Origin: Ignavibacteriota bacterium | GTDB taxonomy: Bacteria; Bacteroidota; Ignavibacteria; UBA10030; UBA6906 | Reading direction: 5' to 3' | Assembly (NCBI GenBank): GCA_016218065.1 | Contig: JACRFA010000220.1 | Location: 1 to 39,730 of the forward strand | DNA length: 39,730 bases | Shown here: positions 1-39,730 of the stretch, one piece after another | How the letters are laid out: every line of letters begins with the position of its first letter | Position numbering within the stretch: position 1 is the first letter of the stretch | Made by a program: the position numbers and the translations under genes | The notes under the pieces: model-generated | The model's input: the letters and a program-made list of their open reading frames with translations, nothing else | Told to the model about the DNA's origin: nothing | Databases searched by the model: none

Positions 1-2
1 AG

Positions 3-656
3 CAGGTTCACCCACATAAGCAGCGTTCTTCCCCGCCATCATCGCCAGCTTCCGACATCAAAGAGCAACAGAAGGCAGAATCCCGCGCCGACGATTCGCG
101 ACTGATTCAGGCAGCACTCGGCGGCGACGACACCGCCTACAAGAAGCTCATGAAGAAGTATCATGACGCCATCTACAATTTTATTTATCGGATGGTGCAC
201 GACAAGCATCAGGTGGAAGATCTGACGCAGGAAGCGTTCATCAAAGCGTTCGCGTCGCTGGCAAGCTTCAACGAAGAGTTCGCGTTCAGCACGTGGCTCT
301 ATAAGATTGCGACGAACAACAGCATCGATTACATCCGCAAGCGGAAGCTGCAGACGTACTCCATCGACAAACCGATCGAGGCGAAGGACAGCGACTACGC
401 GTTCGAGCTTCCCGACGATACCTACGAGGCGGACAAGGAGATGATTTCGGACCAGCGCGCGAGAATGCTGAACGAGGCGATCGGGAAACTGCCCGAGAAG
501 TACCGGAAAGTCATTCGCCTGCGCCACGTTGACGAGAAGAGCTATGAGGAGATCGCGCAATCGTTGAAGCTGCCGATTGGAACCGTGAAGGCGCACATCT
601 TCAGGGCAAGAGAAATGTTGTACAAATCGCTGAAGGACAGGATTCGACATTACTAA
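3..656 (+). CDS. RNA polymerase sigma factor, ECF/sigma-70 family (5' end outside window)
   Basis: Frame is open from the window edge through 656; DSRLIQAALGGDDTAYKKLMKKYHDAIYNFIYRMVHDKHQVEDLTQEAFIKAF is sigma region 2 and LPEKYRKVIRLRHVDEKSYEEIAQSLKLPIGTVKAHIFRAREML is region 4. The ORF-track start at 150 lies inside region 2. Confidence 0.93.
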   Translation, partial: QVHPHKQRSSPPSSPASDIKEQQKAESRADDSRLIQAALGGDDTAYKKLMKKYHDAIYNFIYRMVHDKHQVEDLTQEAFIKAFASLASFNEEFAFSTWLYKIATNNSIDYIRKRKLQTYSIDKPIEAKDSDYAFELPDDTYEADKEMISDQRARMLNEAIGKLPEKYRKVIRLRHVDEKSYEEIAQSLKLPIGTVKAHIFRAREMLYKSLKDRIRHY

Positions 657-681
657 CAGGATTTCATAAAAGAAAGAAAAT

Positions 682-767
682 GTCCACGAAGTACACGAAG
701 GTGCACGAAGGTTTTTCTGATACAAGTAGAAATCACTTCTTAGTGTTCCTTCGTGAACTTCGTGGAC
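682..767. repeat. Inverted repeat / interspersed palindromic repeat with cacgaag motifs
   Basis: gtccacgaagtacacgaagg (682-701) versus ccttcgtgaacttcgtggac (748-767): 20-bp inverted repeat with one mismatch, 46-nt spacer. Confidence 0.75.
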
Positions 768-844
768 GAAAAGAGGGAGTTTTCCAACAACGTGCTTAAG
801 GCTGAAACTCTCCTCTCTGCCCGGCGTATCATGAACCAGAGGTC

Positions 845-1717
845 ATGAGAAACAGAAGAATCCATATTGCACTGCTGACGTCATTGTTGCTGTTGGGAAC
901 GGCAGCGGAGGCCGGCGATCCGGGCGGAAACGAGATCGGGCGGACGACGGAGAAAGAGCTGAACGTCGTCATCTCGTCCTCGTTCGGGAAAGTGGTGGTG
1001 GAGAAGGGCGAGCCGCAGAAGATCATCGTGGGTGAGGCGCTCGACGAGGAGTCGCGCGCGCTGACGATGGATTACAGCATCCGCAACCGCGTGGGGTTCC
1101 TTGATATCAACCTCAACCCCGACAAGGAACCTGCCGATCACAAGAACGGCTCTTTTCACTTCGGCGACCTAAAAAACTCCAAGTGGCTGCTTCGATTCAC
1201 AGACGCGATGCCGATCGCGTTTGACATTGAACTGGGCGTCGCGCAGGGCGAGTTCGACCTTACCGGCTTGCAGGTGAAGGACTTCAATCTGTCATGCGGC
1301 GCAAGCAACGTCGTTGTGTCGTTCGATGAGCTGAACACAGAGTCGATGAACGAGCTGAACGTTCAATGCGGCGTCGGCAAGTTCGAAGGACGGCATCTCG
1401 GCAACGCGAACTTCAAGCGGTTCAGATTCGAGGGCGGCGTCGGGACGGCGACGCTTGACTTCAGCGGCGCGATCAACAGCGAGGTCGATGTCGATGTGAA
1501 TGTGGGGATGGGTCTCTGCACGATCATCGTGCCGAAGGAAGTCGGTGCACGAGTTTTCTACGACGAATCGTTGGTCTCGCGGCTCGACGTGGAAAAAGAC
1601 ATCCGTGCCGTCGATGAGACGTCGTATGTGAGCGACAACTTCAAGAGCGCATCGGGACGGATGAACATTCGCGTCGAAACCGGATTCGGGAGCGTGAAGA
1701 TACGACGGCCAAAGTGA
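845..1717 (+). CDS. Secreted toastrack / LiaF-like (DUF2154/DUF4097-type) beta-repeat protein
   Basis: Signal peptide MRNRRIHIALLTSLLLLGTAAEAG followed by repetitive beta-strand segments (IELGVAQGEFDLTGLQVKDFNLSCGAS..., VGMGLCTIIVPKEVGARVFYD, ETGFGSVKIRR). Confidence 0.6.
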   Translation: MRNRRIHIALLTSLLLLGTAAEAGDPGGNEIGRTTEKELNVVISSSFGKVVVEKGEPQKIIVGEALDEESRALTMDYSIRNRVGFLDINLNPDKEPADHKNGSFHFGDLKNSKWLLRFTDAMPIAFDIELGVAQGEFDLTGLQVKDFNLSCGASNVVVSFDELNTESMNELNVQCGVGKFEGRHLGNANFKRFRFEGGVGTATLDFSGAINSEVDVDVNVGMGLCTIIVPKEVGARVFYDESLVSRLDVEKDIRAVDETSYVSDNFKSASGRMNIRVETGFGSVKIRRPK

Positions 1718-1724
1718 ACCTCGA

Positions 1725-2222
1725 CTACAGCGCTAGCCCAAGACTTATCCCACCATAGAGATGAAAGCGATTGTGTGCGAGATCGTGAAACGGTGTGAAC
1801 GACAATCGAATCAACACACCGCCCTCCTCAGGTTGAAATCGCAATCCTACTGTTGAAGAGAGAAACGCCGATCCCTCCTTGCCAATCGACAGGCCAGACT
1901 TCCACCGGGGCAAATACACGAACCCAAGACCAAGCTCAAGTCGGTATCTTTGTCCGTAATAGTAATTGCATAGCAGCGGAACCGTGACATCCTCGCCGGT
2001 CACGGCGCCGATTCCAATCCTCACGCCAAAATCTCTCGTAACAAACTTCTCGCAATTCACACTGACGAGAATGCCGTTACCCAACAGTTCTCCAAAGACG
2101 GCATCGCGAATGCTGTCATCTTTATTCGCTTCGGTGTATTGAGGTGAGGTCGAAGGCGTTCCGGCGAATGAGAATGCAACAACAGTTGTTATCAGAAGGA
2201 AGAGAGTGGATTTCATTGTCAA
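1725..2222 (-). CDS. Secreted hypothetical protein, small outer-membrane beta-barrel-like
   Basis: Signal peptide MTMKSTLFLLITTVVAFSFAG; aligns by eye with the neighbour at 2245-2766. Confidence 0.55.
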   Translation of the reverse strand: MTMKSTLFLLITTVVAFSFAGTPSTSPQYTEANKDDSIRDAVFGELLGNGILVSVNCEKFVTRDFGVRIGIGAVTGEDVTVPLLCNYYYGQRYRLELGLGFVYLPRWKSGLSIGKEGSAFLSSTVGLRFQPEEGGVLIRLSFTPFHDLAHNRFHLYGGISLGLAL

Positions 2223-2244
2223 TCAGAAGGTTTTGGTATTTGAT

Positions 2245-2766
2245 CTAAAAAGTCGTTCCAATGCTAAGCCCAACGATGAGCCTTCCGCGAGATTTCTCTG
2301 GGTTGAAGAAAGGAGTAAGAGACGCTCGGAAGAAAAATCCCCCGCATGGCGGTGGGTCGAATTTCAGACCTACGGTCGAAGTTAAGATCAGAGGACCTTT
2401 TGATTCCTCCGAGAGAAAAACGATTTTCCATTTCGGCTGAAGGACAACGCCCATGCCGAGTTCGAGTTGGTACTTGGCGCCAACATAGTAGTTGGCCATC
2501 AACGGGACCGTTTGACCGACAATCCCATAGCCGATTCGTAAACCGAATCGACGCGAAAGGAATCGCTCGTAATTGATGGTCAAGCCGAGTCCGTTGCCGA
2601 CAATTTCTCCAAATACGGCGTTCTCGGGACACGTTTGGGATGTCTCGAGTGGGTACTCGGTTTGAGGAATTCTATTCAAATTCCCGGGTCGTGCTGACCC
2701 ACAACTATGTGATGTGCTTTGCAAGTCCACGAGACCGAAGATCAAAACTAGGAATGCTGATTTCAT
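2245..2766 (-). CDS. Secreted hypothetical protein, paralog of the 1725-2222 product
   Basis: Shared pattern AVFGE(I/L)(V/L)GNG...RFG(L/V)RIG.G...VPL..NYY.G..Y.LELG.G.V..P.WK. Confidence 0.55.
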   Translation of the reverse strand: MKSAFLVLIFGLVDLQSTSHSCGSARPGNLNRIPQTEYPLETSQTCPENAVFGEIVGNGLGLTINYERFLSRRFGLRIGYGIVGQTVPLMANYYVGAKYQLELGMGVVLQPKWKIVFLSEESKGPLILTSTVGLKFDPPPCGGFFFRASLTPFFNPEKSRGRLIVGLSIGTTF

Positions 2767-2823
2767 TTTCCAAGTACGACAAAAGTTTTAAGATTATCGT
2801 TACGAATGCTGGTCATTCGCTGT

Positions 2824-5403
2824 TCACCACAAAGCAAACGCTGCCCACGCGTGCAACGCGGCGTACTCCTTGTTCTTGATCATCTCAAGCAACGCGTTTC
2901 TGTACGCAGCTTCCGCGGAATTTCCGGCAAGCAGATTCGCATAAAACAATCCGACAAAAAACTTCTTCGCTTTCCGTGTCGGCACGAACGTGTTCATCAC
3001 GACGTCGCCGGTTCCATTCATGCGCACGATCCGCGGGATGATCGCGTGAGGCGGCCGGGCGCTCAGGTTCGACACCACGAGAACGGGAAACGGCGAGATG
3101 CCAAAGAATTCTCCCAGCCGCTCGTAGCGCAGCGTCGCATATTCTTTTCCGCCCGACAACACCACATACGATTGAGGAAGGTCAGAAGGAAACACCCGCA
3201 ACTCGACTGCCATATGCAACACGTCTCCGTGTACCTGCCTCAACGTGCGAACGGACGCATCTCTGCCGAAGTACAGGCGAGCATCGCGCGAGAGCGTCCG
3301 CGTGTCGCTCAGTTCGTACTCGACGTCCCACGAAGTAGAGCCGGCGTTGCCGAATCCGATAACGGACGGCGGTGTATGAAGCGGCGTTCCCTTCAACGCA
3401 AGCGTCGAAACATCCGGCAGATAGCGAACGGAAAGCTGCTCGATGACGTACGATGCGCGAGTCTCTTGCTTCTGCAGCGCGTGCACCGGAATCAACGGCA
3501 GATCGACAGGCAGCGCGACGTAGAGTCTCGTCGCTCCCTGAAGTTCTCGCTCAATTGGTTGCAGCAGCATGCCGTACAGTTGCGCGGACAGTACACGCGT
3601 CCTGCGATCAAGTTGTGTCTGGGTAGATGGAGGAAGCTCGTGCGTGCTTTGCGCGAGAAGCGTGTTCAGCTCGTTCGCGGCTGCAATGAATTTGGATTTC
3701 TCCACGGCTGCGACCCGCACTGCGGATGATTGGTTCGTGACAAGGAACGCGTAGAGAGAGTTCTCCGTCGGGATATAGTCAACCAGCGCGGAGCCTGCCG
3801 GCAGGAATTTCGAAACGTCGCGAAGAGTGAGTTGCTGAGGCAAGACAGCGGCGTTGTATCGCGCGTTCGTTGCAGCAATCGAGTCGCCAAGTTCGCGCAA
3901 CCGCTGCGAAGTGCGGGCAAGAACGTTCTTCAGTTCCGCCGCAAGCGCTTGCGACTCCGAGCGCAACGCGGCGGCCACGGCAAGTTGCCGCTCAGTCCCG
4001 ATGTACTGACGGCGCGCATCGGCAAATGTCTCGAATGCAGAATTGAGTCGTTCATCTTTTGTGTTGATTGTCAGAGCCGGGAACGATTTCATCCAAATCA
4101 TCAACGTCTTCTGCTCGGCGTAGCGGAATGCTTCATCGTTCATGCCGAGCTGGAGCAGCAGATCAATCAGATCGTCGTAGTAGGATGTTCCATTGTTGCC
4201 GGCACGCTCGCAATTGACGTACAGATCATTCTCGTCGCGGGAGGCAAAGCTGCTATCGAAGTTGGCAACCGCGTTGCGAAAGTATTCCAGCGCCTCCGAC
4301 AATCGAGTGTTCTGCATCGCATTTTGTCCCAGACACGAGTGTGCATACGCGTTTGCCGCGGGCAACCCGACGTGAGCAAGAAGCTCGGCGCCGGCTTCGT
4401 ACTCCCGTGTCGCGTCGATTCTTCTTTCAGCGCGGTCGCAATGCCCGAGTTGCAGGAGCGCGTACGCTTCGTTCAATTTATTTTGGGTGCGGATTGCTGA
4501 TCGCAGCGCGAAGTTGAAATACGTTCTCGCCTGCGAAAATTTCTTCCGGGTGAGGTAGATGTTCCCGACTCTCAGCAAGATTTCTTCGCGTTCGCGAGCA
4601 ACGCCTTTCGCTGTGTCGGCCAAACGGATTGCGTCGGCGAAAGACCGGAATGCCGCAGTCTGGTTTCCCATCCGATCCTGAGCGATGGCGGCATGATTGA
4701 GCGCGATGATAATGGCAAGCGAGTTGCCCGCACGTCTGGCGAGAGACAACGAAGCGACGAAGTCCTGAAGTGCAGCGGAGAAATCATTGTACGCCAGCGA
4801 TGATCTTCCGCGCTCAAGGTACGCCCGGGATTGATTGAGGAGATCGTTGCGTCGTTGAGATGAGGCCAATTGCTCATTCAGCGTCCGACGTTCAAACTCA
4901 ACATCGCCGAGCGCATGCACGACCGGAATCAGCGCCCACTTCAGCGCGTTCGCGCTAACCGTATCGTTGCGCGCCTGTTCCACTCTCAGCGCTTCAAGTA
5001 ATGTCGTCGAAGCAGCGGGAAAGTTCTCGCAAAGCGTTTGCGCGTGAGCGATGGCAAGCGTCGCGGCGCGTATGCCGTGATTATCCGCGATGCCCCGATA
5101 GGCTTCCCGTGCGGCGCGGTACAACTCGAGCGCGCTGTCGAACCGCGCGGCCGCCGCGTAGTTTTCTCCGAGCAGAAGCAAGCCTTCCGCCCGGCGCTCA
5201 CGCTCGCCGAGTACGTCATCGAGCGCGATGCTTTCAAGGAGGAGCCGTCGGGTGGCGAGATGATCGCCGCGAGCGAGCGCGCCCTTCGCCTTGTCGAACA
5301 CGAGTGTTGCACGCTGATGCATAAGTTCATTGTCGTCGCCGCACCCAATCAGAACAGACACGGCGAACAGAACGGCAAGGAATTGAGAGAAGCGGTTTAG
5401 CAT
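2824..5403 (-). CDS. TPR-repeat lipoprotein with C-terminal CHAT-like domain
   Basis: Lipobox LIGC near the N-terminus; many TPR helices; C-terminal ALVDYIPTENSLYAFLV..., LPLIPVHALQ..., VIEQLSVRYLPDVSTL... matches CHAT architecture. Confidence 0.75.
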   Translation of the reverse strand: MLNRFSQFLAVLFAVSVLIGCGDDNELMHQRATLVFDKAKGALARGDHLATRRLLLESIALDDVLGERERRAEGLLLLGENYAAAARFDSALELYRAAREAYRGIADNHGIRAATLAIAHAQTLCENFPAASTTLLEALRVEQARNDTVSANALKWALIPVVHALGDVEFERRTLNEQLASSQRRNDLLNQSRAYLERGRSSLAYNDFSAALQDFVASLSLARRAGNSLAIIIALNHAAIAQDRMGNQTAAFRSFADAIRLADTAKGVAREREEILLRVGNIYLTRKKFSQARTYFNFALRSAIRTQNKLNEAYALLQLGHCDRAERRIDATREYEAGAELLAHVGLPAANAYAHSCLGQNAMQNTRLSEALEYFRNAVANFDSSFASRDENDLYVNCERAGNNGTSYYDDLIDLLLQLGMNDEAFRYAEQKTLMIWMKSFPALTINTKDERLNSAFETFADARRQYIGTERQLAVAAALRSESQALAAELKNVLARTSQRLRELGDSIAATNARYNAAVLPQQLTLRDVSKFLPAGSALVDYIPTENSLYAFLVTNQSSAVRVAAVEKSKFIAAANELNTLLAQSTHELPPSTQTQLDRRTRVLSAQLYGMLLQPIERELQGATRLYVALPVDLPLIPVHALQKQETRASYVIEQLSVRYLPDVSTLALKGTPLHTPPSVIGFGNAGSTSWDVEYELSDTRTLSRDARLYFGRDASVRTLRQVHGDVLHMAVELRVFPSDLPQSYVVLSGGKEYATLRYERLGEFFGISPFPVLVVSNLSARPPHAIIPRIVRMNGTGDVVMNTFVPTRKAKKFFVGLFYANLLAGNSAEAAYRNALLEMIKNKEYAALHAWAAFALW

Positions 5404-5465
5404 TCAGTTGAGAGGTTCGTCATGGAAAAAGATAGTCAACGCGTGAGGCAGAAACAATGTCCGGT

Positions 5466-6761
5466 TCAGGAGATGAGCAGTCGCCGGACCTCGCTGTAGC
5501 GCGCCGGCATCGTGATCGTGTGAGTCGGCCTGTTCATCGATTCCTGAAGCGTCGAAGGCAGCGGAATCGTTGTGCCGATTGCCTCTTGAACAATGTCGGC
5601 ACACTTGGCTGGATGCGCAGGAGCGGTCACGATAATCGGCGGAGCGTTCGTCATCCATTGCTGCGCTTTGCGCGCGGCTGCAACACCGACCGCCGAGTGG
5701 GGATCGAGAATGGTGCTTCGTGTCTCATACGTTCGGCGGATTTCGGCAATCGTTTCCTCATCCGAAATACTCACGGCATCGATGTCGTTGCGCAAGAGGC
5801 GAACATCGTGCTTGTACAGACACTGGAGGCGCGCAAGATTGCCGGGGTTGGCGACATCCATCGCGTTGGAGATGGTGCGAATAGTGTCGGCGGGAACAAA
5901 CTCGCCCGTGTGCAGATAGTGAATCACGCCGTCGTTGGCGTTGGTCGCGGCGATGAACCCGCGCAGCGGCATCCCCATCCATTTCGCATAAACACCCGCC
6001 GTGATGTTTCCGAAATTGCCGCTGGGGACAACGACAAGGGGCGACTCGCTGACGCCGAATTGGCGCTGAAGCTGCGCAATACTCCAGCCATAGTATGCAA
6101 TCTGCGGCAAGAGCCGTCCGACGTTGATTGAGTTTGCCGTCGTCAGCGTGCGATGGCGCTGCACTACCGGATCGGCGAGCGCTCTCTTCACAAGCCGCTG
6201 ACAATCATCGAACGTTCCTTCGACTTCGATGGCGGTGATGTTGCCGCCGAGCGTCGTCATCTGCAACTCTTGCAGCCGGCTGATTTTTTCCGATGGGAAG
6301 AAGATGGCGACGGAAATGTTTGGGACGTTGTAGAATCCGCGTGCAACGGCGCTGCCGGTATTGCCTGATGTCGCGACAAGCACGGTCAGCTCTTGATGAT
6401 GATGCTCAAGGAAATGCGATATCACGTGCGCCATGAACCGGACGCCGATGTCTTTGAAGGCGAGCGACGGTCCATGAAAAAGTTCAAGCAGGAAAATTCC
6501 TTCGTCAAGCTTCACAAGCGGAATCGGAAAATTCCAGGCGTTGCGGAGAATCGACAGCAATTTCTGATTCGGAATCTCATCAACAAACAACGACAGAACG
6601 TCGAGGCCGATCTGATGCAGCGATGTCGAGCGTCCCGCGTCGGAGAGAAGGCGCGGAGTCGTTTCGGGCACAAGCAAGGCTCCATCGGGCGCGAGTCCGG
6701 CAAAAAGCGCTTCGCGAAAGCTGAGTGTTGGCGAGCTGTTGAGAACCGAATGGTACTTCAT
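5466..6761 (-). CDS. thrC: Threonine synthase
   Basis: FREALFAGLAPDGALLVPE, FHGPSLAFKDIGVRFMAH (PLP lysine motif), VATSGNTGSAVARGF. Confidence 0.93.
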   Translation of the reverse strand: MKYHSVLNSSPTLSFREALFAGLAPDGALLVPETTPRLLSDAGRSTSLHQIGLDVLSLFVDEIPNQKLLSILRNAWNFPIPLVKLDEGIFLLELFHGPSLAFKDIGVRFMAHVISHFLEHHHQELTVLVATSGNTGSAVARGFYNVPNISVAIFFPSEKISRLQELQMTTLGGNITAIEVEGTFDDCQRLVKRALADPVVQRHRTLTTANSINVGRLLPQIAYYGWSIAQLQRQFGVSESPLVVVPSGNFGNITAGVYAKWMGMPLRGFIAATNANDGVIHYLHTGEFVPADTIRTISNAMDVANPGNLARLQCLYKHDVRLLRNDIDAVSISDEETIAEIRRTYETRSTILDPHSAVGVAAARKAQQWMTNAPPIIVTAPAHPAKCADIVQEAIGTTIPLPSTLQESMNRPTHTITMPARYSEVRRLLIS

Positions 6762-6836
6762 GCGCGTGCTTTCATGCCGTTGCTGATCGTCGCCGGCGCG
6801 AAGACAATCACCCGGTAGTTTCTTGAAACCATCGTG

Positions 6837-7820
6837 TTAAACGTGTTTCTCGAAAAACTCGATGATGCGTCGGGAGTACTCTGCGCCGCCGACTTCCATC
6901 ATGTCGTGATGCTTCGCTCCGGGAATGAGCCAGAATTCTTTGGGGTGATTGGCGGCCTTGTACACGCGTTCCGAGTAATCGTAGTTGATCAAACCGTCTT
7001 CCGTGCCATGAAGCAGAAAGATGGGAATGTGAATTTGCCGAACGGCTTTCATCGGCGAGACGTCGTTCGCACGGAAGCTCGCGAGAAATTCCGATCGCTT
7101 GATCACGATGTTCCGCAGGTAATGCCAGGGGAGTTTGATGATGCGCTTCTGATAGTCATCGAACACCGTGCGCAGCGATGCGAAGCCGCTTTCCGCGACA
7201 ACCGCCGACACGCGGGAGTCGATGGCGGCAAGTTGCAGCGCGACCGCGGCCCCCATCGACCAACCGAACACGCCGATCTTTCCGACGAACAGATCGGCCC
7301 GCGTCAGCAGGTAATCGATCACGAGCTGCGCGTCGAATTTTTCATGGTAGCCGTACGTGCAGAACTTGCCTCCGCTTTCGCCATGCCGTCGCGAGTCGTA
7401 CAAGAACACATTGTAGCCCACTTCATACATCTGCCGGGCAATCTTGAGGCCGGCGATTTTGCTTTCGCTGACCCCGTGCAGAATCAGGATCGTGCCACGC
7501 GCCGGCTGCGGCGCTTTGATGAGCCAACAGCTCAAGTCAAATCCATCTTTCGTCTTAAGCAGAATGTCTTCGAACGGAAGCTTGAGATGTGTCGGGTGCA
7601 GAATGTCGGTGCGCTGACGATACCATTCGCTTGTTCGACGGTACGGTTGCAGGAGCAACACGGGGCCGATGACAAGCAACACGAGCGAGACTGCGATCAT
7701 GAAAATCACGATCAGCAGAATAAGCAGTAGCAGTATATTCACGCCCGGTCGATCATTAGGAGAGGATAGATGTTCTGAGTAAATATAGGGAGCAAGGTTG
7801 CATGATGCAACGGCCTTCAT
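6837..7820 (-). CDS. Alpha/beta hydrolase, membrane anchored
   Basis: N-terminal TM; LILHGVSESK, YDSRRHGESGG, GVFGWSMGAAVALQLA nucleophile elbow, LHGTEDGLI, PGAKHHDMM. Confidence 0.85.
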   Translation of the reverse strand: MKAVASCNLAPYIYSEHLSSPNDRPGVNILLLLILLIVIFMIAVSLVLLVIGPVLLLQPYRRTSEWYRQRTDILHPTHLKLPFEDILLKTKDGFDLSCWLIKAPQPARGTILILHGVSESKIAGLKIARQMYEVGYNVFLYDSRRHGESGGKFCTYGYHEKFDAQLVIDYLLTRADLFVGKIGVFGWSMGAAVALQLAAIDSRVSAVVAESGFASLRTVFDDYQKRIIKLPWHYLRNIVIKRSEFLASFRANDVSPMKAVRQIHIPIFLLHGTEDGLINYDYSERVYKAANHPKEFWLIPGAKHHDMMEVGGAEYSRRIIEFFEKHV

Positions 7821-7882
7821 TGTAAGTCCAGCGCATAGTCGTTATATTTTTCACAATCTACATTCTCCGCATATCCTTCACT

Positions 7883-8986
7883 ATGCTTACGCGTTGGTTT
7901 GATTTTCTTCTCGGCGTGCCGCTGCTCTGGCTGATCTCGCTCGTGAGGCTCAGGCAGCCGGCAGTTCGGGATTTCAGAAAGATTCTGGTAATCAAACTCG
8001 CCGCGATGGGAGACACGGTGTTGTTGATTCCCGTGCTTCACTCTCTTCGTGGCGCGCATCCGGACGCGACGATTCACTGGTTGATGTCACGTGTGAACGC
8101 TCCGGTCGCACGCACCGTGCCGTACGTGAACGAGACGATTGCGTGGAACGGATTCTCTCCGATGCATTTCCTGACGTTGATTCAACAGTTGAGGCGAGAG
8201 CGGTACGATGCCGTTATCGACTTTGAGCAGTGGGCCCGCGGCACGGCGCTGATTTCTTTTTTCTGCGGCGCGCCTCATCGGGTCGGGTTCACAACACCGG
8301 GCCAGTTCAGAAGCAGTCTGTTCACCGAATCGGTGGAGAAGACATTTCGCGTGCACGAGCTTGACGACTTCTACGCGCTGGCGGCGAAGCTGGGCACACT
8401 CGAACGACAACCAACGCTCGAAATTTTCGAAACGGAGAAGGGGAAGGACGAAATCGGCGCTCTTCTTTCCGACACACTTCAACGCAACAAGCTGAACGTT
8501 CTGATTCATCCCGGCTGCGGAGCTGACGGACTTCCGCGCGAATGGCCGTTGAGCAAGTACGCCGAGGTTTCTCAATGGCTGGAGAAAACATTCGACGCGC
8601 AGATTTTCGCGTCGGGCGGCCCCGAAGAAACGCAGAAGACTGCCGGGCTGGCACGACTGACCGGCGGCAACGTGATCGACCTCGGCGGCAAGCTCTCGTG
8701 GGAAGGCGTGATCTCTCTTGTTCGACACGTGGATCTGATTATTTCCGGCAACACCGGAGTGATGCACATTGCTGCTGCGCTCCAAAAGAAACAACTCGCG
8801 CTCCACGGCCCGACAAATGCGCTGCTGTGGGGACCGGTCAATCCGAATGCCGTCGTGGTGCGGAGTTCCTGCCCCGGATGTCCGAGCCTTCGGTTGGGCT
8901 TTGAGTACCATCGGCGCGACCAATTCTGCATGAACCTCATCGAAGTTGATGAAGTGAAGGCTTCTCTTTCGCAAATGCTTTCCTGA
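7883..8986 (+). CDS. Glycosyltransferase family 9 (heptosyltransferase-like)
   Basis: KILVIKLAAMGDTVLLIPVLHSLR; VLIHPGCGADGLPREWPLSKYAEV; DLIISGNTGVMHIAAALQKKQLALHGPTN. Confidence 0.88.
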   Translation: MLTRWFDFLLGVPLLWLISLVRLRQPAVRDFRKILVIKLAAMGDTVLLIPVLHSLRGAHPDATIHWLMSRVNAPVARTVPYVNETIAWNGFSPMHFLTLIQQLRRERYDAVIDFEQWARGTALISFFCGAPHRVGFTTPGQFRSSLFTESVEKTFRVHELDDFYALAAKLGTLERQPTLEIFETEKGKDEIGALLSDTLQRNKLNVLIHPGCGADGLPREWPLSKYAEVSQWLEKTFDAQIFASGGPEETQKTAGLARLTGGNVIDLGGKLSWEGVISLVRHVDLIISGNTGVMHIAAALQKKQLALHGPTNALLWGPVNPNAVVVRSSCPGCPSLRLGFEYHRRDQFCMNLIEVDEVKASLSQMLS

Positions 8987-9037
8987 ACTGCATCGTCTCC
9001 AACAGCATCAAACAAAAAGCCTTAGCGGAATTCTGCG

Positions 9038-9066
9038 TTGACATTCCATTGGGATTTCACTATATT
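9038..9066 (+). promoter_or_regulatory. Candidate sigma70-type promoter upstream of the M23/bactofilin/atp genes
   Basis: TTGACA (9038-9043), 17-nt spacer, TATATT (9061-9066). Confidence 0.65.
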
Positions 9067-9095
9067 TTCCAGCAATTTTTTTGAGCAGGTGAGTA

Positions 9096-9959
9096 GTGTC
9101 TCTGACGGGGACCCGGCGTAGGAAAAAATCTCGATCATACGAAATTCTCGTCATCCCGCAAGGTGATGGCGCCGGGACGAAGAGCCTGAAAGCCGGAACG
9201 AACCAGTTTGTGCTGTGGGGGACTCTTGCCTTCGTTGCTTTCTTCCTGATTTTCCTCCTCCTGTTTCGATACACACCGCTCGGAACTCTCGCGGGTGTTG
9301 ACCGATTCGGGGATGATAGTCGAAGACAACGAGATGAAGCTACTGCCGCGCGCATCGAATCGCTGGCAGAGGAAATCGGAGTTCTGAAGAGCTACAATCT
9401 TCAGTTGCGCAAGGCTCTCGGCGAGCGATCGGGCGGAGAAGCATCACAGACAGAATCCGCCGAGAAGAAGACCGAGCCGGTCGTTACACACGCAGACGAT
9501 CAATCGCAAACGACGGGCGAGAATTTTTCGCAGCCCGCGTCGACTCGACCCGCGATGAATACTGAAGGACTGAAGGCAACGTTTCCGCTCTTCAATCCTG
9601 TGCAAGGCGCGGTGACGCAGAGATTCGAACCCGACACGAAACACATAGGACTGGATTTCGCGGCGAAAGAAGGTACGCCGGTGTTTGCGGCCGCTCAAGG
9701 TTACATCCTGTTCTCGGGCTGGACGTTTGAGTTTGGCAACATGATCATTCTCTCGCACGGCAGCGGATACGTAACGGTGTACAAGCACAACAGCAGCCTT
9801 CTCAAAGCAACAGGCTCGATGGTGCGTCGCGGCGATCTTATTGCGTTGGTCGGAAAGACGGGCAGCACAAGTAAAGGTCCGCATTTACATTTTGAAGTTT
9901 GGAAGGATGGCGTTCCCCAGGATCCCGAACGGTTTTTGTTGACCGGCAGGGAATCGTAG
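9096..9959 (+). CDS. M23 family metallopeptidase (LytM-like)
   Basis: GTG start; one TM segment; HIGLDFAAKEGTPVFAAAQGYILFSGW...GNMIILSHGSGYVTVYKHNS...GKTGSTSKGPHLHFEVWKDG. Confidence 0.9.
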   Translation: MSLTGTRRRKKSRSYEILVIPQGDGAGTKSLKAGTNQFVLWGTLAFVAFFLIFLLLFRYTPLGTLAGVDRFGDDSRRQRDEATAARIESLAEEIGVLKSYNLQLRKALGERSGGEASQTESAEKKTEPVVTHADDQSQTTGENFSQPASTRPAMNTEGLKATFPLFNPVQGAVTQRFEPDTKHIGLDFAAKEGTPVFAAAQGYILFSGWTFEFGNMIILSHGSGYVTVYKHNSSLLKATGSMVRRGDLIALVGKTGSTSKGPHLHFEVWKDGVPQDPERFLLTGRES

Positions 9960-10001
9960 CGTTTCGGAACGCCGAACTGCATTTGCACAAAGGAATTCAT
10001 C

Positions 10002-10376
10002 GTGGCAGATAAACAGCAACCAACCGGCGAGCTAACGCTCATAGCAGGCAACACCCTGTTCGAAGGGAAGATCAAAACAGAGGGAAGCATTCGTATCGAC
10101 GGCAAGTTCGTCGGCGAAGTGACGGCGAAAGCCAATGCTGCAGTCGGATCATCCGGCACAATCGAAGGCAACCTGTCGGCGCGCAACGTGACCGTTGCCG
10201 GCAAAATTTCCGGCACTGTACAGGCGACCGAGAAACTTGTTCTCGAATCGAAGAGCATTGTGCAGGGCGACATTCGTGCAGCCCGGCTCGTGGTGGATGA
10301 GGGCGCGACATTCGACGGGCGTTGCGATATGAAGCAGGCAGGCTCGCCGGCGCCATCTGCGCCGAAGAAGGAGTAG
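10002..10376 (+). CDS. Bactofilin (polymer-forming cytoskeletal protein)
   Basis: NTLFEGKIKTEGSIRIDGKFVGEVTAKANAAVGSSGTIEGNLSARNVTVAGKISGTVQATEKLVL is a bactofilin beta-helix. Confidence 0.92.
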   Translation: MADKQQPTGELTLIAGNTLFEGKIKTEGSIRIDGKFVGEVTAKANAAVGSSGTIEGNLSARNVTVAGKISGTVQATEKLVLESKSIVQGDIRAARLVVDEGATFDGRCDMKQAGSPAPSAPKKE

Positions 10377-10423
10377 AGTGTGAGCATGCCGCATCGATCT
10401 GATACTCTTACGGCGGCGGCGAA

Positions 10424-10672
10424 ATGAATCTCGCGAAAGACTTTGGGCCTTTCCTCACGCTGGGTTTACAACTGGCAATCTCCGTCGTTGCCTTTTTCTT
10501 TCTTGGGTATTGGTTGGATGGAAAGCTCGGCACGTGGCCCTGGCTGACGATCATCGGCGCATTTCTCGGAGCAACGGGCGGGCTGATCAAGTTTCTGCGG
10601 GAAGCAATCGCGCTGGGTCGCAAGGCAGACGCGGAGTTCAAGCAACACGAGAAGAGTTCACGTGAAAGTTGA
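10424..10672 (+). CDS. AtpZ/AtpI-family accessory protein
   Basis: 82 aa with two TM segments (GLQLAISVVAFFFLGYWLDGKLGTWPWLTIIGAFLGATGGLIKFLREA) directly upstream of the atp genes. Confidence 0.8.
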   Translation: MNLAKDFGPFLTLGLQLAISVVAFFFLGYWLDGKLGTWPWLTIIGAFLGATGGLIKFLREAIALGRKADAEFKQHEKSSRES

Positions 10673-11039
10673 TACACGCTTTCCGATTCAGGTTGGGATA
10701 ACGTTTGCTTTGGGAATTGTCGTTGCTGTCGTGCTCTCGGTTCTGCTGGAAGCCGAAACGGCTATCGCGGCCGCAGTTGTTGGCGCGGTGCTCAGCACAG
10801 TGAATGTCATCGGCGGCTATCTTGCGATCGAGTACTCCATCGGAAAGTCGCAGGAGACGTTTCTCAAAGCTGTGCTGGGCGGGATGGGAATTCGGATGGC
10901 AATACTGCTCGTGGCTGTCGCTGTGTTGATCAGGTACACGTCGCTCCATACGATTGGGCTTGTCAGCTCGTTGCTCGGTTTCTACGTGGTGTATCTTGCG
11001 TTAGAGGTCTTGTACATTCAAAAAAGAGTTTCTCAATAA
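10662..11039 (+). CDS. ATP synthase I-like membrane protein
   Basis: Four predicted TM segments; position between atpZ-like gene and atpB; overlaps upstream gene by 11 nt. Confidence 0.6.
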   Translation: MKVDTRFPIQVGITFALGIVVAVVLSVLLEAETAIAAAVVGAVLSTVNVIGGYLAIEYSIGKSQETFLKAVLGGMGIRMAILLVAVAVLIRYTSLHTIGLVSSLLGFYVVYLALEVLYIQKRVSQ

Positions 11040-11054
11040 AAACAAGAGTCAACG

Positions 11055-11990
11055 TTGAACTTTCTCGCGTTCTTTACATCAGCTGATACGACGCACGTTG
11101 CTGCGGAAAGCGCCCAGCATGCCGCCGCGGCCGGCGAGCACCACGGCGAGATGTCCGTCTCCGAAATGTTCAAGCATCTGTTCGAGCATGTGCAGGATTC
11201 ACGCGAGCTCGAGTTGCCGTTCATTGGTCATGTTCCTCTGCCGCAATTCGCCCCGATAGAGATTGGCGGCGTCTCACTCGATCTCTCCATCACCAAGCAT
11301 GTCGTCTTCCTTTGGTTTTCCGCCGCTCTCTTGATTTTGCTGATGGTGCTCGCTGCGCGGGCAAACAGGAAGAACCGCGTCCCCACAGGGTGGGGCAACC
11401 TCGTCGAAGTGTTCGTGAAGTTTATCCGCGATGAAATCGTCGTGCCGAATATGGGCGAGGCCGGACTGAAGTACATGCCGTATCTCCTCACGACGTTTTT
11501 CTATATTCTCATTATGAATCTGTTTGGACTCGTCCCCTGGGGTTCGTCGGCGACGGGCAACGTGAGCGTCACGGCCGGACTGGCGATTGTCGCGTTCATC
11601 ATGATTCAGTTCTCGGCCATTCGCGCACAAGGCCTCGGGCACTATCTCGCGCATCTGACGGGCGGCGTGCCCGTGTTTCTCTGGCCCATCATGATTCCCA
11701 TCGAAATTCTCGGACTGTTTACCAAACCCTTCGCACTCTGCATTCGTCTCTTCGCCAACATGACGGGCGGCCATCTGGTGATCGTCTCGCTCTTCGGGCT
11801 GATCTTTCTCTTCAAGTCGTACCTGATCGGCGCGGTGACGACGAGCTTTGTTGTCGCAATCAACTTTCTGGAATTGTTCGTCGCATTTTTGCAGGCCTAC
11901 GTCTTCACGATGCTCACCTCCATTTTTATGGGATTGGGCATTCAGGCGGGACACGCGCCACATGATGAACATGCAGAACATTCTCATTGA
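11055..11990 (+). CDS. atpB: F0F1 ATP synthase subunit a
   Basis: FTKPFALCIRLFANMTGGHLVIVSLFGLIF and ELFVAFLQAYVFTMLTSIFMGLG; TTG start. Confidence 0.95.
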   Translation: MNFLAFFTSADTTHVAAESAQHAAAAGEHHGEMSVSEMFKHLFEHVQDSRELELPFIGHVPLPQFAPIEIGGVSLDLSITKHVVFLWFSAALLILLMVLAARANRKNRVPTGWGNLVEVFVKFIRDEIVVPNMGEAGLKYMPYLLTTFFYILIMNLFGLVPWGSSATGNVSVTAGLAIVAFIMIQFSAIRAQGLGHYLAHLTGGVPVFLWPIMIPIEILGLFTKPFALCIRLFANMTGGHLVIVSLFGLIFLFKSYLIGAVTTSFVVAINFLELFVAFLQAYVFTMLTSIFMGLGIQAGHAPHDEHAEHSH

Positions 11991-12040
11991 ACTCGAATCT
12001 ATCGAAACCACTCACTATCTAAACATCTAGGAGAAACACC

Positions 12041-12271
12041 ATGGAACACCTTGGTTGGGCATATCTGGCAGCAGGAATCGGAGCAGCTCTTACAATCATC
12101 GGCGCCGGTATGGGTATCGGCAAGCTTGCCGCCGCGGCAATGGAAGCAAGCGGTCGCCAGCCGGAAGCAGCCGGAGCAATCCGAACATCGATGATCATTG
12201 CTGCAGCCCTTATTGAAGGTGCAACGTTCTTTTCACTCGTGATCTGCATTCTTCTCGCACTGAAGTCATAA
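12041..12271 (+). CDS. atpE: F0F1 ATP synthase subunit c
   Basis: 76 aa: GIGAALTIIGAGMGIGKLAAAAMEASGRQPEAAGAIRTSMIIAAALIEGATFFSLVICILLAL. Confidence 0.95.
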   Translation: MEHLGWAYLAAGIGAALTIIGAGMGIGKLAAAAMEASGRQPEAAGAIRTSMIIAAALIEGATFFSLVICILLALKS

Positions 12272-12289
12272 TCCTTTAAAGGATTCATC

Positions 12290-12775
12290 ATGTTAGAAAT
12301 CAATCCGGGATTAATATTCTGGACGATCATCACGTTCATTGCCGTGCTGGCGATTCTCAAGAAGGTCGCGTGGAAGCCGCTGTTGACCGCATTAACGTCG
12401 CGTGAAGAGCAGATTCGGACAGCGTTGCAGCAGGCTGAACACGCGCAGACGGAAGCGATGAAGCTCCTCGAAGAAAACAAGCGACACCTTGCACAGGCTG
12501 ATGCGCATGCCCAGCAGGCGATGCGCGAAGGCCGCGAGATGGGCGAGCGACTGCGCGTCGAGATTGTCGAGAAGGCCAACGCGAATGCGCGGGCAATGGT
12601 CGAGCAAGCGAAGGATGAGATTCGCCGCGAGCGCGATGCGGCGCTGACTCAACTGCGCGGCGAAGTGGCCGACCTGGCTGTGATCGCCGCCGGCAAAATC
12701 ATCGACGCGAATCTCGACGTCAACAAGCATCGCCAGCTGGTGGACAACGTGATCAACGAAATCAGACCGAGCTGA
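12290..12775 (+). CDS. atpF: F0F1 ATP synthase subunit b
   Basis: MLEINPGLIFWTIITFIAVLAILKKVAWKPLLTAL followed by a long coiled coil. Confidence 0.95.
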   Translation: MLEINPGLIFWTIITFIAVLAILKKVAWKPLLTALTSREEQIRTALQQAEHAQTEAMKLLEENKRHLAQADAHAQQAMREGREMGERLRVEIVEKANANARAMVEQAKDEIRRERDAALTQLRGEVADLAVIAAGKIIDANLDVNKHRQLVDNVINEIRPS

Positions 12776-12777
12776 CG

Positions 12778-13230
12778 ATGAAGAACACGCGTCTTGCACG
12801 CCGATACGCACAGGCGGTGATGATTGCCGCCGAAGCCTCGAAAGCGATTGACTCAGTCGCAAACGATCTTGATGTGATCAAGCGGGCGTACGAATCGTCG
12901 CGCGATCTCCGGCGCTTTACCGAAAGCCCCATCATTTCGGTCGAGAAGAAGCGCCTGGTTTTTCGCGAACTGTTCTCGCGGCAGGTCACGCCCTTGACGA
13001 TGTCGTTTCTGGAGCTGATCACCGAGAAGCAACGTGAGTCCTCTCTTCTCGAAATCATTGAACAGTATCACGCTCTTCGCGACGCTGCGTACGGCATCAT
13101 CAACATCGATGTCGCGTCGGCAGTGGAGATTTCATCTGACCAAGAAAAAAATCTCTCGCAGAAGCTTGAGCAACACACCAGAAAGAAAGTCCGCGTCCGC
13201 TTTTCACTCGACAAGGCGCTGAAGGGCTGA
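12778..13230 (+). CDS. atpH: F0F1 ATP synthase subunit delta, interrupted by an in-frame TGA (continues in frame to TAG at 13324-13326)
   Basis: RLARRYAQAVMIAAE...RDLRRFTESPIISVEKKR... is AtpH; ORF ends at ALKG-TGA (13228-13230), and the same frame continues LVVKIGDTVLDSSIKRQLELMREQFAHGHLN, the canonical delta C-terminus. Confidence 0.9.
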   Translation: MKNTRLARRYAQAVMIAAEASKAIDSVANDLDVIKRAYESSRDLRRFTESPIISVEKKRLVFRELFSRQVTPLTMSFLELITEKQRESSLLEIIEQYHALRDAAYGIINIDVASAVEISSDQEKNLSQKLEQHTRKKVRVRFSLDKALKG

Positions 13231-13368
13231 CTCGTGGTGAAGATCGGCGACACGGTGTTGGATTCGAGCATCAAGCGGCAACTGGAGTTGATGCGCGAGC
13301 AATTCGCCCACGGGCATTTGAATTAGGGAAACTCTGGATTTCATCATAGAATTACGAAGGCAAACAGC

Positions 13369-14924
<1,556 letters not shown>

Positions 14925-14925
<1 letters not shown>

Positions 14926-15806
14926 TGGCAACGTTACGCGAATTGCGCGGGCGCATTTCGGGCGTCAAGAAAACTCAGAAGATCACGAAGGCGATGAAGA
15001 TGGTCGCCGCAGCGAAACTACGCCGCGCGCAGGCCAACATGATTCAGGCCCGCCCGTACGCGGCAAAGATCAAAGCGCTGCTGCAGCATCTTTCTCTCGG
15101 CACGGACATGACGCAGAATTCGTTGTTCCAGGTCCGACCGGTCAACGCCGTTGCGGTTGTCGTCGTCACAGCCGATCGCGGCTTCTGTGGCGCGTTCAAT
15201 AACAATCTTGTGAAAGCAGCCGAAAAACATATTCTCACCAGCCACAAACCGCTGCTTGACCAAGGCAAGGTGAAAATCTTCGCCGTCGGGAAGAAGGGTT
15301 TTGACTACTTCAACAAGCGCGGCTACTCTCTCGCGGGCAAGTACATCGGCGTGTATAACAACCTCATCTTCAGCGAAGCGCAGACGATCGTGCGCGATGT
15401 GTTGAGCGGCTACGAGAAGGGCGAGTACGATCAGGTCGAGATCATTTCCAATGAGTTCAAGAGCGTCGCGCAATCGAAAATATCGCTCGAACAGTTTCTG
15501 CCGATTGCGCCGCTTGCCTTCGACTCAACGCAGCACAAATCCGTTGACTACATCTACGAGCCATCTCCCGCAGACATTCTGAAGGCGCTCGTGCCGAAGC
15601 ATTTGAATTTTGTCGTGTGGAAAGTTTTGCTGGAGAGCAACGCATCGGAGCAAGGCGCCCGCATGGCGGCAATGGAGAATGCAACGACAAACGCAAACGA
15701 GCTGATCAATACACTTCAGCTTTCGTACAACAAAGCCCGCCAGGCCTCGATTACGAGTGAGCTGCTTGAGATTGTTGGAGGAGCGGAAGCGTTGCAAAAG
15801 GGGTAG
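14925..15806 (+). CDS. atpG: F0F1 ATP synthase subunit gamma
   Basis: MATLRELRGRISGVKKTQKITKAMKMVAAAKLRRAQ; C-terminal YNKARQASITSELLEIVGGAEAL. Confidence 0.96.
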
Positions 15807-15842
15807 GAGAGCGTGTGAGTATGTATAGAGGTTGAGGTCGAG

Positions 15843-15877
15843 AAGCGCCGTTACAATCTGGTTGACGGCGCTTTTTT
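15843..15877 (+). terminator. Rho-independent terminator after atpG
   Basis: 9-bp stem aagcgccgt/acggcgctt, 13-nt loop, T-run. Confidence 0.85.
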
Positions 15878-15922
15878 CATGTCCGAACAAATAGGAAAAT
15901 TTTGGGGGATGCGCAAACACCC

Positions 15923-15952
15923 TTGACTTCCCCCGAGTTACCTTAGTATATT
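15923..15952 (+). promoter_or_regulatory. Candidate sigma70-type promoter upstream of the AraC-like gene
   Basis: TTGACT (15923-15928), 18-nt spacer, TATATT (15947-15952). Confidence 0.5.
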
Positions 15953-16041
15953 CATCACGCGAATTCCCACGTTAGCGATGTTGTTTGACTTGCCGATCAG
16001 TTTCCAAAGCAGCGAAAACCCTGAGGTGGAGGAGTTTGGGT

Positions 16042-16461
16042 ATGATGGATCGTTTCGCTCAAGACCGATGGCTCGACAACAATCTGCTGAGCATTAAAGA
16101 GCAACTTGCCTCTGTTCATCCGCAAAACCGCGAGGTTGACAAGATTCTGACGACAATCCACACGCACCTCTTCGAGGAGGGCCTGAATGTCGTTAGGGTA
16201 AAGGAGCTAAGCGGAATCAGAACCAATAACATCTCCTGCCGATTCAAACGTCTCACCGGATTGGGGATCCATCACTACATCGAAAACAAACGCCTCGAGA
16301 CGGCAAAACTCCTTCTCACGCACACCAAAATTACCGTTGGCGACATTTCGTTCAAGCTCGGCTATTCCTATCAGGAGTCGTTCACGCGCGCCTTTAAGCG
16401 CGTCATCGGACACAGTCCCGCCAGATTTCGGGAGATAAGCTCCACGAAGAGTAATTGTTAA
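16042..16461 (+). CDS. AraC-family helix-turn-helix regulator (short)
   Basis: VRVKELSGIRTNNISCRFKRLTGLGIHHYIENKRLETAKLLLTHTKITVGDISFKLGYSYQESFTRAFKRVIGHSPARFRE is the AraC HTH; start set at 16042 because gaggtggaggag lies just upstream. Confidence 0.8.
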   Translation: MMDRFAQDRWLDNNLLSIKEQLASVHPQNREVDKILTTIHTHLFEEGLNVVRVKELSGIRTNNISCRFKRLTGLGIHHYIENKRLETAKLLLTHTKITVGDISFKLGYSYQESFTRAFKRVIGHSPARFREISSTKSNC

Positions 16462-16798
16462 GATGATTCGTCAATAGGATCGGGAGAGCTTCGAGTATAT
16501 TTCCCGTTACCTTTTGACGTTGAGTATGGAGAGCGGCAGGTGGGCTGCCGAGGCCCGGTTTCCATGGGCAACTCCATGCGACGCATTTTTCCTTATCCTT
16601 TCTTCTCTTGTTGATGTGGGGACGACTCCTGCAATCTAAGCACGCCCGCAAAGGAGGTGGTGTGGAGGACGAAACATCCGATCTGACTTTTAGCTGATAC
16701 AACCCAGTCTCCGGCGCGGTGGGTCGCGGCTCATTTCCGTGCGATCATCCGCGTTGCTCTCGAAATCCATCAAAATCATTAAACAGAGGGAGGTTACC

Positions 16799-18904
16799 AT
16801 GGCTCAGAAAGATCCAACACTTGCAGTGGATTACGCCAGAGAGTTCTCGATCACGGAACGCTCTGTTGAAGAGACGGCGGCAATAGAGTCGGTGCGTGAA
16901 GAATTCCAGGAGGAGCCTGAACAAATCGAGATGGAAGCAACTCAGGCGCCGGCGAAAGCAGCGCCGCCGATTCCGACTCCAATTCCAATACCCATTCCCA
17001 TTCCGATTCCTGTTCGCACGGTCAGCGGCAGGTATCGGGGAACGGCGGGCGTGTATCAACTCGAGCTACGCGTCGATGTTGATCGCACCCGGCCATTGAA
17101 GAAGATCAGCGGCGACTTCTATCAAACCATCGGTGGAACGACAACGTACTTCGGGTCGTGGGTTGTCAACTCGCCGGCGGTGACCGCAACAACGACGAAG
17201 ATCACCATCAAAGGCGCAACGAGCGGAACATTTGCGACAGGCGCACCGATTGTACAGGTGAGCATCATGCGGCGTTCGGCAATTCTTCCGCCGGCCCCGG
17301 CCATCGTGCAATTCTTTACAACCGGAGGCTCGCCCGGTGCGATGTATCTGTGCACATTCGAATCGACGTTGTTCCGTCGAATTCGCATCGAAACGGATCG
17401 CGCATCCGACGTGACCACTCCGATCTTCACGAACTACAATACGGGATCGTTGCCGTCAGGAGGTCCGGCTCGCAATCTGAATGTCGTGAGCGCGTATGCA
17501 GAAGCGGGCATCGAAATGATCCCGACAACGGGGAGCAACGTCATCAACATCGCCGAAGCGGGAACGAACGCCCGATGGAGCAATGCCGAATTGCACAATG
17601 CAATGATGAGGAACTTCACGTTGTGGCGAGATCAACCGCAATGGGCGGTGTGGCAATTCGTTGCCCAACTTCACGACATGGGATCGGGTCTCTACGGAAT
17701 CATGTTCGACCAAGCGGGGAAACAACGACAGGGATGCGCCGTGTTCCACGCGGGCATTGGCGGCACGACCGCCGACAAGCTCCGGCTTCAACTCTACACG
17801 TACGTGCATGAGTTGGGTCATTGCTTCAACTTGCTGCATTCATGGCAGAAGTCGTATGCCGTGCCTCCGTCACCGAATCGTCCGCTGGCTCTCTCGTGGA
17901 TGAACTATCCGTGGTATTATCCCAGCGGAGGGGCGGGCGCATTCTGGAGCAACTTCCCGTTCCAATTCGATGCCGAAGAATTGATGCATCTCCGTCACGG
18001 CTTCCGCAACAAAGTGATCATGGGAGGCAACAACTTCACCGTCGGCTCGGCGCTGGGTCGCGACATTATGGCCGATCCGTTGCGTGATGACTCGCAGTTG
18101 TCATTCAACATCACCACCCATCAGAAATCGTTCGCTCTCGGCGAGCCGGTTGTGCTGCAACTGACATTGGGCACGACGGATGCGCGTTCACACAATGTGC
18201 ATACCTGGCTCCATCCCAACTACGGACTCACCAAAGTCGCAATTCAAAAGCCGGATGGCAAGGTGATTACGTACGAGCCGCTGATCGACCATCTTGTTGG
18301 TTTGCAGGAGCGAGTGATTGGTCGTGATGCGTTGGTGCAGGATAGCGCGTATATTGGATACGGAAAGGACGGATTCTACTTCGACCTGCCGGGCTACTAT
18401 CGCATCAGAGCAGCGTATGCTGCACTGGATGGCTCGGAGGTTCTGTCGGAGATGATCACCGTCCGTGTGCGCTACCCGGTTACGGCGCAGGATGAGGAGC
18501 TGGCCGATATGTTCATGGGCGAGGATCAAGGCGCGCTGCTGTACTTGCTCGGGTCCGATAGCGAGTTCCTGAGCAACGGCAACGCGGTGTTCGATGAAGT
18601 GCTGGCGAAGCATCCGAAGCATCCGCTCACGAATTACGTTCGGCTGCTCAAGGGCGTGAATGCGAGCCGTGACTTCAAGAACATTGTCGATCCGAAAGAA
18701 GGCCAGGTGATCGTTCGTCGCGCATCGCTGGATGAAAGCGCAAAACTCCTGACCGCCGTTGCAGATACCGGCATCGTCGATCCGGTTTCCGTCCGCATGA
18801 GTCTCTCGAAGCTGGCGGAGGCGCAAAGCTCGCACGGCGATGACGAGTCCGCTGCAAAGACGTTCAGCAAACTTTCGTCCATCGGGTTGCGGACAAAGCC
18901 GTGA
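16799..18904 (+). CDS. Metzincin-like zinc metallopeptidase, no obvious signal peptide
   Basis: HELGHCFNLLH matches HExxHxxxxxH; downstream LSWMNYPW could be the Met-turn; gggagg upstream of ATG 16799. N-terminus is acidic and followed by a PIPTPIPIPIPIPIPV linker. Confidence 0.7.
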   Translation: MAQKDPTLAVDYAREFSITERSVEETAAIESVREEFQEEPEQIEMEATQAPAKAAPPIPTPIPIPIPIPIPVRTVSGRYRGTAGVYQLELRVDVDRTRPLKKISGDFYQTIGGTTTYFGSWVVNSPAVTATTTKITIKGATSGTFATGAPIVQVSIMRRSAILPPAPAIVQFFTTGGSPGAMYLCTFESTLFRRIRIETDRASDVTTPIFTNYNTGSLPSGGPARNLNVVSAYAEAGIEMIPTTGSNVINIAEAGTNARWSNAELHNAMMRNFTLWRDQPQWAVWQFVAQLHDMGSGLYGIMFDQAGKQRQGCAVFHAGIGGTTADKLRLQLYTYVHELGHCFNLLHSWQKSYAVPPSPNRPLALSWMNYPWYYPSGGAGAFWSNFPFQFDAEELMHLRHGFRNKVIMGGNNFTVGSALGRDIMADPLRDDSQLSFNITTHQKSFALGEPVVLQLTLGTTDARSHNVHTWLHPNYGLTKVAIQKPDGKVITYEPLIDHLVGLQERVIGRDALVQDSAYIGYGKDGFYFDLPGYYRIRAAYAALDGSEVLSEMITVRVRYPVTAQDEELADMFMGEDQGALLYLLGSDSEFLSNGNAVFDEVLAKHPKHPLTNYVRLLKGVNASRDFKNIVDPKEGQVIVRRASLDESAKLLTAVADTGIVDPVSVRMSLSKLAEAQSSHGDDESAAKTFSKLSSIGLRTKP

Positions 18905-18955
18905 TGTGAGAAGCCACTCATGGCGGTCGGTTGACATCAAAACGCCACGCGTCTT

Positions 18956-18987
18956 TCGTAGGGACGTTCACGAGAACGTCCCTGCGG
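18956..18987. repeat. Palindromic hairpin repeat between the metzincin gene and the next ORF
   Basis: agggacgttc-acga-gaacgtccct: 10 perfect pairs and a 4-nt loop, extended by cg/cg and GT wobble pairs; no T-run. Confidence 0.8.
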
Positions 18988-19038
18988 TAATCTGGAGGAT
19001 TGACCGCCCAGACCATTTAGTGAATACGCGAGAGGAGA

Positions 19039-19338
19039 ATGGTTATGCAGTTGTCAGTCAAACTTCGCGATGGTTTCAGCAACGACTCAGTGACGATCTA
19101 TGTCGATGGGACGGAAGTGTACCGAAAGTCCGGCGTTACGACAGATCTGAGTACCTCCACTGCCGATGTGTTCGAACTTACAATCACTGATACGATTGTG
19201 AAGTTCGAAGTGTCAGTGGCGGGCGGGCCGCCGAAAGCGAAGTACATTCGGATCAGAGAGACTCCGTTTGTCGAAGTCTTGATGATAGGTGGTGATGTTG
19301 AGATCCGCGCTTCGCGCGAAGAAATTCCAATGTTGTAG
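19039..19338 (+). CDS. Hypothetical small beta-rich protein downstream of the metzincin gene
   Basis: 99 aa; gagaggag just upstream of ATG; ends before a terminator hairpin. Confidence 0.65.
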   Translation: MVMQLSVKLRDGFSNDSVTIYVDGTEVYRKSGVTTDLSTSTADVFELTITDTIVKFEVSVAGGPPKAKYIRIRETPFVEVLMIGGDVEIRASREEIPML

Positions 19339-19362
19339 CATTTCAATTTCCTCACACTACAC

Positions 19363-19392
19363 AACAGCCCACTCCGCCTGGAATGGGCTGTT
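19363..19392. terminator. Terminator-like hairpin between convergent genes (19338 + and ftsZ -)
   Basis: aacagccca (19363-19371) / tgggctgtt (19384-19392). Confidence 0.7.
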
Positions 19393-19421
19393 TGCTTTCT
19401 GCGCTCACACCTATCTATCAA

Positions 19422-20618
19422 TCAATCCATAATCTTCCGCAAGAACGCAGGCTTCTCCGGATCATTCTTATCGATCTTCTCACGATCAAGCTCCGCCTGC
19501 GGACCCTGGCGATACGCCACGTTGAGATCAACCCCGCGCCGCGCAAACGCCGGCTCGTCGTACGACTTCAGCTCCGACACGCCGGTCGGAATGCGCTCAA
19601 CAACGCGCGGATTTTTCACCGCCGGACGAATGCCGGTCCCGATCGTCACGCCTGGCTGCGAACGCTTGTTGAAGCCCGTCGCGATCACCGTTACCATGAT
19701 CTCATCGGTCATTTTCTCATCGACCACCGCGCCGAGAATCACGTTCACATCGTCGCCTGCCGCGCCGTGAATGATTTCCGTCGCTTCTTCAATCTCGACA
19801 AGCGACATGTTCTGGCCGCCGGTGATATTCACCAGCACACCTTGCGCGCCGCTGATCGTGACTTCCTCAAGCAACGGACTTGAAATTGCCGCGTGCGCAG
19901 CGACCGTTGCGCGATTATCGCCCTGAGCAACTCCGCTCCCCATTACGGCGTCGCCCATTTCCTTCATTACTGTCTTCACGTCGGCAAAATCAACGTTGAT
20001 GAGACCCGGAACGGTAATGACTTCCGAGATGCCGCGTGTTGCGCCATACAGAACGTCGTTGGCGATATCGAACGCGACCTGAAGCGGCGTCGTGCGCTCG
20101 ACGATCGTGAGCAGTTTTTGGTTCGGGATGATGATGAGCGTGTCCACTTGCTTCTTCAGTTCTTCGATCCCCATCTCCGCCTGTGCATTCCGGCGCTTCA
20201 CTTCGCAGTTGAAGGGACGGGTGACGATGCCTACCACCAGCGCGCCGACACTCTTGGCGATATTTGCCACGAGCGGAGCGCCGCCTGTTCCTGTGCCGCC
20301 TCCCATGCCCGCAGTAACAAACACCATGTCGCTGCCGGTGAGCGCGCGCGCAATCTCATCGCGATCCTCTTCGACTGCCCGGTGTCCCACGGCAGGGTCG
20401 GCGCCCGCACCGAGGCCGCGTGTCAGGTTCTTGCCGATCTGAATTTTACTCGGTGCGGCATTGCGCTCCAACGCCTGCAGGTCCGTGTTGATCGCGAAAA
20501 AGTCTACGCCATGCAGACCCTTCGCAATCATGCTGTTGATTGCGTTGCCCCCGCCGCCGCCGACACCGACGACGCGGATCTTGGCACCACGCTCGAAATA
20601 ATCATCGAGTTCGATCAC
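19422..20618 (-). CDS. ftsZ: Cell division protein FtsZ
   Basis: VVGVGGGGGNAINSM, VTAGMGGGTGTGGAPLVANIAK, C-terminal tail EKPAFLRKIMD. Confidence 0.98.
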   Translation of the reverse strand: MIELDDYFERGAKIRVVGVGGGGGNAINSMIAKGLHGVDFFAINTDLQALERNAAPSKIQIGKNLTRGLGAGADPAVGHRAVEEDRDEIARALTGSDMVFVTAGMGGGTGTGGAPLVANIAKSVGALVVGIVTRPFNCEVKRRNAQAEMGIEELKKQVDTLIIIPNQKLLTIVERTTPLQVAFDIANDVLYGATRGISEVITVPGLINVDFADVKTVMKEMGDAVMGSGVAQGDNRATVAAHAAISSPLLEEVTISGAQGVLVNITGGQNMSLVEIEEATEIIHGAAGDDVNVILGAVVDEKMTDEIMVTVIATGFNKRSQPGVTIGTGIRPAVKNPRVVERIPTGVSELKSYDEPAFARRGVDLNVAYRQGPQAELDREKIDKNDPEKPAFLRKIMD

Positions 20619-20651
20619 AGGATTTCCTCCTTTATGAGTGATTGATTAACA

Positions 20652-20674
20652 ATTCTGAGCGAAGCGAAGAATCC
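20652..20674. repeat. Fragment of the attctgagc...gaagaatcc repeat family in the ftsA-ftsZ gap
   Basis: attctgagcgaagcgaagaatcc; same outer and inner motifs as the repeats at 26518 and 26954. Confidence 0.65.
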
Positions 20675-20820
20675 GCTTGTCGAGTCTCTGCACTTCGCGT
20701 TTTCTTTTTCTTTTTCTATTTCATATTGAGAATCGCCCGAAGGATTCCCTCCGAACATGAAGCCACTACATCCTCAACGGCCATTCCCTTCGCAAACACC
20801 GCTCAGGGCGAGGAGACATC

Positions 20821-22110
20821 TTACAGCTCATCAAACCACGATCTCATTTTATCGAGAACGCCGCTCTTGCCAAGAAGAGGTATCTTGAACTTTGACTGCC
20901 CCGCATCGGCTGTTGCGTTCACCTTCGCAGAGGACGACCGCTCCTGATACTTTAATCCATGATATACCAACCCGACCGCAGTTGAGTACACAGGGTTCTG
21001 GATTTCGCGAACAAGTCCGCCGGCGAACCCGCTTGGGATTCCGATCTTGACCGGCATACCGAGCACTTCTCGCGCAAGCTCAGACGTACCTTTGATCAGC
21101 GCACCGCCGCCCGTCAGGACAACACCGGCGGAGAGATGCTTCGAGTAGCCTGAGCGTTTGATTTCGAGCGCGGCGATTTCAAAAATTTCCTCCATGCGCG
21201 GCTGAATGATCGTCGCAAGCAACCGCTTGTCGATTTCGATCGGCTGCCGTCCGCCAACTCCCGGCAGGATGATCGGATCATTATCAACAACGGCGGGAAT
21301 GTATGCGAAGCCGTGTTCCTTCTTCAGCTTCTCCGCCTGTTCGCCGAGTATGCCAAGCCCCTTGCGAATGTCATCGGTGACTTTCTTCCCCGCGATCCCG
21401 ATCACGGCTGTATGACGGATAGTTCGCTCTTCAAACACGGCAAGATCTGTCGTTCCACCTCCAACATCGAGCAGCGCGATGCCCACTTCTTTTTCCTCAT
21501 CATCAAGAACGGCGTAGCTCGACGCGAGCGGTTCGAGCACCATATCGGCGACTTCGAGTCCGGCGCGCTGAACGCATTTGTAAATATTCTGCGCAGCGCT
21601 GACGAGTCCGGTAATGATGTGCACGTTCGCTTCCATCCTCACGCCCGACATGCCGAGCGGATCGTACACGCCATCCTGTCCGTCGATGATGAACTCCTGC
21701 GGGATGACGTGAATGATCTTTCTGTCGGTCGGCAGCGCGACGCGCTTCGTGTCTTCGATCAGGCGATCGATGTCGGCCTGCGTCACCTCGTGGTCCGCGC
21801 CGCTAATACCGATGACGCCGCGGCTCTGGAAGCTCTGGATGTGATCGCCGGCGATACCCACGATCACCGATTTGATATCGACGCCTGATTGCGCACGCGC
21901 CTCGTCAACCGCCGCGCTGATCGAGCGGATCGTTCGGTCGATGTGGGTGACAACGCCGCGCATCATGCCTTCCGACGTCGCCCGTCCGACGCCAAGAATA
22001 TTCACGCGGCCATGTTCATCGGTGCCAGCGACGACGGCGCAGACCTTTGTTGTGCCGATATCAAGTCCAACAATGATGTTGTTGTCGTTGTCCATAGCGT
22101 CTTCCTTCAT
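20821..22110 (-). CDS. ftsA: Cell division protein FtsA
   Basis: NNIIVGLDIGTTKVCAVVAG; ALLDVGGGTTDLAVF; VVLTGGGALIKG. Start probably 22110 or 22095 rather than 22134. Confidence 0.95.
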   Translation of the reverse strand: MKEDAMDNDNNIIVGLDIGTTKVCAVVAGTDEHGRVNILGVGRATSEGMMRGVVTHIDRTIRSISAAVDEARAQSGVDIKSVIVGIAGDHIQSFQSRGVIGISGADHEVTQADIDRLIEDTKRVALPTDRKIIHVIPQEFIIDGQDGVYDPLGMSGVRMEANVHIITGLVSAAQNIYKCVQRAGLEVADMVLEPLASSYAVLDDEEKEVGIALLDVGGGTTDLAVFEERTIRHTAVIGIAGKKVTDDIRKGLGILGEQAEKLKKEHGFAYIPAVVDNDPIILPGVGGRQPIEIDKRLLATIIQPRMEEIFEIAALEIKRSGYSKHLSAGVVLTGGGALIKGTSELAREVLGMPVKIGIPSGFAGGLVREIQNPVYSTAVGLVYHGLKYQERSSSAKVNATADAGQSKFKIPLLGKSGVLDKMRSWFDEL

Positions 22111-22892
22111 GAGTGAGCATCCTTGTGGCTCCATCGAACCACAACCTGATCTTCGAAACGTAAGTCGATGTACTGCAGCATATCGACGCCTTCGCGCACG
22201 ACAGCGGAATTCCAGAATCCTTCGAACTTCACGAGCTTCGCGCCGATGTGCTCGCGACCCAGCACGACGGGAATGCCGAATTCAGAAGTGTAGAACATGA
22301 ACTCCCTGTTTGCATCGAGCCGCAGTTCGGAAATATTTTTGTACACATCATCTCCAACCTCGCGGGCAACGGAAAGAATGCGCAACGCCTCACGCACCGT
22401 CGCATCGGTCGTTTGCTTTCCGGCGATGAGAGTCGCCGTTGCCATCGATCCATTCAGGACCGGGAGATCGAAGATGTACTGCGATCGCGCCGGAGGAAGA
22501 ACAACGCCTTCGGCGTCGAGGTAATACAGCTTGTCCAGCACGATGGCCGCCACGGGCACGCGTTCATCAATGGAGATGCGGACGCGATTGGGGATGTCGC
22601 GATGCACCGCCGCTGATTTCACATACTCCATGTTCAAGACTCGCTGCTCGATTGCATAGAGATCGAGTTCGAACAGCCGGGCGTTGGGACTGACTTTCGC
22701 CAGCGCCAGAATTTCTTTCGATGACGAGATGCGATTGCCTTCGACAAGGACTTCGATTGCGCGACACTCCTCCTTCCACGCATTGACGTACACCGCTAAT
22801 GCCAGCAGCGTGAGAAGCAGCAGCGCCATCAGAAGAAAGCTCTTCTTCGCGCTCGGGCGTTTCGGCGTGTCAGGCTGTCGCCATTCGTCCAT
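22107..22892 (-). CDS. ftsQ: Cell division protein FtsQ/DivIB (POTRA)
   Basis: Single TM then IEVLVEGNRISSSKEILALAKVSPNARLFELDLYAIEQRVLNMEYVKSAAVHRDIPNRVRISIDERVPVA. Confidence 0.9.
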   Translation of the reverse strand: MDEWRQPDTPKRPSAKKSFLLMALLLLTLLALAVYVNAWKEECRAIEVLVEGNRISSSKEILALAKVSPNARLFELDLYAIEQRVLNMEYVKSAAVHRDIPNRVRISIDERVPVAAIVLDKLYYLDAEGVVLPPARSQYIFDLPVLNGSMATATLIAGKQTTDATVREALRILSVAREVGDDVYKNISELRLDANREFMFYTSEFGIPVVLGREHIGAKLVKFEGFWNSAVVREGVDMLQYIDLRFEDQVVVRWSHKDAHS

Positions 22893-23416
22893 TACGCAAC
22901 CCGCGCAAGTTGTTCTTGATCAAAGCCGACGAAATCGAAGTTCATCTCAAGATCCACTCCGCACCTATCGCGAATAATCCTCTGTGCATGCGTGACGAGC
23001 GCGAAGATGTCCGCCGCTGTTGCTCCCCGCATGTTCGCGACCGTGCCGCCGATGATCTCAGCGCCGCCCCAGAGTATGCCGTTCACATCCGCCGCGTGGA
23101 TGAGGGCGTCGATGGATTGGTTCTCGGGCGGCTTGAACATTGCTACAGCTTTTGCGCCGGTGAAACGACGATTCGTGAAGCAGATCGCTGCCCCGCGAAT
23201 CCCTCTGTCGCTCACAAGCGTCGTTGACTGAAGCGTGACGTGCGGAATGCGATGCCGGGAAAAGTACGCTCGAAGTTCCGCGGCTTCATTCTCATTCGAC
23301 ACTTCGAAGAGATAGTCAGCCGGGCCTCCGACGCCGAGCGCGCAGTAGGGCGCCGCCGGCTCATCGATTTTTATCGTGCAGCGAAAGTGCTTTCGTATTT
23401 CCGTGAGCGACAACAT
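22892..23416 (-). CDS. Truncated MurB-like protein (UDP-N-acetylenolpyruvoylglucosamine reductase fold, central part missing)
   Basis: N-part CALGVGGPADYLFEV...LVSDRGIRGAAI resembles MurB FAD domain; C-part MFKPPENQSIDALIHAADVNG..GGAEIIGGTVANMRGATAADIFALV...VDLEMNFDFVG resembles MurB C-terminus; 174 aa versus ~300 aa expected. Confidence 0.7.
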   Translation of the reverse strand: MLSLTEIRKHFRCTIKIDEPAAPYCALGVGGPADYLFEVSNENEAAELRAYFSRHRIPHVTLQSTTLVSDRGIRGAAICFTNRRFTGAKAVAMFKPPENQSIDALIHAADVNGILWGGAEIIGGTVANMRGATAADIFALVTHAQRIIRDRCGVDLEMNFDFVGFDQEQLARVA

Positions 23417-23424
23417 CGTTGTCT

Positions 23425-24810
23425 CTATGCCTTTTCTGATTTCAAATGCGCGATGAACTCTTCGCCGAATTTCCAGATATCGCCGGCGCCCATGGTGATG
23501 ATGATGTCGCCGCGCTGCTTCGTGCGCAGCAGGAACGCGGGAACATCCTTCTTCTCCGGGACGTAGTGAACGTTTTTGTGTCCGTACTCTTTTGCCGTGT
23601 TTGCAATCAGCTCACCGGTGATGCCCTGAATCGGTTCTTCGCGAGCCGGATAGATGTCGGTTACAACCAGCACATCGGCGTTGAAGAACGATCGACCAAA
23701 ATCTTCATAGAAATCCCGCGTGCGCGAGTAGAGATGTGGTTGAAACACAGCGATCACGCGTCTGCGCCATCCTGCTTTGACCCCGGAAAGCGTCGCCGAG
23801 ATTTCCGTCGGATGATGAGCATAGTCATCCACCACCATAATCCCGTTCACATCCGCCTTCACTTCCCAGCGACGGAACACGCCCGTAAATTTTTCGATGC
23901 CCGCTTTCACTTTGTCGAATGGAACGCCAAGCTCAAGCCCCACCGCGGCTGCCGCCAGGGCGTTCTGCACGTTGTGCTTTCCGGGAATCTGGAGCGTGAT
24001 CTCGCCAAGCTCCTTCCCGTCGCGCACGACGAGGAACGACGTTGTGTTTTCTTTATGCCGGATATCGACAGCCTGCAGATCGGCCTGACCATTCAGTCCG
24101 TAGGTGATGATTTTCTTTTTGATCTTCGGCATGATGTTCTGCAGCGCCGGTTCATCAAGACACAACACGACGAATCCATAGAACGGAACCTTTGCCGCGA
24201 ACTGAATGAACGCGCCTTTGATGTCTTCCAGATCGCGGTAGCAATCGAGATGATCCGTTTCCAGCGTCGTTAACACGGCGATCGTCGGGGTGATCGAGAG
24301 AAACGAGCGATCAAACTCATCGGCCTCGACAACGATGAAGTCGCCTTTGCCGAGTCGCGCGTTTGACCCCGCCAGGCCGCGCAAGCGTCCGCCGACGATG
24401 ACCGTGGGATCGACCCCTCCTTCCATCAACACCAGACTCACCATCGACGTTGTTGTCGTCTTGCCGTGAGTACCCGCGATGCCGATGCCGTACTTCAGTC
24501 GCATCACCTCCGCGAGCATTTCGGCGCGACGGATCACGGGAATTTTTCTTTTCTGCGCCTCGACGATTTCTGGATTGTCGAGCGCCAGCGCCGATGAATA
24601 GACAACGGCATCGACGTCCGGGTCGAGATTCTGCGCCTGATGTCCGATGAAAACTTTTGCGCCGAGCGATTCCATACGCTCGGTATTGTCGCTCGCGGCT
24701 TTGTCGGATCCCGTGATCGTGAATCCTTGATCGATCAGGATCTCAGCGATGCCGCTCATGCCGATGCCGCCGATGCCGACGAAGTGGAGTTTTTTTATTG
24801 ATGAAAACAA
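23425..24810 (-). CDS. murC: UDP-N-acetylmuramate--L-alanine ligase
   Basis: HFVGIGGIGMSGIAEIL; GIAGTHGKTTTTSM; VVDDYAHHPTEI; HLYSRTRDF. Confidence 0.97.
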   Translation of the reverse strand: MFSSIKKLHFVGIGGIGMSGIAEILIDQGFTITGSDKAASDNTERMESLGAKVFIGHQAQNLDPDVDAVVYSSALALDNPEIVEAQKRKIPVIRRAEMLAEVMRLKYGIGIAGTHGKTTTTSMVSLVLMEGGVDPTVIVGGRLRGLAGSNARLGKGDFIVVEADEFDRSFLSITPTIAVLTTLETDHLDCYRDLEDIKGAFIQFAAKVPFYGFVVLCLDEPALQNIMPKIKKKIITYGLNGQADLQAVDIRHKENTTSFLVVRDGKELGEITLQIPGKHNVQNALAAAAVGLELGVPFDKVKAGIEKFTGVFRRWEVKADVNGIMVVDDYAHHPTEISATLSGVKAGWRRRVIAVFQPHLYSRTRDFYEDFGRSFFNADVLVVTDIYPAREEPIQGITGELIANTAKEYGHKNVHYVPEKKDVPAFLLRTKQRGDIIITMGAGDIWKFGEEFIAHLKSEKA

Positions 24811-24868
24811 AACTTGTTAATCCTATGTTTATTGTATGATTGAGTCATTGAGCCAATGATTCAATTCC

Positions 24869-25378
24869 TTATCTGTCTGTGAACCCCGGTTGTCGCCAGC
24901 GCGGCCGTTTCCGTTTTGGCACGTGTTGGGCAAGCCGCTGCATCTCAATCACCAGCTCGCGCTCTTTCTCGTACCGACCGATGCGAATCCGGATTGCGCG
25001 GCGGCGTCCCTTGAGCTTCATCACCACCACTTGAAAGCGGCCGCTTGTCTGAACCAGCCGCTCGCGACCGATATGCATCCAATCGATGTCCTTGATGCTA
25101 ATCGTGCGTTCGTGAAATCTGTTTTTGAAAATGATCGCGTCCTCGGCGATGATCAGCCGCCGGTTGCGCACGAAATTCAGAATCAAGGCGCCGAACGACA
25201 TCAACACAAAGAAGATGATGACGTAGATGATCGGATCGTTCATCACGTAGCGAAATTCCTTTTCGACCAGCGAGCCGCGTATTCCACCGTACGCAATCAG
25301 CGTCACTAGATAGATCAACGCCGACAGGTAGTAGAAGTCGAGTTTGTATTTGAATGTCTTTTCGTGATGGTCGTCCAT
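24869..25378 (-). CDS. Membrane protein with bacterial PH-like domain
   Basis: Two TM segments (YLSALIYLVTLIAYGG; PIIYVIIFFVLMSFGALILNFV) then a beta-rich RRLIIAEDAIIFKNRFHERTISIKDIDWMHIGRERLVQTSGRFQVVVMKL. Confidence 0.55.
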   Translation of the reverse strand: MDDHHEKTFKYKLDFYYLSALIYLVTLIAYGGIRGSLVEKEFRYVMNDPIIYVIIFFVLMSFGALILNFVRNRRLIIAEDAIIFKNRFHERTISIKDIDWMHIGRERLVQTSGRFQVVVMKLKGRRRAIRIRIGRYEKERELVIEMQRLAQHVPKRKRPRWRQPGFTDR

Positions 25379-25390
25379 AATGCTCTCGTT

Positions 25391-25412
25391 GGGCGGGAGT
25401 GAGTCCCGCCTA
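25391..25412. repeat. Hairpin overlapping the murG stop codon
   Basis: ggcggga (25392-25398) gtgag tcccgcc (25404-25410); murG TAG is the complement of 25410-25412. Confidence 0.7.
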
Positions 25413-26522
25413 CACTTTCGCCAGTGTCAATACCGCCCCCGCAATCGTTGCCGCGGCTTCGGGCTTGCCGAGCTTCGCCGCGTTTTCCGCGATGCGATTG
25501 AGGCGTTGCTGATCCGTGATCAACTCCTTGACGACGCCGTACAGTTGCTCTTCGAGCTTGCTGTCTTCGATCATGACAGCCGCATTCTCTTGAACCATCG
25601 TTATCGCGTTCAGTCGTTGATGGTCCGCCGCTGCGAACGGGTACGGAACGAGCACGGCGGGAATTCCAAAGCTCGTCAACTCGGATAATGTTGTCGCGCC
25701 GGCGCGACACACAGCGAGATGGCACACCGAGTACGCGTACTGCATCTTGTCAATAAATTTGTACACTCTCACGAACGGCTCCTTCTCCTGTGCGTGAATC
25801 CGTTCGACTTCACGATTGATCGTTTCCAAATCCTGTTCGCCGGTTTGCCACACAATCTGCATATCGAGCGCTCGAATGTCCGGCAAAATGCTCGCAAGCG
25901 ATTTGTTGATTGATGACGCGCCCAAACTTCCGCCGAACACGAGCAGCGTTTTCTTCGCCGGATTCAGATTGAAGAATGTCGCCCCTTCAGCCATGCTCAC
26001 TCTCTCGCTCGACATCGTTGGGTTGCCGCTGACTCTCACGTTGTCTTGCCGCTTGAGATATTTTCTCGTCATCTCGAACGACACGTGAACCTCCGTCGCT
26101 CGAGCAGCCAACAACTTTGTCGTCACGCCCGGCAGGCTGTTCTGTTCCTGAATCACCGTCGGGACGCCGAGCAGCGACGCAACGAGCAGCGGCGGACCGC
26201 AGACATAGCCGCCGGTTCCCACCACAACGTCCGGCTTCATCTTCTTAATGAGAAAGAACGACTGCACAATTGCCGTTACCACTTTGAGCGGAAAGAGAAG
26301 ATTTCTGATCGCGAGCTTTCTTCTGAATCCGCTGATCCAGATTGGCGCGAACGTGTAGCCGCGTTGCGGAACAACCCGCGCCTCGATTTTGTCTTTCGTG
26401 CCGATGAATGTAATGTTCGCATCAGCAGCTCGTCGTTTGATTTCATCTGCGATAGCGAGACCGGGAAACAGGTGACCTCCGGTTCCGCCGCCTGCAAACA
26501 AGACCCTCAGCGTTGCTGTCAT
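25410..26522 (-). CDS. murG: UDP-N-acetylglucosamine transferase MurG
   Basis: [79 protein letters not shown]. Confidence 0.96.
   Translation of the reverse strand: MTATLRVLFAGGGTGGHLFPGLAIADEIKRRAADANITFIGTKDKIEARVVPQRGYTFAPIWISGFRRKLAIRNLLFPLKVVTAIVQSFFLIKKMKPDVVVGTGGYVCGPPLLVASLLGVPTVIQEQNSLPGVTTKLLAARATEVHVSFEMTRKYLKRQDNVRVSGNPTMSSERVSMAEGATFFNLNPAKKTLLVFGGSLGASSINKSLASILPDIRALDMQIVWQTGEQDLETINREVERIHAQEKEPFVRVYKFIDKMQYAYSVCHLAVCRAGATTLSELTSFGIPAVLVPYPFAAADHQRLNAITMVQENAAVMIEDSKLEEQLYGVVKELITDQQRLNRIAENAAKLGKPEAAATIAGAVLTLAKV
26430..26495. repeat. 66-bp direct repeat, copy A (inside intact murG)
   Basis: tcgtcgtttgatttcatctgcgatagcgagaccgggaaacaggtgacctccggttccgccgcctgc, 66/66 identical to 27091-27156. 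Confidence 0.97.
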
Positions 26523-26638
26523 TCTGAGCCCTGCTTTTCAGGGGCGAAGAATCCAGAGCTTCTGTCTTCACCTGAACGGGATTCTTCACTACGCTTCGCT
26601 GAGTTTACCGTGAGCGAAACCGAAGGGTTCAGAATGAC
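26518..26638. repeat. Nested inverted-repeat unit L
   Basis: gtcattctga (26518-26527) ... gaagaatcc (26546-26554) ... ggattcttc (26579-26587) ... tcagaatgac (26629-26638). Confidence 0.88.
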
Positions 26639-26642
26639 ATGT

Positions 26643-26933
26643 CTAAATCGATTCGCCCAAATCATTCCACGCCGGATTCTTTGATTCGATAAGAACAAGT
26701 TTTCGTATCCTCAACCAGCCTTTCAATTGTTTCTCTCTTGCAATCGCGAACCTGATATCGTCAAACGGTTCGTAGTACACCAATCGGTCAAGACCATATT
26801 TGCTCGTGAAGCCTTCGACAAGTCTGTGTTTGTGTTCATACATTCGTCGTAGCAAGTTGTTTGTTACGCCGATGTACAGCGTTCCGTTCCTTTTATTCGT
26901 CGTGATGTAAACGAAATACTGCCGCGTCTGCAT
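26643..26933 (-). CDS. GIY-YIG nuclease domain protein (YhbQ/UPF0213-like)
   Basis: QYFVYITTNKRNGTLYIGVTNNLLRRMYEHKHRLVEGFTSKYGLDRLVYYEPFDDIRFAIAREKQLKGWLRIRKLVLIESKNPAWNDL; start MQTRQYF at 26933 is more likely than 26951. Confidence 0.9.
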   Translation of the reverse strand: MQTRQYFVYITTNKRNGTLYIGVTNNLLRRMYEHKHRLVEGFTSKYGLDRLVYYEPFDDIRFAIAREKQLKGWLRIRKLVLIESKNPAWNDLGESI

Positions 26934-26953
26934 TGCTCCAACTCTTTCCACCT

Positions 26954-27078
26954 GTCATTCTGAGCCTCGCTTTTCGAGGCGCCGTGCCTGCCGGCAGGCA
27001 GGAAGAATCCAGATCGCTGTTTGCCTCGCAATGCTCTGTTCTGGATTCTTCACTACGCTTCGCTCCGTTCAGAATGAC
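26954..27078. repeat. Nested inverted-repeat unit R
   Basis: gtcattctga (26954-26963) ... gaagaatcc (27002-27010) ... ggattcttc (27043-27051) ... tcagaatgac (27069-27078); carries an extra 16-bp palindrome. Confidence 0.88.
26985..27000. repeat. Perfect 16-bp palindrome nested in unit R
   Basis: tgcctgccggcaggca is its own reverse complement; absent from unit L. Confidence 0.85.
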
Positions 27079-27081
27079 ACG

Positions 27082-27174
27082 TCACGGTGTTCGTCGTTTG
27101 ATTTCATCTGCGATAGCGAGACCGGGAAACAGGTGACCTCCGGTTCCGCCGCCTGCCATCAAAATTCTGATCAT
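27082..27174 (-). pseudogene. murG 5' stub (30 codons then TGA)
   Basis: Reads [30 protein letters not shown]-stop; 66 nt identical to murG 26430-26495. Confidence 0.88.
27091..27156. repeat. 66-bp direct repeat, copy B (murG stub)
   Basis: Identical to 26430-26495. Confidence 0.97.
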
Positions 27175-27242
27175 GCAATTCTTAGCCTACCAAAACGCCC
27201 TTCATCCCTCATTCGGCAACAGATGCTTCGCTTCGCTCAACA

Positions 27243-28415
27243 TTAAAAAACTTGCCCCACTGCCGGCTCGGGCCGCGGCGCCTGTTTGCGCCTGAAGAAA
27301 TCGAGCGTGAACCGCGGATGCAAATCCGTCTGCGACGAAATATTGAGCAGCACGCCAATCGCCATCGACGAAAAGAGCATCGATGAGCCGCCGTAACTCA
27401 CAAACGGCATCGGCAATCCTGTCGTCGGCAGGAGGCCGAGTGTGACACCCGCGTTGATCAACGCGTACAACGTGATCGACGACGTAATGCCAATCGCGAG
27501 ATTCCGCCCGAAATCATCCTGCGCGTACTTCGCGATCTTCATGCCGCGCAGCATGATCGTCAGAAAGAGCGCGAGAATGAACAGCGTGCCGATGAGTCCG
27601 TACTCTTCCCCCACAATCGAGAACACGAAATCGCCATACGATTCCGGCAGAAAAAAATCGCGTTGCTTGCTCTCGCCCGGTCCGACGCCGAAGATGCCGC
27701 CATTGCCGAAGCCGATGATACCTTGCCAGAGCTGATAATTAACCTTGCTCCCATTGTCTTCACCGAAGCCGATGAACGCCATGATGCGCTTCATCCGATA
27801 AGGGGCGCTCAACATGTATGCGACGAGCAGCGGCAGCATTGTCGCAAACGTCAGTGCAACGTGGGAGATTTTGGCCCGTCCGACAAACAGCATCACAAGG
27901 CTGACGGCGAAAATCATCGCGCCGTTGCTGAAGTTCGGCTGCAAGAGCACGAGCAGCGTCACGAGTCCGATCCAGATCATTACCGGCATGAAGCCGTGTT
28001 TGAAATCTCGGATGCGTTCCTTCTTCTCCGCGAATAGTGTGCAGATGTGAAAAAGCAGCGCGTACTTTGCAAACTCCGACGGCTGCAGCCCGAGGCCGCC
28101 CAAGCGGAGCCATCGTGAAGCGCCTTTGACTTCGCCGCCCAGCGCGAGCGTAACGAGCAAAAATATCACCGCAATAACGATGGCGGGCTTGGTGATCTTC
28201 CGGTATTTCTTGTAATCAATTCGCATGAAGAGTATGATCGCGGCAAAACTCGCCAGCACTTTGATGACATGCAGCGTCATCAGCTTTGAGCTTGATCCCC
28301 ATTTCTCCATCGCGAATGTCGAGCTTGCGCTGTACACGACGCCCAGACTCAGCACCATCAGCATGAGCACGCTGACGAGGGTGGAGAGGTCAATATGGTT
28401 GCGTTTGGGTTCCAT
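27243..28415 (-). CDS. ftsW: Lipid II polymerase / division protein FtsW
   Basis: SEDS family: VVYSASS, KGASRWLRLGGLGLQPSEFAKYALLFH, GEEYGLIGTLFILALF, GLLPTTGLPMPFVSYGGSSMLFSSMAIGVLLNIS; likely start MEPKRNHID at 28415. Confidence 0.95.
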   Translation of the reverse strand: MEPKRNHIDLSTLVSVLMLMVLSLGVVYSASSTFAMEKWGSSSKLMTLHVIKVLASFAAIILFMRIDYKKYRKITKPAIVIAVIFLLVTLALGGEVKGASRWLRLGGLGLQPSEFAKYALLFHICTLFAEKKERIRDFKHGFMPVMIWIGLVTLLVLLQPNFSNGAMIFAVSLVMLFVGRAKISHVALTFATMLPLLVAYMLSAPYRMKRIMAFIGFGEDNGSKVNYQLWQGIIGFGNGGIFGVGPGESKQRDFFLPESYGDFVFSIVGEEYGLIGTLFILALFLTIMLRGMKIAKYAQDDFGRNLAIGITSSITLYALINAGVTLGLLPTTGLPMPFVSYGGSSMLFSSMAIGVLLNISSQTDLHPRFTLDFFRRKQAPRPEPAVGQVF

Positions 28416-28416
28416 C

Positions 28417-29787
28417 TTACAATGTGAAAACAATTTCCTTGAACACGCGTCCGCGGTGTTCATAATTCTCAAACCAATCAAACGACGCGCACGCGGGCGA
28501 CAACAGCACAACATCACCCGCTGAAGCGAACGCAGTCGCCTGACGGATCGCTTCTTCCATCGTCTCTGCTTTGCTCATCGGCTTCATGCCTTTGAACGCA
28601 GTCATCACTTTGTCCCCCGATTCGCCGATTGCAACAATTGCCTTCACGTATTTTTCGACGAGCGGATAAAGGGTTGAATAGTCGTTCCCCTTATCGCGCC
28701 CGCCGAGCAGGACGATGATCGGCCTCGAAAAGCTCTGAAGCGCGTACCAAACAGAATCCACGTTTGTCGCCTTCGAGTCGTTGACGTACGCAACGCCGTT
28801 CAGCTCACGCACGAATTCGAGCCGATGCTCGACGCCTTTGAAGTTCTTCAACGTTGCGCGCACGGACGCGGTCGGCACGTCGAATGATTGTGCAATGAGC
28901 GCCGCCGCCATCGCGTTCATCACGTTGTGCTGCCCTCTGATGCTGATCTCATCGAGCGCTATCACGTCTGATTCACGGCCATCGAGTGCGGTGAAGAGCG
29001 AGGCGCTGCTGACGAATGCCCCTTGCTTTAGTCTCGCTTTCGTGCTGAACGGCAATTTGCACACGTCGGGATGGACATGCGCTTCTACATTTGAACGAAC
29101 GAGATCGTCATCGTAATTGTACACGACGGAATCTCCGGATCGCTGGTTCTCAAACACCCTGCACTTCGACGCAATGTACTTCTCCATCGAGTGCTCATAT
29201 CGGTCGAGGTGATCGGGCGTGATGTTCAGCAGCGCAGCAACGCGCGGCCTGAACCGCTCTATCGTATCAAGCTGAAAACTGCTTACTTCCACTATTGCCG
29301 TGCTGTCACGCTTCACATCTTCCACTACTTGTGAAAATGCCAATCCGATATTTCCGGCAACGACGGCCGGGCGTTTTGCGTCGTCAAAAATTCTTCCGGC
29401 TAATGCCGTCGTCGTTGTTTTGCCGTTCGTACCGGTAATCGCGACGATCGATCCTTCACAAAACCAACTGGCGACTTCGATTTCGCTAACGACTTTCTTT
29501 CCTTGCGTCAGCGCCTGCTTCACGATCGGCGCGTCCGACGGAACGCCGGGACTGAGCACGACAATGTCTGACTGAAGCACTCGCTCGGTGTTGCCGCCGA
29601 ACTCACAGGCGATTTTCAGTTGACTCAACTCCGCTGCCGCAGCCTCCATCTTTGTCGCAGGAGCTTTGTCGCTGAGAAACACTTCCGCTCCGTGCAACTT
29701 CAACAACTTTGCTACTGCAATGCCGCTTCTCGCGGCGCCGATGATGCTGTATTTCTGTCCTTGAATCAACATTAGACCATTGTTCAC
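28417..29787 (-). CDS. murD: UDP-N-acetylmuramoylalanine--D-glutamate ligase
   Basis: GAARSGIAVAKLLKLHGAEVFLSDK; ITGTNGKTTTTALAG; NITPDHLDRYEHS; LLSPACASFDWFENYEHRGRVFKE. Start GTG 29787 or ATG 29772. Confidence 0.96.
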   Translation of the reverse strand: MNNGLMLIQGQKYSIIGAARSGIAVAKLLKLHGAEVFLSDKAPATKMEAAAAELSQLKIACEFGGNTERVLQSDIVVLSPGVPSDAPIVKQALTQGKKVVSEIEVASWFCEGSIVAITGTNGKTTTTALAGRIFDDAKRPAVVAGNIGLAFSQVVEDVKRDSTAIVEVSSFQLDTIERFRPRVAALLNITPDHLDRYEHSMEKYIASKCRVFENQRSGDSVVYNYDDDLVRSNVEAHVHPDVCKLPFSTKARLKQGAFVSSASLFTALDGRESDVIALDEISIRGQHNVMNAMAAALIAQSFDVPTASVRATLKNFKGVEHRLEFVRELNGVAYVNDSKATNVDSVWYALQSFSRPIIVLLGGRDKGNDYSTLYPLVEKYVKAIVAIGESGDKVMTAFKGMKPMSKAETMEEAIRQATAFASAGDVVLLSPACASFDWFENYEHRGRVFKEIVFTL

Positions 29788-30176
29788 GACGTTGCTTCAA
29801 CTCGCCTGAGAACAAAGCTACGGACCTCCTCTGCCGCTTTGATTGCCTGCTTTGCATCCGAGAGTGTCAAGCCCAACTCTGCTGGGTATTTCACGTGTAC
29901 ACTGTACGGATTCAGCACGCGGCAGAAATCATTCAGGAAGAGGAATTCAGGGTCACTCGACACGCACGCATGGTTAAGGGCAAGCAGGTCGTGAGTTCTC
30001 TCCGGTGGAATTCCTTTGCTCGCCAAGAAAGCCTTCAGCACCTTCTCCGCAGATTGTTGAGAATGATTGCAGGCTGACCAGACGATCTTATTTTTGCCAC
30101 GCAGCGCACGTTTCGCCATCGTGAGATCATCCTCGGCTTTTGAAAGCCATTGATCAAACAGGTTACCAACGCTCAT
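29784..30176 (-). CDS. HEPN domain protein (putative toxin of MNT/HEPN module)
   Basis: WLSKAEDDLTMAKRALRGKNKIVWSACNHSQQSAEKVLKAFLASKGIPPERTHDLLALNHAC matches the PF05168-type HEPN pattern. Confidence 0.85.
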   Translation of the reverse strand: MSVGNLFDQWLSKAEDDLTMAKRALRGKNKIVWSACNHSQQSAEKVLKAFLASKGIPPERTHDLLALNHACVSSDPEFLFLNDFCRVLNPYSVHVKYPAELGLTLSDAKQAIKAAEEVRSFVLRRVEATS

Positions 30177-30486
30177 AGAGCACTCTGCCGCGGTCCAATA
30201 TTTCCCTGTAAAAAAAGTCTCCCATTTCTATTCTCTTCTTTATCTCAGCCGGTGTTGAGACAATTACATCGAGAGAAAAAGTGCGCGGGAGGAAGATGTC
30301 AGAAACTTCCCTGATCCTTTCGACTGCACGCTTTCGCGTTCGCTTGATGACCAGAAAGTCATAATCACTTGAACTCGTTGGAATTCCGTACGCTCGCGAG
30401 CCGAAAAGAATGATCTTCTCGGGGCGATATTCTCTCACAATCTTATCTCGGATTTCCCTAATTCGCTTGTCTTGTCTTTGCCGCAT
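30163..30486 (-). CDS. Minimal nucleotidyltransferase (MNT) domain protein
   Basis: EKIILFGSRAYGIPTSSSDYDFLVI: GSR...SDYD nucleotidyltransferase motif; overlaps HEPN gene by 14 nt. Confidence 0.88.
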   Translation of the reverse strand: MRQRQDKRIREIRDKIVREYRPEKIILFGSRAYGIPTSSSDYDFLVIKRTRKRAVERIREVSDIFLPRTFSLDVIVSTPAEIKKRIEMGDFFYREILDRGRVLYERW

Positions 30487-30531
30487 CTTGTTGCTTCACC
30501 TCTTCTCTTCAGTCATAATCGAAAGAAGGCC

Positions 30532-31662
30532 TCACCTCACCTTGAACGTTGCGAGGCTGAGAATCATCATCAGAATTGCGATGATGTAAAAGCGCGTCAC
30601 AATCTTCGGCTCCGGCCATCCGCACAATTCAAAGTGATGATGAATCGGCGCCATCTTGAACACCCGCCTTCCTTCGCCGTAGCGCTTCTTCGTGTACTTG
30701 AAATAGACACGCTGGATAATCACGGAAACCGTCTCTGCAAAGAAAATGAACCCGAGCGTCGGCAGCAGAAGCTCTTTCTTGATCAGCACGCAGAGTGCGC
30801 CGATTGCGCCGCCCAGCGCGAGCGAGCCGGTGTCGCCCATGAACACCTGCGCCGGATATGCGTTGAACCAGAGGAACCCGATCGCCGCTCCCGACATCGC
30901 GGCGCAAAACACAACAAGCTCGCCGTTGCCGCGAAGATACGGAATCGTGAGATAGCTGCTCAGGTTCACGTTGCCGGAGATGTAGCTGATGACGCCGAGC
31001 GTGAGCGCGACGATGGCCGTTGTTCCGATGGCAAGCCCGTCAAGTCCATCAGTCAAATTCACAGCGTTGGACGTCGCGATGATGATGAAGATAACCATCG
31101 GCACGTAGAGCATGCCAAAATCAACTTCTTTGTGTTTGAAGAACGGCACCGTGCTCGACGAGTTGATTTTCCAGAGATCGGAATCAATCCACTCGGGATA
31201 GAAGTAGATGATGCCGCCCACCGCCAATCCGACAACAAACTGTCCGACGATTTTGTATCTGCCGATCAGACCCTTCGGCTTCTTCTTCACCACTTTCAAA
31301 TAGTCATCAAGAAAGCCGACAGCGCCGAGCGTGATTGTCACGAAGAGGATCAAGACGATGTACAAGTTCGTGAGAGTTCCCCACAGCACTGTCGGGATGA
31401 TGATGGCCGCGAGGACAATCAGGCCGCCCATCGTCGGGGTGCCGGCCTTCGTCAAATGTGTTTTCGGCGCTTCGAGTTTTGCCGACTCGCCGATCTGATG
31501 ACGCTTGAGCGCGGCAATAATCTTCGGTCCGAGCCAGAACGCGATCAACAACGCTGTCACTGCAGCCGCAGCCGCGCGGAACGTGATGTACCTGACCACC
31601 CCGAATCCCGGAGGATGATAGAGCTTCTCGAGTAATTCGAAAACGTACGTCAGCATTCTCAC
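30532..31662 (-). CDS. mraY: Phospho-N-acetylmuramoyl-pentapeptide transferase
   Basis: KAGTPTMGGLIVL; NAVNLTDGLDGLAIG; FMGDTGSLALGGAIG; PIHHHFELCGWPEPKIVTRFYI. Confidence 0.97.
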   Translation of the reverse strand: MRMLTYVFELLEKLYHPPGFGVVRYITFRAAAAAVTALLIAFWLGPKIIAALKRHQIGESAKLEAPKTHLTKAGTPTMGGLIVLAAIIIPTVLWGTLTNLYIVLILFVTITLGAVGFLDDYLKVVKKKPKGLIGRYKIVGQFVVGLAVGGIIYFYPEWIDSDLWKINSSSTVPFFKHKEVDFGMLYVPMVIFIIIATSNAVNLTDGLDGLAIGTTAIVALTLGVISYISGNVNLSSYLTIPYLRGNGELVVFCAAMSGAAIGFLWFNAYPAQVFMGDTGSLALGGAIGALCVLIKKELLLPTLGFIFFAETVSVIIQRVYFKYTKKRYGEGRRVFKMAPIHHHFELCGWPEPKIVTRFYIIAILMMILSLATFKVR

Positions 31663-33053
31663 GCGCCCGAAAGTCGTTCGTTCATAAATACCAGAATGTC
31701 TTCCATCTTCATACTGCGCGATCCTTTGATCAACACGGCGTCGCCGGGGCCAACCAGTTCCACCAGATACTCGGCGAGCATGTTCTTTTGATCATAATGG
31801 AATTTGTATTGGATCTTCGCTGCGTCGTAAATGCGCTTCGCCTCCTCGCCGAACGTAAGCAGATAATCAATCGGGAGGGAAGAAATCTCCTTGCCGATGC
31901 GCGTATGTTCGTCGCCCGAGGCTTCGCCAAGCTCCTTCATGTCCGCAAGGACGGCAATGCGTTTGCCCGACGCCTGAGTCGATGCCAGCGTGTGCAACGC
32001 CGCGAGCATCGAATCGGGATTTGCGTTGTAGCTATCGTTCAATACCTGAATGCCGCCAATCGTTACTGTCTCCATACGTTTACTCGCAGGTGTGAAACGC
32101 TCCAACACATTCTTGATTTTCTGCGCAGGGACTTTGAATGTCAGTCCAATTGTCGCTGCCGCAAGCGCGTTCTGCGCATTGTGCTTTCCGGGAATCGAAA
32201 GCTTGACACGGGTTGAGCGCTTCGAGTTTTTTGATGCGAAGCTGAATTCCGCGCAGCCACGAGCATCAACATCCAACAGATTGCCGCACACGGAAGCTCG
32301 TTGTGTGCTGAATGCATACGTCACTTTCGTTTTCAGCTTCTTCGATTTTGCGACGAGGTGCTTGTCGTCTGCGTTCACAAATGCTACGGCGCCCTTCTTT
32401 CGATGCAGCGTCGCAAACAGTACTGCCTCCTCCTTTGCAACGCCCGCGATCGTTTTGAAAAATTCCAGATGTTCTCTTCCGATATTCGTAATCACGCCGT
32501 GAGTCGGATCGAGTATCTCGCAAAGGTACGCGATCTCTCCCAGATGATTCGTTCCCAGCTCGATAACCGCGATGTCATGCTTCTTCTCCAGCCTGAACAA
32601 CGTCTGCGGCACGCCAAGATGGTTGTTGAGGTTTCCTTCCGTGTGCAGCACGTGATACCTTGTCCGAAGCACAGAGGCAATCATATCCTTTGTCGTCGTT
32701 TTGCCGTTACTGCCTCCGACAGCAACGAAGGGAATCGCGAACTTCGATCTGTAGTATCGTGCGATTTCCCCCAGCGCGCGAGTTGTATCCTGCACAACCA
32801 GCAGCGGCATCGTCTCGACCGCATCGATTCGTGCATTCGCATCGACCACCGCTGCAACGCAGCCTTTCTCGAACGCCGCGGCGAGAAATTTGTGCCCATC
32901 GAAATTTCCACCCCTTAAGGCAACGAACAATTCGCCTTCACGCACCGTTCGCGAATCCGTCGAGACGCCGATGATTGTCTTCCCCGTAAGTTTCTCTCTC
33001 CTGCGAAACTCGAGATGCGTAATATGGAGCAGCTCGTCGGGGGAAAGCTTCAT
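31659..33053 (-). CDS. murF: UDP-N-acetylmuramoyl-tripeptide--D-alanyl-D-alanine ligase
   Basis: VGGSNGKTTTKDMIASVL; EGNLNNHLGVPQTLFRL; ELGTNHLGEI; VLNDSYNANPDSMLAAL. Confidence 0.96.
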   Translation of the reverse strand: MKLSPDELLHITHLEFRRREKLTGKTIIGVSTDSRTVREGELFVALRGGNFDGHKFLAAAFEKGCVAAVVDANARIDAVETMPLLVVQDTTRALGEIARYYRSKFAIPFVAVGGSNGKTTTKDMIASVLRTRYHVLHTEGNLNNHLGVPQTLFRLEKKHDIAVIELGTNHLGEIAYLCEILDPTHGVITNIGREHLEFFKTIAGVAKEEAVLFATLHRKKGAVAFVNADDKHLVAKSKKLKTKVTYAFSTQRASVCGNLLDVDARGCAEFSFASKNSKRSTRVKLSIPGKHNAQNALAAATIGLTFKVPAQKIKNVLERFTPASKRMETVTIGGIQVLNDSYNANPDSMLAALHTLASTQASGKRIAVLADMKELGEASGDEHTRIGKEISSLPIDYLLTFGEEAKRIYDAAKIQYKFHYDQKNMLAEYLVELVGPGDAVLIKGSRSMKMEDILVFMNERLSGA

Positions 33054-34561
33054 CGTTTCTTCCTGTGTATGAACGATTCAACTTCTTCCCGGTCATCGAA
33101 GTGCAGCTTCTGGTCGCCGATGACCTGATAGTTTTCGTGCCCCTTGCCGGCCAGCAACACAATGTCGCCTGCTTGCGCCATCTCCAAAGCCAGAGCAATG
33201 GCTTTGCGCCGATCCATCTCGACAACCACTACCGCATCAGGCGCGACGCCGGCACGCACATCCTCGGCAATTGCCGCAGGCTCTTCGCGCCGCGGATTAT
33301 CGGATGTAATGATCGTGATGTCGCTCAGCTCGGATGCAACGCGACCCATTTTCGGTCGCTTCGATTTGTCGCGGTTTCCGCCGGCGCCGAAGACGGTGAT
33401 GATTCGGCCGCGCCGATCTTTGGGAGCAATATCATGAATCGCGTGAAGGCAATTCGCCAGTGCATCGTGCGTGTGCGCATAGTCGATAACGGCAACCCAG
33501 CCGTCCGGCGAGACGATCTGCTGAAACCTTCCGGCAACGGCGTGCAGATTCTTGATTCCCGAGAGAACAGTTTGCTGCGCTATTCCCAAACCGATCCCCG
33601 TCGCATACGCGGCCAGAATGTTCTGCACATTGAAGCGACCGATCAGCTTCGAAGTAACGTTCACCGCTGTCGCGTTGTGAATGACGTTGAACGATGTCTC
33701 CGTCGGACTCAGTCGCACGTTGGTCGCCGTGATGTCTGCATCTCCCTCAAGGCTGTAGCTGATTCGTTTCGCGTGCGTGTCAGAAACGATTTCACGTCCG
33801 TACGCGTCATCAACATTCGTGACAGCAACTGACGTCGAAGGAAGCGTGTCGAACAAGATTTTCTTCGCAGAGTAGTAAGCATCCATTGTCACATGGAAGT
33901 CGAGATGATCTTGCGTGAGATTGGTGAATGTTGCTGCCGCAAAATTCAGCCCGTACACTCTGCGGAGCGCCAGCGAGTGCGAGGAGACTTCCATGACGAC
34001 GTCGCTGCATCCTTTCCCGACCATCGTTGCAAGAAGCTGATTCAGCTCAAGCGATTCAGGAGTCGTATGAGTCGCGGGAATCACGTCGGCGCCGACTTTG
34101 TACTCGATTGTTCCGATCAAGCCGACGGTCTTTCCGTCTGCTTCGAGTATGGATTTGATCAGGTGCGTCGTTGACGTCTTTCCATTCGTGCCCGTCACGC
34201 CGATGAGTCGCAGCTTCTGCGACGGATGGCCAAAGATGGTTGACGACATCAGCGCCAGCGCTTTGCGCGCATCGCCGACGACGACTTTCACTACGCCGCT
34301 GTGCATGAAGAATGCATCGGGTATTGCCGCATCATCTTCTACCACAACAACCTTTGCTCCGTTTGCTACTGCATTGCCAATGAACGTATGACCATCGACC
34401 GTGCCGCCTTTGATCGCAACGAAGAGATCGCCGGCCTGAATCTTGCGCGAGTCGTACTGAATGCTGTTGACCTCGACATCATGCGTGACGACCATCTTGC
34501 CGTACATCGTCTGAAACATTTTGATGACGGTGACACCGTTAAGCACGCGAGAAAGAATCAT
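33050..34561 (-). CDS. murE: UDP-N-acetylmuramoyl-tripeptide synthetase
   Basis: IGVTGTNGKTSTTHLI; MEVSSHSLALRRVYGLNF; DYAHTHDALANCL; TSDNPRREEP. Confidence 0.95.
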   Translation of the reverse strand: MILSRVLNGVTVIKMFQTMYGKMVVTHDVEVNSIQYDSRKIQAGDLFVAIKGGTVDGHTFIGNAVANGAKVVVVEDDAAIPDAFFMHSGVVKVVVGDARKALALMSSTIFGHPSQKLRLIGVTGTNGKTSTTHLIKSILEADGKTVGLIGTIEYKVGADVIPATHTTPESLELNQLLATMVGKGCSDVVMEVSSHSLALRRVYGLNFAAATFTNLTQDHLDFHVTMDAYYSAKKILFDTLPSTSVAVTNVDDAYGREIVSDTHAKRISYSLEGDADITATNVRLSPTETSFNVIHNATAVNVTSKLIGRFNVQNILAAYATGIGLGIAQQTVLSGIKNLHAVAGRFQQIVSPDGWVAVIDYAHTHDALANCLHAIHDIAPKDRRGRIITVFGAGGNRDKSKRPKMGRVASELSDITIITSDNPRREEPAAIAEDVRAGVAPDAVVVVEMDRRKAIALALEMAQAGDIVLLAGKGHENYQVIGDQKLHFDDREEVESFIHRKKR

Positions 34562-36726
34562 AGCGATGTCATAATGGGAAACCGTTTTGCTTCACACCTG
34601 ATGCCGACACGGGTCCCGACTTTCACTTGCGTTCCCGCGCTGATCGACTGCGACGCCACGAGTCCCGATCCTTCGATCTTTACGTCAAGCCGCGCAGCGG
34701 TCAGTTGATTCAACGCTCTGCGCAGCGACATTCCTTTGAGCTGCGGAACGATAGTGTAGCCGCCTGCGACCGTCGTTGCTACGCCGCTCGTCGCGAGCCG
34801 AACAGTCTGGCTGCGCGCAATTCTCGTTCCTGCCTCGGGCGCTTGCTTCGTTACGATTATTCCTTCGCCCGTTACCTCTACCTCGAATCCCAGCGCTTCG
34901 AGCGTACGAGTTGCAGATTCCACTTCAATCGCGCGCACGTCGGGAGTCGTGAGCAGCTCCTCCTGGCCAACAGGAGACGGCGCTGCCTGCGCGAGCGCGC
35001 TTGATGTGGCCATCACCTTCTCGGCAATGTTCTTGACGATCGGCGCGCTGGCAACGCCGCCGTAGTAACCGAGTTTCCTGGGATTGTCGAGCATCGCCAG
35101 ACAAACCACCTGCGGATTCTCGGCCGGGAACATTCCCACAAATGATGCCGTGTAGCTCGAGAGTGAATATCTGCCGTCGATGATTTTCCGTGACGTTCCC
35201 GTCTTGCCGGCGATATGAACAACGGCGCTCTTCGCGGCGGTTGCGGTTCCCCGCTCGACCACGCCGCGCATAAACGACCGGATCGTATCCGCGGTGGATT
35301 GCGAGATCACGCGTCGGATCACCTCAGCGTTGGTTTCTGATGAGACCACATTGTGTTCATCGAGCACTTGCTTGAGAATGTACGGCCGCATGAGTTTGCC
35401 ACCGTTGGCCACAGCCGCATACGCAGCCGCGAGTTGCAACGGCGTGACGCCCACTTCGTATCCGTAGGCCATCGTGTTCAATGTTGTGCGTGACCACTCG
35501 TTGGGGCGCTTCAACTGTCCGCCGACTTCACCCGGCAATTCCAGTCCGGTCGGAGTTCCGAAGCCATAGTTCCGTGCGGTGGTGTACATGTTCGCCGCGC
35601 CGATGATGTCTGACGCTTTCGCCATGACGATGTTGCTCGAAAGCTCAACCGCCTCGCGGAACGTCAACATCCCATACTGATGAACATCCGTGATCGGCTT
35701 TGGCCGTCCCTTGACAACGTATTTCCCTTTCTCCGCGTAGAATTTTTGAGTCGGATCGATCAGCTTATGTTCCAGCGCGGCGGAGACTGTCACAACCTTG
35801 AAGACGGAACCCGGCTCAAACACATCGGTGATGACGCGGTTCTTTGTTGCTGCCGGGTCGGCAAGCTGATAGTAGTTGGGATTGATGCTCGGCCAGCTTG
35901 CCATAGCGAGAATCTCGCCCGTCGCCGGATCGAGCACAAGCACAAGTCCGCTTGATGCCCCGTTGGCTTCAATGCCTTTTTTGAGTTCTTCTTCTGCGAC
36001 CGACTGGATATCAAGATCGATCGTCAGCACAATGTTGTTGCCGTTGATCGGCTCGACACGCGGATAATCGACAGTCGGTCGCTTCCTGCCGAGGCCATCA
36101 CGCTGCATGATGAGAAAGCCGTTCTTTCCCTTCAGCTGCTGTTCGAATTCCAGTTCGATCCCGCTCAGACCATTGTTGTCGATATCGGTAAAGCCTAGCG
36201 CCTGACCCGCGACATGATCGTAGTGATAGATGCGTCGAGGCTCATTCATTTGAATGATGCCGTCGAACTCCGTCGCCTTGATGCGTGCAGCCGTCTCGGG
36301 ATTCGCTCGCCGTTCGAGCCAGACAAAACGCGAGTTATTTTTGCGACTCCGCGCGCGGTAATCCGATCTCCGCGATTCACCAAACACCCGCGCAAAACGA
36401 TCGGCAATCTTCTCCGCATCCTTGGCTGCAAACTTTGGATCTGCCGCGTACGACACAGCCATCGAGCTTGAGACGAGGATCTTTCCGTTTCGGTCGTAGA
36501 TGTTGCCGCGTGAGGCAAGAAGCGGAACGTTAACTTCATATTGCTTCTTGGCAATCTCGCGGTACTTCGCCGATTCAAAAACCTGAATCTGGACAAGCCT
36601 TGCGGCGACAACGGCGAAGAAGATCAGCAAGCCGATTTTCAACCAGAGGAGCCGTACCAACGATTGATGAGCGGGGTCCGGCTTCTCGCCTGATTGCGAT
36701 GGCGTATTGTGCGCGTTGTTCATCAC
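34558..36726 (-). CDS. Penicillin-binding protein (FtsI/SpoVD-like transpeptidase) with C-terminal PASTA repeats
   Basis: EPGSVFKVVTVSAAL (SxxK), LSSNIVMAKAS (SxN), HIAGKTGTSRK (KTG); PASTA-like YTIVPQLKGMSLRRALNQLTAARLDVKIEGSG. Confidence 0.93.
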   Translation of the reverse strand: MMNNAHNTPSQSGEKPDPAHQSLVRLLWLKIGLLIFFAVVAARLVQIQVFESAKYREIAKKQYEVNVPLLASRGNIYDRNGKILVSSSMAVSYAADPKFAAKDAEKIADRFARVFGESRRSDYRARSRKNNSRFVWLERRANPETAARIKATEFDGIIQMNEPRRIYHYDHVAGQALGFTDIDNNGLSGIELEFEQQLKGKNGFLIMQRDGLGRKRPTVDYPRVEPINGNNIVLTIDLDIQSVAEEELKKGIEANGASSGLVLVLDPATGEILAMASWPSINPNYYQLADPAATKNRVITDVFEPGSVFKVVTVSAALEHKLIDPTQKFYAEKGKYVVKGRPKPITDVHQYGMLTFREAVELSSNIVMAKASDIIGAANMYTTARNYGFGTPTGLELPGEVGGQLKRPNEWSRTTLNTMAYGYEVGVTPLQLAAAYAAVANGGKLMRPYILKQVLDEHNVVSSETNAEVIRRVISQSTADTIRSFMRGVVERGTATAAKSAVVHIAGKTGTSRKIIDGRYSLSSYTASFVGMFPAENPQVVCLAMLDNPRKLGYYGGVASAPIVKNIAEKVMATSSALAQAAPSPVGQEELLTTPDVRAIEVESATRTLEALGFEVEVTGEGIIVTKQAPEAGTRIARSQTVRLATSGVATTVAGGYTIVPQLKGMSLRRALNQLTAARLDVKIEGSGLVASQSISAGTQVKVGTRVGIRCEAKRFPIMTSL

Positions 36727-37217
36727 TTTTCCCTAAACTCCTCCAACTTCTCCTCATCAACATCAAACGATTGTGCAGCTTCTCGCGCATGCGCCAGCCC
36801 GAGATCTTTTGCCTTATCGCTGACACGCTCCCACGCCGACTTACGGTTGATCTCCGACTTCAGCACGTTGTTCTCGTTCACGATCGTGTCGTACTTCGTA
36901 CGCAGACGATGGACGTCAACAACAAGCTCGTTGACGATCAGGATGTTGCCGATGTACAGAACAATCGCAATGGCCGCGAAGAAGAGTACCGAAATGATGC
37001 TGAATGTCGATCGCCGCTTCTTCGGCGTTATCTTCTTGTTCGATGGACGCGCAGCATAACCGGGATTCTTCGGCTTTACATCGCCGCTATAAATCCGTCG
37101 AGCGTCCTGCTCAGGCGCTCGCTGCGCGACCGGCTGCGGTTTTGCCCGTGTGTTCTTCGTGTCGGCATCGGCACGAGCAAGAAGTTCGGTCATATCGCTT
37201 GCGAGCTTGCGCGCCAT
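36723..37217 (-). CDS. FtsL-like single-pass division protein
   Basis: One TM (STFSIISVLFFAAIAIVLYIGNILI) followed by coiled coil; sits between rsmH and ftsI. Confidence 0.7.
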   Translation of the reverse strand: MARKLASDMTELLARADADTKNTRAKPQPVAQRAPEQDARRIYSGDVKPKNPGYAARPSNKKITPKKRRSTFSIISVLFFAAIAIVLYIGNILIVNELVVDVHRLRTKYDTIVNENNVLKSEINRKSAWERVSDKAKDLGLAHAREAAQSFDVDEEKLEEFREK

Positions 37218-37219
37218 TG

Positions 37220-38164
37220 CTATCCCATCATCTTCGTAACAATTGCCAGCCTTTCGGCGACTCTCATCTTTGCGCTCCGCGCGCGCGGATTGTGCGCAAC
37301 TTCTTCCTCCGATGCGAGCACCGGAGATTTCGTCAGAATGCGAAGCGTCGGAAAAACGACAGTGTCGGGAACGTACTTATGGCCGGAGGGAATTCGATCG
37401 AGAGATGCATTCCTGAAAAACATCTTCACAATGCGATCTTCAAGCGAGTGATAGGCAATCACCACGATGCGCCCCCCCGGCGCAATCAACTCCACTGAAT
37501 CGGTAAGCACTTGTTCCAGACTTCTCAACTCGTCATTCACTTCAATGCGTATCGCCTGAAACACACGCGCAAGCGTCTTGACGAGAAACTTCTTCCCCAC
37601 AGCAGACTCGACAACCGCGGCGAGCGCGCCTGTTGTTTGCACAGGCCTTGCATCAACGAGCCGACGGGCGATGCGGCGCGAGTTTCTTTCCTCACCATAC
37701 TTCCAGATCACTTCGGCAAGCCGGTCTACGTCGTAGCTGTTGACAACGTCCCAACCGGTAAGCGCCTGTCGCCGATCCATTCTCATATCAATCTTTTCAT
37801 CCCCGCGAAAGGAAAATCCTTTTGACTCTTCATCGATCTGATATGAAGAAACACCAAGATCGAGGAGGATGCCGCTTACACGTCCGACGCCGAGTCTCGC
37901 CAATTCGGCTCGGAGATATCTGAAATTCGAATGAACGAACGTAACATGTTCTGCGTATTTTTCCAGCCGACGGGTCGCAGCTCGGAGCGCGTCCTCATCG
38001 GCATCAAGGCCAATCAACCGTCCCTTCGTTCCCAGCCGTTCGCAAATCGCTTGCGCATGTCCGCCACCGCCCAGTGTTCCGTCAACATACGTTCCATCAC
38101 TATCTGAGACGAGAAACTTCACGCTCTCATCGCGCAACACCGGAGTGTGGAAACTGCTGCTCAC
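37220..38164 (-). CDS. rsmH: 16S rRNA (cytosine1402-N4)-methyltransferase
   Basis: FHTPVLRDESVKFL; YVDGTLGGGGHAQAIC; GILLDLGVSSYQIDEESKGFSFRGDEKIDMRMD; VIAYHSLEDRIVKMFF. Confidence 0.97.
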   Translation of the reverse strand: MSSSFHTPVLRDESVKFLVSDSDGTYVDGTLGGGGHAQAICERLGTKGRLIGLDADEDALRAATRRLEKYAEHVTFVHSNFRYLRAELARLGVGRVSGILLDLGVSSYQIDEESKGFSFRGDEKIDMRMDRRQALTGWDVVNSYDVDRLAEVIWKYGEERNSRRIARRLVDARPVQTTGALAAVVESAVGKKFLVKTLARVFQAIRIEVNDELRSLEQVLTDSVELIAPGGRIVVIAYHSLEDRIVKMFFRNASLDRIPSGHKYVPDTVVFPTLRILTKSPVLASEEEVAHNPRARSAKMRVAERLAIVTKMMG

Positions 38165-38613
38165 ATTACTTTCTTCTGCAAAACCGTCTGCGCGACATCC
38201 TCATACGAGTTTTGCTGCGATGCCAAATACTTACTATATTCATTCGGGTTCCACACTTCGATATGCTCGAGTATCCCAAGGATCAACACTTCGCTTTCAA
38301 TGGACGCGAATTGAAGCAGATCTTTCGGAATGATGATGCGTGCTTGCGCGTCGAGCGTGGACTCCATGGCCTGATGCAAGAGCAGGCGCATGAAAAATCT
38401 GTGTTGCGAATTTGTCGGCGACAGTTCGCGAATGTTCTGCTCGAGCTTGATCCACTCGTCGTGCGGATAGATGTAGATGCACTTTTCGAATCCGCGCGTA
38501 ACGGTGAACGTGTCGTTCGATTCGGGCGCGACATACTTTCGCAAGCGGGCGGGAATGTTGATGCGCCCTTTGCTGTCAATCGAATAGGTGTATGAACCCT
38601 TGAATGCTGACAT
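38161..38613 (-). CDS. mraZ: Transcriptional regulator MraZ
   Basis: MSAFKGSYTYSIDSKGRINIPARLRKY; start set at 38613 rather than the track's 38673, which would put the MraZ box in the coding region. Confidence 0.94.
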   Translation of the reverse strand: MSAFKGSYTYSIDSKGRINIPARLRKYVAPESNDTFTVTRGFEKCIYIYPHDEWIKLEQNIRELSPTNSQHRFFMRLLLHQAMESTLDAQARIIIPKDLLQFASIESEVLILGILEHIEVWNPNEYSKYLASQQNSYEDVAQTVLQKKVM

Positions 38614-38655
38614 CGGAGCCTTGCAAGTTTCACCAAAGAGTGGTGTGGGTGACTT

Positions 38656-38680
38656 ATCCCTTTTCACCCACAATTACCCA
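38656..38680 (-). promoter_or_regulatory. Candidate MraZ-binding repeats
   Basis: On the minus strand TGGGT-aattg-TGGGT-gaaa-AGGGA: two exact TGGGT repeats 10 nt apart and a degenerate third. Confidence 0.7.
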
Positions 38681-38692
38681 CTGCGGTGTGTT

Positions 38693-38720
38693 AAGATAAG
38701 CAAAACAAATGTAAAGTCAA
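38693..38720 (-). promoter_or_regulatory. Candidate promoter of the dcw cluster
   Basis: Minus strand TTGACT (38715-38720), 16-nt spacer, TATCTT (38693-38698). Confidence 0.6.
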
Positions 38721-38773
38721 GAGAAAACGTCAGAATTTGAGCCGTTTTAGCCCAAAATCTCTGCGAACCATCC

Positions 38774-39715
38774 GTGCCGATGGCGGGCCAGCGTAACAGG
38801 AGTGCATTGTCCAATTACTTTCACATTGCAGTCGCGTGGGATTGGGAATTTGACCGCGAGTTTGTCGCTATTCTGGAGAGGAATGTTCAGGGGCAGCGAA
38901 TGCTTTCCTACTCCGTTTCTCACCACAATGCCGCAGAAACGCTTCAGAAGCTTCAAAATGGGGAGTTGAAGTTCGGCGCCTTCCTCGATAGGGCCGGCGA
39001 TGGAGACGAAAAATTTGCGCCACTTGCCCACTATCTCCGGCGAACGCCGACGCTGTTCCTCAATCATCCCGACCGGATCCATCACGCGATCGATAAGGCC
39101 ACGATGCATCTTGAGTTTATTCAGAAAGGAATCGATGTCCCGTTCTCCATCATCATCTCACCGTATGCGAAGAAGAAGGAGATTGAACTTCGGCTCAGCG
39201 ACATTGCGAAACTCAAGTGGCCGTTCATCATCAAGCCGGCGAACACAACCGGAGGCGGGATTGGCGTTGTACTGAACGCTGCATCGCTTCAGGACATCAT
39301 CAACTCACGGCAACATCACCGCAACGACAAGTATCTGCTGCAAGAGAAGATTGCACCGTTCATGCTGAACGGGAAGAAGGGATGGTTCCGCGTGTTTTGT
39401 GTATTTGGTGATGTGATTCCCTGTTGGTGGGACGACGAGACGCACATCTACTCCATCATAAAGAACCATGAGATGAAGCAGCATCGACTTCGTCCGCTCG
39501 TCTCAATCGCGAAGCGAATCTTTGAAGTCTGCAAGCTCGAATTCTTTTCGACGGAGATCGCCGTGACGGAGGGAAGAAAGTTTGTCGCGGTGGATTACGT
39601 CAACGATATCTGCGACATGCGACTTCAATCGCTGCATATCGACGGCGTGCCTGACTCGGTGGTGCAGGAGATCTGTAAGAAGATTGCGCGCCACGTCAAA
39701 GCCCGGCTCCGATAA
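38774..39715 (+). CDS. ATP-grasp-like (RimK-type) hypothetical protein
   Basis: IAKLKWPFIIKPANTTGGGIGVVLNAASLQDII, YLLQEKIAPFMLNGKKGWFRVFCVFGDVIPCWWDDETH, VAVDYVNDICDMRLQS are consistent with ATP-grasp. Confidence 0.6.
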   Translation: MPMAGQRNRSALSNYFHIAVAWDWEFDREFVAILERNVQGQRMLSYSVSHHNAAETLQKLQNGELKFGAFLDRAGDGDEKFAPLAHYLRRTPTLFLNHPDRIHHAIDKATMHLEFIQKGIDVPFSIIISPYAKKKEIELRLSDIAKLKWPFIIKPANTTGGGIGVVLNAASLQDIINSRQHHRNDKYLLQEKIAPFMLNGKKGWFRVFCVFGDVIPCWWDDETHIYSIIKNHEMKQHRLRPLVSIAKRIFEVCKLEFFSTEIAVTEGRKFVAVDYVNDICDMRLQSLHIDGVPDSVVQEICKKIARHVKARLR

Positions 39716-39730
39716 GGCGAACATTTCTTG

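What the first reader, a model, noticed from the sequence alone, without database searches (positions are those of the whole stretch)
12778..13326. In-frame TGA removes the conserved C-terminus of AtpH
Seen directly: the ORF ends ...KVRVRFSLDKALKG-TGA at 13228-13230, and the same frame continues LVVKIGDTVLDSSIKRQLELMREQFAHGHLN to TAG at 13324-13326. The expected family pattern here is roughly P.LIGGfvv.iGD...D.S....L..L, so TGA sits where a Gly codon is expected; GGA to TGA is one substitution. With the codon read through the protein is 182 aa, close to normal AtpH length. TGA is followed by C, a context known to favour leaky readthrough. Options: sequencing or assembly error, recent nonsense mutation in an essential gene, or programmed readthrough that yields two delta forms.
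Basis: partly seen in the sequence, partly recalled or inferred. Interest (0 to 1): 0.78.

Follow-up and report, generated by a model that had tools for sequence, protein, structure and literature searches.

The report
Isolated stop codon in atpH
One draft bacterial genome has a single-letter stop codon near the end of its only ATP-synthase delta gene, where every relative examined has glycine; it is most likely a sequencing or assembly error or a fresh mutation, not a hidden recoding system.

Summary
The window's atpH (12778-13230) stops at TGA 13228-13230 after 150 codons, and the same frame continues for 31 family-like residues to TAG 13324-13326. The interrupted position is glycine in all 76 homologous loci examined, and GGA in both same-genus genomes, so one substitution explains it. 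The tail has hardly changed in protein sequence against those genomes, although silent sites are near saturation. The stop is therefore very recent, not real, or fully suppressed.

Nothing supports programmed readthrough. The stop is absent from all relatives. No tRNA-Sec passes its cut-off, and release factor 2 is intact. There is no unusual mRNA fold downstream. TGA ends about half of the coding-like ORFs sampled in this genome, a fifth of them followed by C.

The 319-contig draft holds at least two more isolated in-frame stops, both TAG, in unrelated genes (M1 peptidase, membrane-fusion protein). I saw none in 0.86 Mb of the nearest relative, but that difference is not significant. There is no second delta gene.

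Verdict: an isolated nonsense substitution in one draft assembly. A consensus error is somewhat more likely than a real recent mutation, and only raw reads can separate the two. Low interest.

The parts
12778..13230 (+). atpH (F-type ATP synthase delta/OSCP subunit), 150-codon open part ending at the in-frame TGA
   Evidence: Pfam OSCP positions 1-146/172, 119.5 bits
13228..13230 (+). in-frame TGA at a Gly position conserved in all homologues examined (GGA in both same-genus genomes)
   Evidence: 76/76 loci have Gly; own genome is the only one of 20 family matches with a stop inside
13231..13326 (+). same-frame continuation, 31 codons plus TAG: the conserved C-terminus of delta
   Evidence: Pfam match extends to 171/172 with the tail; pN 0.03-0.07 against pS 0.61-0.95 versus the same-genus genomes
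13221..13239 (+). GAAGGG followed after 7 nt by GTG GTG: Shine-Dalgarno-like sequence that could by chance allow restart just after the TGA; the GTGs are absent from the same-genus genomes
   Evidence: read directly; relatives
11055..12775 (+). upstream ATP synthase genes atpB (a), atpE (c), atpF (b), all open
   Evidence: ORFs; named from family knowledge
13369..15806 (+). downstream atpA (alpha) and atpG (gamma), open
   Evidence: alpha matched by PF00006 without internal stop

Best explanation
A single-nucleotide change (GGA to TGA at 13228) in one draft genome interrupts an otherwise normal, single-copy atpH. The most likely origin is an error of the assembled consensus (wrong base, or a minority variant taken into the consensus) in a 319-contig, probably metagenome-assembled, genome. 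On this reading the organism makes ordinary full-length delta and there is no special mechanism. Shown here: the substitution, its uniqueness, the intact tail, the single gene copy and the other isolated stops. Inferred: that the base is wrong rather than a real recent mutation.
For: Gly in 76/76 loci and GGA in both same-genus genomes. The tail kept its protein sequence while silent sites diverged: versus G001 2 nonsynonymous against 18 synonymous differences, pN 0.03, pS 0.95. It is the only OSCP gene in the genome, with no alternative F-type alpha or beta, so loss should be costly. The same draft contains other isolated in-frame stops: TAG in an M1 peptidase between HELAHQ and FGD and TAG in a membrane-fusion protein. 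None was seen in the nearest relative's sample (0.86 Mb, 451 tested ends). The genome has 319 contigs against 50-70 in its same-genus relatives.
Against: No reads or second assembly of this species could be inspected. Three stops in 597 tested ORF ends against 0 in 451 is not a significant excess (Fisher p = 0.26), and the other two genes look dispensable, so real recent pseudogenes would look the same. No frameshifts were found in about 65 genes compared, so the consensus is not grossly poor.
Confidence: 0.5

Rival explanations
1. A real, recent nonsense mutation in the sequenced strain or in part of the population. Delta lacks the last 32 residues, which help bind the b dimer, so the F1-Fo link is weak or lost and the strain lives with little or no coupled ATP synthase, or the allele is a minor one.
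For: Fits the sequence equally well. The intact tail shows that the change is young. Other isolated stops in the draft may be real pseudogenes. ATP synthase is not strictly essential in all bacteria (own knowledge). The b-delta contact through C-terminal regions is cited in the review PMC6131620.
Against: Single-copy gene. The rest of the operon is open and conserved. Fixation of a null allele here would be costly.
Confidence: 0.38
2. Functional or programmed readthrough of UGA, giving 150-aa and 182-aa delta forms.
For: The tail is under constraint up to the divergence from the same-genus genomes. UGA is the leakiest stop in E. coli reporters (PMC11126739).
Against: The stop is not conserved in any relative. 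The downstream mRNA fold is average (z = 0.04). UGA-C is an ordinary ending in this genome (24 of 121). RF2 is intact and no tRNA-Sec passes its cut-off. Misreading of UGA in E. coli inserts mostly Trp and some Cys, not Gly (PMC11126739). The other isolated stops in the draft are TAG, so no single suppressor would explain them.
Confidence: 0.05
3. Split delta: translation ends at TGA and restarts at GTG 13234 behind GAAGGG, so that a 150-aa body and a C-terminal peptide of about 30 aa assemble together.
For: GAAGGG lies 7 nt before GTG GTG. The tail is intact.
Against: The GTG codons are not in the same-genus genomes and look like chance synonymous choices. The break lies within a folded domain. 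No precedent was found here.
Confidence: 0.03

Closest known systems
F-type ATP synthase subunit delta / OSCP (Pfam PF00213; solved relatives include E. coli 5t4o_L and Bacillus PS3 6n2y_I)
   Same: Whole-length match, operon place between atpF and atpA, conserved Gly and GD..D.S C-terminal motif. By equal-length match ranges the stop falls at E. coli residue 150 (query 56-173 against chain 55-172).
   Different: An in-frame TGA stands at the conserved Gly in this one genome.
Premature stop codons from consensus error or recent pseudogenisation in draft genomes
   Same: Single substitution, absent from relatives, intact downstream sequence, other isolated stops in the same assembly.
   Different: Lies in a single-copy, normally important gene, which makes error somewhat more likely than a real loss.
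Stop-codon readthrough of UGA in bacteria (E. coli reporters and proteome, PMC11126739)
   Same: UGA followed by a long open continuation.
   Different: No conservation of the stop, no downstream structure, no decoding tRNA found, and mostly Trp/Cys inserted in the known cases.

Membership tests
ATP synthase delta / OSCP (PF00213) | Sequence match over the whole model | tested here: met
   1-171/172 at 150.7 bits with X at the stop; the 150-aa form alone covers 1-146 at 119.5 bits
ATP synthase delta / OSCP (PF00213) | Intact C-terminal part with the conserved Gly and GD..D.S motif in one open frame | tested here: not met
   TGA replaces the Gly codon; the motif lies behind the stop
ATP synthase delta / OSCP (PF00213) | Place in the atp operon between atpF and atpA | tested here: met
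   ORF order
Programmed stop-codon readthrough | Stop codon conserved between relatives | tested here: not met
   sense Gly codon in 76/76 loci; no stop inside in 19 family matches other than the own genome
Programmed readthrough | Stimulatory structure just 3' of the stop | tested here: not met
   13228-13330 folds no better than shuffles, z = 0.04
Programmed readthrough | Full-length product present in cells | not testable with these tools
   needs proteomics
UGA recoding (Sec) or reassignment | tRNA-Sec present, or RF2 lost and UGA rarely used as a stop | tested here: not met
   no tRNA-Sec over cut-off; RF2 intact at 528 bits; 121 of 246 coding-like ORFs end in TGA
Consensus error of the assembly | Reads disagree with the consensus base | not testable with these tools
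   no reads or second assembly available

The most novel reading that the evidence does not exclude
A genuine in-frame UGA in an ATP synthase delta gene that the cell tolerates, by efficient readthrough or by making delta in two pieces through restart at GTG 13234.
Probability: 0.05. Interest if true: 0.6.

Novelty: not a real feature. Interest (0 to 1): 0.12.

Why it matters
If real and tolerated, it would show a bacterium coupling F1 to Fo with a truncated or split delta, which would bear on what the delta C-terminus does. As it stands it mainly warns that isolated stops in a draft genome should not be read as recoding before reads are checked.

Tried and rejected
Second atpH copy: none. Alternative F-type ATPase that would make the gene dispensable: no further F-type alpha or beta; the other PF00006 matches read as two Rho-like proteins and a partial match at the end of a contig beside FliJ-like and MgtE-N-like flagellar genes. 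UGA reassignment or Sec: rejected. Downstream readthrough structure: none. General gene decay of the operon: other atp genes are open. Frameshifts elsewhere as a sign of a bad assembly: one apparent case in a non-coding shadow frame, none real in about 65 genes. Class-wide look at OSCP genes: the rows printed, the best-scoring ones only, show no internal stop; the list was cut before the lower rows, so it is not a complete rate. A literature search for rates of false stops in metagenome assemblies gave nothing useful; an exact search for the E. coli delta Gly150 mutant found no paper in the held library.

Full report
What is there. The window is contig 159 of a 319-contig, 5.17-Mb draft genome (97.5% complete). 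It lies in a family of uncultured Bacteroidota: a family member (G015) has a contig of exactly the same length, 55,516 bases, as the record JAUQWO010000008.1, 'MAG: Bacteroidota bacterium isolate BIN5'. That the own genome is also a metagenome assembly is inferred. The genes around 10.4-15.8 kb are an ATP synthase operon: AtpI-like, a, c, b, delta, alpha, gamma (names from family knowledge). The delta ORF runs 12778-13230 and ends at TGA; the frame stays open for 31 more codons to TAG 13324-13326.

Is it more than chance? Yes. With X at the stop, Pfam OSCP covers positions 1-171 of 172 at 150.7 bits, against 1-146 at 119.5 bits for the 150-aa form. Aligned with homologues from the genus, the family and many phyla, the interrupted position is Gly in 76 of 76 loci; two of these, L011 and L022, are probably the same genome. 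Both same-genus genomes have GGA. One substitution explains the stop. By the ungapped-length match to E. coli delta (query 56-173, chain 55-172) this is E. coli residue 150.

How old is it? Between the own gene and G001, the 29 compared tail codons hold 18 synonymous and 2 nonsynonymous differences (pS 0.95, pN 0.03); codons 1-150 have pS 0.73, pN 0.20. Against G002 the tail has pS 0.61, pN 0.07. Only one tail residue differs from both relatives. Free decay over any large part of this divergence would have left many more changes. So the stop is young, or not real, or fully suppressed.

Is it recoding? The stop is not shared: own is the only one of 20 family genomes with a match that has a stop inside. 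RF2 is present and intact. No tRNA-Sec reaches its cut-off. In a sample of this genome TGA ends 121 of 246 coding-like ORFs, 24 of them followed by C, so TGA-C is an everyday terminator here. The RNA after the stop folds no better than shuffles (z = 0.04). In E. coli, misread UGA yields mostly Trp and some Cys (PMC11126739). A chance restart site (GAAGGG, 7 nt, GTG) exists after the stop, but its GTG is missing from the relatives.

How clean is this draft? I looked at 1.09 Mb of the own genome and 0.86 Mb of the nearest relative G001 for ORF ends whose in-frame continuation looks coding, then judged the candidates by eye. Most are simply neighbouring genes in the same frame. Besides atpH, two others in the own genome are clearly inside genes: a TAG between HELAHQ and FGD of an M1 peptidase (Pfam M1 domain runs across it), and a TAG in a membrane-fusion protein...GDAAHL*PVEITLPN... 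(Pfam HlyD-type domains run across it). I saw none in G001. Three of 597 against 0 of 451 is not significant (p = 0.26). The M1 case was found with the looser filter, so the counts are approximate. A direct comparison of about 65 genes between own and same-genus DNA showed atpH as the only gene body interrupted, and no true frameshift. So isolated stops exist in this draft at a low rate, in unrelated genes and with a different stop codon. That is the pattern of random point errors or fresh pseudogenes, not of a decoding rule.

Consequence if real. There is only one OSCP gene in the genome and one F-type alpha and beta. The C-terminal regions of delta and b bind each other, and delta is needed to join the b dimer to the rest of the complex (review PMC6131620). 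The lost 32 residues are the end of that region, so a real stop should weaken or abolish coupling. This is inference from known ATP synthases; nothing was tested on this protein.

Verdict. Consensus error (about 0.5) and real recent nonsense (about 0.38) cannot be told apart without reads. Programmed readthrough and split delta are unlikely (together under 0.1). The case is ordinary unless reads prove the T.

Noticed in passing
L108 (own genome contig C1), minus strand, 15069-15071: In-frame TAG inside an M1 peptidase, between HELAHQ and FGD; the Pfam M1 domain match runs across it. From own knowledge this position is normally Trp.
   Followed up: partly
L221 (own genome contig C280), plus strand, 4199-4201: In-frame TAG inside an HlyD/RND-type membrane-fusion protein; the Pfam domain matches run across it.
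   Followed up: partly
window 22892-23416, minus strand: A short MurB-like gene (174 aa) next to murC matches only positions 24-98 of MurB_C. A similar short gene sits after murC in G001, and the own genome has a separate MurB-family gene on contig C6 in a 368-aa open frame. It looks like a reduced MurB paralogue kept in the genus.
   Followed up: partly
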